Below, piece by piece: positions 1 through 64,000 of a stretch of 64,000 nt of DNA. The position numbers were made by a program, and so were the translations under genes. Location: NCBI RefSeq assembly GCF_940143175.1, contig NZ_OW659496.1:248001-312000 (forward strand). Reading direction: 5' to 3'. Positions within the stretch are counted from its first letter, which is position 1. Every line of letters begins with the position of its first letter. A model generated the notes under the pieces. That model had not been told where the DNA came from, ran no database searches, and saw only the letters and a list, made by a program, of their open reading frames with translations. The DNA comes from Erysipelothrix amsterdamensis. GTDB lineage: Bacteria > Bacillota_I > Bacilli_A > Erysipelotrichales > Erysipelotrichaceae.

Positions 1-2
1 AA

Positions 3-116
3 ATACATCTAATAAAGGAGAATTAAGATGAAAAATTTAAGAAAACATATTTTAAGTTTTGTCTTAGTAACGATGTTGATGTTAAACGTCGTGAATATTA
101 ATGGTGGTGTTAAAGC
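3..116 (+). repeat. Direct repeat copy 1: ribosome site plus signal-peptide coding region
   Basis: Positions 3-77 are identical to 1744-1818. Similarity continues with scattered mismatches to about 116/1857. The repeat covers the ribosome binding site, start codon and signal-peptide coding region of two tandem surface protein genes. Confidence 0.9.
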
Positions 117-1413
117 TGATTTTGTATTGAGTGATCAAATCGAGGTATTTGTACCAACCGTTCGCTCTCCGTCCTATCAAGTTGGAATTCAGCCTCAAGC
201 TGTTAACCCTTCTTCGCTTACATATCCAGTTGTATTTGAACTTTATTACGAATATGATACAGGAGAATTCAGATATATTGATTCAATAACTCGTGCAAAT
301 GAGACTGAATTAACAGAATTTGTACAGTTCAAAATCGAAAGCAATGTTGACGTTGGGATGGTAAGCTCTCATGTTACCATGAAAAATAAACAATCAGGAG
401 TAAGTCTCTTTACTTCGTCTTATTCTTCAAACATGTATTTCGTAGAATTCGATACTCAGGGCGGAACGTTTACAGATGGATCCGATTTTAGAGAGAATTC
501 AGTATACTATAACCAACTTATAACTTATGGTTCAGAATATCAAGAACCTGTGAAACCGGGATACACATTCGAAGGATGGGAAATGGATCGCCCGGGTAGC
601 GGTAATATGTGGGATGTAGAGAATCGTTTAATCACATTCCATGAATATTTATTTGCAGTATGGTCTGAAGATCCAGTAGTTGTGGATTATGCAGTATCAT
701 ATGATGCGAATGGAGCTAAAAGTGGTGATGTACCAAGTGGAACACGTGTTGAAGAAAACACAACGTATACAATTCTTGATGCGCTTCCAAATTTAGTTAA
801 TCCAGGATTTACATTTGATGGTTGGAATACAGCGCAAGATGGAAGTGGAAAATCTGTTCAACCAAATGATGCATTTACAGTTACTGAAGATACAGTATTC
901 TATGCACAATGGAAAAAAAATATTGTTCCAGCAGTAAAGTACTCTGTATCATATGACGCGAATGGTGCAACACAAGGATCTGTCCCAAGTGGATCAACTG
1001 TCGAAGAATACACAGCTTATGAGATTCTTGGAAATATAAACAACTTAGCATTCGATAACCATGAATTTGTGGGTTGGAATGATAAAGCTGACGGATCAGG
1101 GGAACATTATGATGCGAAAGATACCGTGACAATCACATCAGATAAAGTACTTTACGCACAATGGGAATTAGAACAAAATCCAATTCCTACTGAACCTGAA
1201 GTGACGAAACCTGAAGTTACAAAACCAAATATTCCAGGATTCGAAGAAAAAACAACAGCTCAGAAAGCACAAGTTTCAGGAATCGAAAGTAATGTTCAAT
1301 CTCAATTACCCAATACGGGATTAAGTACATCGAAATTCCTCCCTTCATTAGGATTAGGAATTGCATTAGCTCGATCAGTATTGATGGTATTAAGAAAAAA
1401 GAACGAAAAATAG
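28..1413 (+). CDS. LPxTG-anchored surface protein with InlB B-type repeats (paralog 1)
   Basis: Secreted, sortase-anchored surface protein, probably an adhesin. Residues 1-30 form a signal peptide (basic start, hydrophobic core, cleavage near VKA). An N-terminal part of about 110 residues is unrecognised. Three InlB B / Listeria-Bacteroides repeats follow (about 140-215, 222-296, 303-378), each with a GxTFxGW-type core and ending in a [FL]YAQW or LFAVW strand. A short proline-rich spacer with repeated EVTKP leads to the sorting signal LPNTG, a hydrophobic stretch and a KKNEK tail. An AAAGGAG ribosome site precedes the ATG. The next gene is a close paralog with the same leader. The upstream promoter lies outside the window. 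Surface anchoring is well supported; the ligand is unknown. Confidence 0.9.
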   Translation: MKNLRKHILSFVLVTMLMLNVVNINGGVKADFVLSDQIEVFVPTVRSPSYQVGIQPQAVNPSSLTYPVVFELYYEYDTGEFRYIDSITRANETELTEFVQFKIESNVDVGMVSSHVTMKNKQSGVSLFTSSYSSNMYFVEFDTQGGTFTDGSDFRENSVYYNQLITYGSEYQEPVKPGYTFEGWEMDRPGSGNMWDVENRLITFHEYLFAVWSEDPVVVDYAVSYDANGAKSGDVPSGTRVEENTTYTILDALPNLVNPGFTFDGWNTAQDGSGKSVQPNDAFTVTEDTVFYAQWKKNIVPAVKYSVSYDANGATQGSVPSGSTVEEYTAYEILGNINNLAFDNHEFVGWNDKADGSGEHYDAKDTVTITSDKVLYAQWELEQNPIPTEPEVTKPEVTKPNIPGFEEKTTAQKAQVSGIESNVQSQLPNTGLSTSKFLPSLGLGIALARSVLMVLRKKNEK

Positions 1414-1768
1414 TTCAATCGTAAATCGAATAATGAGTACTTACTCATGCCCCTTGAACCTATTCACAGGCTCGAGGGGTTTTTTCTTGATTCGAAAGTG
1501 TATTTATTAAGTTTATGAATTTTTACGATTAAGCAAACCAGAAAAAAGTGAAATTTGTTGATGCATCAATAATCGTTGATATAAGCCTAAGATATGCTCT
1601 TTTTAGGCTAATATCCCGTTAAATTTACCTTTTTCATAACATTATATTAAAAGAAATCAGATCTAAATCCGTCTTTTAATTACAAATTTTGACCGTATCA
1701 TGTCATATGAATCTTAATTTTCTACATCGATGTTAAATTTTATATACATCTAATAAAGGAGAATTAAG
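1414..1768. other. Intergenic region between tandem surface protein genes
   Basis: This 355-base gap holds the terminator at 1450-1485. It then has about 250 bases of AT-rich DNA with no recognisable gene, and ends with the second copy of the repeated leader starting at 1744. The promoter of the downstream paralog must lie here, but I could not fix clear -35/-10 boxes. Confidence 0.6.
1450..1485 (+). terminator. Rho-independent terminator after surface protein 1
   Basis: A 12-bp stem (CCCCTTGAACCT with AGGCTCGAGGGG, one mismatch and one G-T pair) with a 6-nt loop is followed by six T. Confidence 0.85.
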
Positions 1769-1857
1769 ATGAAAAATTTAAGAAAACATATTTTAAGTTT
1801 TGTCTTAGTAACGATGTTAATGTTAAACGTCGTGAATATTAGCGGTGGTGTGAAAGC
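1744..1857 (+). repeat. Direct repeat copy 2: ribosome site plus signal-peptide coding region
   Basis: Matches 3-116 at an offset of 1741 bases, with perfect identity over the first 75 bases. It could support recombination that would fuse or delete one of the two paralogs. Confidence 0.9.
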
Positions 1858-3142
1858 AGACTACAGTCCAGCAGATCTTTTGGGAAATCATAGTTCAACT
1901 ATTTTATCACCATCATACCAGGTAGGATTTATCCCCGAGGTCACAAATCCCTCATCCTTATCTTATCCAATCGTATACGAACTCTATTTCGAATATGAGA
2001 CAGGCGCTATTGATTTGATTGACACAGTGATTTGTGAAGATGAAGCCGATGTTATGGAGACGGTCAGATTTAAATTAGTAGATAATGTTAATTTAGGCCT
2101 AGTCCAATCACACATCTTAATGGTGAACAAACAGCCCGGACTTATTGCTAAGAGTACATTTGATTCATCAAATAGATTTAATGCAGGATTTTATGCAGAA
2201 GGTGGAACATTTCAAAATGGTTCAAACACTTATTCGATGGCATCTTACTTGGATCAACTTTTAACATATGATCAAAATTATGAAGAACCTGTTCGTCCTG
2301 GATTTACATTTGTAGGATGGGAAATGGATTTTGCGGGTAGTGGTTATATGTGGAATCTCGATAGCCAATTGGTTGATTGGCATGAGGACTTATTTGCTGT
2401 TTGGTCTGAAGATCCTATGATTGTGGAGTACTCAGTATCATATGATGGAAATGGTGCTTTAAGTGGTGATGTTCCTAATGGAACACGTGTCGAGGAAAAT
2501 GCAGTTTATACAGTTCTCGATGCACTTCCAAATCTATCGAAACCAGGATATACATTTGATGGATGGAATACTGCACAAGGTGGAACGGGTAAAGCAGTTC
2601 AACCTAATGAGTTATTTACGGTAACTGAAGATACAATATTCTATGCACAGTGGAAGAAAGACATTATTCCAACGGTTGAGTATTCTGTAAGCTATGATGG
2701 AAATGGTGCAGACCAGGGAGTAGTACCAAACGGAGCGAAAGTTGAAGAGAACACGGTATATAAAGTTTTAGGAAATGAAAATGACCTTATCCTTGCAAAC
2801 CATAAATTTATGGGTTGGAATGATAAAGCGGATGGTTCAGGTAATCATTATGACGGTGAAGACACATTGACTATCAAGTCCGATATCGTATTTTACGCTC
2901 AATGGGAAATACAACAAAAACCGATTCCAACAGAGCCAGAAGTAACAAAACCAGAAGTGACACAGCCTGATTTAAATATCGATGAAATACAGAAAGATCA
3001 TCCAGATGGTGTTGGAAATGTACAAAGTGATGCAGTACTACCAAGTACAGGTGTGAATGAAAACCTTCTTGTTCCAATTGTAGGATCAGGATTAACCATT
3101 ATTGGTATTACACTTATTATGTTAAAGAAAAAAGAATTATAG
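1769..3142 (+). CDS. LPxTG-anchored surface protein with InlB B-type repeats (paralog 2)
   Basis: A 457-residue paralog of the preceding gene with the same architecture. It has a nearly identical signal peptide ending VKA, an unrecognised N-terminal segment, and three InlB B-type repeats with [FL]YAQW or LFAVW ends. A spacer with repeated EVTKP/EVTQP leads to the sorting motif LPSTG, a hydrophobic helix and the KKKEL tail. The two proteins are most alike in the signal peptide and the B repeats and most different in the segment after the signal peptide. That pattern is expected if the N-terminal part is the exposed, diversifying region. The ribosome site is AAAGGAG in the repeated leader. Probable adhesin; the ligand is unknown. 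Confidence 0.9.
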   Translation: MKNLRKHILSFVLVTMLMLNVVNISGGVKADYSPADLLGNHSSTILSPSYQVGFIPEVTNPSSLSYPIVYELYFEYETGAIDLIDTVICEDEADVMETVRFKLVDNVNLGLVQSHILMVNKQPGLIAKSTFDSSNRFNAGFYAEGGTFQNGSNTYSMASYLDQLLTYDQNYEEPVRPGFTFVGWEMDFAGSGYMWNLDSQLVDWHEDLFAVWSEDPMIVEYSVSYDGNGALSGDVPNGTRVEENAVYTVLDALPNLSKPGYTFDGWNTAQGGTGKAVQPNELFTVTEDTIFYAQWKKDIIPTVEYSVSYDGNGADQGVVPNGAKVEENTVYKVLGNENDLILANHKFMGWNDKADGSGNHYDGEDTLTIKSDIVFYAQWEIQQKPIPTEPEVTKPEVTQPDLNIDEIQKDHPDGVGNVQSDAVLPSTGVNENLLVPIVGSGLTIIGITLIMLKKKEL

Positions 3143-3146
3143 TTAG

Positions 3147-3176
3147 AAAAGGATGAGCGTATATTCATCCTTTTTT
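3147..3176 (+). terminator. Terminator after surface protein 2
   Basis: Stem AAAAGGATGA with TCATCCTTTT around an 8-nt loop, followed by a T run. Confidence 0.85.
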
Positions 3177-3320
3177 CATTATGGAACACGGATAATAACC
3201 CAAAAATTCCAAACTTGATTCATAAACTATATTTTCTTTATAACGTAGATTTATCGATTAATGACATTTGAATATTTTTTTCTTTGATAGAAAATATAAT
3301 GTCTACATGGAGGTAAGGGT

Positions 3321-6300
3321 ATGAAAAAACAAAATATTTATGCTAAAAAATCATTGGTTATTATGTTATGTCTAATGCTCGGTGTGGGAACCGCACAAGT
3401 TGCATTCGCAAATGAAGATGCTGAATTTATTTCAGAAGATTCCGTTGTCGAAACTGAAGCAATAGATCAAGAACAAGAAGAATCCACAGAAGTTGTGGAA
3501 GAAGACGTAACAATCGAAGGTGAGGAAACTGAGGAGACTGAACCTGTAGTCGAAGAAGAAAACGTTGAAACTGAGGAAGAAACAACTTTAGAAGAAACGA
3601 ATGAAGTTGCAGCAGAAGCAGTTGAAGAAGAAAAATCAGAAGCAACTGAAAAAGAAGCTGTGAAAACAGACGTGAAAGATGAAGCTAAGAAGGTGAAAGC
3701 CGTTAAATATAATCTTGGCGCAATCAAAAACAAAACTGAGCTTGAAGCTGCATTTGCGGGCGCTCTTGAAGGTGATGTTATTACTTTAGCATCTGATTTT
3801 GTAGCCGAAGATGTTTCAATTACTGTTCCAAATGCAAACATTACGTTTGATGCGAATAATGTGATTTGGACAAATTCAACGCTTGAAGTTACGGTAACTC
3901 ATAACGTAACACTTAATATTAAGAATCTTGTTATGGATGGGGTAGGACATACATCAAATCTACTTCGTATTTCAAATCAAGCAGGTGTTACTAATTTAGT
4001 TAACAGCAAATTTATCAATAATGGTGCAACTCCAATTACTGCTCAATTACAACCTGGAACTGAGTTCAATATTGATACAACACTTATTGATAATAATAAG
4101 GGTGTGAGTGGTGGATCAGCTGTTCATCTTCATGAAAACAGTCGAGGAACCTTTAACATTACAAATAGTACAATTTCAAATAATAGAGGTACAAGTGGTG
4201 GATTTACTTCTGGAGCAATCGGTGGTAAAAACATCTACAGTGATATTAATATTGCAAATACAATTTTAAGTAAGAATCATAATGATTCCATCAATACTGG
4301 TGTATTTGGTGGTGGCGGTGGTGCCATTTCATTACACTACTATCGCGGAAATATGACGATTAAAGAAAGTTATTTCAAAGGCAATAAAGCGGGTGGTGAT
4401 GGCCATTCTGAAACTTATGATGGTGGTGCAATTTATATCTTTGATGGACGTGATGGCGCAACCGTTGATATTGACCAAACAACTTTTGCTTATAATGAAG
4501 CAAAAGATGATGGTGGTGCAATCTTATTCCAAGGTACTGGTAATCCTGGATTAACTACAAACATCCATAACAGTACATTCTATGGCAATAAAGCCGGTGG
4601 TACTGATGGAGCAAATCTACCCGGTGGTGCTATCATGTACTTTAGAAATGGTGGTTCTTCGAAGATGACGAACACTCTTTCGGGTTCTACATTCATGGAT
4701 AATGTCGCAGGGAATGCAGATGTAAATACTGAATTTAGAGGTGGAGCGATTTCTTTAAGTGGTGCTGGTACTCTTGCTACTGCAGGAATCAGCTACAAGG
4801 GATCACTGTTCTTCGGTAATCAAGTTTACAAAAATGGTGTGATTGAACCAACTGCAAAATATAAAGATATTTCAAATACTCTATCTACAGCAAACTCAAA
4901 AGGTAATATCCTTAATGTTGACCAAACTACAGCTGAACTTGCTGCACAAGCAAAAAAAGATATCTTTGGTTATAAAAATGTTGGTCTCAGTCGTGATCAA
5001 TCTGAATTAATTGCAGGGATTGAAGGAGAAATCATACCTACAATCGCAATCAAACCAGAAGGTCCAGCTGATGACGCATTCCGCGGAGGACATACTGATG
5101 GATACGATCAACGTGGGAAGAAACGTTTAGGAGATATTGGTGCTGTAGAAATCCTTTGGATTAACTATGATGCTAATGGTGGTGACTTCGACTTAGAAGA
5201 GATGAATGATTACGAAGGTGAAACATACTATGAAAAAGATGCATCTTCAAAAGTCGTTTCTTATTATGATATAACTTCTGCTGATACTATTAAAGAAGAA
5301 CAAACAGAAGATAGCATTCATCCAGAACGTACAGGATACAAGTTTATGGGTTGGTCAAAAGATAAGGATGCAACAACTCCAGATCCAGACTTTAACACAC
5401 GTAAACCTGTGAAAGTTCAAGATGATAGTCTACGTCTCTACGCTATATGGCGTGTAGGGGATGCCTTCACAGTTACATATCATGGAAATGGAAATACTGA
5501 TGGTACAGTACCAACAGATACAAATACTTATGATACAAATGAAAAAGCAACTGTTTTAGGTGAATCAACCTTAGTTAAAGACGGTTGGAGCTTTATTGGC
5601 TGGAATACGCTTGCTGATGGAACAGGAAATGACTACGCTAAAGATGCAGACATCACAATGATTCAAAATGTTGATCTTTATGCACAATGGGAAAAAGATG
5701 TAACACCACCTGTTACTGAAAAATATACAGTAACGTATGATGGTAACGAAAACACATCAGGAACAGCACCTGTTGATGCTACTAAGTATGAAAAAGGAAA
5801 CTCAGCAACAATTCTTGGAGCTGGAGATCTTATTAAAGATGGTTACGAATTTATTGGATGGAACACCCAAGCTGATGGAAAAGGTAACACAGTAAGTGGT
5901 ACAATGACCGTTAATGAGGATGTTACATTATACGCACAATGGAAAAAAACAATTGTTGTTGTAGATACATATACTGTTGTTTACGATGGAAATGGAAATA
6001 CTTCCGGAAATGCTCCGATTGATGCACATCTTTATGAAAAAGGTGAAAATATCATTGTTATGAGTTCTCACAACTTAGTTAATGATGGTTTCAATTTCAT
6101 TGGTTGGAATACTCAAGCTGATGGAAAAGGTGATAGTTATGCACCTGGCGACTCAATTGATGTTGTTGGTAATGTTAAACTTTACGCACAATGGAGTAAA
6201 ACGACAAAACCTATAGATCCAACAAAACCTGTTGACCCTACAAAACCAGTAGATCCAACAAAACCTGTTGATCCAACAAAACCAGGCGAAAACAATCAAA

Positions 6301-6413
6301 CAGATTTACCTCAAACAGGGGTATCTGAAAATAATACTGCACTAATCGCAAGTCTAACTCTTATTGGGTTAGGATTGGTAATTGTTAAAAAACGCAAACA
6401 TGAAGAAGCATAG
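3321..6413 (+). CDS. LPxTG surface protein: acidic stalk, beta-helix with GGAI/FxxN repeats, InlB B repeats
   Basis: A 1030-residue sortase-anchored protein. A signal peptide ends near AFA (about residue 30). Residues 35-125 are a Glu/Val/Thr-rich acidic segment. Residues about 130-600 look like a right-handed parallel beta-helix: rows of Asn/Thr/Ile repeats with recurring GGAI (GGAISL, GGAIYI, GGAILF, GGAIMY, GGAISL) and FxxN (FKGN, FAYN, FYGN, FMDN, FFGN) motifs, as in the chlamydial Pmp repeat family. Four InlB B-type repeats follow (about 610-960), ending in YA[QI]W. Then come a DPTKPV repeat, LPQTG, a hydrophobic helix and a KKRKHEEA tail. AGGTAAGGGT precedes the ATG. It stands alone between terminators. 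Adhesin is the likeliest role; some beta-helix proteins are polysaccharide lyases, but I see no catalytic signature. Confidence 0.9.
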   Translation: MKKQNIYAKKSLVIMLCLMLGVGTAQVAFANEDAEFISEDSVVETEAIDQEQEESTEVVEEDVTIEGEETEETEPVVEEENVETEEETTLEETNEVAAEAVEEEKSEATEKEAVKTDVKDEAKKVKAVKYNLGAIKNKTELEAAFAGALEGDVITLASDFVAEDVSITVPNANITFDANNVIWTNSTLEVTVTHNVTLNIKNLVMDGVGHTSNLLRISNQAGVTNLVNSKFINNGATPITAQLQPGTEFNIDTTLIDNNKGVSGGSAVHLHENSRGTFNITNSTISNNRGTSGGFTSGAIGGKNIYSDINIANTILSKNHNDSINTGVFGGGGGAISLHYYRGNMTIKESYFKGNKAGGDGHSETYDGGAIYIFDGRDGATVDIDQTTFAYNEAKDDGGAILFQGTGNPGLTTNIHNSTFYGNKAGGTDGANLPGGAIMYFRNGGSSKMTNTLSGSTFMDNVAGNADVNTEFRGGAISLSGAGTLATAGISYKGSLFFGNQVYKNGVIEPTAKYKDISNTLSTANSKGNILNVDQTTAELAAQAKKDIFGYKNVGLSRDQSELIAGIEGEIIPTIAIKPEGPADDAFRGGHTDGYDQRGKKRLGDIGAVEILWINYDANGGDFDLEEMNDYEGETYYEKDASSKVVSYYDITSADTIKEEQTEDSIHPERTGYKFMGWSKDKDATTPDPDFNTRKPVKVQDDSLRLYAIWRVGDAFTVTYHGNGNTDGTVPTDTNTYDTNEKATVLGESTLVKDGWSFIGWNTLADGTGNDYAKDADITMIQNVDLYAQWEKDVTPPVTEKYTVTYDGNENTSGTAPVDATKYEKGNSATILGAGDLIKDGYEFIGWNTQADGKGNTVSGTMTVNEDVTLYAQWKKTIVVVDTYTVVYDGNGNTSGNAPIDAHLYEKGENIIVMSSHNLVNDGFNFIGWNTQADGKGDSYAPGDSIDVVGNVKLYAQWSKTTKPIDPTKPVDPTKPVDPTKPVDPTKPGENNQTDLPQTGVSENNTALIASLTLIGLGLVIVKKRKHEEA

Positions 6414-6432
6414 TTTGGATTGATTTTATGAG

Positions 6433-6466
6433 AAGCTTAGCATCGAAAGATGCTAGGCTTTTTTTT
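6433..6466 (+). terminator. Terminator after the beta-helix surface protein
   Basis: A 12-bp stem AAGCTTAGCATC / GATGCTAGGCTT with a GAAA loop and a T run. Confidence 0.9.
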
Positions 6467-6575
6467 ACCTACCTCAAATATGTCATTTAGGTACAAAATC
6501 AGTCTATTCAGAACGACATCACAATTTTTGCATAACCGTATGATAATATATTTTTAAAGCGAGAAGGAGAAAGTT

Positions 6576-7484
6576 ATGAAATTAGAATTTAATCAAATTA
6601 ACAAGTATTTTGATGAGCATCATGTACTGAAAGATATTTCGTTTGAAGTTAACAGTGGACAAATCTTCGGATATCTTGGTCGAAATGGTGCTGGAAAAAC
6701 AACATCAATTCGAATTTTAATGGATGTTTTCAAGGCAAACTCAGGATCGATTACTATAGATGGGAAACCCTTTAATCCTGAGGATTATCAAATTGGGTAC
6801 TTACCGGAAGAACGAGGAATGTATTCAAAGACACGTGTTGTTGATCAACTTGTATATTTTGCAATGCTTCGCGGTGCAACTCGTGAGGCTGCATTGGATT
6901 CTGTAAATTATTGGGCGAAACAGTTTAAGATTGAAGAGTATCTCAATCGAAAATTAGAAACCTTATCAAAAGGGAACCAGCAAAAAGTGCAAATTACCCA
7001 AGCATTTTTAAATAATCCGGACATCTTAATTTTAGATGAACCCTTTAGTGGATTAGATCCAGTTAATTCTCAAGTGTTTCAAGATGCTTTAACAGACTAT
7101 ATTGCTGATGATAAAATTATTATTTTTTCAAGTCACCAAATGAGTTATGTCGAAACATTTTGTGATGACATTGCGATTATCAATCAAGGATCAATCGTTT
7201 TAAATGGATCCCTAAATTCAATCAAGAAAGAACTTGGAAAAGATAAAATTCGTATTCAGGCACATAATTATGACTCGAAGCAATTAATGGAAAAACTAGG
7301 CAGTAATTCTGTTCATGTCGAATCGGATGATAAATCGGTGATTGTGTCTTTATCTGAGGAATTATCAAAGAAAGTTTGGATGACATCGGTGATTGAATCT
7401 GATATTGATATAAAACTTCTGTCAGATTATGAACCAAGTCTTCAAGATATTTTTGTAGCAAAGGTAGGAGATCATCATGAATAA
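6576..7484 (+). CDS. ABC transporter ATP-binding protein (NatA-like exporter)
   Basis: Cytoplasmic ATPase subunit of a two-gene ABC exporter. The Walker A motif is GRNGAGKTT (about residues 36-44), the signature LSKGNQQKVQ lies near 129-138, Walker B ILILDEPFSGLDP near 150-162, and the switch histidine is in SSHQM. The C-terminal DUF4162-like extension (about 215-302) is typical of the NatA/YhaQ group. The stop overlaps the start of the permease gene by 8 bases, so the two are translationally coupled. Ribosome site GAAGGAG. The substrate is not evident; sodium, antimicrobial peptides or lipids are all possible for this family. Confidence 0.9.
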   Translation: MKLEFNQINKYFDEHHVLKDISFEVNSGQIFGYLGRNGAGKTTSIRILMDVFKANSGSITIDGKPFNPEDYQIGYLPEERGMYSKTRVVDQLVYFAMLRGATREAALDSVNYWAKQFKIEEYLNRKLETLSKGNQQKVQITQAFLNNPDILILDEPFSGLDPVNSQVFQDALTDYIADDKIIIFSSHQMSYVETFCDDIAIINQGSIVLNGSLNSIKKELGKDKIRIQAHNYDSKQLMEKLGSNSVHVESDDKSVIVSLSEELSKKVWMTSVIESDIDIKLLSDYEPSLQDIFVAKVGDHHE

Positions 7485-8712
7485 ACTCAAAACGGTATTT
7501 AAATTTGAATTTTTAGAAATGTTACGCAAACGTAGTGTAAAAGTAACAACGTTAATATTATGTCTTGCGGTTTTGTTGATAACATCAATTCCGACCATTC
7601 AATCTTTATTTAAGGATGATCAAATAAATGATCAACAGACAAGTGAAGTGGTACCTGAGGAACGTAATGAGTGGGGATTTATCTTTGAGGATTCATCAAT
7701 TGATAAGGAAGCATTTACAACCATCCTTGGTCTTAATCATCTTAAACAGTTTGATTCAGAAGAAGCAATGAAAACTTCCCTCCTCAATAAAGAGATTAAG
7801 AAGGGTTATGTTTTATACAATAGTACTTCCTACAAAGTCCTAACTATAGATAAAGATATGTTTGGTTTTGAAGATAGTATTATCGAGGACACTTTAAAGA
7901 CAATGGCCATTAATGAGAATTTTAAAGCCAACAATATTGATGTAGAAGATGCACGTAACGCCATGAATGTTTCAATTACATCTGAGGTAGAAGCGATTGG
8001 TAAGGATTCATCACAAGGGTTCTTTATTGCTTACGTCATTATGTTTGCGATGTATATGTTGATTCTTTTCTTTGGTCAATCCGTAGCAACATCGGTTGCT
8101 CGTGAGAAAGACAGTCGAACCATGGAACTACTCATTACCAGTACTGATCCGAAAGTTCTTATTTTGGGGAAAGTATTTGCGATGGGAGCTGTTGGACTGT
8201 TACAAGTTGGTACAATTTCATTATCTGTATTTATCGGTTTTATGGTAAATAAAGTTAATTATGATGCTGATATTTTAATGATGGTACAAGGTTCACTAAC
8301 CGTCTATACAGCAATTGTGTATTTAGTATTTTCTATAGCAGGTTATATTTTATACCTTTATATTTTTGCGGCATTGGGATCGTTGATTTCTAAAGTAGAG
8401 GATGTAAGTTCTGCTACTACGCCTATTACCTTGTTATTTGTGATAGCATTCTTTATTGCTTCAAGTAGTTTGAGTGCACCGGATAGCCAATTGACAATTA
8501 TTAGTTCTTATGTACCATTTGTCTCGTTATTTACAATGCCTATTCGTTTTATGTTGACCTCAGTGAACTGGATTGAAATAGTAATCTCAATGGTTATTAT
8601 GATTTTATCAACCTTGGCAATTGCGAAGATTTCAGTCTATATCTATCGATTTGGTTCATTAAATTATGGTAACAAATTAAAAATTAAAGATATTTTAAAA
8701 GCAAAAAAATAA
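7477..8712 (+). CDS. ABC transporter permease (NatB/YhaP-like, ABC-2 type)
   Basis: A 411-residue membrane subunit paired with the ATPase just upstream, which it overlaps by 8 bases. It has an N-terminal TM helix (about 20-40), a large extracytoplasmic domain (about 45-175), then a group of at least five TM helices. The loop with REKDSRTMELLITST is the conserved ABC-2 permease motif. This layout is that of NatB/YhaP sodium or drug exporters. A bidirectional terminator follows directly. The substrate is unknown. Confidence 0.87.
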   Translation: MNKLKTVFKFEFLEMLRKRSVKVTTLILCLAVLLITSIPTIQSLFKDDQINDQQTSEVVPEERNEWGFIFEDSSIDKEAFTTILGLNHLKQFDSEEAMKTSLLNKEIKKGYVLYNSTSYKVLTIDKDMFGFEDSIIEDTLKTMAINENFKANNIDVEDARNAMNVSITSEVEAIGKDSSQGFFIAYVIMFAMYMLILFFGQSVATSVAREKDSRTMELLITSTDPKVLILGKVFAMGAVGLLQVGTISLSVFIGFMVNKVNYDADILMMVQGSLTVYTAIVYLVFSIAGYILYLYIFAALGSLISKVEDVSSATTPITLLFVIAFFIASSSLSAPDSQLTIISSYVPFVSLFTMPIRFMLTSVNWIEIVISMVIMILSTLAIAKISVYIYRFGSLNYGNKLKIKDILKAKK

Positions 8713-8733
8713 CTCTCACGAGTTATTTTTTTT
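8703..8733. terminator. Bidirectional terminator between ABC permease and aspartate dehydrogenase-like gene
   Basis: Stem AAAAATAACTC / GAGTTATTTTT with loop TCAC, flanked by A and T runs. It serves both convergent genes. Confidence 0.85.
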
Positions 8734-8763
8734 GTATATTGATATGAGTTAGATCGGTTAAAT

Positions 8764-9549
8764 CTAAAATACGATTGGTGCAACGATGTTTTGAAGCACT
8801 GCAACGATACTCCAACCTGCCACACGACTTGTACGGCTATAGATTTTTAAGTCTGTTTTGATTTCTTCACCTTCAAGCATAATGCGGTGTTCGTCACCTA
8901 CGTAACCAGGAACTGCATTGATATTTAATGTGGTTTCTTCTGGACCAGCACTTGCAAGTGCAATAGCAACTGAAACATTAACATGAGTTGGTAATGCAGC
9001 GATTGCTTCTTTTGTTGTTCCTGAGAATACTTCAACTGGTTCTTGAATATCAATTAGACCTTCACGATTTAGTGATGTATGGACTAATGCTCGAGGTGAT
9101 TTCATCCCCGTCATTTTTACATTTACAGGACTCATGAGTGTCGCAGTACGAAGTATATCAAAACCTCCTACAGCTCCACTTGCTATATGAACTTTTTTAC
9201 CTGTTTCGCGAGCAACATCTTGTACATGGTTATAGAAAGTTGCATCAGCAAAAGCTCCAATGGATAGTACGACAAGGTTTGAACCAGAACGAAGTACTGT
9301 TTCAGTATAGTCAACGACAGACTTAACAGAAGCTGCTTCAGATGTATAGTCTGGTTCAAGAGCCATTAATTCTTCAATTGTTGAGCATGCTTTACAACCA
9401 TAATGGTTTGCGAACGCAGCGGTACGAAGTGGGTTTCGACCTAATACTCCAACAAGTTCGTATTCAGGTAGATAGCCATCCACCCAAGCTTGAGCCACGA
9501 TATCGTTTAGAAAACCAGGCCCAATTAAAGCTAATTTTAATTTTTTCAT
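8764..9549 (-). CDS. L-aspartate dehydrogenase-like oxidoreductase
   Basis: A 261-residue NAD(P)-binding protein of the aspartate dehydrogenase family (DUF108/NadX). An N-terminal Rossmann segment starts ALIGPGFLND. The middle domain has the family's GAVGGFD signature (about residues 126-132), and a C-terminal stretch contains NINAVPG and EGEEIKTDL. Family members convert L-aspartate to iminoaspartate/oxaloacetate reversibly with NAD(P), often for NAD synthesis, but no other nad genes are nearby. It lies 90 bases downstream of the phosphopantetheinyl transferase on the same strand, and that gap contains a small hairpin, so co-transcription is uncertain. Ribosome site AGGAAAGGA. A link to the amino-acid-loading operon next door is only a guess. 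Confidence 0.8.
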   Translation of the reverse strand: MKKLKLALIGPGFLNDIVAQAWVDGYLPEYELVGVLGRNPLRTAAFANHYGCKACSTIEELMALEPDYTSEAASVKSVVDYTETVLRSGSNLVVLSIGAFADATFYNHVQDVARETGKKVHIASGAVGGFDILRTATLMSPVNVKMTGMKSPRALVHTSLNREGLIDIQEPVEVFSGTTKEAIAALPTHVNVSVAIALASAGPEETTLNINAVPGYVGDEHRIMLEGEEIKTDLKIYSRTSRVAGWSIVAVLQNIVAPIVF

Positions 9550-9639
9550 AATAAATCCTTTCCTATTTTATATATGTATCTTAACATAGATTTCGTTAAG
9601 TGAACCGGTTTATAAAGATTTTGTTTGGACTTGCTTTAT

Positions 9640-10179
9640 TTAGTCCTTCATTTCGATGGAAATAAATTCAAATGTAGTGGGTGCTTCAGTAAGTAACGAA
9701 CCAAAGTACTCATTACTTAAGGGAAGGAGAGTACAAGTTAGATTTCTCATATTATTATCTAGGATTTCTAATACAGAGAATTGAGGAAAGTCTTTTTCAA
9801 TACGCAGGTCAAAAAATTTGATATAACACTCTTTAAGACACCAGATTTTGTAGAAACTCCGGATGCCATGTTTTTTGACATACTCAATTTCTTGAGGGTG
9901 GTAAAAACGGTCTGAGATTTTTTGGTAATTCACATGCTCATCAAATTTTTGGATGTCGATACTTATTGGATGAAGACTGAATGCATAGCTGGAAAATGCT
10001 TCTGTAATTGTTTTACTGTAATAAAAATCATTATTTAAGATGATGGGTTTACCGTTTTCGGTTTTGTAAAGATACCAAGTGTTATCGATCTTATTACGCC
10101 GAGTAAAGTCTTGAATACACATTTCAAGAGTGCGGATTGATGTTTTTTTTGTTTGATAAATGACAACGTGATTTTCCAT
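9640..10179 (-). CDS. 4'-phosphopantetheinyl transferase, Sfp type (divergent)
   Basis: A 179-residue protein with the Sfp-type motif order: GKP (43-45), SIDIQ (73-77, metal-binding Asp75) and WCLKECYIK (113-121, Glu117). The family moves phosphopantetheine from CoA to a serine of carrier proteins. The motifs are weaker than usual: the SHS motif is replaced by YYSKT and the second metal ligand of the IDIE motif is Gln. It is also shorter than Sfp (about 220 residues). It is divergently transcribed from an operon encoding a carrier protein, 108 bases or more apart, so it is very likely the dedicated activator of that carrier. AAGGAG ribosome site. A degenerate, low-activity enzyme cannot be excluded. 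Confidence 0.75.
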   Translation of the reverse strand: MENHVVIYQTKKTSIRTLEMCIQDFTRRNKIDNTWYLYKTENGKPIILNNDFYYSKTITEAFSSYAFSLHPISIDIQKFDEHVNYQKISDRFYHPQEIEYVKKHGIRSFYKIWCLKECYIKFFDLRIEKDFPQFSVLEILDNNMRNLTCTLLPLSNEYFGSLLTEAPTTFEFISIEMKD

Positions 10180-10234
10180 ATTTTTCTCCTTAATAATGCA
10201 AGCATAACACTGTTCTAGAACTTTTTTTGTTCTC

Positions 10235-10288
10235 TTAAGAATCTATAAGTCGTTCTTAAGATTGTGTTAAGAAAGCGAATGGTATAAT
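10235..10288 (+). promoter_or_regulatory. Phased TTAAG repeats and -10 box in front of the dlt-like operon
   Basis: TTAAG occurs at 10235, 10256 and 10267, with a related ATAAG at 10245. The steps are 10, 11 and 11 bases, one helical turn each. A perfect -10 box TATAAT lies at 10283-10288 with no good -35. The array fits an OmpR-type activator site, and a similar pair lies before the response regulator gene at 15736-15749. The binding protein is inferred. Confidence 0.55.
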
Positions 10289-10311
10289 TGGCACGAAATA
10301 AAAGGAGTTTT

Positions 10312-11829
10312 ATGATGAATCATATACTAAAGTATTTTGAAGCAACTGTAGAGCATCATCCAAAAAAAATCGCAGTTGTTGAACCGAATCAAACGATAAC
10401 TTATGAGAATCTGTTTACTCAGGCTCAAATCGCAGGAACGTTTTTTATAAATCATTTTGATAAAAATAATCCAATTGTTATTTTTAGAGAGAAGGGAATC
10501 GATACACTTTCTTTAATGTTTGGTGCAGCCTATGCTTGCTGTCCCTACGTGATTGTAGATCCATCACAACCTGATGATCGTGTTGTTTCGATTCTTGAAA
10601 CACTAAAAACGAAATATATTATTGCTGCTGCTGATCAAAAATGCCGTATTGAGCAATTGGGTTCAAATATTAAATTCATAGATTTCAAATCAGTACTGTG
10701 CGGAAGTTCAGATGATGCACGGATTGAGCAACGCATGGCTTCGCATATCTCCACAAATCCGCTTTATATACTCTTTACATCAGGTTCCACAGGAAATCCT
10801 AAGGGTGTAGTTGTTTCACATCAATCTGTAATTCGGTTTATTCGTGATTTTACCGATAAGTTTTGTTTTTCTTCAAACGATGTGATTGCGAATCAAGCAC
10901 CTTTTGATTTCGATGTATCAGTTAAGGATATTTACAGTTCAATAATGAAAGGTTCTACCTTGGTGTTAATACCAAAATCATTTTTTACAAATCCTGTAAC
11001 ATTACTGGATTATATTTGTGAGACGAAAGCGACTGTTTTAACGTGGGCTGTATCAGCACTGTGTCTAGTAAGTCAATTAAAAGGTCTATCCTATCGGAAA
11101 CCAAAGCAACTGCGACAAATAATGTTTAGTGGAGAACGTATGCCCGTTAAACATCTAGAGAAATGGCGTGAAGCCTGTCCAAACACGGAGTTTGTAAATC
11201 TATACGGTCCAACTGAAATTACATGTAATTGTACTTACTATATTTTGGAAACAGATCGACATTATGATGAGGAACTTCCAATTGGTATACCGTTTTATGA
11301 CGATCAAGTATTTTTGTTAAATGAAAATGATGAGCTTGTCAACGATTCGGATGTACTTGGAGAAATTTGTGTTGGTGGTTTGAGCTTGGCACTAGGATAT
11401 TTCAATAATCAAGAACAGACAAATCGTGTTTTTGTTCAAAATCCGTTAAATCCATTTTACCGGGATGTTATTTATCGTACCGGAGATTTAGGATACTATA
11501 ACAAAAACGGTGAATTATGTATTAGAGGGCGTAAAGATTTTCAGATAAAACATATGGGTCACCGTATTGAATTGGAGGAAATTGAACGCAAAATTGAGGA
11601 ACATCCTAGCGTTTCAAGAGCTTGTTGTGTCTATCATGAAAAAAAATATAAAATCTATGGCATCTATCACGGGGATCTCGATGTAAGGGAACTTATTTCA
11701 TATTTAGAAACAAAGCTTCCTCATTATATGATTCCTAATACGTTTATACAGGTGCATCAAATGCCCTTAACTAAAAACGGAAAAATAGATCGTCAACTTT
11801 TAAAATCGGAAGTAGGGATACACGTATGA
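10312..11829 (+). CDS. DltA-like amino acid adenylation enzyme (amino acid-carrier protein ligase)
   Basis: A stand-alone ANL-superfamily adenylation domain. It would activate an amino acid with ATP and load it on the carrier protein encoded two genes downstream. Counting from the ATG at 10312: TSGSTGNPKG (156-165), FDFDVSVKD with the amino-group-binding Asp (206), YGPTE (298-302), YRTGD (388-392) and NGKIDR with the catalytic Lys near 492. The length matches DltA (about 505). The region after the Asp reads TWAVSALC where DltA proteins usually have a WVSTPSF-type segment, so the substrate may not be D-alanine. Start: AAAGGAG at 10301 serves ATG 10312 or 10315; an upstream in-frame TTG at 10288 lacks a ribosome site. 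Its stop overlaps the next start (ATGA). Confidence 0.88.
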   Translation: MMNHILKYFEATVEHHPKKIAVVEPNQTITYENLFTQAQIAGTFFINHFDKNNPIVIFREKGIDTLSLMFGAAYACCPYVIVDPSQPDDRVVSILETLKTKYIIAAADQKCRIEQLGSNIKFIDFKSVLCGSSDDARIEQRMASHISTNPLYILFTSGSTGNPKGVVVSHQSVIRFIRDFTDKFCFSSNDVIANQAPFDFDVSVKDIYSSIMKGSTLVLIPKSFFTNPVTLLDYICETKATVLTWAVSALCLVSQLKGLSYRKPKQLRQIMFSGERMPVKHLEKWREACPNTEFVNLYGPTEITCNCTYYILETDRHYDEELPIGIPFYDDQVFLLNENDELVNDSDVLGEICVGGLSLALGYFNNQEQTNRVFVQNPLNPFYRDVIYRTGDLGYYNKNGELCIRGRKDFQIKHMGHRIELEEIERKIEEHPSVSRACCVYHEKKYKIYGIYHGDLDVRELISYLETKLPHYMIPNTFIQVHQMPLTKNGKIDRQLLKSEVGIHV

Positions 11830-13004
11830 ATCTAATGGAACTGTGCACATCGTGCAACGAACTCAAAACACCATGTTATATATTTGACGTTGATTTTTTA
11901 GAAGAACATGTTCAATCAATCAAAGCATCATTACCTGCCAATACGAAGTTATGTTACGCAATGAAAGCCAACCCATTTTTAGTTGGTATTCTCGATAAAA
12001 TAGTAGATTCATTTGAAGTATGTTCTCCTGGAGAATACCGTATTTGTCAAAGGAATAATATTTCCAATCGAAAAATAATACTTTCTGGTGTTTATAAAAA
12101 CTCTGAGGATATCAGGGAAATTATACAGATGGAAGAACAACCAATCTATACAGTCGAGTCTATCAAACAACTGGAATTACTTAATGATTTATCAACCGAG
12201 TATCAGAAACAAATCAACGTAATCTTACGATTGACAAGTGGTAACCAATTTGGAATGGACGCTACTGAAATTGAGCGAGTCTTTGATCAAACAAACGAGT
12301 TCCAGTTTCTAAAATGGCATGGTATTCAGCTTTATTCAGGAACGCAAAAGCATAAACTTAACAAAGTTCAGGCCGAACTCGAATCGTTAAAATCATATAT
12401 TGAAACATTGAGAAGTCGTTATCAAATAGAGCTCCCTTGTTTAGAGTTTGGACCGGGATTAGGTGTTCAATACTTCGAATCAGATAAACCAACACTTTCC
12501 ATTCCCGAATTTAGTTCAGTTCTCAAAAGTTTGAGCTTCGATGGGGAAATTGTTTTAGAGATGGGCCGAATTATTGTTGCAGGTTGTGGCACATATTTAA
12601 CGCGTGTTGTGGATATAAAAACAAACGACATGAAGCATTATGCAATTTTAGATGGCGGAATTCACCATGTTAGTTATTACGGTCAGTTTTTAGGAATGAA
12701 GTGTCCAAATATTGAACGTATTGCTTTAAATGAATCTCCCGAATATTCTGCACAATGGAATTTGTGTGGTTCTTTATGTACGGTTGCGGATGTCTTGGTA
12801 AAAGATTATGAATCAGTCCTCGCGCTGAATGATGTTGTCGCATTCAAAAATGTAGGAGCCTATAGCGTTACAGAAGGAATAAGTTTATTCCTTAGTAGAG
12901 ACCTTCCACAGGTTAACCTATACCGTAAACAAAGTGGTATTGAGGTTATTAGAGATACTGTAGAAATAGATATACTGAATTCAATTAAGGAGAGAAAAAT
13001 ATGA
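11826..13004 (+). CDS. LysA/BtrK-type PLP-dependent decarboxylase in the dlt-like operon
   Basis: A fold-type III PLP enzyme of 392 residues. The PLP lysine is Lys47 in YAMKAN. Other family motifs are SGVYKN (87-92), FGPGLG (208-213), EMGR (245-248, EPGR in diaminopimelate decarboxylase), a Cys at 318 in CGSLCTVADVL and GAY (344-346). It is related to LysA and to BtrK, which decarboxylates an amino acid bound to a carrier protein in butirosin synthesis. Changed residues around the LysA CESxD box argue against ordinary lysine synthesis. It overlaps the adenylation gene by 4 bases and the carrier gene by 4 bases, so it belongs to the same pathway. It may make the free substrate, act on the aminoacyl carrier, or be an amino acid racemase. 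Confidence 0.82.
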   Translation: MNLMELCTSCNELKTPCYIFDVDFLEEHVQSIKASLPANTKLCYAMKANPFLVGILDKIVDSFEVCSPGEYRICQRNNISNRKIILSGVYKNSEDIREIIQMEEQPIYTVESIKQLELLNDLSTEYQKQINVILRLTSGNQFGMDATEIERVFDQTNEFQFLKWHGIQLYSGTQKHKLNKVQAELESLKSYIETLRSRYQIELPCLEFGPGLGVQYFESDKPTLSIPEFSSVLKSLSFDGEIVLEMGRIIVAGCGTYLTRVVDIKTNDMKHYAILDGGIHHVSYYGQFLGMKCPNIERIALNESPEYSAQWNLCGSLCTVADVLVKDYESVLALNDVVAFKNVGAYSVTEGISLFLSRDLPQVNLYRKQSGIEVIRDTVEIDILNSIKERKI

Positions 13005-13231
13005 ATAAATTACTTGAAATTTTAGAAGACATAAAACCAAATATCGATTATGAAACAGAAAATCAATTGGTTGATAAACGGATACTTGATTCGTTCTCAA
13101 TCCTGACTTTGGTTGCAGAACTTGAAGATTCTTTTGATATCGAAATTCCCTATGATGAAATCAAACCGAATAATTTTAATACACTCAAGAGTATGTGGGA
13201 AATGGTAAGTCGTCTTAGCGGTGAAAACTAA
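13001..13231 (+). CDS. Acyl/peptidyl carrier protein (DltC-like)
   Basis: A 76-residue carrier protein. The attachment serine is Ser31 in the motif LDSFSIL; the fold is acidic and helical as in DltC (about 78 residues). It would receive phosphopantetheine, probably from the divergent Sfp-type enzyme, and then the amino acid activated by the adenylation enzyme. The gene overlaps its neighbours on both sides (ATGA with the PLP enzyme, one base of TAATG with the MBOAT gene), which places it firmly in the operon. GGAGAG lies upstream as ribosome site. Confidence 0.88.
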   Translation: MNKLLEILEDIKPNIDYETENQLVDKRILDSFSILTLVAELEDSFDIEIPYDEIKPNNFNTLKSMWEMVSRLSGEN

Positions 13232-14748
13232 TGGCATATCATAATTACATTTATCTTTTCTTGTTTTTGCCGATTATGATGATTATGTATCAATTATGCA
13301 ATCAAAAATATCGGTACCTTGTAATGCTTCTTGGAAGCATTACTTTTTATCTCTTGATGAGTTCAAAACTGATTGTATATTTGGTACTCATCAGTCTATC
13401 TACATATGTCATTGGTTTAGGATTATCTCAATCGAAACAGAAGCATAAAGGCCTTTTTCTGTCTCTTGGAATTCTGATTCCATTAGGGATTTTAACGGTC
13501 TTCAAATATTACAACTTTATTGGAGAAAATCTGAATTCTGTGCTGAAAGGTCTTGAATTAACCATTCCATATCGAAAATTTATTCAACCAATCGGTATTT
13601 CGTTTTTTTCATTACAAGCGATCAGTTACCTTGTAGATGTTAAAATGGGGAAAATTAAGGCAGAACAAAACCCGTTTAAAATCCTACTATATCTATCGTT
13701 TTTTCCAACCATTATTGAAGGACCGATAGCACGATATGATCAGGTTATACCACAGCTTAGTACAGGTGAGGCGATTACATATTCTTCGTTAACATTTGGA
13801 TTACAACGAGTACTGTGGGGCCTTATTAAAAAAGTTGTAATTGCCGATCGTCTCGATCCGTTCGTGGGATCTGTTTTTAAGAATGTTGACACAAATGGTG
13901 GTGTCGTGATTTTAATTGCAGTTCTTGCATATACGCTTCAACTTTATTCAGAGTTCTCGGGTACGATGGACATTGTTTTAGGAAGTGCTGAGATATTTGG
14001 GGTGAAATTGCCCGAAAACTTTAACCAGCCTTTCTTTTCAAAAAGCGCATCTGAGTTTTGGCGACGTTGGCACATGACCTTAGGTGGCTTTTTTAAAGAC
14101 TATATTTTCTACCCTATTTCATTATCAAAATTTAATCGTAAACTAACAAAATGGCTCAAGACTAAAATCGGAAAAAGATATAGTCGTCTATTACCAACGC
14201 TAGGCGCATTATTTGTTGTGTGGGTGTGCAATGGACTGTGGCACGGAGCTCAATGGCAGTACTTAGCCTATGGTATGTATTATTTTGTGATTATTGCATT
14301 TGGAATGATTCTGGAGCCATTGTTCTTAAGTCTATTCAGTAGAACAAAACTAAATCGAGAAAGTAAATTTCTTAATGGATTAAGATGGATAAGAACTATG
14401 CTTATTGTTAATTTTGGAATGATGTTGTTTCGCTCTCATGGAATATCGAAGGCCATTTCAATGTTAACTAAAATGATACAAGATTTTAATGTGAATCAAA
14501 TTATGGATGGATCCCTCCTTAATAAAGGAATGGATATTCATGATTTCGGAATCATTCTATTTGGGTTAGCTATCATGATTATTGTCGGTTTTCTTAAAGA
14601 AAATGGTATTCAAATAAGAATCCAAATTGCGCAGTGGAAGAGTTATGTTCGCATTCCGTTTTATTATGGTGCAATGTTATTCTTAGTTATTTTTGGAGCT
14701 TATGGTTATGGTTACGCAATCGTAGAACTTATTTATGCAAACTTTTAG
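13231..14748 (+). CDS. DltB-like MBOAT O-acyltransferase
   Basis: A 505-residue polytopic membrane protein of the MBOAT family. Conserved features are EGPIARYDQV (near 164-173), SEFWRRWHMTLGGFFKDY (near 274-291) and the catalytic histidine His338 in CNGLWHGAQW. DltB-type MBOATs move an acyl group from the cytoplasmic carrier through the membrane to a surface acceptor. It is longer than Bacillus DltB (about 395-415) and closer in size to the AlgI/PatA group. It starts one base inside the carrier stop codon. The following SGNH gene begins 9 bases after the stop. The acceptor polymer is unknown. Confidence 0.9.
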   Translation: MAYHNYIYLFLFLPIMMIMYQLCNQKYRYLVMLLGSITFYLLMSSKLIVYLVLISLSTYVIGLGLSQSKQKHKGLFLSLGILIPLGILTVFKYYNFIGENLNSVLKGLELTIPYRKFIQPIGISFFSLQAISYLVDVKMGKIKAEQNPFKILLYLSFFPTIIEGPIARYDQVIPQLSTGEAITYSSLTFGLQRVLWGLIKKVVIADRLDPFVGSVFKNVDTNGGVVILIAVLAYTLQLYSEFSGTMDIVLGSAEIFGVKLPENFNQPFFSKSASEFWRRWHMTLGGFFKDYIFYPISLSKFNRKLTKWLKTKIGKRYSRLLPTLGALFVVWVCNGLWHGAQWQYLAYGMYYFVIIAFGMILEPLFLSLFSRTKLNRESKFLNGLRWIRTMLIVNFGMMLFRSHGISKAISMLTKMIQDFNVNQIMDGSLLNKGMDIHDFGIILFGLAIMIIVGFLKENGIQIRIQIAQWKSYVRIPFYYGAMLFLVIFGAYGYGYAIVELIYANF

Positions 14749-14756
14749 GAGGTCTT

Positions 14757-15707
14757 ATGAAAATAATTAGATCAATTTTGTTTACCCTTGGTTTTATTGC
14801 TATATTATTTACAATAACACCTCTTTTTGCTCCCTATGAAATCGACCAATTCGCAAAAGGGAACAGTACAGCGTTCAATGGTATTTTTGCAGAAGACACG
14901 AATCGTCTAGATATGCTTTTCACGGGTGACAGTGAGTCGTTTACGTCATTTATGCCAATGCGATTTTGGGAGAAACTCGGTATAAAATCTTACAATATAG
15001 CAGTCGCTTCTCAAAATTTAGCGGATGGACATAAGACGATTAGTCATATTATTCAAAAGCAAAATCCTAAAATGATTGTTTTAGAAACGAATCAAGTTTA
15101 TACCAACATTGGAGGACTTGCTAATCTTGTAGATAAGTCGATGACAAACACGCTGGCCAATGTGTTTCCAATCTTGAACTATCATGATAATTGGAAGCAA
15201 ATTCTTTCGCTAAAAAAAGCGCAAAGTGTAGAGATCAAGCGAAATCCTCTGAAGGGGTGGCGCATCAATCGTAAAGAAAATGCCTATGAAGGCGGACCGT
15301 ATATGCATCAAACGTTAGAAGAACGGGAAATTCCGACTTTGAATCGACATTATCTTGATGAAATCGTTTCTTTATGTAAAGAACATAATATTCAATTGCT
15401 TCTTGTTAGCGTACCGTCTCCAAGAAATTGGAATTACGAAAAACACAATGGCGTAAGCGCCTATGCAAAAGAAAATCAGATACCTTTTTTAGATTTAAAT
15501 CTTGAAGCCGATTCAATAGGGATTAATTGGCAAGAAGACACCTACGACAAAGGTGATCATTTGAATTTAAAAGGCGCCGAAAAGGTTACGAGACGCCTCG
15601 TTGATTACGTAGCTCAAAATTATAAAATTAAGAGTGAATATACTGAAGAAGAAAGAGTGTTGTGGCAAGAAGATTTTAACGCATTTATTCAGCAGATTAA
15701 CCCATAG
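14757..15707 (+). CDS. SGNH/DltD-like membrane-anchored protein
   Basis: A 316-residue protein with one N-terminal TM helix (about 5-25) and an extracytoplasmic SGNH-type domain. The Ser block is TGDSES (Ser59) and the His block is DKGDHLN (His268, Asp264/267). It occupies the DltD position after an MBOAT gene, as AlgJ/AlgX, PatB and DltD do, and probably helps transfer or finish the acyl modification outside the cell. The start is ATG 14757 with AGGAGG 6 bases upstream; a longer in-frame reading from 14634 lies inside the MBOAT gene and has no ribosome site. No terminator is visible before the regulator gene. Confidence 0.8.
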   Translation: MKIIRSILFTLGFIAILFTITPLFAPYEIDQFAKGNSTAFNGIFAEDTNRLDMLFTGDSESFTSFMPMRFWEKLGIKSYNIAVASQNLADGHKTISHIIQKQNPKMIVLETNQVYTNIGGLANLVDKSMTNTLANVFPILNYHDNWKQILSLKKAQSVEIKRNPLKGWRINRKENAYEGGPYMHQTLEEREIPTLNRHYLDEIVSLCKEHNIQLLLVSVPSPRNWNYEKHNGVSAYAKENQIPFLDLNLEADSIGINWQEDTYDKGDHLNLKGAEKVTRRLVDYVAQNYKIKSEYTEEERVLWQEDFNAFIQQINP

Positions 15708-15735
15708 TTCAATCGAAGCGTTGATGTGCTAAATC

Positions 15736-15768
15736 TTAAAATTTCTTAAATAACACACAAAGTATAGT
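15736..15768 (+). promoter_or_regulatory. TTAA repeat pair and -10 box before the response regulator
   Basis: TCTTAA-type elements occur at 15734 and 15744, 10 bases apart, and TATAGT lies at 15763-15768. The repeat resembles the phased TTAAG array in front of the adenylation gene, which suggests autoregulation by the encoded OmpR-type regulator. Confidence 0.45.
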
Positions 15769-15802
15769 AAAAGAAACATATAATAGAGGAAAGGAGGTGC
15801 TT

Positions 15803-16498
15803 ATGAAAAAGATACTTATTGTTGATGATGACAAAGAAATCAGAGATTTAATGAAGCGTTATTTAGAAATCGATGGATATGAGGTTGTAGTGGCTTCAGA
15901 TGGAAATGATGCAATGAAATACCTCGATGAAAGTATAAAACTTGTAATACTCGATGTTATGATGCCTGAAATTACAGGCTTTGAGGTCAGCGAGGTAATA
16001 AGGAAAAAATATAATGTTCCAATTTTATTTGTTTCCGCAAAAGCTACGGAGCAAGATAAATTTGTAGGTTTTTCTGTTGGTGGTGATGACTATCTTAGCA
16101 AACCATTTTCTTTTTCAGAGCTAAGCCTTCGTGTAAAATCACTCCTAAGACGTTATATTCAATATGATCGTGCAACTGAGAATATTTCTGAAAAGAACCA
16201 CGTTAATACGATTGATTCAATTACAATTGATCTTGATAAAGGCATTACGTTTAAAGATGGGTTGCCTCTGGATTTAACGGAGCGGGAATTTCGAATTCTC
16301 AAATTATTAGCCACAAATCGTGGAAAAATTTTTTCAATCCAAAGTATTTATGAGAACGTTTGGCAGGATGAGTACTTATACTCATCTGCAAATACAGTCA
16401 TGGTGCATATTCGTAACTTAAGAAAAAAAATTGAAATTTGTCCGGAAAATCCGAAGATAATAAAGAATATCTGGGGTAGAGGTTATAAAATTGATTAA
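15803..16498 (+). CDS. OmpR-family response regulator
   Basis: A 231-residue two-component regulator. The receiver domain (1-115) has the acidic pair DDD (8-10), the phospho-acceptor Asp51 in VILDVMMPE, SAKA and the Lys in YLSKPF. A C-terminal winged-helix DNA-binding domain (about 135-231) carries LTEREFRILKLL and ends GRGYKID. The start is ATG 15803 with AAGGAGG 6 bases upstream; an in-frame GTG at 15797 overlaps the ribosome site. The gene follows the dlt-like operon in the same direction. A cell-envelope stress or pH response that controls surface charge would fit, but is inferred. Confidence 0.9.
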   Translation: MKKILIVDDDKEIRDLMKRYLEIDGYEVVVASDGNDAMKYLDESIKLVILDVMMPEITGFEVSEVIRKKYNVPILFVSAKATEQDKFVGFSVGGDDYLSKPFSFSELSLRVKSLLRRYIQYDRATENISEKNHVNTIDSITIDLDKGITFKDGLPLDLTEREFRILKLLATNRGKIFSIQSIYENVWQDEYLYSSANTVMVHIRNLRKKIEICPENPKIIKNIWGRGYKID

Positions 16499-17807
16499 GC
16501 ATCGCAAGCAGTCGCTCACATTGGGTCTTAAAATATTCCTCATAACGGTTGGGTCAATTTTGGCGTCGTTATTTGTGTTTGTAATCACGATAACGTTATC
16601 CATTGATCCAATTGCTACGTATGTGAAAGGCGATGAGCGGATTCACTCAAGAATGCTTCGAGATAAACAGGATTTACAACACTACATCATCGATAATGAT
16701 ATTACACCGATGAATATTGAAGATTTGAGTCCCTGGCTTGAAAATCATAAATATATGATTATCTATATCGTCGATGTAGAAAACAATAACATTGTGTATA
16801 CTAATGACGATCTTTTTGTAAGTAAAGAACTTGAAATAGCCGGAAATACGTCGCTCGAATCGACGATGCTTTATATCGGTGGTAAGTACTTCTATATAGA
16901 TATGTTATATTCTGTGCGAGCAGAAGTAGAAAATTACGCAACCTATCTCGGTTTAATCCTTTCATCAATGACCTTTTTACTTGTTTTCTATTATGGTATT
17001 CGAAATATTACCAAAAGAGTTAAGCAACTAACTAATGAGATTGAAATTATTGGAGCAGGAACACCAAACAGTTATATAAGTGATAAAGGGAATGATGAGC
17101 TAGGACGATTAAGTTTTGAGATTAATGCGCTTATTACAGAATTATCTCAAAAAAACCAAGAACTTGTTATTTCTGAAAATGCACTCAAAGAACTCGTAAC
17201 AAGTTTGGCTCACGACTTAAGAACGCCACTGACTTCTTTAATTGGGTATATCACCCTTATAAAGCTTGAGGCTCAATCAGAAGATATCGAGGATCTTGCG
17301 AACCGTTGTGAACAAAAAGCACTCCAAATGAAGACAATTTCCGATGAGTTATTCTCACTTTTCTCGACGCTCTCTTTAAATGAAGATAGTGAGTTACCCC
17401 TTGAACGCGTACATGTTCAAGATTTTATGGAAGGTGCAGTTGATCGTCTCAAATCGGATTTAAATCTAAAAGAATTCGAGGTAGTGATTCATCAGACTGT
17501 TAATGAAGAAAACCATTATGTAAGTCTTAATCTATACTACATGGATCGTCTTTTCGAAAATATTATTTCAAATGTATTAAAGTATGCGGAACCGAAGTCA
17601 ACGATACAAATTGAAGTTACAATTGAAAATTCATGGTGTACCCTTGAGATTGTAAATGGAATAAGAGTTGACCAAGTTACAGAAGAAGCATCTGGTTTTG
17701 GATTACTATCGTGTCGTAAAATTGTTGATACTCATAAAGGACACTTTTCAACTTCACGAGATAAAAATATCTTTAAGACGAGCGTTGAGTTGCCAACCAG
17801 TCAATAA
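16491..17807 (+). CDS. Sensor histidine kinase, partner of the OmpR-type regulator
   Basis: A 438-residue membrane kinase. TM1 is about residues 12-38, an extracytoplasmic sensor of about 110 residues follows, TM2 is about 150-170, then HAMP-like linker, HisKA with LAHDLRTPL (His241) and an HATPase domain with N box NIISNVLKYAEP and a G box containing GFGL. It probably starts at TTG 16491, which overlaps the regulator stop by 8 bases, with GAGG about 8 bases upstream. Its position after the acyltransferase operon suggests that the sensor monitors the envelope. Confidence 0.88.
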   Translation: MIKHRKQSLTLGLKIFLITVGSILASLFVFVITITLSIDPIATYVKGDERIHSRMLRDKQDLQHYIIDNDITPMNIEDLSPWLENHKYMIIYIVDVENNNIVYTNDDLFVSKELEIAGNTSLESTMLYIGGKYFYIDMLYSVRAEVENYATYLGLILSSMTFLLVFYYGIRNITKRVKQLTNEIEIIGAGTPNSYISDKGNDELGRLSFEINALITELSQKNQELVISENALKELVTSLAHDLRTPLTSLIGYITLIKLEAQSEDIEDLANRCEQKALQMKTISDELFSLFSTLSLNEDSELPLERVHVQDFMEGAVDRLKSDLNLKEFEVVIHQTVNEENHYVSLNLYYMDRLFENIISNVLKYAEPKSTIQIEVTIENSWCTLEIVNGIRVDQVTEEASGFGLLSCRKIVDTHKGHFSTSRDKNIFKTSVELPTSQ

Positions 17808-17840
17808 AAAACAGCGGAAATATCTCGCTGTTTTTTATTG
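17802..17840. terminator. Bidirectional terminator after the histidine kinase
   Basis: A perfect 15-bp inverted repeat (17802-17816 with 17826-17840) contains ACAGCG/CGCTGT, a 9-nt loop and flanking A/T runs. It also contains the kinase stop codon and serves the convergent gene. Confidence 0.92.
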
Positions 17841-17841
17841 A

Positions 17842-18159
17842 TTAATAATCGTAGTTGCCAAGCATTTCAGTATTCTCTACACGCCATGAGATAAGTTTTA
17901 CACGTACAATAATTCCATATAATCCAAATGTAATGAGAGTCAAAATCCACCAGATGACCCAATGACCGAATAAACTTACAGAATCACCGTTGAAGCGAAA
18001 ACGTTGTCCATTGATAACTGTATGTTCTGACTCCCAACGGTAGGTTCGAACGAGAATCCAAGGTGTCCCTAAACCTAAAGTAACAATTGCAATGATAATA
18101 TTTACTAATTGTAATCCAATATAGGACCAAATTGATCCGTCAAAATATGATGATTTCAT
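17842..18159 (-). CDS. Small membrane protein, DUF898-like
   Basis: A 105-residue protein with two hydrophobic segments (about 15-38 and 66-90), many Trp, and the pattern LGLGTPW, YRWESEHT and WWILTLITFGLYG. This resembles the repeat unit of YjgN/DUF898 membrane proteins. The function of that family is not known. It is the last gene of a minus-strand group with a 95-residue membrane protein (15 bases away) and a choloylglycine-hydrolase-type enzyme. Ribosome site AGAGGA. Confidence 0.6.
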   Translation of the reverse strand: MKSSYFDGSIWSYIGLQLVNIIIAIVTLGLGTPWILVRTYRWESEHTVINGQRFRFNGDSVSLFGHWVIWWILTLITFGLYGIIVRVKLISWRVENTEMLGNYDY

Positions 18160-18173
18160 ATAAATCCTCTTTT

Positions 18174-18461
18174 CTATTTTTTATTTCGATGTTTTAAAAA
18201 ATAAAACATGATTGATCCAAGTGCCACCGTTATAATAGTAGCGAAAATCATGGTTTGCCATGAACCAAAGATGACAATCGCGACATAATTAATAATTGCG
18301 ATAATAATACCTATTAACGTGATTAATCCATAATAGCTCTTCATGGCAATACCGAATTGGTTGCTGATGATATGTTTTTTCTTTTCAGCAAAATAACCAG
18401 CAAATAAAATTGCGAAGGTCACTACAAAAACTAACCAATTCAATTTAAAAAATGTACTCAT
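18174..18461 (-). CDS. Small membrane protein of unknown function
   Basis: A 95-residue protein, almost wholly hydrophobic, with three likely TM helices (about 5-22, 40-62, 68-88) and a basic KHRNKK end. I do not recognise the family. It lies 15 bases from both neighbours' reading frames in a three-gene minus-strand group. The AGGGGG upstream of the ATG is a fair ribosome site. A membrane partner of the adjacent DUF898-like protein is possible. Confidence 0.55.
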   Translation of the reverse strand: MSTFFKLNWLVFVVTFAILFAGYFAEKKKHIISNQFGIAMKSYYGLITLIGIIIAIINYVAIVIFGSWQTMIFATIITVALGSIMFYFLKHRNKK

Positions 18462-18476
18462 CTTCTATTCCCCCTG

Positions 18477-19424
18477 TTATATTTTAATCAACTCAGACTG
18501 ATCAAGATCGAAATCATGGATGCAGTGGCTATAAGTGTTATAGCTATCATAGGTTCTATAAGCATAGGTCTGCGTTGAATTAACCATAAACGACATATAT
18601 TGAGTATAGTCGATGGTTTTTCTTTGTGTTACGACACTTCCTTTAGCAATATCAACACCGTTAAGAATGTGACTTGCGGCAATAATAAGTTCTCTATCCG
18701 TATTTGGTTTTTGTGCGCTCAGTTTCGAATAGAGCGCTTTTATAAAACGAGAAGGAGGGGTTAAGTCTCCGGGAATTCCAAAGGTTCCACTTCCTTGCCC
18801 AAAGGGTTTAAACTCTTTTCCGTATAGTGTTCTTGGTTCAACTTGTCCCGGATCAAGACCAATATAATTTCGAATATTAGTCAGATGCCAAGTATAATCG
18901 GGGCTGTTTGTAAGTACACCAATTTGATTATTATGAATCTGAATTCCATGGTCCGTAGGTTCTACAATTATGGATGCGCCATTTGCATCCTGGAATACCC
19001 AATGCAGGGAAGGGACGATCCCTAAGAACTCAATAACATGATGTGTAATTGGATGTTCTTGAAACATCATCCGGACATCTTCAATTGTCTTACAATGTGC
19101 AAGAGCCCACATGACCACTTCATGGGGTGCAAGTGATTGATTTGGTATGCTCTCTTGAACATAACTCGCGTAACCTTCAAAATATAAAGCCGCTGCTGCC
19201 AGTCCATATTCATTGATACCATCCGCGAGCGCGTAGGTACCAATGTTTTTTGCGAGCCCAAAATATGCATAATGACTCGAAATCTCATGATTTAAATAAG
19301 CAAAATGAAGTGGAACATTGCGTGGAAATAAAACCATTTCAGGGTCTAGTTCAAATGAAAAATCCATTGTTCGTGCCATTAAAAAATGATTTTGAGTACT
19401 TTTTAACGTGATGTTTGTACACAT
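18477..19424 (-). CDS. Choloylglycine hydrolase / penicillin V acylase family protein
   Basis: An Ntn-hydrolase that cuts amide bonds, for example in conjugated bile salts, penicillin V or N-acyl homoserine lactones. The start is fixed by the chemistry: ATG 19424 gives Met-Cys2, and Cys2 becomes the catalytic N-terminal residue. GGGAGGTG lies 6 bases upstream; an in-frame TTG 15 bases earlier would bury the Cys. Further family residues are the Arg-Thr-Met-Asp of ARTMDF (about 17-22), an NSPDYTWH segment and NSTQTYAYR near the end. No signal peptide, so probably cytoplasmic. Bile salt hydrolase versus penicillin acylase cannot be decided by eye. It leads a group with two small membrane proteins. 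Confidence 0.85.
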   Translation of the reverse strand: MCTNITLKSTQNHFLMARTMDFSFELDPEMVLFPRNVPLHFAYLNHEISSHYAYFGLAKNIGTYALADGINEYGLAAAALYFEGYASYVQESIPNQSLAPHEVVMWALAHCKTIEDVRMMFQEHPITHHVIEFLGIVPSLHWVFQDANGASIIVEPTDHGIQIHNNQIGVLTNSPDYTWHLTNIRNYIGLDPGQVEPRTLYGKEFKPFGQGSGTFGIPGDLTPPSRFIKALYSKLSAQKPNTDRELIIAASHILNGVDIAKGSVVTQRKTIDYTQYMSFMVNSTQTYAYRTYDSYNTYSHCIHDFDLDQSELIKI

Positions 19425-19626
19425 AAAAACACCTCCCAAGTTTGCCTTGCATAATTATTATAGGGGAAATCTTTATACAATACATAAATCTGATATGATT
19501 TCGCAAGAATATCATGGTTTCATCACAATTTGATTTTCATCCACATCTTCATTTATTAACAAAATATCACACTAGATTTGGCTCTGGGTGTTACGATTAG
19601 TTTAAGAATCCAATAGCAGGAGGTGC

Positions 19627-21324
19627 ATGATGTTATTAATCGGTGAAGTTGCACAGTTTTCAGACATTGCATTTAATGTAATACTTGGTGGTTTTGGTAT
19701 GTTCTTGTTGGGCATTAAGTTGCTTGGGGATGGCTTCAAGGATGCGGCAGGATCCAAAATCAGAGATTATATCGAACGTTATACGGGTAATTTACTCTCC
19801 GCAATTCTAGTTGGGACAGTAATCACTGCGTTGATGCAATCGAGTACAGCCGCTACTGTAATTTCTATTAGTCTTGTTCGTGCAGGTTTGATGAGTCTTG
19901 AAGCGGCGATTGGAATCTCTGTGGGGGCGAATTTAGGGACGACGGTTACAGCTTTAATGATCGGACTGAATATTGAGGCGATGGGTTATTACTTTGTCTT
20001 TATTGGGGCTCTAATTCTACTCACAAAGAAACGATACAAAAGTGTGGGTCAAATATTCTTTGGGCTCGGAATAACATTTGTAGGGCTTGAATTAATGAGT
20101 GATCAGTTAATTATCTTGCAAGATGTTCCTCAGTTTGAAGCATATTTAGTTAAAATGTCAGATAATCCGTGGCTAGCCCTTTTGGCTGGGACCATTGGAA
20201 CAGCAGTGATTAATTCATCAATGGCTGTGATTGCGCTTGTCCAGAAGATTTATGCCGGTGGTGGGATGACAATGGTTGCAGCATCTGCCTTCGTATATGG
20301 TTCTAATGTCGGGACAACATTAACGGCGATCCTTGCTTCAGCCGGAGGATCTGTATCCACAAAACGCGCTGGTTGGTTCCATGCCCTTTATAATGTGATT
20401 GGTGCTCTAATTACTATGTTATTTATCTATCCATATTCAAACTTTATTTTATATATTAATGGGAAAATGGGTGGTTCACCCGAAATGGCTGTAGGGATTA
20501 ACCACTTCGTCTTTAATTTAATTTGGGTTGTAGGAATCATTCCATTTATTCCGGCCTGTATTCGACTTCTTAAAATCCTAATACCTGGAGAAGATCGTAT
20601 TAAGGAACGTGAAAAAATTGAGGCTCTGGATTATGAATTAATTAAGACGTTTCCGGATGGAGCCTTTCAATTAGCACAGAAACAAACACTACAGATGGCT
20701 GATTTGGTTGTGGAATCTTTTGAAACGACACATGATTATCTTACAACACGTGATGAGGAAGACTTTGATGTTATTGGTCAGTTGGAAGAGATGGTTAACG
20801 AATTGGATTACAATTTAACACGATACCTTCTTGCGATTGCGAAGGATACACAACTGGATGGTCGCATGGCGGAACAATACTCAACCAGTGTTGATATCGT
20901 TAAAAATATTGAAAGAATGGGCGATATAACCACAAATATTGCGGAGTTTTATGAAAGAATATTTGAAAATAGAGGATCGTTTTCCGAAGAAGCATTGTAC
21001 GATCTTGAAACGATGTACAAGTTGGTGTTGGATATGATTCAACGAAGTTTTAAAATGCTTAAATCGGATTCACTTCAAGGATATGAAAAACTTGTACAGG
21101 ATGAGGATTACCTCGATTTAATCGATGAGAAATACCGTGAACGTCATTTCCATCGTATCTCGGATGGTATTTGTGACGATCCGATTGCAAGTAGTTTGTA
21201 TGTAGATATTCTTGCCTCTTTAGAACGCTTAGGGGATCACTGCATAAATATTGTGGAGAAGGTAAAAGAACGTAATCCTGAGAAAACGATTGAAACTGAA
21301 ATACAAGTTGATACAATGAATTAA
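19627..21324 (+). CDS. Na+/phosphate cotransporter family protein with C-terminal PhoU-like domain
   Basis: A 565-residue membrane protein of the NptA/YjbB (Na/Pi cotransport) family. Residues about 15-320 hold the TM region with the twin QSSTAAT and NSSMAVI motifs (inverted repeats of the family) and GANLGTTVTA / GSNVGTTLTA. Residues about 350-560 form a helical PhoU-like domain (ERMGDITTNIAEF; ERLGDHCINIVEKV). AGGAGGTG precedes a double ATG at 19627/19630. The methyltransferase gene follows after 27 bases. It probably moves phosphate; export versus uptake is not determined. Confidence 0.9.
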   Translation: MMLLIGEVAQFSDIAFNVILGGFGMFLLGIKLLGDGFKDAAGSKIRDYIERYTGNLLSAILVGTVITALMQSSTAATVISISLVRAGLMSLEAAIGISVGANLGTTVTALMIGLNIEAMGYYFVFIGALILLTKKRYKSVGQIFFGLGITFVGLELMSDQLIILQDVPQFEAYLVKMSDNPWLALLAGTIGTAVINSSMAVIALVQKIYAGGGMTMVAASAFVYGSNVGTTLTAILASAGGSVSTKRAGWFHALYNVIGALITMLFIYPYSNFILYINGKMGGSPEMAVGINHFVFNLIWVVGIIPFIPACIRLLKILIPGEDRIKEREKIEALDYELIKTFPDGAFQLAQKQTLQMADLVVESFETTHDYLTTRDEEDFDVIGQLEEMVNELDYNLTRYLLAIAKDTQLDGRMAEQYSTSVDIVKNIERMGDITTNIAEFYERIFENRGSFSEEALYDLETMYKLVLDMIQRSFKMLKSDSLQGYEKLVQDEDYLDLIDEKYRERHFHRISDGICDDPIASSLYVDILASLERLGDHCINIVEKVKERNPEKTIETEIQVDTMN

Positions 21325-21351
21325 TATCGAATAAAGAGAGGTTTTTAGTAA

Positions 21352-22086
21352 ATGTATTCAAAATTAAGTACGATGTATTATGAAACATCAAAACCCATTG
21401 GAACATCACTTGGTGGTGACATGGAGTTTTATTATCAAGCAATCAAGGACGCACGATCTATCCTTGAAGTTGGCTCGGGAACGGGTCGGTTATTAATTCC
21501 GTTTTTAAAAAATGGACTGGAAATTGAAGGTATTGATGCTTCTAGCGAGATGGTCTCGATGTGTATCAGTAATTGTATAGATCATGAAGTAAAACCACGT
21601 GTTAAACAAATTGATGTCTATGATATGAGTGAAGTTGGAACATTTGATTCGATTATTATTCCTACAGGAACATTTTGTTTATTTAGCGACCCAAATGCAG
21701 TGATTGAGAACTGTTATGAACATCTCGAGGAAGGTGGGAAGCTAGTTCTTGATTTAATCTTTCCACATGGATTTGTTCCGGGGAGTGTTCATCGCCACGT
21801 AGTTTATCCGAATCAAAAGGATGTATTGTTTCTTGAAGATCATCAACATACAATTAATTGGCAAGCACAGCAAACCAGACAGTTTTTTAAATATGAACTC
21901 TGGCGTGAAGATAAATTTTGTGAACAGGAATTAGAAGTATTTGATTTATATTGGTATCAAATAGATCAGATGGAAACGATGTTAAGGAATAGTGGTTATG
22001 GTCAGATTGAGTGGTTTGGAGATTACACTAGCGGATATGATGTTGGAGCAGATTACGAGGTTCTAACACTATGTGCATATAAATAA
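21352..22086 (+). CDS. SAM-dependent methyltransferase (class I)
   Basis: A 244-residue Rossmann-fold methyltransferase. SAM motif I is LEVGSGTGRLL (about 39-49), followed by an acidic residue in EGIDASSEM (about 60-68) and a later DLIFPHG strand. It resembles small-molecule methyltransferases of the Methyltransf_25/11 type; the substrate cannot be named. Ribosome site AGAGAGG. It probably shares a transcript with the Na/Pi gene. Its native terminator just downstream has been split by an IS element, whose own terminator at 22122-22157 can replace it. Confidence 0.85.
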   Translation: MYSKLSTMYYETSKPIGTSLGGDMEFYYQAIKDARSILEVGSGTGRLLIPFLKNGLEIEGIDASSEMVSMCISNCIDHEVKPRVKQIDVYDMSEVGTFDSIIIPTGTFCLFSDPNAVIENCYEHLEEGGKLVLDLIFPHGFVPGSVHRHVVYPNQKDVLFLEDHQHTINWQAQQTRQFFKYELWREDKFCEQELEVFDLYWYQIDQMETMLRNSGYGQIEWFGDYTSGYDVGADYEVLTLCAYK

Positions 22087-22105
22087 AAAAAGAGTCAACT
22101 TTAAG
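22087..22105 (+). terminator. Left half of a shared terminator split by an IS element
   Basis: AAAAAGAGTCAACTTTAAG here and TTGGCTCTTTTT at 23463-23474 would form one bidirectional terminator (12-bp stem, one G-T pair) between the methyltransferase and the ROK gene if the element were removed. Confidence 0.75.
22098..22105 (+). repeat. Direct repeat ACTTTAAG flanking the IS (left copy)
   Basis: ACTTTAAG at 22098-22105 is repeated at 23455-23462, immediately outside the terminal inverted repeats. It is a candidate target duplication, though 8 bp is longer than the 3-5 bp usual for IS3 elements. Confidence 0.65.
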
Positions 22106-22121
22106 TGGAGTAGTAAACTAA

Positions 22122-22157
22122 AAGTAGACAAGTAAAAAAGACTTGTCTACTTTTTTT
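22122..22157 (+). terminator. Terminator at the left end of the IS
   Basis: A 12-bp perfect stem AAGTAGACAAGT / ACTTGTCTACTT followed by seven T. It blocks read-through into the element and can end the methyltransferase transcript. Confidence 0.85.
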
Positions 22158-22194
22158 GTGTAATAATTAAATCCACGATAAAACGGAGGGATTA

Positions 22195-22560
22195 ATGATG
22201 GGAAGACCCAAAGGTGGATTAAATGATAAATGGACTTATGAGGATCGCATTAAAGTCGTTACACGTCATGTTGATGAACATATAAGTGTTGCGAAACTAT
22301 CACAAGTCCTAAAGGTACGATTAATGGGTGGATTGATCGATTCATGCGCGATGGTAAAGAGGGTTTAAAAAAATAAGAAAAAGACAGGAAATCATTTTTC
22401 TGCGCTTCATACGAGTAAATCATTAACTGAGATTGACGACTTCAACTCGAAATTCTAAAACGAGATATTGAGATTGCACGATTAAAAATAGGGTACCAGG
22501 TGAAAGGAGTTGGTGTAAACAAGGAGTTCGTTACTTTAAAAGACAAGAATTCCAAATAGC
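22195..22560 (+). pseudogene. IS3-family OrfA, multiple frameshifts
   Basis: The reading frame from ATG 22195/22198 encodes MGRPKGGLNDKWTYEDRIK and a helix-turn-helix start, typical of IS150-group OrfA. It breaks near 22320, continues in another frame as TINGWIDRFMRDGKEGLK, then shifts again near 22375 and 22440 before the leucine-zipper-like EILKRDIEIARLK and GYQVKGVGVNKEFV. At least three indels are needed to restore it. Confidence 0.8.
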
Positions 22561-22606
22561 ACATGATTTATCTTTTAAACATCCGATTACGTTCATTCTT
22601 AAATTT

Positions 22607-23418
22607 ATGAATTTGAACCGATCTGGTTATTACAAGTGGTTAAAGCATAAAGATGATCTCAATATTTATGAACAAAAAAGAGCGATTCTTAGCGTTGTGA
22701 TTAAAGACTGGCATCGACGTTTTCCAAGTTATGGTTATCATGATATCGCTGCAGTCATGAGAAAGCAAAGTGATTTAGGGTTTGAATTTTCAGATAATTT
22801 AATCCGCAAGTGCTGCAAGTTTTTAAATATTAAATCAAAAGTTAAACACTATTCCTATAAAAAATCTGGAACACAAAGTCGAATTTATCCTAATATTATA
22901 AAGAATCAATGGAAGGCAACAAAACCTTTAGAAATTATTGTTTCAGATATGACACATATTCGAAACAAAGGGATTAATTATGAATGGACCTTAATAGTTG
23001 ATACCTTCAACAATGAAATTATAGGTTCTGCATTATCGCGTACAACTGGTGATCCTAAGCCTTACTACAAGTGTCTCGAGGATATTCTTGCGCTACTTAA
23101 GGATAATAAAAAAACAGCTCCCACGATTCTTCACACAGATCAAGGAGCTGTCTACCACTCTAAAGCTTTCGCTAAAGCGCATGAAAATTATAACATAATT
23201 AGACTATGTCACGAGCTGGAACACCTACAGATAATCCAATTGTCGAATCATTAAATGGATGGATTAAAGCAGAAATGGCGTGTGATTATCAATACTGGTC
23301 CGTAGATAACTTTGAAAATTTTATCGAAGAATATGTACATTATTTTAATTTTGAAAGACCTGCTTACTGTTTAAATTACAAAACCCCTATCCAATATAAA
23401 ATGGATAAGGGTTTCTAG
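22607..23418 (+). pseudogene. IS3-family OrfB transposase, frameshifted near 23205
   Basis: An rve-type DDE integrase. The first part (22607-about 23205) has the HTH_21 region NLNRSGYYKWL, the first Asp in IVSDMTHIRNK and the second in ILHTDQGAVYHS. The frame then shifts by one base. The remainder (about 23206-23418) contains the catalytic Glu in NPIVESLNGWIKAE and the end FERPAYCLNYKTPIQY. All three catalytic residues are present but split by what looks like a single-base deletion after IIR, so the product is inactive unless the shift is bypassed. Confidence 0.85.
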
Positions 23419-23454
23419 TCTTTTATTAATGTCTGCTTTTGTTTGACAACTCCA

Positions 23455-23462
23455 ACTTTAAG
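23455..23462 (+). repeat. Direct repeat ACTTTAAG flanking the IS (right copy)
   Basis: Second copy of the candidate target duplication. The flanking TTGGCTCTTTTT (23463-23474) is the right half of the split terminator. Confidence 0.65.
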
Positions 23463-23472
23463 TTGGCTCTTT

Positions 23473-24651
23473 TTATTGACAAAGTAATGTTTCACTAATA
23501 GCCAGTGCACAAGCTGCACGTGCTCCATTTGCTTTTGAATACGGTTTAATTTTTTTCTGAATTGTTTGTCTTGATATGAATTCGGAATCATGTTCTCGGA
23601 TTTTATTCAGTAACAATGTAGACAATTGTTCATCATCAAACAATTGACCGTGTAAATAAATTATATCCGTATCGAGGGTAACAATGATGTTATTGAGGGC
23701 GATTGCTAGAAAATTAATCGCATTTTCTAATAATTGAATTACAGCAGAATCACCGAGGTGATAGGCTTGCAATAAAATATCCATCGATAATTCATGTTCT
23801 TCGTTTACCAGCTGTTTTAGATAAGTATTTGCGGAACTGTTGAATAGTAGACTTGCTTTATGAAGTAACCAGGTTTGACTCGCATAGGTTTGCAGACACC
23901 CAACTTTGCCACACTCACATTGTTCTCCGAATGGATTAACAACCAAGTGTCCGATTTCTCCAACAAAGTAATTATTACGTGCATAGAGATCGCCTTGATA
24001 AACATATGAACAAAAGATTCCACGTCTAAAATGAAGGAATAAAAAATTCGCATCGGTTTTATCATGCCCAAATAAACGCTCGCGTATTGCCATTGCGTTA
24101 ACATTATTCTCAAAATAGACTGGCAAATCGAGATGTTGCTTTAAATAATCGAGAGAGAAGTTAGACCATGAGTGGTTATTGGTCAGAATATGGGCTGATG
24201 ATCCATCATAGTGTCCGGGGATTGCAATACCGATACTTGTAACGGGGGTATCGCTATGTTTATTCATAAAATCTTTCATTGCTTTTACTAATAAGTCATG
24301 ACGCACATGATCGGATTTAGAGAGCGTAAATGCCTCTTCAAAGAGAATGTGGTTAAGATTATCGGATAAAGCCAATGTAAAGGAGTGCTCAAACAACTCA
24401 ACACCGAGATAATAAGAATGATTGGGGAGAAGTCCTAAGAGTATTTTACGTCTACCTACTCGTGTATTGTCGGTATCTTCTCCGATTTCGCAAATTATTT
24501 TGTCGTTGATTAAGTGCTGTGTTAGATCACTTACGGTTGCTGGGGTAATGTGAAGCGTCTTTGAAATATCGATGCGTGAAAGTGGGCCTTTTGAGTATAA
24601 TAAGTCAAGAATTAAAGCTGTTTGCTTTGTTTTTGCTTTACTGAGTTGCAT
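23473..24651 (-). CDS. ROK-family transcriptional regulator (NagC/XylR type)
   Basis: A 392-residue repressor. The N-terminal winged helix (about 10-70) includes RIDISKTLHITPATVSDL. The ROK sugar-binding fold follows, with the zinc motif CECGKVGCLQ inside GEIGHLVVNPFGE. ROK repressors release DNA when they bind a sugar or sugar phosphate. It is divergent from a PTS EIIC - TIM barrel - GH16 operon and most likely controls it; an 8-bp inverted repeat over the operon's -35 box is a candidate site. GGAGGTG precedes the ATG. The last bases of the gene abut the IS-split terminator. Confidence 0.9.
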   Translation of the reverse strand: MQLSKAKTKQTALILDLLYSKGPLSRIDISKTLHITPATVSDLTQHLINDKIICEIGEDTDNTRVGRRKILLGLLPNHSYYLGVELFEHSFTLALSDNLNHILFEEAFTLSKSDHVRHDLLVKAMKDFMNKHSDTPVTSIGIAIPGHYDGSSAHILTNNHSWSNFSLDYLKQHLDLPVYFENNVNAMAIRERLFGHDKTDANFLFLHFRRGIFCSYVYQGDLYARNNYFVGEIGHLVVNPFGEQCECGKVGCLQTYASQTWLLHKASLLFNSSANTYLKQLVNEEHELSMDILLQAYHLGDSAVIQLLENAINFLAIALNNIIVTLDTDIIYLHGQLFDDEQLSTLLLNKIREHDSEFISRQTIQKKIKPYSKANGARAACALAISETLLCQ

Positions 24652-24739
24652 ATTTCACCTCCATTAAGAACATTGTAACCTATTAATTATTATTTGTAAT
24701 CATTAATGGGTGAAATTTAACAAAACCAACACAATTATC

Positions 24740-24779
24740 AAATGTAAGGCTTTACATTTATTATGAAGTGTTCTATAGT
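24740..24779 (+). promoter_or_regulatory. Promoter with overlapping operator-like inverted repeat for the PTS-GH16 operon
   Basis: The -35 box TTTACA (24751-24756), a 17-base spacer and -10 box TATAGT (24774-24779) form a good sigma-A promoter. AAATGTAA (24740-24747) and TTACATTT (24752-24759) are a perfect inverted repeat overlapping the -35, as expected of a repressor site for the divergent ROK protein. Confidence 0.65.
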
Positions 24780-24874
24780 GTAGGTAGTTGGTAATATAAA
24801 ATAATTAATTACTGAGATATTGCGCACATTTTCATTCTAATTGTTCTATATTATAACCAAAAGAGGAGGATATT

Positions 24875-26155
24875 ATGAATAAAGTAGGAGATTTTTTAGA
24901 AGAAAAAGTTTTGCCTGTAGCAGCAAAACTTTCAAGTAATAAATTTTTAATTGCAATTCGTGATGGTATTACACTTTCAATGCCATTGATTATTATCGGT
25001 TCTATTTTTATGGTTATAGCAAGTTTTCCAGTACCAGGTTGGGAAGCGTGGTTGGGAGATATTGGTGTTGCGGGCTACCTTTGGAAAGGTGTAGACAGTA
25101 GTTTTGGATTAGTTGGATTAATCTCAGCATTTGGGATTGCTTACAGTATTGCAGATCAGCACAAAACAGATGGGATTTCAGCAGGTATTATTGCCTTATC
25201 AGCATTTATCGTTGTAACGCCATTTGTTAAGGGGGAAACAGGTGCTGGTATTACGGTTGGACTTGTGGGTGCTCGTGGGCTCTTTGTAGCGATCATCTTA
25301 GCAATTATTAGCGGTCTTATCTACCAATGGTTTATCAATAATAATATTGAAATCAAAATGCCAGATACAGTACCACCTGCAGTTGCGAAAAGTTTTAGTG
25401 CAATTATTCCGGGTGCAGTGATTATTACAATGTGGTTAACCATCTTTGGTTTACTTGATAAATTTGGTTTACCAAACTTACATGATATTGCAGCTGTTGT
25501 GTTAGGAAAACCGTTTGGATTACTTGGAAATAACATTATTGGTACAATGATTGTTGTTGCATTTAACAGTATTTTCTGGTTCTTAGGAATTCACGGGGGC
25601 CATGTTGTAAACTCAATTATGAAACCAATTTGGATTGCAAACTTAGATGCGAACCGTGTTGCTTATCAAGCAGGCGAGGCATTACAACACATTATTACAG
25701 AACCATTTATGGATAACTTTGTATACATCGGTGGTGGTGGAGCCACAATCGGTCTTGTACTCGCAATTGCATACTATGCACGTAAGAAAAAAACAAGTTT
25801 ACGTACTAAAGCTCTTGCGCCAATTACAGTTGTACCAGGACTCTTTAATATTAATGAGCCAACAATGTTTGGACTTCCAGTAGTGCTTAACTTATTATTA
25901 ATTGTTCCATTCATCTTAGCACCAATGCTTAATGCACTTATTACTTATTTCGCAATGGCATCGGGACTTGTTCCTTTAACACGTACTGTAGCAACTTGGA
26001 CAATGCCACCAGTAATTAGTGGATTCTTAACAACTGGTAGTATACGAGGATCAATCTTACAAGTTATCTTAATTGCCCTTGATATTCTCTTATACTTACC
26101 ATTCTTTGCAATGGTTGAAAAAGGATTTAAGGCAGAAGAAACAACAGAACAGTAA
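24875..26155 (+). CDS. PTS EIIC, lactose/cellobiose family
   Basis: A 426-residue membrane permease of the CelB/LicC type. The N-terminus has the family's RDGITLSMPLIIIGSIF segment; central loops include NSIFWFLGIHGGH and the conserved FNINEPTMFGLPVVLNP-like stretch FNINEPTMFGLPVVLN (about 325-340), which binds sugar. No EIIA or EIIB domain or gene lies nearby, so phosphorylation needs partners encoded elsewhere. It is first in an operon with a TIM-barrel protein and a wall-anchored GH16 enzyme, which suggests import of beta-linked disaccharides released at the surface. Ribosome site AGAGGAGG. Confidence 0.9.
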   Translation: MNKVGDFLEEKVLPVAAKLSSNKFLIAIRDGITLSMPLIIIGSIFMVIASFPVPGWEAWLGDIGVAGYLWKGVDSSFGLVGLISAFGIAYSIADQHKTDGISAGIIALSAFIVVTPFVKGETGAGITVGLVGARGLFVAIILAIISGLIYQWFINNNIEIKMPDTVPPAVAKSFSAIIPGAVIITMWLTIFGLLDKFGLPNLHDIAAVVLGKPFGLLGNNIIGTMIVVAFNSIFWFLGIHGGHVVNSIMKPIWIANLDANRVAYQAGEALQHIITEPFMDNFVYIGGGGATIGLVLAIAYYARKKKTSLRTKALAPITVVPGLFNINEPTMFGLPVVLNLLLIVPFILAPMLNALITYFAMASGLVPLTRTVATWTMPPVISGFLTTGSIRGSILQVILIALDILLYLPFFAMVEKGFKAEETTEQ

Positions 26156-26176
26156 TTATTATATAGAAAGTGTGAA

Positions 26177-27076
26177 ATGATGAAACGATTAATTAGTGCA
26201 AATACGAGTGATATTTTAAACATGACAGCTGAAGAACTTAAACAAAGTATTAAAGCGAGTGAAGGACGCGTAGTTTTATCGGAAAACTACGCTGCTCGCG
26301 AAAGCTTTGTGGGAGATATTAGTAACTCTGAGATTGCACGTGCATGTGGTGCAGACTTGATATTACTAAATGGCGTCGATGTATTTAATCCGGATTTATT
26401 TGCAATTGAGTGTATCGAAAAGAATTTTGTGGATGAGCTTCATCGTTTAGTTGGAGCTCCCATTGGTGTTAACTTAGAACCTATTGATCAAAATGCAGAG
26501 ATGACAGAGTCACGCTTTGAGATTGCTTTAGGAAGACAGGCAACTGTAGAGACAATTGAAGAGATAGAACGTCGTAATTTTGATTTTGTTTGTTTTACAG
26601 GAAATCCTGGTACAGGAGTCACAAACGAAGCGATTATCTCTACAATTAAAATCGCAAAAGAGAAGTTCTCGGGTCTTGTTATTGCAGGTAAAATGCATGG
26701 AGCCGGTGTTGTGGGTCCAATTATTGACTTAAAAACAGTAGAAGCGTTTATTGAGGCAGGAGCGGATGTTATTTTAGTCCCTGCTGTTGGAACGGTTCCA
26801 GGATTTGATGCGAACGAACTTAAGGAAATTGTGCAATTTGCACATGCCCGCGATACTTTAGTTATGAGTGCAATTGGGACGAGTCAAGAAGGTTCAACGC
26901 CTGAAATTATTGCACAAATGTCAATTCAAAATAAGATTTGTGGCGTGGATATTCATCACATTGGTGACGCTGGATATGCAGGATTAGCTCCGGTTGAAAA
27001 CATTTTTGCAATCGGTCAAGCAATCCGTGGTATTCGACACACACTCTCATCATGTGCCCGCTCTGTAAATCGCTAA
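26177..27076 (+). CDS. TIM-barrel protein of unknown function in PTS operon
   Basis: A 299-residue cytoplasmic protein with alternating beta-alpha units typical of a TIM barrel: LILLNGVDVF, GAPIGVNLEP, FDFVCFTGNPGTGV, VIAGKMHGAGVV, ADVILVPAVGTVPG and a final GLAPVENIFAIG. The glycine-rich VPAVGTVPG and GDAGYAGL segments look like phosphate-binding loops. Members of this kind often sit beside cellobiose-type PTS genes, but I do not know a tested activity. It begins 21 bases after the EIIC gene and the GH16 gene follows after 21 bases. A sugar-phosphate aldolase or epimerase role would fit but is a guess. Confidence 0.7.
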   Translation: MMKRLISANTSDILNMTAEELKQSIKASEGRVVLSENYAARESFVGDISNSEIARACGADLILLNGVDVFNPDLFAIECIEKNFVDELHRLVGAPIGVNLEPIDQNAEMTESRFEIALGRQATVETIEEIERRNFDFVCFTGNPGTGVTNEAIISTIKIAKEKFSGLVIAGKMHGAGVVGPIIDLKTVEAFIEAGADVILVPAVGTVPGFDANELKEIVQFAHARDTLVMSAIGTSQEGSTPEIIAQMSIQNKICGVDIHHIGDAGYAGLAPVENIFAIGQAIRGIRHTLSSCARSVNR

Positions 27077-27097
27077 ACATTAATAAAGGAGCATGAA

Positions 27098-29197
27098 ATG
27101 CGTAAAGGTTTAAGAAATATCGTTACAGTATTTATGGTTTTAGCTTTATCAATGACATCAATCTCAGCGCTTGAGGGTGATGCTAAGAATTTAATTCAAG
27201 ATGGTGATTTTGAACAAGGTGGGTCTTCATGGACACAACGCAATAAAGGTGAGGTTCAAGACAAGGTCTCTTATGATGGCAAGTATGCTGGGGTTGTTCC
27301 TCATACAGCAATTTCAGGTAACTTTGCAAATGGTTTTATTGGTCAAGTTATTCGACTTGAGCCCAATACAACCTATCATGTAAGTGCTTATGCGAAAGTG
27401 GATGTTAAAGGGGCGGATGCAGTCTTTACAGGCCGCTTTTGGGATGGTCAACAAGGGGATGTTATTAAGGGAGAGAACGGTCAAACCGTAGATCAATTAG
27501 TTTCATCAACAGACTGGCAAAAAGTAAGTTATACATTTAATTCAGGTACGGAACAAGGAGCATTAATTCAACTTGTAAAGTGGTCTGAAAAAGAAGAAAC
27601 AAAGCAGTCCAATGCTTATGTTGATAACGTTGTGGTAACGAAAGAATTAAATGTTTCAGAAGAGAAGAATGAGGACGTCTTTACAGAAGTATGGCGTGAT
27701 GATTTTGAGCAAGAATCCCTGAATATGGAAGACTGGGGTTATGAGCTGGGTTCGATTCGTGGAATTGAACAACAACATTATGTAAACAATCCAGAGAACG
27801 TATTTTTACGTGATGGTAAGCTTGTGTTACGTGCAACGGATCGTGATGTATCGGATCAATATTTACATCCACGTGATGCATCTCGCAAAGTAATTTATAA
27901 CTCAGGAAGTATTCGTACACACGGACAACGCGAATTCTTGTATGGTAAATTAGAAATTCGCGCAAAACTTCCGAAAGGAAGAGGCGCATTCCCAGCCTTT
28001 TGGACTTTGGGAGCTGATTTTACCCTTGATGGTAAGATAAAAGCAGAACAAGGTCGTGGTTGGCCAAGTACGGGTGAAATTGATATCATGGAATTAATCG
28101 GTGAGGATCGCGATGGTTCCCATGGTAACCGTACGGTTTACCAAACTGTTCATTATGGTCCTGCTGAGGACAATGTGGGACGCTTTTCTGGAAACGGTAC
28201 AGCGCATACCATTCCTCAAGGAAACTTTAATGATGAATTTCATACATTTGCATTAAACTGGACCGAAGATGCTTTGGAGTGGTATGTTGATGATCAAAAA
28301 GTTCATACGGTACCGTATGGACAGGATCCAATGGCTAAAGATATTTTCAATAAGCCTCAATATATTCAACTTAACTTAGCGATGGGTGGAGCATGGCCGG
28401 GACCTGTGGGGGAAAACCTTGCAGGAACTGAATTTGTAATCGACTCGGTATCGTATCAACAAACCGCTGCCCAAGCGAAAGCTGCGCAAGCCTATTATGA
28501 CAAGGCACCGAAGTTAGAAGGGGTTAAACCACTCACAATCATGCAAGGTGGAACAATTAATCCCCTTGATGGAATTAAGACAATAGAAGGTTATGATTTA
28601 GACTTCTCAATCGAAGATACACCAATGTTTAATCCACGCGGTGGAAATTCTAATGTGAAACTTCTTGTAAAGGGTTTGGCTGAGAAGGATCTCATTTCAA
28701 ATCTTCCAGAAGGAACGTATAATCTTCATTATAGTGCAACGCCACAAGGTGTTGATTTAACACAAGATATTAAATCACCGGTTGCACGTCAAGCAACAAC
28801 ACTTGTTGTTTCAAAGCAAGCCTTTCCTCAATCGTTTGAACTTGAAATAACAGAAGGGAGTACACTATCGACACTTACTTTACCACAAGGATGGACATGG
28901 AAGAATCCAGATTTTGTTGTGAAGGAAGCTGGAATGTTCACCGTTCTCTATGGTGTCAATAATGACGAACATTCTGTGCATGTATCACTTCGAGAAATTG
29001 CAGAAGTACCTAAAGAAGAGAACAAGCCTGCGGAAGTTCTTGGTGAGAAAAAAGACAAGGACGTTACATCGACTGAAATGACTCTACCGAATACGGGTCA
29101 ATACACATCAAGTTTCGCAATTGTGGTTGCGTTATCACTTACATGTATTGGTTATGTGATGTTGAAGTTAAATAAAGAATCAAAAGAAAATGAATAG
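27098..29197 (+). CDS. Wall-anchored GH16 endo-glucanase with CBM4/9-like module
   Basis: A 699-residue surface enzyme. A signal peptide (1-25, ending ISA) is followed by a carbohydrate-binding module (about 30-180) beginning NLIQDGDFEQGGSSW. The GH16 catalytic domain (about 195-460) has the signature GEIDIME with nucleophile Glu327, Asp329 and acid/base Glu332, and the end strand LNLAMGGAWPG. A linker region (about 480-670) leads to LPNTG, a hydrophobic helix and KESKENE. The motif fits the laminarinase group, though GH16 also covers endo-galactanases. It probably makes oligosaccharides for the EIIC of the same operon. AAAGGAG precedes the start. A terminator follows. Confidence 0.9.
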   Translation: MRKGLRNIVTVFMVLALSMTSISALEGDAKNLIQDGDFEQGGSSWTQRNKGEVQDKVSYDGKYAGVVPHTAISGNFANGFIGQVIRLEPNTTYHVSAYAKVDVKGADAVFTGRFWDGQQGDVIKGENGQTVDQLVSSTDWQKVSYTFNSGTEQGALIQLVKWSEKEETKQSNAYVDNVVVTKELNVSEEKNEDVFTEVWRDDFEQESLNMEDWGYELGSIRGIEQQHYVNNPENVFLRDGKLVLRATDRDVSDQYLHPRDASRKVIYNSGSIRTHGQREFLYGKLEIRAKLPKGRGAFPAFWTLGADFTLDGKIKAEQGRGWPSTGEIDIMELIGEDRDGSHGNRTVYQTVHYGPAEDNVGRFSGNGTAHTIPQGNFNDEFHTFALNWTEDALEWYVDDQKVHTVPYGQDPMAKDIFNKPQYIQLNLAMGGAWPGPVGENLAGTEFVIDSVSYQQTAAQAKAAQAYYDKAPKLEGVKPLTIMQGGTINPLDGIKTIEGYDLDFSIEDTPMFNPRGGNSNVKLLVKGLAEKDLISNLPEGTYNLHYSATPQGVDLTQDIKSPVARQATTLVVSKQAFPQSFELEITEGSTLSTLTLPQGWTWKNPDFVVKEAGMFTVLYGVNNDEHSVHVSLREIAEVPKEENKPAEVLGEKKDKDVTSTEMTLPNTGQYTSSFAIVVALSLTCIGYVMLKLNKESKENE

Positions 29198-29217
29198 TTT
29201 AATTTTTTAGGAAGCCA

Positions 29218-29252
29218 AAAGACTGTTGATTAATCAACGGTCTTTTTTTTTT
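29218..29252 (+). terminator. Terminator after GH16 gene
   Basis: A 13-bp stem AAAGACTGTTGAT / ATCAACGGTCTTT (one G-T pair) and a run of ten T. Confidence 0.92.
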
Positions 29253-29378
29253 CGAAGTGTATATTTCGCTATAAATCAAACACCTAATTGTGTTATCTTA
29301 ATTTATCATTTTTTATCAAAATCATCTTGAAATCCCTTACTTTTTTCGGTAAAGTATAAACACTTGAGGAGGTAAAGT

Positions 29379-30944
29379 ATGAAAAAGAAGGTTTTTGATT
29401 TTCTACAGCAATTAGGACGTACCTTTATGTTGCCGATTGCTTTATTACCGTTTGCGGGGCTTTTATTGGGATTGGGGGCAACTTTTACCAATCCGTCTTT
29501 AATTGAAATGTATCATCTGGAAGGCGTTCTAGCGCAAACGGGAGTATTGTATAAAATTCTCATGATTATGAAAGCTTGTGGTGAGATTGTGTTTGCGAAC
29601 TTACCGCTTCTCTTTGCGATTGGCGTTGCTTTTGGGATGGCAAGAGAATCGAAAGAGGTTGCGGCATTGGCAGCTGCAATATCATATTTAATGATGAATG
29701 TCGCTATGGCATCAACCATCGAACAATTTGGTAATCTCGATACGTTAATGAAAACGTCGGGTTTGATTACACAGGTGTTGGGGATTGAAAATACTTTGAA
29801 TACGGGTGTGTTTGGTGGGATTATTGTGGGGATTATGGTATCAATACTTCATAATAAATTTTATCAAATTGAGTTTAACGATGCCTTTTCATTCTTTAGT
29901 GGAACACGATTTATACCGATTATCTCATCCATTGTTGCGATAGCGGTAGGGATTATTTTTGTTTGGATCTGGCCTTACATCGCGTTTGGAATCGCTTCGT
30001 TGGGAGTTGCGATTTCTAAAATGGGGTATTTTGGAACCTTTGTTTATGGATTGATTTATCGTGCATTGATTCCACTAGGACTTCATCATGTCTTCTATCT
30101 TCCTTTCTGGCAAACTGCTCTTGGTGGAAGTACTGTTGTGGCAGGGACGGTAGTTGAAGGAGCTCAAAATATCGTGTTCGCTCAACTTGCTGCGGGGGTC
30201 CCAGTCGATGCAAGCTACGCTCGTTTCTTTTCAGGAATGTTTCCATTTATGATTTTTGGTTTTCCAGCCGCAGCACTTGCAATGTATAAAACGGCATATC
30301 CTGAAAACAAAGCAAAAGTTAAAGGTTTATTGGTATCTGCATCAATCACATCAATTGTGACGGGAATTACGGAGCCTATCGAATTTTCGTTCCTATTTGC
30401 ATCTCCTTTCCTTTACTTTGGGGTACACGTAGTTCTGGCGGCATTTTCATTTATGCTGATGCATATGCTCGCTGTTGGGGTCGGTCTTACTTTTTCTGGA
30501 GGACTTCTTGATTTTGTCTTATATGGAATATTGCCGGGTAACCAAATGACCCACTGGATTCCTGTAGTTGTGGTTGGACTCATCTATGGTTTGATTTACT
30601 ATGCGGTCTTTACCTTTGCAATTAAGAAGTGTGACCTCAAAACACCGGGCCGTGAAAAGAACGGAAATGTACAACTCTATACTAAGAAAGATTTGAAAAA
30701 TAAAGATGATGTTTCAGCACTGATTGTGGAAGCGCTAGGGGGGCAAAACAATATTGTAACCATCGATAACTGCGCGACACGACTTCGGATTGAAGTAAAG
30801 GATGCACAAAGTGTAAACAAAGACCAGTTCAGTCAAACTGGCGCCGCAGGTTCTTTAATTAGTGGAAATACAGTTCAAATTATTTATGGACCCAAAGTCA
30901 CAAATATCAAAACTAAAATCGATCAATATTTAAATAAAAAATAA
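29379..30944 (+). CDS. PTS EIICB, glucose/N-acetylglucosamine/maltose family
   Basis: A 521-residue phosphotransferase permease. The EIIC part (1-420) has the family patterns LGRTFMLPIALLPFAGLLLG, HHVFYLPFWQ and TGITEPIEFSFLF. The EIIB domain (about 435-521) has the phosphorylated Cys465 in IDNCATRLRI. No EIIA domain is fused, so it must borrow one. Glucose-type EIIC proteins carry glucose, GlcNAc, maltose or related sugars; the two hexosaminidase genes downstream make amino sugars or their oligosaccharides a sensible guess. It stands between its own terminators. Ribosome site GAGGAGG. Confidence 0.9.
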   Translation: MKKKVFDFLQQLGRTFMLPIALLPFAGLLLGLGATFTNPSLIEMYHLEGVLAQTGVLYKILMIMKACGEIVFANLPLLFAIGVAFGMARESKEVAALAAAISYLMMNVAMASTIEQFGNLDTLMKTSGLITQVLGIENTLNTGVFGGIIVGIMVSILHNKFYQIEFNDAFSFFSGTRFIPIISSIVAIAVGIIFVWIWPYIAFGIASLGVAISKMGYFGTFVYGLIYRALIPLGLHHVFYLPFWQTALGGSTVVAGTVVEGAQNIVFAQLAAGVPVDASYARFFSGMFPFMIFGFPAAALAMYKTAYPENKAKVKGLLVSASITSIVTGITEPIEFSFLFASPFLYFGVHVVLAAFSFMLMHMLAVGVGLTFSGGLLDFVLYGILPGNQMTHWIPVVVVGLIYGLIYYAVFTFAIKKCDLKTPGREKNGNVQLYTKKDLKNKDDVSALIVEALGGQNNIVTIDNCATRLRIEVKDAQSVNKDQFSQTGAAGSLISGNTVQIIYGPKVTNIKTKIDQYLNKK

Positions 30945-30968
30945 ACACATCATCTTGATGTGTTTTTT
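30944..30968 (+). terminator. Terminator after PTS EIICB
   Basis: Stem ACACATCA / TGATGTGT, loop TCT, then six T. Confidence 0.85.
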
Positions 30969-31078
30969 CTATCTGAGTATTAATTTTAGACATTTCGATA
31001 CATATTATTGAACTTCATGATTTGGTGATGACGCGGTATGAAAAGCATGGTATTACTTAGTTATATAAGGAGGAGCTT

Positions 31079-32473
31079 ATGGAATCTAACTTAGAGCGTA
31101 CCATCATTCCAGAAGTAAAACAGTATCAACTTCATGACGGTGTCGTTAAACTGAAACCAAAAATATTTATTGAAACTGAGCGTCTTATTTCAAAAGCAAT
31201 CTACAAGCGCATTCGAGAAAATCATAAAAAAATTGTTTATGAACCTGAGGAGGACGTAACAAGCATTCATATACTTCCAATGGAAGAAGTACACCCTCGT
31301 GGTAGTTATATCATCACAATTGATGATACCATCAAAATCTATGCAAATGATGAAGAAGGAACCCTTTATGCAGTTCAAACACTTCTTAAATACGAACTGA
31401 CATATGGAGCAATACAAAAAGGCGAGATTATCGATGAACCCAGTGTTGAGGAACGTGGATTCCATTTAGATTGTGGTCGTAAGTACTTTACACCGCAATG
31501 GATTCATCAACTTTTGGATACCTTAGCATGGCATAATTTTAATATGCTTCAATTACACTTTAGTGAAAACAAGGGCTTTCGCTTGGAATGCACACAGTAC
31601 CCTGAAATCGTAAGCCAAAAAGCATTAAGCTTACAAGAACTTAAAGAAATTATGGAACTTGCGGATGAATATTGTATCGAAATCGTTCCTTCATTCGACA
31701 GTCCCGGTCACCTTAAGCATGTTTTAAAAACTTATCCAGAGTATGCACTTCCTGGATCCGATGGGGAAGCATGGGATATTACCAATCCAAAGGCACTTGA
31801 GATGATCTATGAGCTCTATGATTACTATGCAGAAGTATTTCAAAAATCACGCTATTTCAATATCGGGGGTGATGAATTTATTGATTTCGAGCAGTTTGAT
31901 GCTTTCCCTGAACTTAAAACTTATGCGCAAAATCATTTGGAGGGAGAAACTGGATATGACACGTATCTTGATTACCTCAATACCATCGCATCACGACTAG
32001 AGACAAAAGGGTTTACGGTGCGATTATGGAATGATGGTTTGTATCGACTCAATCAAAATCCAAAGATTGCACTCAAGCCATCGATACAAGTTTGCTATTG
32101 GACTAAGTATAATCGCTACATGGCACCCATCAGTGAATTTGAAAATAAAGATATTGCCTTGATTAATTTTCATGCAGAGAATTTTTATTATGTCTTACAT
32201 CCGGAAGTAGGGGTCAAATGCATTGATCCAGAAAGTTGGTTTGAAACATGGACGCCCAATCACTTTCCATCCAATCAACTTACCGATAAGGTTGAGGGCG
32301 CTTATTACTCACTTTGGTGTGATGAGCCAGAACTTCAAACTGAGGATGAAATTTTAAAACAAATACACATGCCTCTTTGTGCAATGAGCGCGAAAGCATG
32401 GCGAAAAGAAAGTACAATGACTTATCAAACACTCGTTCAAAAGGAGCAAATACGATGGACACAAATGGATTAA
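31079..32473 (+). CDS. GH20 beta-N-acetylhexosaminidase A
   Basis: A 464-residue cytoplasmic exo-hexosaminidase that removes terminal GlcNAc or GalNAc. A small N-terminal GH20b-like domain (about 1-120) precedes the barrel. Motifs: ERGFHLDCGRKYF (about 124-136), PSFDSPGHL and the catalytic pair Asp265-Glu266 in GGDEFIDF. The partner Tyr and Trp residues lie in CYWTKYN and YSLWCDEP. No signal peptide. AGGAGG precedes the ATG. The stop overlaps the start of a second GH20 gene by 19 bases. The pair probably acts on imported glycans. Confidence 0.92.
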   Translation: MESNLERTIIPEVKQYQLHDGVVKLKPKIFIETERLISKAIYKRIRENHKKIVYEPEEDVTSIHILPMEEVHPRGSYIITIDDTIKIYANDEEGTLYAVQTLLKYELTYGAIQKGEIIDEPSVEERGFHLDCGRKYFTPQWIHQLLDTLAWHNFNMLQLHFSENKGFRLECTQYPEIVSQKALSLQELKEIMELADEYCIEIVPSFDSPGHLKHVLKTYPEYALPGSDGEAWDITNPKALEMIYELYDYYAEVFQKSRYFNIGGDEFIDFEQFDAFPELKTYAQNHLEGETGYDTYLDYLNTIASRLETKGFTVRLWNDGLYRLNQNPKIALKPSIQVCYWTKYNRYMAPISEFENKDIALINFHAENFYYVLHPEVGVKCIDPESWFETWTPNHFPSNQLTDKVEGAYYSLWCDEPELQTEDEILKQIHMPLCAMSAKAWRKESTMTYQTLVQKEQIRWTQMD

Positions 32474-33681
32474 TTAAAAAAGCACAAGCACTTTATCCCA
32501 ACACGAATTTGGATATAACAAAATTACAACTTAACCAACATGTACTTGAAAATTATGAGTTTGATGGGTATCAAATTCACTATGATGATGACTTGATTAT
32601 TATCGCCTCAAATACAGAACGCGGACATTTTTATGGACTTTTGGATGTATTTTCGGGGAATGCCTCTACGGCACTTAAGAAGGCAAACGTAGCAGAGCGT
32701 GGATTGCATGTTGATATGGGGCGTAAATTCTTCAGTGAGGCGTGGTTTATGGACACGATCAAATTAATGGCGCGTCTTAAATTAAATACGTTGCAGATGC
32801 ATTTTTCAGAGCATTTAGGTTTTCGTATCGAATCGAAACGTTTTCCTCAAATCGTATCAAATGAACATTTAAGTCAAGATGCAGTAAGACGTATCATCAA
32901 CCATGCTAATGATTATTATATTGACGTTATTCCGTCCTTTGATTCACCAGGTCATCTTCAAGTTGTATTAGAAGCCTTCCCAGAATTCCTTATGGAAAAT
33001 ACAACAATGGGACTGGATATCACCAACCCTGATGCACGTGCCTTTATTAAAGAAATCTATGATGAGATGGATGATTTATTTCATACATCCACAAGTTTTC
33101 ATATGGGGGCGGATGAATTTATTGATTTTGGAAAATACGATGAATTTCCACAACTCGAGACGTATGCGAAAGAACACTTTGGACCTGAGGCGAAAGGCTT
33201 TGATACCTTTGTGGACTATGTAAATGACATTGCATCCCACATCCAAGGGCGAGGAAAGACGGTTCGAGCTTGGAATGATGGATTGTATCGCATTGATCAA
33301 AAACCAACAGTACTTCTTAACAAAGACATCATCATTACCTATTGGACGAGTTGGAATCCAATGATGGCACCGGTGAAAACTTTTGTGGATCGCGGTCATG
33401 ATGTGGTGAATTATATGGACAGCTTGTTGTATTTTGTTTTAGGGGAGAATGCAGGTTATACCTATCCCACGGAAGCATCAATTATGACATCCTTTGAATC
33501 AGATCGTTTTCCAAACCGTCATGAAACCTGTGAAGGTGATTTAGAACAACGTGCCGAAACCTTGGGCGCAATGTTTTCAATCTGGTGTGATAAACCCGAA
33601 GCGCTGACGGCAGAGCAAGTCGCGTTACAAATTCAAGCACCGTTACGAGCATTCGCCTTAAAGTGCTGGAATGAAAACTAA
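32455..33681 (+). CDS. GH20 beta-N-acetylhexosaminidase B
   Basis: A 408-residue paralog of the preceding enzyme. AERGLHVDMGRKFF starts the barrel, PSFDSPGHL is conserved, and the catalytic pair is Asp220-Glu221 in GADEFIDF. YSLWCDEP of copy A is FSIWCDKP here. The N-terminal domain is shorter than in copy A. The start is ATG 32455 with AAGGAG 8 bases upstream, inside the end of copy A; a longer in-frame reading from 32377 has no ribosome site. The two copies may split linkages (for example beta-1,2 versus beta-1,4 GlcNAc) or anomeric partners. No signal peptide. Confidence 0.9.
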   Translation: MDTNGLIKKAQALYPNTNLDITKLQLNQHVLENYEFDGYQIHYDDDLIIIASNTERGHFYGLLDVFSGNASTALKKANVAERGLHVDMGRKFFSEAWFMDTIKLMARLKLNTLQMHFSEHLGFRIESKRFPQIVSNEHLSQDAVRRIINHANDYYIDVIPSFDSPGHLQVVLEAFPEFLMENTTMGLDITNPDARAFIKEIYDEMDDLFHTSTSFHMGADEFIDFGKYDEFPQLETYAKEHFGPEAKGFDTFVDYVNDIASHIQGRGKTVRAWNDGLYRIDQKPTVLLNKDIIITYWTSWNPMMAPVKTFVDRGHDVVNYMDSLLYFVLGENAGYTYPTEASIMTSFESDRFPNRHETCEGDLEQRAETLGAMFSIWCDKPEALTAEQVALQIQAPLRAFALKCWNEN

Positions 33682-33747
33682 GATTAATAGGTGAATACCT
33701 ATAATCCGTTTCTTGTGAGCATGGGTTAAAATACGTAAACTTTATAT

Positions 33748-33901
33748 ATCAAGAGCCTATAATTCTTGATAATCGAGTACACAAGGTCTCATGACGGTGT
33801 CTCCTGTTATAGACCTTAAAAGACATGCTTTCGCATTGAGATACCTGCTTCCTTCTCGGTTGTGGTATTGATAGGATCAATGTGAAAAGGATGTCTTTTT
33901 T
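33748..33901 (+). ncRNA. Candidate structured RNA / leader ending in a long terminator-like hairpin
   Basis: Three stems follow each other. H1: ATCAAGA/TCTTGAT (33748-33770). H2: AAGGTCT with AGACCTT, continued by ATGAC with GTTAT around a one-base bulge (33783-33817). H3: AAAAGACAT (33818-33826) with ATGTCTTTT (33891-33899), enclosing internal stems CATTGA/TCAATG-type and GGTAT/ATACC-type pairs; six T end it on the plus strand. It could be a cis leader that ends early, or a small RNA. No known riboswitch consensus was recognised. The rod would also fold on the minus strand. Confidence 0.4.
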
Positions 33902-33973
33902 ATAGGTTTTTTGTGGAATCATAACTATAATTTGTTGATTTATTAGTATATTTTGTCTCTTATATCTCTGAAA

Positions 33974-33988
33974 TGAAAGCGGTACACT
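33974..33988 (+). promoter_or_regulatory. cre-like sequence (weak)
   Basis: TGAAAGCGGTACACT resembles the CcpA site consensus (TGNAANCGNWNNCA) in its left half but is one base short in the right half. Its place before a sugar importer operon is right; the match is imperfect. Confidence 0.25.
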
Positions 33989-34044
33989 TAATATGTAAAA
34001 CAACAGCAAGACCTTTGAATTTATAGATGTTTGGGGTGAATCAA

Positions 34045-34974
34045 TTGAAAAAAGTATTACGCAATATTAAGAAAAATGCACCGTTTCTTTTAATGGCATT
34101 GCCTGGGGCAATTTGGATGATCTTCTTTTTCTACATTCCAGTCCTTGGAAACGTAGTTGCATTTAAGGAGTTTAGATTTTCTCCGGATGGATTTTTCGCA
34201 AGTCTTTATAACAGTAAGTGGGTAGGTTTCCAGAACTTTAAGTTTCTATTTGCTACCGACAATGCTTATATCATGACACGCAATACCGTATTGTATAACT
34301 TAGTCTTTATTATAGTCGGAACGTTTCTCGCAGTAGTCTTGGCTGTTATTATGAGTATGTTACGTTCAAAGAAAAAAATAAAAGTATTTCAAACAACAAT
34401 GTTGTTTCCATACTTCTTATCATGGGTTATTATTGGATTCTTTGTCTATTCGTTTTTAAGTCCTGATAAGGGCGCGTTAAACAGTATCTTAGCCATGATG
34501 GGTAAAGAACCTGTTAACTGGTATAATGAGCCGAAATATTGGCCGGTATTTATCGTTATCATCGGAATATGGAAGAATATCGGATATAACAGTATTATTT
34601 ATTTTGCTTCGATTATGGGGATTGATCCAACATATTATGAAGCGGCAATTGTGGATGGTGCCAACCGATGGCAACAAATTCGTCACGTTACGATTCCGCA
34701 AATCATTCCGCTAATTAGTATTATGTTGATATTAGCGATTGGAAATATTATTCGATCTGACTTTGGATTATTCTATAACGTAACCCGTAACTCAGGACCA
34801 CTGAACCAAGTTACGATGGTTATTGATACATATGTATATAAAGGCTTATCGGCATCAGGGGATTTAGGGATGTCATCCGCCGCGGGTTTATATCAATCCG
34901 TTGTAGGGTTTGTGATGTTAGTTTCTGCTAATGCCATCATTCGCCGTGTTGATCCTGAATCAGGATTATTCTAG
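34045..34974 (+). CDS. ABC sugar transporter permease 1 (CUT1, LplB-like)
   Basis: A membrane permease of about 310 residues for an oligosaccharide importer. It has six TM helices and the permease EAA loop EAAIVDGANRWQQIRHVTIP (about 200-219). It resembles LplB/YtcP/NgtP-type CUT1 permeases. The preferred start is TTG 34045 with GGGGTG 6 bases upstream; ATG 34027 is in frame but has no ribosome site. No ATPase gene lies in the locus, so a shared MsmK-like ATPase is likely, as for other CUT1 systems. The second permease and the binding lipoprotein follow. Confidence 0.9.
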   Translation: MKKVLRNIKKNAPFLLMALPGAIWMIFFFYIPVLGNVVAFKEFRFSPDGFFASLYNSKWVGFQNFKFLFATDNAYIMTRNTVLYNLVFIIVGTFLAVVLAVIMSMLRSKKKIKVFQTTMLFPYFLSWVIIGFFVYSFLSPDKGALNSILAMMGKEPVNWYNEPKYWPVFIVIIGIWKNIGYNSIIYFASIMGIDPTYYEAAIVDGANRWQQIRHVTIPQIIPLISIMLILAIGNIIRSDFGLFYNVTRNSGPLNQVTMVIDTYVYKGLSASGDLGMSSAAGLYQSVVGFVMLVSANAIIRRVDPESGLF

Positions 34975-34982
34975 GAGGATGT

Positions 34983-35894
34983 ATGAAGAAGAAAAAAATT
35001 GAAAAAGTAGAAGTACGAAGCTTCAGTAAAAATACAGACCGCGTATTTAATGTTATTATTGGGCTGTTCGCATTATCGTGTATCTTTCCATTTATCTTTG
35101 TAATTGTGGTCTCATTTACTACAGAAACAGCGTTGATGGTAAATGGTTACTCTCTCTTTCCAAAGGAAGTGAGTTTGGATGGATACAAATTCTTATATGA
35201 CTTTAAGGGACAACTTTTAAATTCATTTGGTGTTACGGTATTTATTACGGTTGTTGGGACGCTTATTAATACAACATTTACGTCAACGTATGCGTATGCA
35301 ATTTCACGTCCTAACTTTAAATATCGTCGTTTCTTTACCAAATTTGCGTTACTCACAATGTTATTCAGTGCTGGGATGATTCCCAACTATATTGTGATGA
35401 CAAAATTATTAGGACTTAAGGATACAGTCTGGGCATTAATTCTGCCAATGGCATTAAGTCCGTTTAATATCATCGTCATGAGAACATTCTTCAAACGAAC
35501 CGTTCCGGACGCAATCATTGAATCAGCCCGAATTGATGGCGCAAGTGAGTTCCGTATCTTTATTCAAATAGTTTTACCACTTGCGGTTCCTGGTATCGCA
35601 ACCATAAGTTTATTTGCGGCACTGGCTTTCTGGAACGACTGGTTTAATGCACTCTTGTATATCAACTCTGAAACCTTATACCCGCTCCAATACTTATTGA
35701 TGAAGATCCAATCAAATCTTGATTATATCTCACAAAATGTAGGGTTATCTGGAATTAATAGTGGCATCGGTTTACCGAAAGAATCTGCACGTATGGCGAT
35801 GGTTGTTCTGTCCACATTGCCCATTGCAGTATCCTATCCATTCTTCCAGAAATACTTTGTCAGTGGTTTAACCATTGGGGGCGTAAAGGAATAA
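34983..35894 (+). CDS. ABC sugar transporter permease 2 (CUT1, YtcP-like)
   Basis: A 303-residue permease, partner of the upstream gene (gap 8 bases). It has TM helices spread over 25-295 and the EAA loop ESARIDGASEFRIFIQIVLP (about 179-198), the contact for the ATPase. AGGAGG precedes the ATG. The highly conserved C-terminal end with a long loop (SNLDYISQNVGLSG) is typical of YtcP-group proteins. The importer probably carries glycan fragments for the cytoplasmic glycosidases encoded on both sides. Confidence 0.92.
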   Translation: MKKKKIEKVEVRSFSKNTDRVFNVIIGLFALSCIFPFIFVIVVSFTTETALMVNGYSLFPKEVSLDGYKFLYDFKGQLLNSFGVTVFITVVGTLINTTFTSTYAYAISRPNFKYRRFFTKFALLTMLFSAGMIPNYIVMTKLLGLKDTVWALILPMALSPFNIIVMRTFFKRTVPDAIIESARIDGASEFRIFIQIVLPLAVPGIATISLFAALAFWNDWFNALLYINSETLYPLQYLLMKIQSNLDYISQNVGLSGINSGIGLPKESARMAMVVLSTLPIAVSYPFFQKYFVSGLTIGGVKE

Positions 35895-35947
35895 GAGCGA
35901 TATAAACAGCTTTGCCTAATTATGATATTTTATAGAGGAGGAACATC

Positions 35948-37393
35948 ATGAAAAAAGGCGTTTTTAAAACGTTTACAGTTTTAATGGCTGCATTACTTGT
36001 ATTAACAGGTTGTGGTAAGAAAACTGATAAACCAGAGGGAGAAGTTGTGACATTACAACTTTATCAAGTAGGGGATGCACCCAAAAACCTTGATGAATTA
36101 ACAGATGCAATCAATAAAATTTCTGAGGAAGAAATTGGGGTTAAAGTTAAATTTAACTATATTGGTTGGGGAGACTATGAACAAAAAATGTCTGTAATGG
36201 TTACAGCAGGTGATGAGTTTGACTTAGCATTTGCGAATAACTATACGATTAACGCACAAAAAGGTGCTTATGCAGACTTAACAGATTTAGTGAAAGAACA
36301 CGCAAAAGAGTTCTTTGATTCAGTAGATCCAATCTACTATGATGGTAACGTAATTGATGGTAAACTATACGGTTTCCCAATTAACGGAAACGTGTTTGCA
36401 CAACAAATGCTTACATTTAATTCAGATTACCTAAACAAATACAATATCGATGTATCAAACATTAACAGTTACGCTGATGCGGAAGCAGCACTTCAAACCG
36501 TAAAAGATAATGAACCTGAAGTGGCTCCATTTGCAATCGGTAGTGGCTACAAAGCAACACTTGGAAACTTTGACTATATTTTAGGTGATAAGTTACCATT
36601 TGCAATCAACCTTGATGGCGACACAACAAAAATTGTGAATGCTTATGAAACATCACAAGGTATGGAAACATTAAAACAAATTCACGGACTTTACCAAAAA
36701 GGATTAATTCCACAAGATGCAGCAACATCCACAACAGGATATGCACTTGAAAGTCCAGTATGGTTTATGCGACAAGAAACTCAAGGACCTGCAGACTACG
36801 GTGATTCTCTACTATCACAAGTAGCTGGTAAAGAAATTATTTCACGTCCACTTAATAAACCTTTAAAATCTACAGCTCAAGCACAAATGGGTAACTTTAT
36901 TGTTGCAATCAACTCAAAACATAAAGTTGAAGCAGTAAAATGGTTAAACTTATTAAATACCAATGCACAAATGATGAATACATTAATCTATGGTATTGAA
37001 GGCGAAGCATGGAAAAAAATTGATGATAACCACTTAGAATTACTTGATGGTTATAAAGAAGACAATCACATGGCTGCATGGAATACAGGGAACAGTGCCC
37101 TTCTACTCCAACAAGCTAAGATCACGGATGAAATGATTGCGAAACGTGCAGAAGATACAAAGAATGCACCTGTTTCACCAATCTTAGGCTTTAACTTTAA
37201 GACAGATGAAGTTAAAACAGAAATCAGTGCTTTAATGAACGTTATGGAAGAATACTCAGCAGTTATCAATACAGGAACTGTTGATCCAGAAGTTAAAGTT
37301 CCAGAATTTGTGGAAAAACTTAAAGCAGCAGGTTGGGATAAAGTCTTGGACGAAATGCAATCACAATACGATGCATTCCGTGCTAATAAATAA
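35948..37393 (+). CDS. Sugar-binding lipoprotein of the CUT1 importer
   Basis: A 481-residue extracellular solute-binding protein. The signal peptide ends in the lipobox LTGC, so Cys22 carries the lipid. The mature part has a family-1/DUF3502-type binding fold; Trp-rich segments such as FNYIGWGDYEQ suit sugar stacking. Its size matches binding proteins for large oligosaccharides such as NgtS of the pneumococcal N-glycan importer; that comparison is by context and length, not alignment. AGAGGAGG precedes the ATG. A terminator follows, which separates it from the regulatory genes. Confidence 0.9.
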   Translation: MKKGVFKTFTVLMAALLVLTGCGKKTDKPEGEVVTLQLYQVGDAPKNLDELTDAINKISEEEIGVKVKFNYIGWGDYEQKMSVMVTAGDEFDLAFANNYTINAQKGAYADLTDLVKEHAKEFFDSVDPIYYDGNVIDGKLYGFPINGNVFAQQMLTFNSDYLNKYNIDVSNINSYADAEAALQTVKDNEPEVAPFAIGSGYKATLGNFDYILGDKLPFAINLDGDTTKIVNAYETSQGMETLKQIHGLYQKGLIPQDAATSTTGYALESPVWFMRQETQGPADYGDSLLSQVAGKEIISRPLNKPLKSTAQAQMGNFIVAINSKHKVEAVKWLNLLNTNAQMMNTLIYGIEGEAWKKIDDNHLELLDGYKEDNHMAAWNTGNSALLLQQAKITDEMIAKRAEDTKNAPVSPILGFNFKTDEVKTEISALMNVMEEYSAVINTGTVDPEVKVPEFVEKLKAAGWDKVLDEMQSQYDAFRANK

Positions 37394-37416
37394 TAAATAA
37401 ATTGAACAAAGAGCAC

Positions 37417-37447
37417 AAATTGGGGTATCGTTTGATATCCCGATTTT
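37417..37447 (+). terminator. Terminator after the binding lipoprotein
   Basis: A 13-bp stem AAATTGGGGTATC / GATATCCCGATTT (two G-T pairs), loop GTTT, short T run. Incomplete termination could let the regulators share the importer transcript. Confidence 0.8.
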
Positions 37448-37480
37448 TGCTATGATTATGATGTCAGGGGGTCTATTTTT

Positions 37481-38092
37481 ATGGTTGCAACAACAATAAC
37501 AAATGTCTTTGAGCGGGTCTATACCGTTATGAAGATGAGTTTAATGTTCTGGGTACTAACTTTAATGGGTGGTGTTGTTTTAGGTGTTGGTCCAGCTTTT
37601 CTTGTTTTGATGGATTTATATCATGAACATGGTTGGGAGTATCGTGGTTATGCATGGCGTAATCTTGTATCACTATTTAAAACTCACTTCAAACGTGGTA
37701 ATGCTTTACTGTATACCGTTTTAGTTCCACAAATTTTAATTGGATATAATGTGTACCTTGCCACGCAAGTGAAACATCCATTGTTTTTTGTTTTAGATTT
37801 TGTCTTGATTGCAATGTTTATTTTCCTATCGATTGCATATATTTACGCTTTGGTTTTAAATGCCGCATTTGAGATTGAATTCTATAACCTTATTAAACTG
37901 AGTGTTATTTCTGTATTTGTTAATTTCTTCAAAATCTTTCGTATCCTTATGTTAATGATGTGTGTACTCGCACTAACATATCGATATAAGGGATTAATTC
38001 TTTTTGGTAGTATTGGGATTTATATTGCGCTGATGCATTGGAGTTTAAACGGTTGGATTCATGAAGTTGATGAAAAGATTGAGATCCTTTAG
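37481..38092 (+). CDS. DUF624 / YesL-like membrane protein
   Basis: A 203-residue membrane protein with about four to five TM helices. The early GGVVLGVGPAFLVLMDLY matches the pattern of YesL proteins, which sit beside YesM/YesN two-component genes and sugar ABC importers in Firmicutes. Its role is not known. AGGGGG precedes the ATG. The next gene, the histidine kinase, overlaps its end by 32 bases. Confidence 0.8.
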   Translation: MVATTITNVFERVYTVMKMSLMFWVLTLMGGVVLGVGPAFLVLMDLYHEHGWEYRGYAWRNLVSLFKTHFKRGNALLYTVLVPQILIGYNVYLATQVKHPLFFVLDFVLIAMFIFLSIAYIYALVLNAAFEIEFYNLIKLSVISVFVNFFKIFRILMLMMCVLALTYRYKGLILFGSIGIYIALMHWSLNGWIHEVDEKIEIL

Positions 38093-39803
38093 CGCTAATA
38101 CAGAAAACACAAGTTTAATGAAAAAATTGATTCGATCCTATTCGGTTATCTTAATCATCATTATTACAATTTTCGCAATTACGGTAGGGTATGTCACATC
38201 AAAACGAGACTACGATGAGGCAGTCCTTCAGAATAAAGCGATCAGTCAAAAAATGACGGAAATTATTGAGAGTTACGAACAGGATTTACGTAAAATTGTT
38301 TTTGATTTGTTTACGGATGCTGATCATGTACAAAGTATGAAAGATTACTTTTATATGGATCTTCCTACGTATTATACGCAACAATTGTCACAAGATCCTT
38401 TTATTTTCTTTCCTAAGGATATTCAGAAACTCTACGATCGTTATGATGGGATTGAAGGGTTTATGATTACTTTAAATAATTCAAATGATTTGTACTATTC
38501 GCATACATTACAAAAAATGGGTTATAAACCAAAACGTGTTCCCAATATAGGTGAACAGCTCATGTTTCATCGGGTTTTGACGAATTATGATTCGTATGAT
38601 CCCGTAGGGATTATTCATCTTATTGCGGATTCACAAAGCATTAATACACAAATTGATTCAATCAATCATTCGGTTCCGCGTTCAATTTACATCTTAACGG
38701 ATAATGGGAAAATTAAGTATGCTTATACCGATCGTGAAGACGAAGGCTTGGGTGTGATGCTGCGTCAAAGTTATGAGACAGGACGCGATTACAGTGCCTT
38801 GATTGATCAGCATTATCTTAAACATGAAGTACCCCTTCAAAATGGGAACCGTGTTGTGGTAGCGGTGAATCGGGCAGATGTTGTCGCGAAATCATTTAAA
38901 ACATATGCTTCAGTTATTTTGGGAAGTATTGTTTTAGATGTGCTTTTATTGTGGCTTCTCTTTAGAACTTTTGGTCGATACAGTCATCAAGTTGATGATA
39001 TCTTGCAATCCATGGGTCGCGTAAAAGACGGGGCCATTGATTATCGTATTCCAACGGAAGATAAAGAAGATGAATTACGTGATATTTCAATCGGTATTAA
39101 TGAAACACTCGATAGTATCAGTCAGTACGTAGAGGAAATTTACCAACTTGAGATCCGTCAACAAGATATTAATCTACGTGCTCTTCAATCGCAAATCAAT
39201 CCACATTTCCTCTATAATACTCTAGAATTTATTCGAATGTATGCGGTGAGCGAAGGTGTCGATGAATTGGCGGATGTCGTTTATACCTTTGCCAGTTTGC
39301 TCCGAAATAATATTTCGTTAGAAAAAACTACGACCTTGGCTAAGGAACTCGAGTTCTGTGAGAAGTATGTTTACTTGCATCAAATGCGTTATCCAAATCG
39401 CGTGGCGTATAAATTTGATATAGAACCAGGCTTAGAACAAATCATTATGCCTAAATTCACCATGCAACCACTAATCGAAAACTATTTTGTTCATGGTATT
39501 GATTTTGGACGGGTGGATAATGCAATTAAGGTTACAGCCTATCGTGAGAAAGGACAAATTGTTTTAGAGGTTTCCGATAATGGTAAAGGCATGGATCATT
39601 CGCGCTTAGTCCATATTCAGAAACTCATCGATGAGTCAGTCTTTAACATCAACGACCACAATTCAGTGGGGCTATTAAATGTCCATGAACGACTCAAAAC
39701 ATACTTCAGTGATTCCCACTACAGTATGACAATCAGCATCAATAATCTTAAAGGTTTTACGGTCACAATGCGTTTTGATGAGGAGGGGGATAAATATGTA
39801 TAA
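38061..39803 (+). CDS. YesM-like sensor histidine kinase
   Basis: A 580-residue kinase. TM1 is about 27-47, the extracytoplasmic sensor is about 50-285, TM2 is about 287-308, then a HAMP domain. The His_kinase domain has the phospho-acceptor in QSQINPHFLYNTLEF, and the ATPase N box is PLIENYFVHG, with G box DNGKGMD. This is the LytS/YesM class that pairs with AraC-type regulators. The start at ATG 38061 has no good ribosome site and probably relies on coupling with the overlapping DUF624 gene; ATG 38070 or 38118 are alternatives. It probably senses the carbohydrate or the loaded binding protein. Confidence 0.88.
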   Translation: MKLMKRLRSFSANTENTSLMKKLIRSYSVILIIIITIFAITVGYVTSKRDYDEAVLQNKAISQKMTEIIESYEQDLRKIVFDLFTDADHVQSMKDYFYMDLPTYYTQQLSQDPFIFFPKDIQKLYDRYDGIEGFMITLNNSNDLYYSHTLQKMGYKPKRVPNIGEQLMFHRVLTNYDSYDPVGIIHLIADSQSINTQIDSINHSVPRSIYILTDNGKIKYAYTDREDEGLGVMLRQSYETGRDYSALIDQHYLKHEVPLQNGNRVVVAVNRADVVAKSFKTYASVILGSIVLDVLLLWLLFRTFGRYSHQVDDILQSMGRVKDGAIDYRIPTEDKEDELRDISIGINETLDSISQYVEEIYQLEIRQQDINLRALQSQINPHFLYNTLEFIRMYAVSEGVDELADVVYTFASLLRNNISLEKTTTLAKELEFCEKYVYLHQMRYPNRVAYKFDIEPGLEQIIMPKFTMQPLIENYFVHGIDFGRVDNAIKVTAYREKGQIVLEVSDNGKGMDHSRLVHIQKLIDESVFNINDHNSVGLLNVHERLKTYFSDSHYSMTISINNLKGFTVTMRFDEEGDKYV

Positions 39804-41289
39804 TGTTTTACTTGTGGATGATGAGTATATGATTTTAAGTGGATTACAGAAAATTATTAATTGGGATGATTTAGGACTTCAATGTATAGGGACTGCATCC
39901 AACGGTCAAGAAGCCCTAGAATTTGTGCGTAAAAACCCAATAGATATTGTGGTGACAGATGTAAGTATGCCTGAACAGTCAGGAATTGAATTTGTACAGG
40001 CCGCACAGGAAGAAGATATCAACTTTAACTTTGTGGTTTTATCGGGATATCAAGAGTTTGAGTATGTCAAAGAAGGAATTCGACTTGGGGCGGAGAACTT
40101 CTTACTCAAACCCATTAATAAGAACGAGTTAAATGAAACCTTACGAAAGACAGTAGCTAAACTTGATAGTGAGAAGCGCCATGCTCATACGGATACATTA
40201 CTTTTTGAAAATACACTTGAACGTTGGGTGAATGATGATATCGATAATGTTGATTTACGGCGGATATTAAAACAGGTGGGGAAACCCTTGCAGGCACATG
40301 CACTTTATACGTGCATGATTATTACTCAAATTCCAGAATCAGCACAGACAACATGGATTCAACGACTCATTCATCATAATCAATATTATGCCTTTTATGA
40401 TGATCAAGATCTTGTAATGATTTTGGAGGCTGATCGCGTAGAGTTTGATGCTCTTCGAAAAGATCTTTCAAGTCATATCAATCATCAAAATCAGATGCTT
40501 GCAGTCGGAGAACTTTTAGTTCCACTTGAAGAAGTTCCAAACAGTTATCAACAAGCAGAAACACTGGTGAGTGTGTCTCGGTTTTATGGCGATCATCCCA
40601 TTACAGAACGGATGATGCTTAAAAACAAACTGGAACAAAACGATTCTATGTATGAGATTTCGTTTAAAAAATTCCATCATGCTTTATCAATTGGGGATAT
40701 TCATCTGATTAAATCTGAGATTGGGTCGATGTTTAAGTTGTTATTTGAATACGAAGCAGATCCAGAATATGTTCGCTATATTGGTTTTGTAATTTTCTCA
40801 GATATTTATCGACAACATGAAAGTGTTGGTTCGCAGATGTATCATGACTTGCTTCATGAGTTAAATAAATGTGATAGCATCGCGGAAATTCGGGAAGTAC
40901 TGCATCATGCACTTGAAGCAACCCGTAATGATCAGGTCTTAAAGCAACACAATCCGAATATTCAGAAAGTACTTCAGATCGTTTTGAAAGACTACGCAAA
41001 AGATATTACGATCAGCTCAATTGCGGACACATTGCATATGAATGCGATGTACCTTGGACAATTGTTTAAGAAAGAAACAAACAAGAGTTTCTCGCAATAC
41101 TTAAATCATTTTCGAATTAAAGAGGCCCAAAATCTCCTCTTAAAGTCGAATCATAATATTAATGAAATTGCGGAACTTGTGGGTTATACAAGTTCCGGAT
41201 ACTTCTATAAAAACTTTAAAAAGGAATGCGGTATTTCACCGAAAGAATATCGGGAACGTTATTTGAAACAACCAGATCGTATACGATAA
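39796..41289 (+). CDS. YesN-like response regulator with AraC DNA-binding domain
   Basis: A regulator of about 497 residues. The receiver domain (1-120) has DDEYM, the phospho-acceptor Asp in IVVTDVSMPEQSG (about residue 55) and the Lys of LLKPI. A long middle region (about 130-390) is unrecognised. The C-terminal AraC domain (about 395-495) has two helix-turn-helices, including TISSIADTLHMNAMYLGQLF and the typical INEIAELVGYTSSGYFYKNF. The start is ATG 39796 with GAGGAGGGG 7 bases upstream. It probably activates the importer and neighbouring glycosidase genes. Confidence 0.9.
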   Translation: MYNVLLVDDEYMILSGLQKIINWDDLGLQCIGTASNGQEALEFVRKNPIDIVVTDVSMPEQSGIEFVQAAQEEDINFNFVVLSGYQEFEYVKEGIRLGAENFLLKPINKNELNETLRKTVAKLDSEKRHAHTDTLLFENTLERWVNDDIDNVDLRRILKQVGKPLQAHALYTCMIITQIPESAQTTWIQRLIHHNQYYAFYDDQDLVMILEADRVEFDALRKDLSSHINHQNQMLAVGELLVPLEEVPNSYQQAETLVSVSRFYGDHPITERMMLKNKLEQNDSMYEISFKKFHHALSIGDIHLIKSEIGSMFKLLFEYEADPEYVRYIGFVIFSDIYRQHESVGSQMYHDLLHELNKCDSIAEIREVLHHALEATRNDQVLKQHNPNIQKVLQIVLKDYAKDITISSIADTLHMNAMYLGQLFKKETNKSFSQYLNHFRIKEAQNLLLKSNHNINEIAELVGYTSSGYFYKNFKKECGISPKEYRERYLKQPDRIR

Positions 41290-41330
41290 AAAAAGGCCTC
41301 AACATCAATGTGTTGAGGCCTTACTTTTGT
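41288..41330. terminator. Bidirectional terminator between YesN-like gene and MFS gene
   Basis: A 12-bp perfect stem AAGGCCTCAACA / TGTTGAGGCCTT, loop TCAATG, with an A run on the left and a weak T tract on the right. Confidence 0.88.
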
Positions 41331-41334
41331 AACG

Positions 41335-42513
41335 TTATAATTTTTTGGACTTAAGTGTATAAATGGAAAGAATGATTAGTGTACTTGCTAGTACTAAAAA
41401 GTATCGTGGCATCAAAAGCATACTACCCGTATGAAGTTTTGCCATAATACGAACTAACAAGCTAATACATAGGTAGTAACCCAGACTGAATAGGGAACCT
41501 GCGGTTCCGTAAACATCTTCGAAGCCATTTAGAGCTAAACTGATTGCATTGGATAGTGAAATGGCTGTACCAAATCTAACAACAATCATTCCTGCAATAT
41601 AAAACACAAGAGATGGATTGTGTGAAGCAAAAACCATGGTTAAACTACCGAGTCCGAAAACAATATTACCAATGAGCATGATGCGTTCGGGTTTATAGTG
41701 TTTTAAAAGCATTTGAGTTAAGAGCGCTCCCAGGATTGTAGATATTGCGAAAAACACACTGTAACTACCAATTTCTGTGAGCGAACGGTTGAAAAATGCT
41801 TGCAGGATTATAGGTGCTTCCACATAGTAACAGGACATTACCGCGTTCATAACCGCAATAAAGAATCCGTAGATCCAAACTGTTGGGGTTCTAACTAACC
41901 TTAAAAAGACTTTGAGAACACTGTTTTTCGGTAAGTCTTCTTGAATACGTGTTTCGGGTAATTTGTTGTAAGCGAGAACAAGTATGCTCAGTCCTAATAC
42001 AACTAATAGTGCGAGTAAAGAATATAGGGTGTAGCGTTCCACAATAAATCCACCGAGTATGGGTCCTAAACCTGGAACAAAAGCTAAGCCAACAGATACT
42101 TTTGAAAATAATTGATTGCGCACATTCGGTGAAAATGCTTCACGTAAAATTGTTTGTGTTGTAACTGAAGTAGTAGCAATTCCAAAGGCTAAAATTGCAC
42201 GACCCATAACAAATAAAGTGAAATTAGATGCTATAAATACTAAAGAAGCACCGATTAAATATATGGACAATCCATACATCATTGCCGGTCTTCGTCCGTG
42301 GGAATCAGAATAGGTTCCCCAAAAGAGAACACCGCAAGCAAATACTAGAAAATAAATGCTAATGGTATTTTGAGCACTGTTTGCACTTACAGAAAATGTT
42401 TGCATGACATGTTGTAAGGATGGCGCAAATAATGCCTCATGAAGTTGGGGAAATCCCAATAGTATAATTATTAATAAAAATGTTGGTTCTGAATTTACGA
42501 TGTTTTTTCTCAA
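41335..42513 (-). CDS. MFS drug exporter, Bcr/CflA type
   Basis: A 392-residue 12-TM major facilitator of the DHA1 group. The loop between TM2 and TM3 has GTYSDSHGRRPAMMYG (the family's GxxxDRxGRR signature) and TM5 carries the antiporter motif VPGLGPILGGFIVE. It starts at TTG 42513 with AGGAGG 8 bases upstream; no ATG lies in a better place. The ribosome site overlaps the stop codon of a 26-codon reading frame (42526-42606). It is unlikely to belong to the glycan pathway. Substrate unknown. Confidence 0.88.
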   Translation of the reverse strand: MRKNIVNSEPTFLLIIILLGFPQLHEALFAPSLQHVMQTFSVSANSAQNTISIYFLVFACGVLFWGTYSDSHGRRPAMMYGLSIYLIGASLVFIASNFTLFVMGRAILAFGIATTSVTTQTILREAFSPNVRNQLFSKVSVGLAFVPGLGPILGGFIVERYTLYSLLALLVVLGLSILVLAYNKLPETRIQEDLPKNSVLKVFLRLVRTPTVWIYGFFIAVMNAVMSCYYVEAPIILQAFFNRSLTEIGSYSVFFAISTILGALLTQMLLKHYKPERIMLIGNIVFGLGSLTMVFASHNPSLVFYIAGMIVVRFGTAISLSNAISLALNGFEDVYGTAGSLFSLGYYLCISLLVRIMAKLHTGSMLLMPRYFLVLASTLIILSIYTLKSKKL

Positions 42514-42525
42514 AAAATAGTCCTC

Positions 42526-42606
42526 CTATCGATTCGAACGTTGAAAAAAAACATCTAAGTCGGGTAGGGGCGCAATTTTTTTAATGATTGAAGTGAATGT
42601 CATCAT
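42526..42606 (-). CDS. Possible 26-residue leader peptide upstream of the MFS exporter
   Basis: A short reading frame on the exporter strand begins with a double ATG at 42606/42603, preceded by AAAGGAG 7 bases away. It encodes MMTFTSIIKK, then IAPLPDLDVFFQRSNR. Its TAG overlaps the AGGAGG of the exporter gene (TAGGAGG), so translation of the short frame would reach the next start. A -10-like TATAGT with a TGG extension lies about 30 bases upstream. It may be a leader peptide for translational attenuation or coupling. It is too short to prove by sequence alone. Confidence 0.45.
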   Translation of the reverse strand: MMTFTSIIKKIAPLPDLDVFFQRSNR

Positions 42607-42662
42607 TAATGCTCCTTTGTCTAAGATTTACTATACCATATCTAACTCCAAATAAGCGAAAG

Positions 42663-42688
42663 AAAAAGCACATTTAGATGTGCTTTTT
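42663..42688 (-). terminator. Terminator after the GH92 gene
   Basis: An 11-bp stem AAAAAGCACAT / ATGTGCTTTTT with a 4-base loop. The GH92 stop codon lies in the loop region. Confidence 0.85.
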
Positions 42689-44788
42689 TGTGTTTGAGAA
42701 TGGTTTTATCTTATTGAACCAATCATCATTCGGAACAATACCAAGTGTTATTTCGAGATGTCCACCACGCATGATTGTATCGTGCTTCAGGATACAATCA
42801 TGATAAGGAATTCCGTTGAACAGAATCTCGTTTATAAAATTACATTGCGGATGATTGTTGTGGGTAGTGATATTGAAGGTATTACCATTACTTAGGTGGA
42901 TTTGCGCAGAATCTAGAAGCGGTATTCCAATCACATACTCTAAACTACCAGGGCATACGGGATAGAATCCGAGAGCACTAAAGATATACCAAGCACTCAT
43001 ACTGCCATTATCTTCATCACCTGGAAAACAATCTGTAAAACAGTGAGTCATTAATTGTTTTAATAAAACCTGACTTGAACTTGCTTGATTTGCGTAGGTG
43101 TAGAGATAAGGGATATGGAAGGATGGTTGGTTTGAGATTGCCATTTGCCCAAAATCAATTGCGGCCATTTCACTCATCTCATGTATTTCAAAACCATAAC
43201 TTCCTACATCGAATGTTGGTTTTTGATTTACGAGTTCATTTAACTTTTGTGTAAATGGGACGGGTCCACCATAAAGGTTGATCAGTCCTTGGATGTCGTG
43301 GTAAACGCCAAAACTGTTTTGCCATGCTGAACCTTCTGTATAAGCACCTCCCCATCGATGGCTGTTGAAGGGTTCTTCGAGGTTTCCGGATGTATCGCGT
43401 GGTCGCATGAACCCGGTCTGTGGATCAAAAAGGTTTTGGTAATTGTAAGAACGTTTGAGATAGGTCTCTGCCTGCTCGGGTTTTCCGCAATACGTTGCAA
43501 CTTGCGCGATACAAAAGTCAGAGTACGCATTATCGAGCGTTTGATTGACACTTTCGTGATAGTGATTCGGTACGTATCCGTACTTAAGATAGTCGCGAAC
43601 GGCTCGACGTCCATAATTCGCATTGGATGATTCTTCAGAAGCTGCATGAATCATAAATGCAAGGAGTTGATCCGCATCTTCAGTTCCAATGCCTTTTAAG
43701 ATGGCATCGCATATTACTGCATCTATGAGCGTTCCTGGCATGAGTCCACGTTCATCGGGAGAAAGCCATTTGGGTAAATAACCGGTATTGTTGGCGTGGT
43801 TTAAAAATCCTTTTAGACTTAATGCATATTGATCAGAATTCACAAGACTCATAAGAGGGAAGACTGTTTTATATGTGTCCCAAAAGCCATTGTTGGTAAC
43901 CATATAACCCGGTTTGGTTTGTTTTGCCATTGTATTATAATGACAAGGTTTCATATTTTCATCGTATTCGTAAAAAGTCATTGGAAATAAGTGTGCACGA
44001 TAGAGACAGTGTCGAAACATTTGACTTTGCGAAGGGTTGTGATGATTAAACGTAATCCGATCAAGATTTTGTGTCCAAAGTATTTGGGCGTGATCACACA
44101 TGGCGTCGAAATTATCAATTTCCCGAGTTTGGTTCAAGTGTGCTTGATTGAGTGATTGATGGGAAAAAGCAGCGTGAATCTGTAAGTTGTTGGCGTCGGA
44201 TTTGAAAACATAAAAATCCTTTTCTTGAATCAAGGTCCCAGGCTGAGTCATTGTGAATACAAAATACATCTTAAGATTTGGGTCCTCACATCCAGAAGGA
44301 TTCGATACCCAACCGACTAGGTTTTGACCGTCTTGAGAAATATCAATCTCGTTGATGGCGCTGAATGCTACAGAAATGGCTTGTGAGCCTTGTAGTCGTA
44401 TAGAAGCCCCATACATTGAAGGTGTTAATTCACTTGTGAGTTGATATCTCGGACTGTAGAGTTTTAGATAATGTGGTTCGAAAATTGCTTCCTGTTTGCG
44501 ATATGTGGATTGAATGTCATAAAGTGAATGGATGCGTTGGTCTCCAGAGAAGGGACTGATCAACATGGACGAAAAATCCCCCATCCAAGGACTGGGTTGA
44601 TGCGTTACTCGTAAACCTTGAAAGGTCTCTGTTTCCGGGTGGAACCACCAACTTCCTTTGGATCCATCAGTTTGTGGGGCGAAGTAATTCATTCCAAAGG
44701 GTACACCTGTATAGGGTAGAGCATTACCTCTTGAAAAGCTGTGTTGATTATTGGTACCAATGCGTGTATCGATATTAAGTGATTTCAT
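42674..44788 (-). CDS. GH92 alpha-1,2-mannosidase
   Basis: A 704-residue calcium-dependent exo-mannosidase family protein without a signal peptide, so it acts on imported mannosides. The N-terminal beta-domain has GTNNQHSFSRGNALPYTGVPFG and the (alpha/alpha)6 domain follows. FPGDEDNGSMSAWYIFSALGFYP near 600 is the conserved GH92 region carrying the acidic catalytic and metal-binding residues, and KGSWWFHPE-type aromatic residues line the site. GH92 enzymes remove alpha-1,2-mannose and sometimes others from N-glycans. It lies 10 bases behind the GntR gene. AAAGGAG precedes the ATG. Confidence 0.93.
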   Translation of the reverse strand: MKSLNIDTRIGTNNQHSFSRGNALPYTGVPFGMNYFAPQTDGSKGSWWFHPETETFQGLRVTHQPSPWMGDFSSMLISPFSGDQRIHSLYDIQSTYRKQEAIFEPHYLKLYSPRYQLTSELTPSMYGASIRLQGSQAISVAFSAINEIDISQDGQNLVGWVSNPSGCEDPNLKMYFVFTMTQPGTLIQEKDFYVFKSDANNLQIHAAFSHQSLNQAHLNQTREIDNFDAMCDHAQILWTQNLDRITFNHHNPSQSQMFRHCLYRAHLFPMTFYEYDENMKPCHYNTMAKQTKPGYMVTNNGFWDTYKTVFPLMSLVNSDQYALSLKGFLNHANNTGYLPKWLSPDERGLMPGTLIDAVICDAILKGIGTEDADQLLAFMIHAASEESSNANYGRRAVRDYLKYGYVPNHYHESVNQTLDNAYSDFCIAQVATYCGKPEQAETYLKRSYNYQNLFDPQTGFMRPRDTSGNLEEPFNSHRWGGAYTEGSAWQNSFGVYHDIQGLINLYGGPVPFTQKLNELVNQKPTFDVGSYGFEIHEMSEMAAIDFGQMAISNQPSFHIPYLYTYANQASSSQVLLKQLMTHCFTDCFPGDEDNGSMSAWYIFSALGFYPVCPGSLEYVIGIPLLDSAQIHLSNGNTFNITTHNNHPQCNFINEILFNGIPYHDCILKHDTIMRGGHLEITLGIVPNDDWFNKIKPFSNTKKHI

Positions 44789-44798
44789 AGAGTCTCCT

Positions 44799-45827
44799 TT
44801 AATTCGTAGAATTTCGCTTTATAAGATTTACGTCAAGGACTTGACGGGATACCGGATGACTTGGATTTTTAATTCGTGAAAGTAACTCATTCATGGCGAC
44901 ACGACCTATCTCCTCAAAATTTTGAGCGATGGTTGTAAGAGGGGGATCAACATATGCGCTTGCTTGTGTATTATCGAATCCAACAATCTTTAAGTTTTGA
45001 GGAATGAGAAAGCCGAGGTGTTTGAGTTCAGCCATTAAGGTTAGAGCTAAAATATCATTGCCACACACAAGTCCGCAATGCTTGGATTGTAGTCTTTCTA
45101 AGAAGTCTGGATCTAAGGTTCGATCAGATGGGGACCATAAAATTGGATTTTGATGCGTGTAATCAGATGATTCTGACAGTGCTCTTAAATAACCGAAGTA
45201 ACGTGTACGAATCGAGGACACGTTCTCAATATCTTCCGAAGTCACAAACAAGACTTCATCTACACCTTGTTCTATCAGATGTTTAGTTGCTTCGTAACCA
45301 CCTTGATCGTTATTTGAAACCACGGTTGTGATTGGCATACCGGAAACTTCCTTATCCAAGATTACTACCGGGATGTTTCGTGCATAGAGAGTAAAGACGG
45401 CTTCCAGTGCATCGTGATTGTCGATGGGATAAAAGATAACGCCAGCGAAATCATCGTATTGCGTTTCTAAATCGTAGCGTTGAATCTGTAAGCGGTAAGG
45501 CGTTCCCTGTAGAGCTTGAAGCATTCCGGACGTGTAATCACCAAAATTCGAAGCATCGGGGAAAGGCATCATAAATAATAAATCATAGACATCTTCGGAT
45601 GTTTTTTTTGTATTGGATTCTGCTACAAAACTCCCCTTTCCTTGAACGCGATAAATTAAACCATCTTGTTCAAGTTCGTTTAGGGCTCGTTTTGATGTAA
45701 TACGGCTTACGCCATAAGTGGTGGAAAGTTCAAGTTCTGTCGGTAATTGACTGTGTACCGATAAGGTTCCGTTCATGATATCTCGTTGGATATCATTTTT
45801 TATTTTTTCATATAAGGGTTTTGTCAT
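44799..45827 (-). CDS. GntR-family regulator with LacI-type sensor domain (AraR-like)
   Basis: A 342-residue repressor. The N-terminal GntR winged helix (1-68) contains LPTELELSTTYGVSRITSKRAL and GLIYRVQGKGSF. The C-terminal periplasmic-binding-like domain (about 85-340) resembles LacI sensors (VSNNDQGGYEA, GLVCGNDILAL, KIVGFDNTQ). This fusion is that of AraR. The start is ATG 45827 with AGAGGTG 8 bases upstream rather than the in-frame GTG at 45836. It is divergent from the GH125-manA operon; copies of the palindrome TGATATATCA next to both starts are likely operators. The inducer is probably a mannose sugar. Confidence 0.9.
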   Translation of the reverse strand: MTKPLYEKIKNDIQRDIMNGTLSVHSQLPTELELSTTYGVSRITSKRALNELEQDGLIYRVQGKGSFVAESNTKKTSEDVYDLLFMMPFPDASNFGDYTSGMLQALQGTPYRLQIQRYDLETQYDDFAGVIFYPIDNHDALEAVFTLYARNIPVVILDKEVSGMPITTVVSNNDQGGYEATKHLIEQGVDEVLFVTSEDIENVSSIRTRYFGYLRALSESSDYTHQNPILWSPSDRTLDPDFLERLQSKHCGLVCGNDILALTLMAELKHLGFLIPQNLKIVGFDNTQASAYVDPPLTTIAQNFEEIGRVAMNELLSRIKNPSHPVSRQVLDVNLIKRNSTN

Positions 45828-45847
45828 GATTCGCACCTCTATCTAGT

Positions 45848-45857
45848 TGATATATCA
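45848..45857. promoter_or_regulatory. Operator candidate 1 (TGATATATCA)
   Basis: A perfect 10-bp palindrome 21 bases before the GntR start codon, extended as TAGTTGATATATCA. The mirror-image extension is found at site 3. Confidence 0.65.
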
Positions 45858-45942
45858 TATCGAAATTATAGCATGTTTAAGGCTTAAATCAATCCAATAA
45901 AACGTACTTAAAAACCTATAATTTGTCCATTATTTTAAATGT

Positions 45943-45952
45943 TGGTATATCA
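45943..45952. promoter_or_regulatory. Operator candidate 2 (TGGTATATCA)
   Basis: A 9-of-10 match to the palindrome at 45848, midway between the divergent genes. Weakest of the three. Confidence 0.5.
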
Positions 45953-45983
45953 TACAATGATTGTGTAAATAGTAATCATAAAA

Positions 45984-45993
45984 TGATATATCA
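45984..45993. promoter_or_regulatory. Operator candidate 3 (TGATATATCA)
   Basis: An exact copy of site 1, extended as TGATATATCAACTA, so sites 1 and 3 form a mirror pair. It lies just upstream of the AGGAGGG of the GH125 gene. Confidence 0.65.
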
Positions 45994-46006
45994 ACTAGGA
46001 GGGTTT

Positions 46007-47302
46007 ATGACAACTTACAATACGGTACCGCAATCAGCAGAGAAGCTGATTCGCGAAATTCAAACGCAATGTGGTGAAGAACATAAAGCTTGGGGAGAAA
46101 TATTTGAAAACGTCTTTTCCAATACATTACTCACAACGGTTAAACGGATTGCAGAAGATGATACGTTTGTTTTAACGGGTGATATACCTGCGATGTGGCT
46201 TCGCGATTCTACAGCACAAATTCGCCCTTATTTAGTTCTCGCGAATGAAGATGAGTCCATTAAAGAAATGATTCTAGGGTTGATCAATCGTCAAATTTTC
46301 TGTATTAACCATGAACCGTATGCGAATGCATTTAATGAGACGGAAAATGGAGCAGGTCACCAAACGGATAACACTTACATGACACCGTTTATTTGGGAAC
46401 GTAAATATGAGATCGATTCTTTATGTTACCCGATTCAATTGTCCTATCTCTATTACCAAACTACTCAAGATACTCGGGTATTTAGTGAAGCTTATACGCA
46501 AGCAGTACGTTCAATTTTAGATGTATGGGAAACAGAACAAAATCATGAAACATCTCCATATACGTTTACGCGTCCAACAGATCGTCCTGAGGATACTCTA
46601 GTAAATGAAGGTCGCGGAACACCTGTAGCTTATACAGGGATGACATGGTCTGGTTTTAGACCAAGTGATGATGCGTGTGAGTATCACTATCTTGTGCCCT
46701 CAAATATGTTTGCGGTGGTTGTTCTGGAATATATAGAAGAAATATACTCTGATATTCTAAAGGACTCGGAAATTGTAGAGCGGGCACAAAAACTTCGTAA
46801 TGAAATTAAAGAAGGAATTGAATCGTTTGGCGTTGTGGATACAGATTATGGATCAGTTTATGCCTATGAAGTGGATGGTCTTGGCAATTCGAGTCTGATT
46901 GATGATCCAAATGTTCCTTCACTATTAGCAGCACCCTATCTTGGGTACTGTGCATGGGATGATCCAATGTATCTTCGTACGCGCAATCATATTCTAAGTC
47001 CATCAAACCGATATTTCGAATCGGGTACTTTCGCATCAGGGTGTGGAAGTTCTCACACACCTAAAGGTTATATTTGGCCAATTGCACTGGCAATTGAAGG
47101 ATTGACTACACCTGTTCTCGAAGAGAAAAAGCAAATTATCGATACGCTTGTTAAAACGGATGGTGGTACGAAAATGATGCATGAAAGTTTTAATGTAGAA
47201 GATCCAACACAATATACACGTGAGTGGTTTTCTTGGGCAAACATGATGTTCTGTGAACTGGTTATGGACTACTTCGGAATTCGTGTTGGAAAGGAACAAT
47301 AA
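46007..47302 (+). CDS. GH125 exo-alpha-1,6-mannosidase
   Basis: A 431-residue cytoplasmic glycosidase of the metal-independent GH125 family, which removes alpha-1,6-mannose from the N-glycan core. Typical segments: LTGDIPAMWLRDSTAQIRPY (about 54-73), NETENGAGHQTDNTYMTP and SGCGSSHTPKGYIWP. The start is ATG 46007 with AGGAGG 6 bases upstream; a longer in-frame reading lacks a ribosome site and would run through operator 3. It is first in a six-gene operon under the GntR-type repressor. GH125 with GH38 and GH92 forms the mannose-trimming set known in pneumococci. Confidence 0.92.
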   Translation: MTTYNTVPQSAEKLIREIQTQCGEEHKAWGEIFENVFSNTLLTTVKRIAEDDTFVLTGDIPAMWLRDSTAQIRPYLVLANEDESIKEMILGLINRQIFCINHEPYANAFNETENGAGHQTDNTYMTPFIWERKYEIDSLCYPIQLSYLYYQTTQDTRVFSEAYTQAVRSILDVWETEQNHETSPYTFTRPTDRPEDTLVNEGRGTPVAYTGMTWSGFRPSDDACEYHYLVPSNMFAVVVLEYIEEIYSDILKDSEIVERAQKLRNEIKEGIESFGVVDTDYGSVYAYEVDGLGNSSLIDDPNVPSLLAAPYLGYCAWDDPMYLRTRNHILSPSNRYFESGTFASGCGSSHTPKGYIWPIALAIEGLTTPVLEEKKQIIDTLVKTDGGTKMMHESFNVEDPTQYTREWFSWANMMFCELVMDYFGIRVGKEQ

Positions 47303-47304
47303 AG

Positions 47305-49974
47305 ATGAAAAAAATTGTACATATCATATCCCACAGTCATTGGGATCGAGAGTGGTATTTACCTTACGAGCAACACCATATGCGTTTAGTTGAACTTATT
47401 GATGATCTTTTGGATTTATTTAAAACAGACCCAGAATTTAAAAGTTTTCATCTGGATGGACAAACCATTCCACTTGATGATTATTTAGCGGTTCGTCCTC
47501 ATCGACGTCAAGAAGTTCTTGAGGCAACGCAATCTGGGAAACTAAAAGTGGGACCATTCTATATTCTTCAAGATGATTTTTTAATCAGCGCTGAGGCGAA
47601 TACACGAAATATGTTGGTAGGACTTGATGAAAGTAAACAATGGGGAGAACCAGTAATGTTGGGTTATTTCCCGGATACATTTGGAAACATGGGACAAGCG
47701 CCACAATTGATGAAACAAGCAGATATTCATGCGGTTGCGTATGGACGTGGAGTAAAAACGACTGGATTTAATAATGTTGTTGTGGATGAGACTTATGTTT
47801 CCAATTACTCCGAACTTATGTGGGAAGGTGCAGATCAAACTGAAATTTTCAGTATTCTTTTTGCGAACTGGTATAGCAATGGTAATGAAATACCCGTTGA
47901 AAAAGATGCAGCCCAAGCGTTTTGGAATCAAAAACTTGCGGATGTTGAGAAGTATGCATCCACACGTCATCTCCTCATGATGAATGGTGTTGATCATCAA
48001 CCTGTTCAAAAAAATGTTGCGGAGGCCATCCGCCTTGCGAACGAGCTATATCCAGACTATGAATTCATTCACAGTAATTTTGATGATTATCTTAAAGCTG
48101 TGATGGCTGAATTACCCAATGATTTGGGCAGGGTAAAGGGTGAGCTTACAAGTCAAGAAACGGACGGGTGGTATACTCTTGCAAATACGTCGTCGTCACG
48201 TGTTTATTTAAAACAAAAGAATACAGAAGTACAAAATCTTCTTGAACTTGTTGCGGAACCTCTCGCTACAATGGCAATGGAAAATGACTATCCACATGAC
48301 ATGCTTCGTTATGCGTGGAAAACATTAATGCAAAATCATCCTCATGACAGTATTTGTGGTTGCTCGGTTGATGCAGTTCATCGCCAAATGATGACCCGTT
48401 TTGAAAACGCTGAAGAAGTTGGAGTCTATGTCAAAGATCTCGCGTTGGATCATTTAGAGAAGCAAATGGATACATCGATGTTCCCAGAGAACAGTCGTCC
48501 ATTTACAATTTTTAATACACTTGGAATCAAACGCTATGAAACAGTGACAATCACTCTTGAATTGGAGCGCTTAGACTTTAACCGCGAACAACCAGACCAG
48601 TTGTATAAGGAACTTGAAGCCAAAGTTCTTCCAAACTTATGTGTTCAAGATGAACAAGGACATAAGGTTGAAGCAGAAATATTAGATTCGTGGGTACAGT
48701 TTGATTATGACCTACCAAAAGATGGTTTCCGCGTTCCACATATGTCCAAACGCGTGAAGGTGAGATTATCCTGTGAACTGCCGGCCCTAAGTTGGAAATC
48801 GTTTGCACTGGTTGAGGGAGAAAATACGATTGATTGCGCTGAAGAACTTATCGAAAAGAACGTGCTCGAAAATCAATTTTTAAAAGTGACCATTCATGAA
48901 AATGGAGCGGTTGATGTTTATGACAAAGCGAATCATAAGTCATACTTAGATGTCTTTTATTACGATGATGCGGGTGATATTGGAAATGAATACATTTTTA
49001 AACAACCTTATGGGGAGCAAACACTTACAAGTCGTAATGTTCAAGCAACAATTGAAGAACTTGAACGAAGTCCACTGGTTCAACGTGTCGCTATGACTCA
49101 AAATCTTGATATTCCTGTAAGTGCCGATGAATCTTTATTGTACGAACAAATTTCAGTTACAGAAATGCGCCAACGGAACGCTAAACGAAATCTAGAAACA
49201 GCACCGCTCGCAATTACTACAGAATTCACATTAGAAAAAAACAGTCCGGTTCTAAAAATTGATACCCGATTTACAAATGAAATGAAAGATCATCGTTTGC
49301 GTGCTTGTTTTGATGTTGGATTTAAAACAACACATCATCAAGCAGAAAGTATCTTTGAAGTGGTTACTCGTCCTAATGCGGTAAGCAAATCTTGGGAGAA
49401 TCCTTCGAATCCCCAACACCAACAAGCTTTCTGTGGTCTCTATACACACGGACAAGGCGTGGTTATTGGGAATATTGGTTTGAATGAATATGAAATAGTC
49501 AATAACGACACAATCGCTGTTACATTACTTCGAAGTGTTGGGGAAATGGGAGATTGGGGATACTTCCCTACACCTGAAGCACAATGTTTGGGTGATCATC
49601 ATACGACACTCTATTTTGGATGTCATAACGATACGAATCGTGTGAATATGTATCAAACTGTGAAAGCAAAACAAGTTGGATTCCAAGTGAAGCAATGCAA
49701 GCATCATCAAGGAATTCTTGCCCCAACCCATACTTATCTAAGCTTAAAGAGTCAAAGAATGTGGATGACTGCTTTAAAACGTAAAGAGCATGGGAAAGAT
49801 CCTATTGTACGTTTATTCAATATGGAATCGGAATGCAGTGATGCTTTGGAGGTTTGTCTGCCAAATCATACGGTGATGAAATCAGATGTTTTAGAAAGAG
49901 ATAACGGAGTTTTTGATGGCATCATAAAGCCGGCAGAAATTGTGACCCTTCGTTTTAAAAAGGAGGGACAATGA
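47305..49974 (+). CDS. GH38 alpha-mannosidase
   Basis: An 889-residue zinc-dependent mannosidase without a signal peptide. The metal-binding start is HSHWDREWYLPYEQ (about 11-24), and YFPDTFGNMGQAPQL (near 118-132) holds the nucleophile Asp and part of the metal site. QNHPHDSICGCSVDAVH (about 347-363) is another conserved GH38 block. A long beta-rich C-terminal half completes the fold. It acts with GH92 and GH125 to strip alpha-mannose (1,3 linkages in characterised streptococcal GH38 enzymes). It begins 2 bases after the GH125 stop and overlaps the GH1 start by 4 bases. Confidence 0.93.
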   Translation: MKKIVHIISHSHWDREWYLPYEQHHMRLVELIDDLLDLFKTDPEFKSFHLDGQTIPLDDYLAVRPHRRQEVLEATQSGKLKVGPFYILQDDFLISAEANTRNMLVGLDESKQWGEPVMLGYFPDTFGNMGQAPQLMKQADIHAVAYGRGVKTTGFNNVVVDETYVSNYSELMWEGADQTEIFSILFANWYSNGNEIPVEKDAAQAFWNQKLADVEKYASTRHLLMMNGVDHQPVQKNVAEAIRLANELYPDYEFIHSNFDDYLKAVMAELPNDLGRVKGELTSQETDGWYTLANTSSSRVYLKQKNTEVQNLLELVAEPLATMAMENDYPHDMLRYAWKTLMQNHPHDSICGCSVDAVHRQMMTRFENAEEVGVYVKDLALDHLEKQMDTSMFPENSRPFTIFNTLGIKRYETVTITLELERLDFNREQPDQLYKELEAKVLPNLCVQDEQGHKVEAEILDSWVQFDYDLPKDGFRVPHMSKRVKVRLSCELPALSWKSFALVEGENTIDCAEELIEKNVLENQFLKVTIHENGAVDVYDKANHKSYLDVFYYDDAGDIGNEYIFKQPYGEQTLTSRNVQATIEELERSPLVQRVAMTQNLDIPVSADESLLYEQISVTEMRQRNAKRNLETAPLAITTEFTLEKNSPVLKIDTRFTNEMKDHRLRACFDVGFKTTHHQAESIFEVVTRPNAVSKSWENPSNPQHQQAFCGLYTHGQGVVIGNIGLNEYEIVNNDTIAVTLLRSVGEMGDWGYFPTPEAQCLGDHHTTLYFGCHNDTNRVNMYQTVKAKQVGFQVKQCKHHQGILAPTHTYLSLKSQRMWMTALKRKEHGKDPIVRLFNMESECSDALEVCLPNHTVMKSDVLERDNGVFDGIIKPAEIVTLRFKKEGQ

Positions 49975-51365
49975 TGAAACCGACCAATGATTTCAGTCTT
50001 CCAAAGCATTTCTGGTTTGGGGCAGCAACGTCTGCTCCCCAAACAGAAGGTGCAGCGGATGTCGATGGAAAAAGTCCAAGTACATGGGATATGTGGCATA
50101 AATTGGAACCAAATCAATTTGATCAAGAAATAGGACCAAATCAAACAAGTGATGTTTACCATCATTACCGCGAAGATGTGAAACGCATGCAAGCGATGAA
50201 ATTAAATTCATTTCGCACATCCATTGCGTGGACGCGCCTTTTACCTGATGGTGAAACCTTAAATCAGAAAGCTGTCACATTTTATAGAGATTATTTCAGT
50301 GCCATGTTAGAAGCGGGTATTGAACCGGTGATTAATCTCTTTCATTTTGATATGCCTTGGTGGCTCATGGAAAAAGGTGGCTGGGAGTATGAGGGTATAA
50401 GCGATGCATTTGCTTACTATGCTTCAGTCTGTGTTGAGACTTTTGGAGATTTGGTCACATATTGGACAACGTTTAATGAGCCTATTGTGCATGTAGAGTG
50501 CAGTTATCTTTATGGATATCACTACCCTGCAATCCATGATTTTAAGAAGGCAATTCATGCGGGTTATCAAACAATCTTAGCGCATGCGAAAGCGATTCAA
50601 GCGATGCGCGCTGTGAAACCCGACGCCAAACTCGGTACAATTCTAAATTTAACGCCAGTCTATGGTAAAAGTGTTCAGGAAGAAGATTTGAAAGCGCAGG
50701 AAGCAGCCGACTTACTCAATACCAAAAGTTTTCTTGATGGTATGGTACTTGGAACCTTTTCCGAGCCCTTGAAGGCGTTACTCCTTGAACATGATTTAAT
50801 GCCAGATACAAATCCTGAAGATTTAGAAATTATTTCCGATGTTAAACTGGATTTTATTGGAGTGAATTATTATCAACCGCGTCGTGTTCAAGCACCCACA
50901 ACATCAAAAACACCTGCACAAGATCCAGAAGATCTCTATATTCCGTATATATGGCCCGAACGAAGAATGAATCCCTATCGGGGATGGGAAATCTATCCAG
51001 AAGCATTGAGTGATATCGCAACGCTAATCAAGGATGAGTATCACAACATACCCTGGTACTTATCTGAAAATGGTATGGGTGTAGCAGATGAGATGCGTTT
51101 TGTCGATGAAGACGACGTAATTCAAGATGATTATCGTGTCGAATTTATTTATGATCACTTGAAGGTTTTAGAACAAGCCATTGCGGATGGCGCAAATTGC
51201 TTTGGTTACCACTTGTGGACATTTGTGGATTGTTGGTCGTGGCTAAATGGTTATCGCAATCGCTATGGTTTTTATCGTATTGATCTTAAAACTCAAAAAC
51301 GTTTTCCAAAACAGAGCAGTTTTTGGATGCGTGCGGTGATTGAACACCATCAAAAGGGGGAATAA
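49971..51365 (+). CDS. GH1 beta-glycosidase
   Basis: A 464-residue retaining beta-glycosidase with a GH1 barrel. WFGAATSAPQTEGA starts the fold; the acid/base is Glu170 in TFNEP and the nucleophile is Glu366 in SENGMG; the late YHLWTFVDCWSW is conserved. Family activity ranges from beta-glucosidase to 6-phospho-beta-glucosidase and beta-mannosidase. In a mannan or N-glycan operon, beta-mannosidase on the core Man-beta-GlcNAc is attractive but unproven. It overlaps the GH38 stop (ATGA) and has AGGAGGG upstream; a second ATG at 49974 is equally possible. Confidence 0.9.
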   Translation: MMKPTNDFSLPKHFWFGAATSAPQTEGAADVDGKSPSTWDMWHKLEPNQFDQEIGPNQTSDVYHHYREDVKRMQAMKLNSFRTSIAWTRLLPDGETLNQKAVTFYRDYFSAMLEAGIEPVINLFHFDMPWWLMEKGGWEYEGISDAFAYYASVCVETFGDLVTYWTTFNEPIVHVECSYLYGYHYPAIHDFKKAIHAGYQTILAHAKAIQAMRAVKPDAKLGTILNLTPVYGKSVQEEDLKAQEAADLLNTKSFLDGMVLGTFSEPLKALLLEHDLMPDTNPEDLEIISDVKLDFIGVNYYQPRRVQAPTTSKTPAQDPEDLYIPYIWPERRMNPYRGWEIYPEALSDIATLIKDEYHNIPWYLSENGMGVADEMRFVDEDDVIQDDYRVEFIYDHLKVLEQAIADGANCFGYHLWTFVDCWSWLNGYRNRYGFYRIDLKTQKRFPKQSSFWMRAVIEHHQKGE

Positions 51366-51368
51366 GCG

Positions 51369-52259
51369 ATGAAATATTTTGTATTTGATTGGGGTGGAAC
51401 CTCTGTGAAATATGCATTATGGGATGGCGATACTTTAAGCGATCCAGGTTCTTTTAAAACCCCTTCCACTTGGGAACAACTGAAAAACGAGATGTTAGAA
51501 CGCGTTAAACCTTACCAAAATACTGTTCAAGGTATTGCGATATCATCACCCGGAAGTGTTGATATCAAACAAGGTATTATTGGGGGCCTAAGTGCAATCG
51601 ACTATATCCATAATTTTAAAATTGTAGAGGAAATGGAATCACTGTTTGGACTTCCTGTAAGCATCGAGAATGATGCAAACTGTGCAGCACTTGCGGAGTC
51701 TTGGCGTGGTGTCGCAAAAGACATGAAAAATCTTCTCTTTGTCGTGATTGGCACAGGCATTGGCGGTGCGGTCATTGTAGATGGTGTGTTGCAACGGGGG
51801 TCACAACGATTTGCGGGTGAATTTGGCTGCATGATTTTTGACGGTGAAAATACATGGAGTATGGCTGCGACGGCCGTACACATGGCTGAACGATACTGTC
51901 TACGCAAAGGACTTGAAATGGATGCATTAACGGGAGAAACCGTATTCCAACGTGCGCAGCACGATCAGATTGCTTTAGAAGAAGTCAATAAGTTTTATGA
52001 TGCGCTTGCACTTGGTCTGTACAATCTGCAGTTCACATTAGATCCAGATTGTATTGTCTTAGGTGGTGGGGTATCAAAACATCCGGATTTAATTCCCGAG
52101 CTAAATCAACGCATTAATCGCTTATTACAAGAGGCCCAACTTGATGAGCTAAAAATCAATCTCAAACCTTGTTCGTACCATAATGATGCGAACTTAATTG
52201 GCGCGGTAGCATCGCATTTAAGTCAATGTGGAGGTGAAAATCATGAAATATGCGATTAG
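51369..52259 (+). CDS. ROK-family sugar kinase 1
   Basis: A 296-residue ROK protein without a helix-turn-helix, so probably a kinase. ATP-binding DWGGTSVKYALWD starts it, ENDANCAALAE carries the catalytic Asp, and GTGIGGAVIVDG is the second phosphate loop. The zinc motif CxCGxxGC found in many ROK kinases is missing (FAGEFGCMIFDGENTW). It lies 3 bases behind GH1 and overlaps the second ROK gene by 17 bases. Released mannose or amino sugar would be the substrate. The pair may split hexoses between them. Confidence 0.88.
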   Translation: MKYFVFDWGGTSVKYALWDGDTLSDPGSFKTPSTWEQLKNEMLERVKPYQNTVQGIAISSPGSVDIKQGIIGGLSAIDYIHNFKIVEEMESLFGLPVSIENDANCAALAESWRGVAKDMKNLLFVVIGTGIGGAVIVDGVLQRGSQRFAGEFGCMIFDGENTWSMAATAVHMAERYCLRKGLEMDALTGETVFQRAQHDQIALEEVNKFYDALALGLYNLQFTLDPDCIVLGGGVSKHPDLIPELNQRINRLLQEAQLDELKINLKPCSYHNDANLIGAVASHLSQCGGENHEICD

Positions 52260-53136
52260 TGTTGATATTGGAGGAACCAATACACGTGTGGCTTTAGTTG
52301 ATGAAGCTGGAGCGATTCTTAAACGAAATATGTTTTCAACAGATTCAAATGATCCTAAAGCGAATCTTATGAAAATTCATGAAATTGTGAAGGCGTTTGA
52401 CACACCCATCCTTGGAGTTGGGATGTCGTGTCCAGGACCCTTAGATCTAAAAAAAGGTATCGTATTGACCCCTCCTAATTTAACGGGATGGCACGGTTTT
52501 CCCTTAAAAGAATATGCGGAATCACTTTTCGATTGTCCAGTGTTTGTGGAAAACGATGCCAATCTTGCAGGCCTTGCTGAGGCATGTTTAGGTGCAGGGC
52601 AAGGCTGTGAAGTTGTTCAATTTTTAACGATAAGTACCGGAGTTGGCGGGGGTTTGATTATTAATCAAAACATATTCCAAGGCGCTCACGGTTTTGCGCA
52701 AGAAATTGCGAACATCATTCTTGTTCCTGGAGGACATCAATTAAAACCACTGATGCCTGGAAGTTTAGAATCAATGTGCAGTGGCACTGCAATACTGGCT
52801 CGTGCTCAAGCAGAGGGGCTAGATGTAAATCATGCAGGCGATGTGGTGACTTATGCGAAAAAGGGAAATCGTGAAGCACAAATCATTCTTGATGAAAGCA
52901 AAGAATACCTTGCAAATGCACTTGCGGGGATGATTGGCATGATTGACCCAGACATTATTGTTTTAGGAGGCGGTGTGGCACTGAAAATCGACGGATATGT
53001 TGAAGAAGTTTCACAGCGTGTTAAAGAAAAAGTTTATGAGGTTCAAAAAGAAAACGTACGAATCGAGAAAGCAAAACTGGGTGATGACAATGGCATCATC
53101 GGTGGCGCATTACTTGTGTTTAATTCACTTTCATAA
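52243..53136 (+). CDS. ROK-family sugar kinase 2
   Basis: A 297-residue ROK kinase-type protein. VDIGGTNTRVALVD is the phosphate-1 loop, ENDANLAGLAE carries the catalytic Asp, STGVGGGLIIN is phosphate-2. The zinc-binding motif is again absent; GSLESMCSGTAI stands in its place, as in zinc-free ROK kinases of glycan loci. The start is ATG 52243 with GGAGGTG 8 bases upstream, inside the end of kinase 1; an in-frame ATG at 52228 has no ribosome site. It is followed by manA, which fits production of mannose-6-phosphate. Confidence 0.88.
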   Translation: MKYAISVDIGGTNTRVALVDEAGAILKRNMFSTDSNDPKANLMKIHEIVKAFDTPILGVGMSCPGPLDLKKGIVLTPPNLTGWHGFPLKEYAESLFDCPVFVENDANLAGLAEACLGAGQGCEVVQFLTISTGVGGGLIINQNIFQGAHGFAQEIANIILVPGGHQLKPLMPGSLESMCSGTAILARAQAEGLDVNHAGDVVTYAKKGNREAQIILDESKEYLANALAGMIGMIDPDIIVLGGGVALKIDGYVEEVSQRVKEKVYEVQKENVRIEKAKLGDDNGIIGGALLVFNSLS

Positions 53137-53183
53137 GTGTTGTGGTTGGCCACAACACGTGACCAACCTTGAGGGAGGTTAAT

Positions 53184-54146
53184 ATGGCTGTAATTAAACT
53201 AAGTCCTGCATTTAAAGATTATCTTTGGGGTGGGACACGCTTAAAAGAAATGTATCAAAAACAAACAGATTTAGATATTGTGGCAGAAAGTTGGGAAGTA
53301 TCGACACATCCTGATGGTCCCAGTTATGTTGTAAGTGGCGTGGATGAGGGCAAAACACTGACTGAATACATAAAATATTATGGTACCCAAATTTTGGGTA
53401 CACATGCTCAAGATTTTGATTTCTTCCCGATTCTAGTTAAATTTATCGATGCGAAAAAGGATCTTTCGATTCAAGTACATCCAAATGATGACTATGGCCT
53501 CAAGCATGAGGGGGAATACGGAAAAACAGAAATGTGGTATATCGTTGAAGCAGAACCCGATTCCGCTATTTACTATGGAACCAAAAATAAAATCAGTCGT
53601 GATGATTTTGCGCAAGCAATCGAATCGAATACCGTCCTCGATGTTTTAAATCGTGTTCCGGTAAAAAAAGGCGATGTTATTTTTGTGGAAGCAGGAACCA
53701 TCCATGCAATTGGCGCAGGAATTGTCATCTGTGAAATCCAACAAAATTCCAATACAACCTATCGTGTCTATGACTATAATCGTAAAGATGCTTGCGGAAA
53801 TCTTCGTCAACTACATCTGAAACAAGCTCTTGATGTTTCAAACTTGGATCCGTTGGATACCCATTTTAAACCACAAGGCAAACTTGAAACCTTTGAGAAT
53901 TATCAGAAACAAGTTCTGGTATCTTGTCCGTATTTTAAAACTACATGCATGAATCTATCCGGTGTTTTAGATTATAAAGTCGGACCTGAAAGTTTTGAAA
54001 CATGGGTTGTTTTGGAAGGGAGTTTAGACATTACTCATAATAATCACACGACCAAACTCAAGGCGGGAGAGACGCTCTTCCTTGAGGCAAATACGAATGA
54101 TTTACGCATGTCCGGAACTGCAACATGCTTATCAATAAATGTTTAA
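53184..54146 (+). CDS. manA: Mannose-6-phosphate isomerase, class I
   Basis: A 320-residue zinc enzyme that turns mannose-6-phosphate into fructose-6-phosphate. KDYLWGGTRL starts the fold; zinc ligands lie in IQVHPNDDYG and KTEMWY; EAGTIHAIGAGIVICEIQQN and TTYRVYDYNR complete the family pattern. It is the short Firmicutes type. The start is ATG 53184 with GGGAGG upstream; a longer in-frame reading from 53169 has no benefit. It closes the glycan operon by feeding mannose into glycolysis. A terminator follows directly. Confidence 0.95.
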   Translation: MAVIKLSPAFKDYLWGGTRLKEMYQKQTDLDIVAESWEVSTHPDGPSYVVSGVDEGKTLTEYIKYYGTQILGTHAQDFDFFPILVKFIDAKKDLSIQVHPNDDYGLKHEGEYGKTEMWYIVEAEPDSAIYYGTKNKISRDDFAQAIESNTVLDVLNRVPVKKGDVIFVEAGTIHAIGAGIVICEIQQNSNTTYRVYDYNRKDACGNLRQLHLKQALDVSNLDPLDTHFKPQGKLETFENYQKQVLVSCPYFKTTCMNLSGVLDYKVGPESFETWVVLEGSLDITHNNHTTKLKAGETLFLEANTNDLRMSGTATCLSINV

Positions 54147-54168
54147 AGTGCCTTGTGCACTTTTTTTT
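54145..54168 (+). terminator. Terminator after manA
   Basis: Stem AAAGTGC / GCACTTT with a short loop, followed by eight T. Confidence 0.88.
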
Positions 54169-54237
54169 CGGGGGTATCTCAAAGCAGGAATGTTTAGAAA
54201 CTGCTATACTATCACAGTATGGTTGTTGGAGGTAAAT

Positions 54238-54906
54238 ATGAGTAAACCAATTAATGTATATGTTATTAGACATGGAAAAACAATTTTTAATAATTATGAC
54301 CGCATGCAAGGGTGGAGTGATACACCTTTACTTGAGGAAAGTGAAGTACTTGCACGTCAATTAGGAAAAAACTTAAAAACAATAGATTTTGATGCACTCT
54401 ATTCAAGTGATAGTGGACGTGTATACCAAACACGTGACTGCATCCTCGAAGGTTATGGACATGCTTTACCGATGCAAGCAGACCGCCGTTTCCGCGAATT
54501 CTTTTTTGGACATTTTGAAGGTGTTCCTGTTGTGGAGTTGTGGAACAAAATCGCAAAACATCGCGGATATGAAAACTTTGAACACTTACAAAAAGAAGTT
54601 AATATGATTGATCGACTCGATTGGATCCATCAATTTGATAACTGTGGTGCTGAATCATCCGCTGAGTTCGAAAATCGTATTGTGGCAGGTCTTGATGATG
54701 CATTAGAAGATGCACGTAAACAAGGTTATGAGAACGTCATGCTCGTATGTCATGGTGCAGTGTGTGCGCAACTCTTTAAATTATATGCAGAAGGTGTTTG
54801 GTTAAATCGCAGTCCTGAAAACTTAAGTGTTTCAAAACTCGTGTGTAGTGAAGATTCACGGATTTTTGAGTTTGTAAATAACACTCAAATTTTGAACCAA
54901 TTGTAA
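54238..54906 (+). CDS. Histidine phosphatase (phosphoglycerate mutase-like)
   Basis: A 222-residue cytoplasmic phosphatase. The RHG motif IRHGKTIFN (about 8-16) carries the catalytic His; YSSDSGRVYQT and the second His in LVCHGAVCAQL are conserved. The family includes phosphatases of sugar phosphates and other small molecules. The start is ATG 54238 with GGAGGT 6 bases upstream; the reading frame is open further upstream but crosses the manA terminator. It probably has its own promoter. The substrate is unknown. Confidence 0.87.
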   Translation: MSKPINVYVIRHGKTIFNNYDRMQGWSDTPLLEESEVLARQLGKNLKTIDFDALYSSDSGRVYQTRDCILEGYGHALPMQADRRFREFFFGHFEGVPVVELWNKIAKHRGYENFEHLQKEVNMIDRLDWIHQFDNCGAESSAEFENRIVAGLDDALEDARKQGYENVMLVCHGAVCAQLFKLYAEGVWLNRSPENLSVSKLVCSEDSRIFEFVNNTQILNQL

Positions 54907-54949
54907 AGTGACTTATTTTTAATTATAATAAAAACAAAGAGGTGAAAGA

Positions 54950-56170
54950 ATGAGTAAGCATTCTACGCACAGAAAACTAAAACTTAAACCCGTAACCGTT
55001 GAGGATATTGATCAGTTTAATGAATTGTTGCGGTATGTATTTCAAGTTACTGGGGAAGAAATAATCAGTTCAGGGTATGAAGACGAAGAAGAAATTGTAC
55101 GTGCTAAACGTCCAATTCTAAGTCAAGCTGATGTTTTTGGTTGGTACAATCAAGATGAGTTGGTGTCTCAAATCGCAATCTATCCCTGTGAAGTTAATGT
55201 TCATGGTACCTTGTATCAAATGGGAGGCATTACCGGTGTTGGTACGTATCCTGAGTATGCCAATATGGGCTTAGTGCGTGAGTTAATTCAAAAAGCATTA
55301 GAATCCATGCGTGAAAACAAACAATATATCTCCTATTTGTATCCTTATAGTATCCCGTTTTACCGGCATAAGGGCTGGGAGATTATTTCAGATCAAATGA
55401 CATTTACTCTTAAAGACAGCCAATTACCCAAAACAGTTCCTGTAAAAGGACATGTTGAACGATTAGAAATTGATGATGAGGATGTCTATCGTGTTTATGA
55501 TCAATTTGCTCGTAATAATCACGGTGCGATGATTCGTGATCGTTTAGCTTGGGAAGAATACTGGCGATGGGAAAATGAAGAAGATCGTTTTGCCGCAGTT
55601 TATTATAATGCAGATGAGGAACCTACTGGTCTCTGTTTTTATTGGATTTCCGATGAAGTCTTCAATATTAAAGAGATGATCTTTATTAATCAAGATGCGC
55701 GCAAAGGAATTTGGAATTTTATTGCCGCTCACTTTTCAATGATTGAATCGGTGAGTGGAAAAAACTATTCTGGAGAACCCATTGCATTTTATCTTGAAGA
55801 CAGCGATATTGTCGAAACGATTCAGCCCTACTACATGGCTCGGATTGTGGATGTGGAAGGGTTTCTACGTAACTATCCCTTCGCAGACATCTGCGAACCG
55901 TTTCATTTTATCGTCGAAGATCAGGCAGCGCCATGGAATCATCGAATTTTTGGTATCAACTGGGATGATGAAGAGAATATTCTGATTAGTAATGAAGCGG
56001 TAGGTCCTGAAATTCGATTGGATATTGGAGCCCTTACTACATTATTAATGGGATATAAATCCGTATCGTATTTATCACGACTTGGACGCATAGTGGGTTC
56101 GCAACGTGCATTACGAAATCTTAAACGTATTGTAGTGTCCGACCGTGTATATTTTTCAGATTACTTTTAA
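54950..56170 (+). CDS. Eis-like GNAT N-acetyltransferase
   Basis: A 406-residue protein of the Eis group: two GNAT domains (about 8-150 and 155-300) and a C-terminal SCP2-like domain (about 305-400). VGTYPEYANMGLVRELIQKAL has the acetyl-CoA-binding loop in degenerate form, and YPYSIPFYRHKGWEI is typical of Eis. The C-terminal carboxylate of Eis enzymes helps catalysis; here the protein ends in YFSDYF. Relatives acetylate amines, including aminoglycosides. AGAGGTG precedes the ATG. The natural substrate is unknown. Confidence 0.82.
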   Translation: MSKHSTHRKLKLKPVTVEDIDQFNELLRYVFQVTGEEIISSGYEDEEEIVRAKRPILSQADVFGWYNQDELVSQIAIYPCEVNVHGTLYQMGGITGVGTYPEYANMGLVRELIQKALESMRENKQYISYLYPYSIPFYRHKGWEIISDQMTFTLKDSQLPKTVPVKGHVERLEIDDEDVYRVYDQFARNNHGAMIRDRLAWEEYWRWENEEDRFAAVYYNADEEPTGLCFYWISDEVFNIKEMIFINQDARKGIWNFIAAHFSMIESVSGKNYSGEPIAFYLEDSDIVETIQPYYMARIVDVEGFLRNYPFADICEPFHFIVEDQAAPWNHRIFGINWDDEENILISNEAVGPEIRLDIGALTTLLMGYKSVSYLSRLGRIVGSQRALRNLKRIVVSDRVYFSDYF

Positions 56171-56196
56171 ACAGATAGAAAACTATGAGGAAGATT

Positions 56197-56949
56197 ATGA
56201 ATTGTGTTTTTGATATCGATGGAACAATTTGTTTTGATTATATGAATTTAAGTGAAGAAGGGGTTCAACTTTTAGAAACGCTTGAAGAAGCAGGTCATCA
56301 CGTAATGTTTGCTTCCGCAAGACCCATTCGTGATATGTTACCGGTTCTAAAAGATCGCTATCGTAACTATACGTTAATTGGCGGAAATGGTTCAATCATT
56401 TCTCAAAATGACCAAATTGTGGACGTATGTCTTTTTGAAGCGGATCTTTTAAAATCGATTATGGACGTTTTAGAAGATGAATCTGTGATCTATTTAGCAG
56501 ATGGCAGATGGAACTTTAGTTATAACGGAGATGGCTCCCATGAATTAATGCAGTATGTTAATCGAGGGAATCTTGGAGACAATGTATCGTTTGAATCATT
56601 AGATGGGGTTATGAAATTAATCGTTTTAGAGGCTGAAGATATGAATCGTGTTCACGATCGTCTAAGTGATCTACCGGTTTCATTTTACCGTCATGAATCG
56701 ACAGGAACTTTAGATATACTGGCATTTAAAACATCGAAATATGATGCCTTAAAACGTCTTGGCATCGAAGATTATATTGCGATGGGAAATGATATCAATG
56801 ATATAGAGATGTTAGATCATGCAAATCCGGGAATTATGATTAACTTTAATGAACGGCTTGCACCCTATGCAGACTATCAAGTAGATTACGATGAGCACTA
56901 TCTTGAATCGATTTTAGAAATTATAGAAAAGCATGAAAAGACAGCATAA
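56197..56949 (+). CDS. HAD-superfamily Cof-type phosphatase
   Basis: A 250-residue HAD hydrolase. Motif I is FDIDGTICFD (Asp6 and Asp8), motif II falls in FASARP, and motif IV is GNDINDIEML; a small type-IIB cap sits between them. Such Cof-type enzymes dephosphorylate sugar phosphates or cofactors. The start is ATG 56197 with GAGG at 56187 spaced 6 bases; ATG 56185 has no ribosome site. It lies 26 bases behind the acetyltransferase gene and may be co-transcribed. A terminator overlaps its stop codon. Confidence 0.88.
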   Translation: MNCVFDIDGTICFDYMNLSEEGVQLLETLEEAGHHVMFASARPIRDMLPVLKDRYRNYTLIGGNGSIISQNDQIVDVCLFEADLLKSIMDVLEDESVIYLADGRWNFSYNGDGSHELMQYVNRGNLGDNVSFESLDGVMKLIVLEAEDMNRVHDRLSDLPVSFYRHESTGTLDILAFKTSKYDALKRLGIEDYIAMGNDINDIEMLDHANPGIMINFNERLAPYADYQVDYDEHYLESILEIIEKHEKTA

Positions 56950-56963
56950 GCTGTCTTTTTTTT
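56936..56963 (+). terminator. Terminator at the end of the HAD gene
   Basis: A 10-bp stem AAAAGACAGC / GCTGTCTTTT, loop containing the stop codon, and eight T. Confidence 0.9.
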
Positions 56964-56967
56964 GACG

Positions 56968-57007
56968 TTTATAACATATTCACAGTGTTTTATAACATTA
57001 CACCGTG
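56968..57007 (+). promoter_or_regulatory. Two degenerate direct repeats 21 bp apart before the SPFH operon
   Basis: TTTATAACAT occurs at 56968-56977 and again at 56989-56998, a spacing of two helical turns. Each copy is followed by a related TCACAGTG / TACACCGTG tail. The array ends about 50 bases before the first gene of the operon and could bind a regulator. Confidence 0.4.
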
Positions 57008-57055
57008 AATTCACGCCATTACTCCTAAAATTAATATAAAAAAGGGGTGGATGCA

Positions 57056-58273
57056 TTGAAGTTAAAACATTTAAAACAGAGGGTGAGTGATTATAAGATT
57101 TTGTTTGTACTGATGGTTGTGGGGATTTTGACGCTTACTTGGCTTGGCTGGGAGATGCGCCCGGCACAAATGCGTTCGGCACGTTATACCAATGTACAAA
57201 ACTATGAAACCATCAACGGTTCTTATGATTTTAAAGATACATACAGCTATTTTGAAACTTTAGGATCACCTGTAACAAAATCACTTTTCAAACTGGAAAA
57301 ACCCTTCACCTACAACGCCAACAGTGTTGATGTAGTAATTCAAGGGTATGAACTTGTGGAACTGGAACAAGCCATCCAAATTGGGTCATCATCACGAACC
57401 CCATCAACGAAGCGGTATCTGATTGCACATATAACAGTCGAAAATCATCAGTCGGAAGCTATTGTTGTGAAGAATTTTGAAAATTTTAATTTTGAACGGG
57501 ATTATCTTAATGCGATTAAAACGGATGCAAGTTATCCCAATTTAAATTGGGCAAGCGCCTCTGCAACAGGTGGTCATATTACAATTCAACCCGAAGCAGA
57601 ACAAGAAGGCGAACTTTTAGTTGCTTTAAGTCCAACACATTATGCAAACCTATTCATGGAGGGTGGTTTAAAACTTGAGTCACCTGAAATTAATTTTGAA
57701 GGGGACTTCACGGATGATCGTTTGTTTGAAAGTTATCGTCAACTGGATATTCCTATTGCGGAGACAGAAGTAGCGAAAATTTATGACACCTCGTTGGCCT
57801 TGCCGACAAATATGCTTCGCTCGGCTTACGGTCAGGGCATTGTAACGGAACAATATAAGCCAGACGTTACGTTTAAATCAGAGGATGGAATGTTATCCGC
57901 GACCCTTGAACGTATTGACTTCATTAATGGCGAATACAAACCTTCTTATTTGGAAGGAAGACGTTATGCGGAAAAAGGAGTACAACGATCGATGATGTAT
58001 CGCGTACGCTTTGAAAACCATGGAACCAGACCCATTCAAGTAAATGATTTACAAACATCACTTGAATCCCTCAATACTGGACGGAAACGCTCGAATTACC
58101 CAACATCAAGTCGAAGCTTCATTAACCCAAATGAACCGAAAGAAGTGCTTTATGAATTAGAAGAACACAGCAATTCAGTGTTGAAAATGAATCTCGGCGA
58201 TCAATTAGAATTTACCGTTGTATCAGAAAGTAATCGCACCTTATTATCCGGTACGTTTACATTAGAAAAATAG
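57056..58273 (+). CDS. Membrane-anchored protein of unknown function (first gene of SPFH operon)
   Basis: A protein of about 405 residues with one N-terminal TM helix (about 14-34) and a large extracytoplasmic part. Two similar-looking beta-rich stretches (about 85-200 and 270-400) contain RYLIAHITVENHQS and MMYRVRFENHGT, a pattern seen in DUF4352/DUF5068-type domains, but I cannot name the family. The likely start is TTG 57056 with AAGGGGTGG about 6 bases upstream; an in-frame GTG at 57047 lies inside that ribosome site. It leads a four-gene operon of membrane, SPFH and zinc-ribbon proteins. Confidence 0.7.
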   Translation: MKLKHLKQRVSDYKILFVLMVVGILTLTWLGWEMRPAQMRSARYTNVQNYETINGSYDFKDTYSYFETLGSPVTKSLFKLEKPFTYNANSVDVVIQGYELVELEQAIQIGSSSRTPSTKRYLIAHITVENHQSEAIVVKNFENFNFERDYLNAIKTDASYPNLNWASASATGGHITIQPEAEQEGELLVALSPTHYANLFMEGGLKLESPEINFEGDFTDDRLFESYRQLDIPIAETEVAKIYDTSLALPTNMLRSAYGQGIVTEQYKPDVTFKSEDGMLSATLERIDFINGEYKPSYLEGRRYAEKGVQRSMMYRVRFENHGTRPIQVNDLQTSLESLNTGRKRSNYPTSSRSFINPNEPKEVLYELEEHSNSVLKMNLGDQLEFTVVSESNRTLLSGTFTLEK

Positions 58274-58283
58274 GAGGATTATT

Positions 58284-59408
58284 ATGGCACTTATCGACAT
58301 CGTAAAATACGAAGGAAATCAAGATGTTTTCGCTTGGAAATACCCTGGTGATGAACTTACAACATTTACACAACTCATTGTGAATGAATCACAGGCGGCA
58401 GTATTATATAAGGAAGGGGTTGCTTATGATGTCTTTGAAGCTGGAAGACATACCCTTGATACCGCAAATATTCCACTTCTTAATAAGATTGTGAATCTTC
58501 CATTTGGAAAGAAATCACCTTTTAAAGCAGAAGTATGGTTTGTAAATAAAGCACACACCCTTGATATTAAGTGGGGAACAACATCACCCATCCAAATTCA
58601 AGATCCTAAGTATGGTATATATGTACCTCTCAGTGCTTATGGTCAATTTGGAATTACAGTTCATGATCCAAAAGCATTTCTGATTAAGTTGGTGGGGACA
58701 CTTAAAAGCTTTGGTCGTAATGAAATTATTAACTATTTTAGAGGGTTTTATAATACCCATGTGAAAGATGCAATTTCAACCTATCTTGTGGAAAAACGCA
58801 TTACAGTTCTTGAACTGAGCGCATATCTTAAAGAACTATCAGAGTCTGTTAAAGAACAAATGCAACCAACATTTTCGGAGTATGGTATTAATCTCTTGAA
58901 CTTCTATATTGTGGATATTAGTGTCCCAGATACAGATGGTGCGGTAATGCGTCTTAAAGAAGCACTTTCAAAACGTGCAGAGATGGATATTGTTGGATAT
59001 GACTACAAACAAGAACGTTCCTTTGATACTCTTGTTGGTGCTGCGAAAAACGAAGGAAGTATGGGCAGTGTTATGGGTGCTGGTATGGGATTAGGTCTTG
59101 GAGCAGGGCTTGGAAAAACTATGAGTGAAACCATGGGAACCTTAAGCCTTGATGCGGATCTGTCATGTCCTCATTGTGGTGCGAAAGTCATGGAGTCGGA
59201 TAAGTTTTGTGGAACATGTTCCGAAGTGCTTAAACACGAAGTGAAAAAATGTCCGGGATGTCATACAGAGCTCAATGATGCTACGCAAAAATTCTGCCAT
59301 GAGTGCGGAACCCAGTTACAAAAAAAATGTCCATCATGTGACGCACAATTAACAAGTGATGCGAAATTCTGTGGAAGTTGTGGAAAGAAGGTCGATGATC
59401 ATGAATAA
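58284..59408 (+). CDS. SPFH-domain protein with C-terminal zinc ribbons (YdjI-like)
   Basis: A 374-residue cytoplasmic protein. Residues about 20-250 match the SPFH/virion-core group (YdjI-like). A glycine-rich hinge (about 255-285) is followed by three zinc-ribbon pairs of the CPxCG / FCxxCG type: CPHCGAK with FCGTC, CPGCH with FCHECG, CPSCD with FCGSCG. In Bacillus, YdjI works with YdjG/YdjH and PspA in envelope stress. Here no pspA gene is adjacent. AGGAGG precedes the ATG, 10 bases after the upstream gene. The next gene overlaps its end by 8 bases. Confidence 0.85.
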   Translation: MALIDIVKYEGNQDVFAWKYPGDELTTFTQLIVNESQAAVLYKEGVAYDVFEAGRHTLDTANIPLLNKIVNLPFGKKSPFKAEVWFVNKAHTLDIKWGTTSPIQIQDPKYGIYVPLSAYGQFGITVHDPKAFLIKLVGTLKSFGRNEIINYFRGFYNTHVKDAISTYLVEKRITVLELSAYLKELSESVKEQMQPTFSEYGINLLNFYIVDISVPDTDGAVMRLKEALSKRAEMDIVGYDYKQERSFDTLVGAAKNEGSMGSVMGAGMGLGLGAGLGKTMSETMGTLSLDADLSCPHCGAKVMESDKFCGTCSEVLKHEVKKCPGCHTELNDATQKFCHECGTQLQKKCPSCDAQLTSDAKFCGSCGKKVDDHE

Positions 59409-59754
59409 AAATTATAATATTATCGGACTGATAACGGTACTTGCGACGGTATTGATTGGTTATTTGAGTGGTGTTATTGTTGAAATTGCATTTATATGGA
59501 TCCTCGTAACAGAAGTTGTTTTCTTTTTAATCACGGGATTTGTGGGTACAATGAAATCAACATTTTTAAAAAGCAGTGTCGCGACCATCATGGCGCTCTA
59601 TGCGTTATTATCAATAAGTTATACACTGATTGTATCGTTTCTCATTCATCAACCCGATCAAACGTTATTGATTGGTCAAATTGTAATTCATGCATTACTT
59701 ATGGTGTTCCTTTTAATCGTTAAGAACAAAGCAGATCGCTTGGAAATGAAATAA
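59401..59754 (+). CDS. Small four-TM membrane protein in SPFH operon
   Basis: A 117-residue hydrophobic protein with four probable TM helices and a basic end (KNKADRLEMK). I do not recognise its family. The start is ATG 59401, overlapping the end of the SPFH gene by 8 bases, so translation is likely coupled; a longer in-frame reading from 59356 lies inside that gene. The next gene begins 3 bases after its stop. Its position suggests a membrane partner of the SPFH protein. Confidence 0.7.
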   Translation: MNKNYNIIGLITVLATVLIGYLSGVIVEIAFIWILVTEVVFFLITGFVGTMKSTFLKSSVATIMALYALLSISYTLIVSFLIHQPDQTLLIGQIVIHALLMVFLLIVKNKADRLEMK

Positions 59755-59757
59755 CTT

Positions 59758-60300
59758 ATGCAGTTTAAAAAAATATCAACTAATCCAAAATCACGTCTTT
59801 ACCAACGTAAGACAGGTCGGTTAGTGTGGGGTGTTGTCTTGTTCTTCTTTGGTCTTTTTGGACTAGTGACTGAAGTTCAAGATTCGTATCGCTATGATTA
59901 CAGCGGTATGATTATCGGTATTGCGTTCATGTTTGGTGGTCTGGCGATGGTTTACTCGGCAACCAAATCAAACTTAAATCTAGAACGGTACCATGCCTAT
60001 AACCAACTTATTTTTAAGAGAGGAATTTTTTCAATTGATTCCTTAGCACGGTCAATGGATAAAACATATCCAGAAACGATTCAAGATTTAGATCAACTTG
60101 TACGAAAAGGTTATCTTCAAGATATGAGTGTTAATCGAGATTCGAAAATGATTGAAGGTTTATTTGTATCGAAATACAAAGCTCAAGTACAGTCGAAGAT
60201 GATTCGATGTCCAGGATGTGGTGCTTCAAATGAAGTCATTCAACATGAAACCATTCCATGTGAGTATTGTGGACGTAAACTTAAATACACAGATTCGTAA
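59758..60300 (+). CDS. Membrane protein with C-terminal zinc ribbon (YdjG-like position)
   Basis: A 180-residue protein with two TM helices (about 20-40 and 48-66), a helical middle (about 75-145, with ARSMDKTYPETIQDLDQLV resembling a winged helix or PCI-like unit) and a C-terminal zinc ribbon CPGCGASNEV ... CEYCGRKLK. It begins 3 bases after the four-TM gene and ends the operon. The fold order recalls PCI/zinc-ribbon partners of SPFH proteins. Function unknown. Confidence 0.72.
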   Translation: MQFKKISTNPKSRLYQRKTGRLVWGVVLFFFGLFGLVTEVQDSYRYDYSGMIIGIAFMFGGLAMVYSATKSNLNLERYHAYNQLIFKRGIFSIDSLARSMDKTYPETIQDLDQLVRKGYLQDMSVNRDSKMIEGLFVSKYKAQVQSKMIRCPGCGASNEVIQHETIPCEYCGRKLKYTDS

Positions 60301-60336
60301 AAAAAAACGTTCGGGCTATGCCTGAACGTTTTATTT
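60301..60336. terminator. Bidirectional terminator between SPFH operon and map
   Basis: Stem AAAACGTTCGGGC / GCCTGAACGTTTT (one G-T pair), loop TAT, with A and T runs on the two sides. Confidence 0.9.
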
Positions 60337-61083
60337 TTGTTTGGTTGTAATGAAGGGACCATCTTTCGTAATAGCGAAAGTATGTTCATATTGACAGCTT
60401 AGACATCCGTTATTTGTACGAGCAGTCCAGCCATTGTCATCTAACTTCGCATACGGTGAACTTTCGTTGACGATCGGTTCAACCGTAATAACCATACCTT
60501 CTTTTAGCTTCGCGCCAGTTCCATACACACCGACAAATGGAACCATCGGTTCTTCATGAATTGTGGGGCCTAGACCATGTCCAGAGAAATCAAGAGACAT
60601 TTTATAACCGAATTGCGTGATGTACTCATCCATAGCGGCACCAATATCACCAACACGATTGCCAACTTGGGCTTGTTCAATCCCGATATAAAGAGCTTTT
60701 TCAGTAACTTCCATTAACTGTTTTACTTCAGGACTTGGATTATTTCCAACACAGTATGCCCAACAAGAGTCAGAAAGAAATCCATTGAGGTCAACACAAA
60801 AGTCTACCTTAACAAGATCACCGTCTTTAAGTTTTGTGTGGGTTGGAAAACCATGACACATCTCGTCATTCACACTACAGCACGTAGCATACTTATAACC
60901 TTCATAACCAATTTGGGCTGCAACACCACCATTGTCTTCAATCATTTTTTGTACAAATTGGTCAATGTCGTGTGTTGATATTCCGGCTTTTATATAGTCT
61001 CGTAGAGACTCATGGATGGAAGCGAGTAATTGCCCGGATTGATACATACCGTCAATTTCGCGTTTTGATTTAATCGTAATCAT
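60331..61083 (-). CDS. map: Methionine aminopeptidase, type I
   Basis: A 250-residue enzyme that removes the N-terminal methionine from new proteins. Pita-bread fold with the metal ligands in VKVDFCVDLNG (Asp pair), SGHGLGPTIHEEP (His), VITVEPIV (Glu) and QYEHTFAIT (Glu). No N-terminal zinc-finger extension. A -10 box TATAAT (61111-61116, minus strand) with a weak TTTAAT 16 bases upstream, and AAAAAAGGAG before the ATG, give an own promoter and ribosome site. It converges on the SPFH operon. Confidence 0.95.
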   Translation of the reverse strand: MITIKSKREIDGMYQSGQLLASIHESLRDYIKAGISTHDIDQFVQKMIEDNGGVAAQIGYEGYKYATCCSVNDEMCHGFPTHTKLKDGDLVKVDFCVDLNGFLSDSCWAYCVGNNPSPEVKQLMEVTEKALYIGIEQAQVGNRVGDIGAAMDEYITQFGYKMSLDFSGHGLGPTIHEEPMVPFVGVYGTGAKLKEGMVITVEPIVNESSPYAKLDDNGWTARTNNGCLSCQYEHTFAITKDGPFITTKQK

Positions 61084-61110
61084 AGATACTCCTTTTTTAC
61101 TTATAGGTCT

Positions 61111-61138
61111 ATTATACGCTTAATTTGAAATAATTAAA
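61111..61138 (-). promoter_or_regulatory. Putative map promoter
   Basis: Minus-strand TATAAT (61111-61116) and TTTAAT (61133-61138) spaced 16 bases, about 30 bases before the map start. Confidence 0.45.
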
Positions 61139-61282
61139 CCGAATGTCAATTCTGGGTGGTGTGATATGTTTGTGATAAATTTGATATAAAATGATAATTA
61201 ATTTAATATAAGGGTAGAAATGCGATATATTCCGGTAATAATTTTCAACAATGTGAAATTTCAAATATATTTTACAAACTCG

Positions 61283-61311
61283 TTGATTTTGTAAGGGATT
61301 TCGGCTATAAT
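61283..61311 (+). promoter_or_regulatory. Sigma-A promoter of the antiterminator-nanE-PTS operon
   Basis: TTGATT (61283-61288), 17-base spacer, perfect TATAAT (61306-61311). Transcription would start near 61318, giving a leader of about 130 bases. Confidence 0.7.
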
Positions 61312-61313
61312 CC

Positions 61314-61403
61314 ATATGCGTGCAACTATATTTCGCATATAGGCATTAGCGACTCGAAATTTTTTTCGTGAGCTCTTGTTTCAGCGAGGATAGTTGTTTT
61401 TTT
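61314..61403 (+). promoter_or_regulatory. Inverted repeat and candidate attenuator in the leader
   Basis: ATATGCG (61314-61320) and CGCATAT (61334-61340) form an inverted repeat over the predicted transcription start. CAACTAT in its loop (61323-61329) can instead pair with ATAGTTG (61390-61396), which is followed by seven T (61397-61403), so it could be a terminator. The two pairings look mutually exclusive. It may be the target of the antiterminator encoded next, or an operator. Confidence 0.45.
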
Positions 61404-61447
61404 GTTGCATGAGCTCTAGTGTAATCCAGGAAGAAGGAGATGAACGT

Positions 61448-62278
61448 ATGAAGAATCAGTTCAAAGTAGTTCGAGCATTTACCCATAATATTGTCTTTGC
61501 CCAACTTGATAAGTATGACTATATCTTGATTGGAAAAGGCATCGGCTTTGACGCTAAGAGCAAAGCGGTCATCGATGAAGAGTCTGTCACGAGTTTTTAC
61601 CGTATTCAAGATTTAGATAAAATGAGCCAGTATGAAAAGATCGTTATGAACACAGATGATCAAGTACTGCTTGTTACAGAAGCGGCAATTGCTTATGCAG
61701 AAAAGACTCTGAATTATAAATTTGATGAATCAATTCATATTTCATTACTCGATCATATTAATTTTGCGATTTATCGTTATCATAATCGCGTTAAGATGAG
61801 CAACTTCTTCACCGAGGAATACTATCTTATGTATTCCGAGCTTTATGATATTTCCAAACATATGGTTGAAATGATTAATGACGAATTGGATGTAGAACTC
61901 CCTCACTCTGAAGTTGGCTCGGTAATTCTCCATTTACATGCTGCCATGCATCAAGGTAAGGTTTCAAACAGTGCTTTTTATGCTCAGGTGATCACTGCAT
62001 CCGTCGACTTTATCAACAATCGTATTCCAGAAGAATTCACTCAAAACAGTGTAGGGAAAGCACGTTTAATTACACACCTCAAATTTGCATTTAAACGTTC
62101 AGGAGATAATGTAACCCTCACAAATCCATTGATTGATATTCTACGTGAACGGTATTGTGAAGCCTATGAAATCTCTGAAGATCTTGCATTAATGCTTGAT
62201 CAAGAGTTTAATATTCAACTTCCTGAATCAGAAATTGGTTATATTGCACTACACATTTACAATTTACAACACTCTTAG
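61448..62278 (+). CDS. BglG/LicT-family antiterminator with two PRD domains
   Basis: A 276-residue RNA-binding regulator. The N-terminal CAT domain (1-56) includes NIVFAQL and LIGKGIGFDAK, the typical LxGKGIGF motif. Two PRDs follow (about 65-165 and 170-275) with regulatory His in LLDHINFAIYR, VILHLHAA, LITHLKFAFKR and IALHIYNL; the PTS would phosphorylate them. The start is ATG 61448 with GAAGGAG 7 bases upstream. It is followed by nanE and a PTS EIIC gene, so it should control that operon from the folded leader in front. Confidence 0.92.
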   Translation: MKNQFKVVRAFTHNIVFAQLDKYDYILIGKGIGFDAKSKAVIDEESVTSFYRIQDLDKMSQYEKIVMNTDDQVLLVTEAAIAYAEKTLNYKFDESIHISLLDHINFAIYRYHNRVKMSNFFTEEYYLMYSELYDISKHMVEMINDELDVELPHSEVGSVILHLHAAMHQGKVSNSAFYAQVITASVDFINNRIPEEFTQNSVGKARLITHLKFAFKRSGDNVTLTNPLIDILRERYCEAYEISEDLALMLDQEFNIQLPESEIGYIALHIYNLQHS

Positions 62279-62296
62279 TGTTGAGGAGGTTAGATT

Positions 62297-62968
62297 ATGT
62301 TAGAAGCTGTGAAAGGCGGACTTATCGTTTCCTGTCAAGCACTTGATGGGGAACCGTTACAAAGCTCAATGATTATGGGCCGTATGGCAATTGCTGCAAA
62401 GGCAGCAGGTGCTGTAGGGATTCGAGCTCAAGGGGTTAATGATATCAATGAAATTAAAAAGACGGTAGATTTACCGGTTATTGGTATTATTAAGAAAAAC
62501 TATGAAGGCAGTGAAGTGTTCATTACTGCAACACATCAAGAAGTTGAAGCACTTCTTGGAACAGAATGTGAAATGATTGCACTTGATGCAACAAACCGTG
62601 TTCGTCCGATGGGCGTGAAAACGGAAGACCTCGTCAAACAAATTCATGATGGTGGACGTCTTGCTATGGCAGACTGTTCAACGCTTGAAGAAGTGATCGA
62701 GGCAGAACGTATTGGTTTCGATTGTGTTTCGTGTACACTTGCGGGATACACATCGTATTCTAAAAATGTTGATGGACCGGATTTTGAACTGGTAGAGAAG
62801 ATGGTTCAATCGGTAAAGGTTCCTGTAATTGCGGAAGGTAAAATTCATTATCCCGAGCAATTAAAACATATTATGGATTTAAAAGTTCATAGTGCTGTTG
62901 TAGGTGGTGCCATTACCCGTCCTCAAGAAATTGCGACACGCTTTATAGAAGCGATTAAGGAGAAATAA
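62297..62968 (+). CDS. nanE: N-acetylmannosamine-6-phosphate 2-epimerase
   Basis: A 223-residue TIM-barrel enzyme converting ManNAc-6-phosphate to GlcNAc-6-phosphate. LIVSCQALDGEPLQSS and MGRMAIAAKAAGAVGIRAQG are the family start; PVIGIIKKNY carries a catalytic Lys; AVVGGAITRP binds phosphate. GAGGAGG precedes the ATG. It overlaps the PTS gene by one base (TAATG), so the PTS probably brings in ManNAc or a sugar that yields it. No nanA or nanK is visible in the window. Confidence 0.94.
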   Translation: MLEAVKGGLIVSCQALDGEPLQSSMIMGRMAIAAKAAGAVGIRAQGVNDINEIKKTVDLPVIGIIKKNYEGSEVFITATHQEVEALLGTECEMIALDATNRVRPMGVKTEDLVKQIHDGGRLAMADCSTLEEVIEAERIGFDCVSCTLAGYTSYSKNVDGPDFELVEKMVQSVKVPVIAEGKIHYPEQLKHIMDLKVHSAVVGGAITRPQEIATRFIEAIKEK

Positions 62969-64000
62969 TGTTTAAACAACTACAAAAAATTGGTAAGTCA
63001 TTTATGTTACCAATTGCAATCCTTCCAGCTGCTGGATTGCTCTTAGGGATTGGTGGAGCACTATCAAACCCAAATACTGTAGCAGCTTATCCATTTCTAA
63101 ATCAACCAATCTTACAGGCTGTATTCCAAGTTATGTCTGCAGCCGGAAGTACTGTATTTGGAAATCTTGCATTACTCTTAACAATTGGTCTTTGTGCAGG
63201 TCTTGCGAAAAAAGATAAAGCAACAGCTGTTTTAGCGGGTGTTGTAGGTTATCTTGTTATGAATGGAACTATGACGGCACTTCTTGGGATTTTTAGTCCT
63301 GAAGGAGCTGCTATTGATACTGGAGTTATTGGTGGTATTGTAATCGGTAGTGTTGCGGTATATTTCCATAACCGTTACCACAATATCCAATTACCACAAG
63401 TACTTGGATTCTTTGGTGGATCCCGTTTTGTACCGATTATTACTTCATTTGCAGCAATCTTTGTCGGAGCCGCATTCTATATTGTTTGGCCTCCCTTCCA
63501 ACAACTTCTTGTAAGTTGTGGTGACTTTATTGCTACTTTAGGTCCAATTGGAACATTCCTCTATGGATTCTTGATGCGTTTATGTGGTGCTGCAGGTCTT
63601 CACCATATGATCTACCCAATGTTCTGGTTTACAGAGCTTGGTGGTGTTGAAGTTGTGAATGGTGTTTCTGTAGCAGGTGCTCAAAAAATATTCTTTGCGC
63701 AACTTGCAGATCCAAACCATGTAGGTCTTTATACACATGGAACACGTTTCTTTGCAGGTCGTTTCGCAACGATGATGTTTGGATTACCTGGAGCATGTCT
63801 TGCAATGTATCACTGTGTACCGAAAGATAAAGCGAAACAATATGGTGGTTTATTCTTAGGTGTTGCACTTACATCATTTATTACAGGGATCACAGAACCG
63901 ATTGAATTTATGTTCTTATTTGTATCTCCTGTACTTTATGTAATTCACGCATTCTTAGACGGTGTATCGTTCTTAATTGCGGATGTACTTCGCATTTCAA
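62968..64000 (+). CDS. PTS EIIC, glucose/GlcNAc family (truncated by window end)
   Basis: The first 344 or so codons of a PTS permease. It starts MFKQLQKIGKSFMLPIA and has LPAAGLLLGIGGALSNP, the glucose-family GLHHMIYPMFWFTELGG and TGITEPIEFMFLF. It is a paralog of the EIICB at 29379. GAGCATG-type spacing is absent; AAGGAG lies before the ATG, which overlaps the nanE stop. Because the operon carries nanE, ManNAc or a related amino sugar is the likely substrate. Whether EIIB/EIIA domains follow is outside the window. Confidence 0.92.
   Translation, partial: MFKQLQKIGKSFMLPIAILPAAGLLLGIGGALSNPNTVAAYPFLNQPILQAVFQVMSAAGSTVFGNLALLLTIGLCAGLAKKDKATAVLAGVVGYLVMNGTMTALLGIFSPEGAAIDTGVIGGIVIGSVAVYFHNRYHNIQLPQVLGFFGGSRFVPIITSFAAIFVGAAFYIVWPPFQQLLVSCGDFIATLGPIGTFLYGFLMRLCGAAGLHHMIYPMFWFTELGGVEVVNGVSVAGAQKIFFAQLADPNHVGLYTHGTRFFAGRFATMMFGLPGACLAMYHCVPKDKAKQYGGLFLGVALTSFITGITEPIEFMFLFVSPVLYVIHAFLDGVSFLIADVLRIS

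Follow-up and report, generated by a model that had tools for sequence, protein, structure and literature searches.

A Dlt-related operon of Erysipelothrix amsterdamensis with a BtrK-like enzyme predicted to decarboxylate carrier-bound cargo

Organization of the operon

We analysed a 64-kb stretch of DNA (the window) held by the 1.91 Mb single-contig genome of Erysipelothrix amsterdamensis, in which the operon region lies at positions 9640–17807 (Table 1). An ORF and profile check of the window recovered all eight genes of the original prediction, with coordinates and strands as predicted, and the existence of the gene system itself is certain. Genes for an adenylation enzyme, a LysA/BtrK-type PLP enzyme, a carrier protein, an MBOAT and an SGNH protein form one tightly packed run, touching or overlapping from the adenylation gene through the SGNH gene (gaps in bases: adenylation/PLP, −4; PLP/carrier, −4; carrier/MBOAT, −1; MBOAT/SGNH, +8). 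A divergent Sfp-type phosphopantetheinyl transferase (PPTase) gene lies in front on the minus strand, and response regulator and sensor kinase genes follow the operon, as had been claimed (SGNH/regulator, +95; regulator/kinase, −8). For the adenylation gene, the most likely start is ATG 10315, which is preceded by AAGGAG, and not TTG 10288. Beside the region, an aspartate dehydrogenase-like gene (8764–9549) adjoins the PPTase gene in all four Erysipelothrix genomes compared, and a gene of the choloylglycine hydrolase (bile salt hydrolase) family (18477–19439) lies downstream of the sensor kinase.

Table 1. Genes and candidate regulatory features of the operon region (positions in the window)
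Feature	Position	Strand	Remarks
Sfp/AusB-type 4'-phosphopantetheinyl transferase	9640..10179	-	PF01648, 45.9 bits
Candidate operator, TCTTAA-type repeats	10234..10273	+	Conserved in full or nearly so in four Erysipelothrix genomes
TATAAT of operon promoter	about 10283-10288	+	
DltA-like adenylation enzyme, 504 aa	10315..11829	+	Catalytic Lys490
Predicted BtrK-like PLP decarboxylase, alanine-racemase fold	11826..13004	+	PLP Lys47; Cys318-Thr319
Carrier protein, 76 aa	13001..13231	+	Attachment Ser31 (LDSF)
MBOAT, 505 aa	13231..14748	+	Catalytic-type His338 (WHG)
C-terminal acyl-shuttle hexapeptide LIYANF, in MBOAT gene	14728..14745	+	Tyr502; motif function from PMC12148441
Predicted membrane-anchored SGNH-fold transferase	14757..15707	+	Ser59 in GDSE; His268
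Candidate operator TCTTAA-N4-TCTTAA	15731..15752	+	Upstream of response regulator
OmpR/VanR-type response regulator	15803..16498	+	
Sensor histidine kinase, VanS/WalK-like	16491..17807	+	

Control of the operon by a regulator of its own, also part of the original prediction, appears likely from operator-like repeats, found post hoc, that are common to the operon and regulator promoters. The pattern TCTTAA-N4/5-TCTTAA, which was chosen after seeing the sites, occurs twice in the 64 kb, at these two promoters, and the TCTTAA repeats at both are conserved in four Erysipelothrix genomes. Among 80 related loci from other genomes, a regulator or kinase gene was nearby in 26, and the kinase gene abutted the adenylation gene in 11.

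The cassette in other genomes

A search for the same five-gene order, proposed as a check on the prediction, found the exact order of adenylation, PLP, carrier, MBOAT and SGNH genes in 57 of the 80 named public loci. This set is drawn mainly from Lachnospiraceae, Oscillospiraceae and other Clostridia, with 30 of the 80 loci near contig ends, and the loci without the exact order were mostly rearranged or cut by contig ends. Median intergenic gaps in the cassette loci were −4 to +8 bases. The operon is not confined to Erysipelothrix, and its gene order is common to many gut Firmicutes. Because this order recurs in dozens of genera, chance association is excluded. When relatives were searched with the PLP protein, close matches (E < 1e-70) were found in 11 genomes, and in all 11 they were accompanied by adenylation, carrier, MBOAT and SGNH genes. 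Related adenylation enzymes were present in 49 of the 209 Erysipelotrichales genomes searched. We found no description of a decarboxylase-bearing dlt-type operon in the open literature searched.

Some loci had features of their own. In G007 (L034:7499-10411) an in-frame stop interrupts the PLP gene and the MBOAT gene is also split, from decay or sequencing error, and in G012 (L040:3239-8902) the carrier–MBOAT–SGNH part is duplicated. In a genome labelled Streptococcus suis SSHP-D (L062:2731-16057), integrase-like and guaA-like ORFs (named by eye) flank a cassette of 30% GC, which suggests horizontal arrival. In a number of similar Lachnospiraceae loci, a small protein that weakly matches the DnaJ domain lies upstream of the cassette (for example L073:5945-6487), accounting for 7 of the 78 flanking proteins scanned. 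A Pfam scan of the 78 flanking proteins returned histidine kinases, weak DnaJ matches and sugar enzymes, with no substrate clue, and a plasmid search gave no match.

The adenylation enzyme and its pocket

The pocket of the window enzyme consists of D200, V201, K204, T243, W244, M270, S272, L296, C304 and N305. This pattern, D-V-K-x-W-x-S-L-C-N, recurs in the PLP-bearing loci, where none of 87 adenylation enzymes departs from it at the D, V, K, W, S, C and N positions; we take these residues to be the counterparts of GrsA positions 235, 236, 239, 279, 301, 330 and 331. The surfactin glutamate module has lysine at position 239, and ACV synthetase has arginine there. Lysine at this position suggests a carboxylate in the substrate, and the pocket does not settle which carboxyl is activated. 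Lys204 was rejected as sole proof of an acidic substrate: it is also present in the DAK-type pockets of cassettes that lack the PLP gene and therefore does not, on its own, mark the substrate.

In L. plantarum DltA, the amine is bound by Asp198, and Cys270 contributes to the selection of D- versus L-alanine (PMC9338922). Comparison with DltA showed that the Asp is kept (D200) and that the D-Ala-selecting Cys is replaced by an invariant serine, Ser272, which supports the proposal that the cargo is not plain D-alanine. The enzyme scored 297.9 bits with the DltA model TIGR01734 (cut-off 559.85). When a model of the enzyme was compared with the PDB, many NRPS and DltA structures matched almost equally well (Z 47-51), and the comparison was not discriminating.

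Within Erysipelotrichales, the DVK/SLCN pocket was found in 31 of 32 PLP-bearing cassettes versus 2 of 19 PLP-less ones (Fisher 2e-10, a test that ignores kinship). From this pocket association and the conserved gene order, the view of the PLP gene as an unrelated passenger was rejected. The PLP-less cassettes consist of adenylation, carrier, MBOAT and SGNH genes, and 17 of the 19 have other pockets, of either the SMxYW..ALDI type, which lacks the amine-binding Asp, or DAK types. The former, with Ser in place of that Asp, occurs in L187, L190, L192-L197, L200, L202 and L203, and these cassettes possibly load a non-amino acid. The DAK-type pockets of L188, L189, L191, L133 and L199 suggest still other cargoes.

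Three loci depart from the association. L198 and L201 have the DVK/SLCN pocket without a PLP gene, and only LysA-like PLP proteins were found in their genomes; L204 has a PLP gene and another pocket. The cassette at L201:1933-8515 adjoins a LicC-like nucleotidyltransferase-like pair and a BCCT-type transporter (identified by eye). The enzymes from PLP-bearing cassettes group together on the adenylation tree (95/87), consistent with one origin, and L198 and L201 branch just outside this group. Because of this position the pocket may predate the decarboxylase, an order that is weakly supported.

Similarity of the PLP enzyme to BtrK

The best PDB match of the PLP enzyme was BtrK, at 117.6 bits versus 100.9 for the best LysA, in agreement with the predicted BtrK-like decarboxylase. 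The enzyme has GTQ and LCTxxD in common with BtrK and is without the HIGSQ, R-x-x-L-Y and CES motifs of LysA. Across the family of operon PLP enzymes the R-x-x-L-Y segment is missing, and threonine (Thr319) stands at the LysA Glu position in 91 of 92, as in BtrK. A tree with 18 LysA sequences and BtrK, also proposed as a check, placed the operon enzymes in one group (100/100) apart from LysA; as it contains one BtrK row and is unrooted, it cannot show BtrK as the sister group.

BtrK converts a glutamyl-carrier protein to a GABA-carrier protein (PMC7857480), and in the vicenistatin pathway thioester formation must come before decarboxylation (PMC11284099). Judged from sequence, decarboxylation on the carrier is likely in the operon as well. 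The butirosin (BtrI/BtrJ/BtrK) and vicenistatin (VinN/VinO/VinL) systems resemble the operon in that an acidic amino acid is held on a stand-alone carrier and decarboxylated there by a PLP enzyme, which in the case of BtrK has the same alanine-racemase fold. They differ in that they feed antibiotic synthesis, whereas the operon carrier would feed an MBOAT–SGNH pair. To our knowledge, BtrJ is not an adenylation enzyme of the operon's type.

The best NCBIfam models of the PLP enzyme, TIGR03099, which scores highest, and lysA, are both far under their cut-offs. The exosortase A-associated ligase and decarboxylase (TIGR03098 and TIGR03099) represent the same two enzyme classes as the operon's adenylation and PLP proteins, but these reach only 187.6 of 592 and 163.3 of 478 bits, and no exosortase genes were seen beside the operon.

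Carrier supply and envelope transfer

The original prediction of a dedicated PPTase and carrier was supported. Apart from this PPTase, the genome gave no PF01648 match. The operon adenylation enzyme is likewise its only AMP-binding protein, and no PF00550 carrier was found elsewhere in the genome; the operon's own carrier is too divergent for the PF00550 model and scored 38.5 bits with the DltC model NF003464 (cut-off 68). Given this sole PPTase, sole AMP-binding protein and lack of another PF00550 carrier, phosphopantetheine carriers in this cell may serve chiefly, or solely, the operon pathway.

The window MBOAT scored 164.6 bits with the DltB model TIGR04091 (cut-off 375) and has the C terminus LIYANF. 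A Tyr at the fourth-last residue, an FxYxxF-like end and the WHG motif were found in 72 of 72 MBOATs. The C-terminal hexapeptide of PatA, and DltX in the Dlt system, hand the acyl group, bound as acyl-Tyr, on to the SGNH protein (PMC12148441). Since all 72 MBOATs end in this PatA/DltX acyl-shuttle motif, DltX is built in. The SGNH protein matched no Pfam family, and its predicted structure has an SGNH hydrolase fold, with PatB and DltD among the Foldseek matches.

Like DltABCDX, the operon has an adenylation enzyme predicted to load a small carrier, and an MBOAT and SGNH protein that would deliver the cargo to a surface polymer by way of an acyl-Tyr shuttle. Unlike DltABCDX, it adds a PLP decarboxylase, replaces the D-Ala pocket with Lys204, Ser272 and Asn305, has no separate DltX, the motif being fused to the MBOAT, and lacks the DltD Pfam family. 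A Dlt operon proper was rejected, as no part reaches a Dlt cut-off and the D-Ala-selecting Cys is changed. No DltA above the cut-off was found in the host genome or in any of 60 relatives, versus 2 of 14 control genomes. PatA/PatB and AlgI-type MBOAT–SGNH pairs share the extra C-terminal MBOAT helices, the FxYxxF-type shuttle and the SGNH partner, but use acyl-CoA and no carrier protein; MBOAT–SGNH pathways other than Dlt are stated to lack a carrier (PMC12148441). The carrier gene argues against acyl-CoA use by the operon MBOAT. With a carrier present and the shuttle hexapeptide fused to the MBOAT, the operon mixes Dlt-type supply with PatA-type transfer.

Genes that bear on possible acceptors in the genome encode two TarF-like CDP-glycerol transferases and one phosphoglycerol-transferase/LtaS-like protein. 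The capsule of Erysipelothrix rhusiopathiae bears phosphorylcholine (PMC10434233).

Proposed mechanism and alternatives

We consider it somewhat better than an even chance that the operon encodes a Dlt-related, carrier-dependent envelope acylation system in which the cargo is changed on the carrier, from an acidic amino acid to an omega-aminoacyl ester. The PPTase would arm the carrier at Ser31. The adenylation enzyme would then activate an acidic amino acid and load it onto the carrier. L-Glutamate, activated at the side-chain carboxyl, is the most likely substrate, with L-aspartate second; in the pocket, the amine would be bound by Asp200, and the free carboxylate by Lys204 together with Ser272 and Asn305. 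The BtrK-like enzyme would strip the free alpha-carboxyl from the tethered substrate, giving a GABA-carrier (or beta-alanyl-carrier). VinN/VinO/VinL provide a proven precedent for loading first and decarboxylation second (PMC11284099). The MBOAT would carry the omega-aminoacyl group across the membrane to Tyr502 of its own C-terminal shuttle motif, and the SGNH protein would esterify a surface polymer with it; the positive charge so gained is probably the purpose of the system. The two-component system would control both the operon and itself in response to a presumed signal. As cargo, GABA first and beta-alanine second are plausible; of the examples named in the original prediction, these two, formed on the carrier, agree best with the data. 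Our literature search found neither biochemical work on such a system nor a known GABA-bearing polymer in these bacteria.

The same machine could instead convert aspartate to beta-alanine, or work on a different dicarboxylic amino acid (for example aminoadipate, giving 5-aminovalerate), which we regard as unlikely. 3-Methyl-Asp and Asp are activated by VinN and FlvN, and VinO acts as an on-carrier decarboxylase (PMC11284099); the aspartate dehydrogenase gene next to the PPTase in the four Erysipelothrix genomes also speaks for this route. However, in other genera the cassette was not seen with this dehydrogenase gene next to it, and the nearest solved PLP relative acts on a glutamyl-carrier.

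There is a smaller chance that the PLP enzyme first makes a free product, such as GABA or beta-alanine, which the adenylation enzyme then loads. Some macrolactam pathways proceed in this way, as with IdnL3 on beta-glutamate (PMC11284099), but here the route would leave the invariant Lys204 without an acid to pair with, and the BtrK-like active site lacks the distal-group residues of LysA, a free-substrate decarboxylase.

An epimerase that inverts the carrier-loaded amino acid, so that a D-amino acid ester results and the system is a variant of D-aminoacylation, is very improbable. The overall fold is that of alanine racemase (PF01168, 50.9 bits), but the alanine racemase model TIGR00492 gives 28.8 bits against a cut-off of 168, a score on which alanine racemase itself was rejected, and the decarboxylase-type Cys318 is invariant in 92 of 92 operon PLP enzymes.

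Arg249, Arg285 and Glu315 of Thermotoga maritima LysA bind the far end of DAP (PMC8277567). That the PLP enzyme is a LysA for lysine, lying by accident inside a dlt-like operon, was rejected as extremely unlikely: it is the genome's only PF02784 protein and scores 156 bits with the lysA profile, but this is under the cut-off of 298, the counterparts of Arg285 and Glu315 are replaced, and relatives have a separate, true LysA. Lysine from a DAP-like precursor, named in the original prediction as an example of the cargo, was not upheld either. A genome profile search that detected its controls gave no match for DapB_C (PF05173) or DAP_epimerase (PF01678), so there is no evident DAP supply, which counts against both readings, as do the replaced DAP-binding residues; Lys204 disfavours a cationic side chain.

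Implications

Taken more widely, Dlt may belong to a larger carrier-fed MBOAT–SGNH class with varied cargoes, in which a widespread Firmicutes branch gained a BtrK-type decarboxylase once, so that an omega-amino acid (for example, GABA) is made on the carrier and put on a polymer, and in which the Ser-pocket branch loads a non-amino acid; we hold this joint reading tentatively, at slightly under even confidence. Family models see the operon proteins only as weak DltA-, LysA- and DltB-like matches. The proposed system would join on-carrier decarboxylation, a reaction of antibiotic pathways, with MBOAT–SGNH envelope acylation, and the conserved pocket makes its cargo directly testable. Modifying the charge on surface polymers influences how bacteria resist cationic peptides and antibiotics. 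If the mechanism is correct, many gut Firmicutes and Erysipelothrix would possess an unrecognized charge modification with a different chemical group, which may explain how the surface is adjusted without a canonical dlt operon and why a PPTase is retained in the genome.
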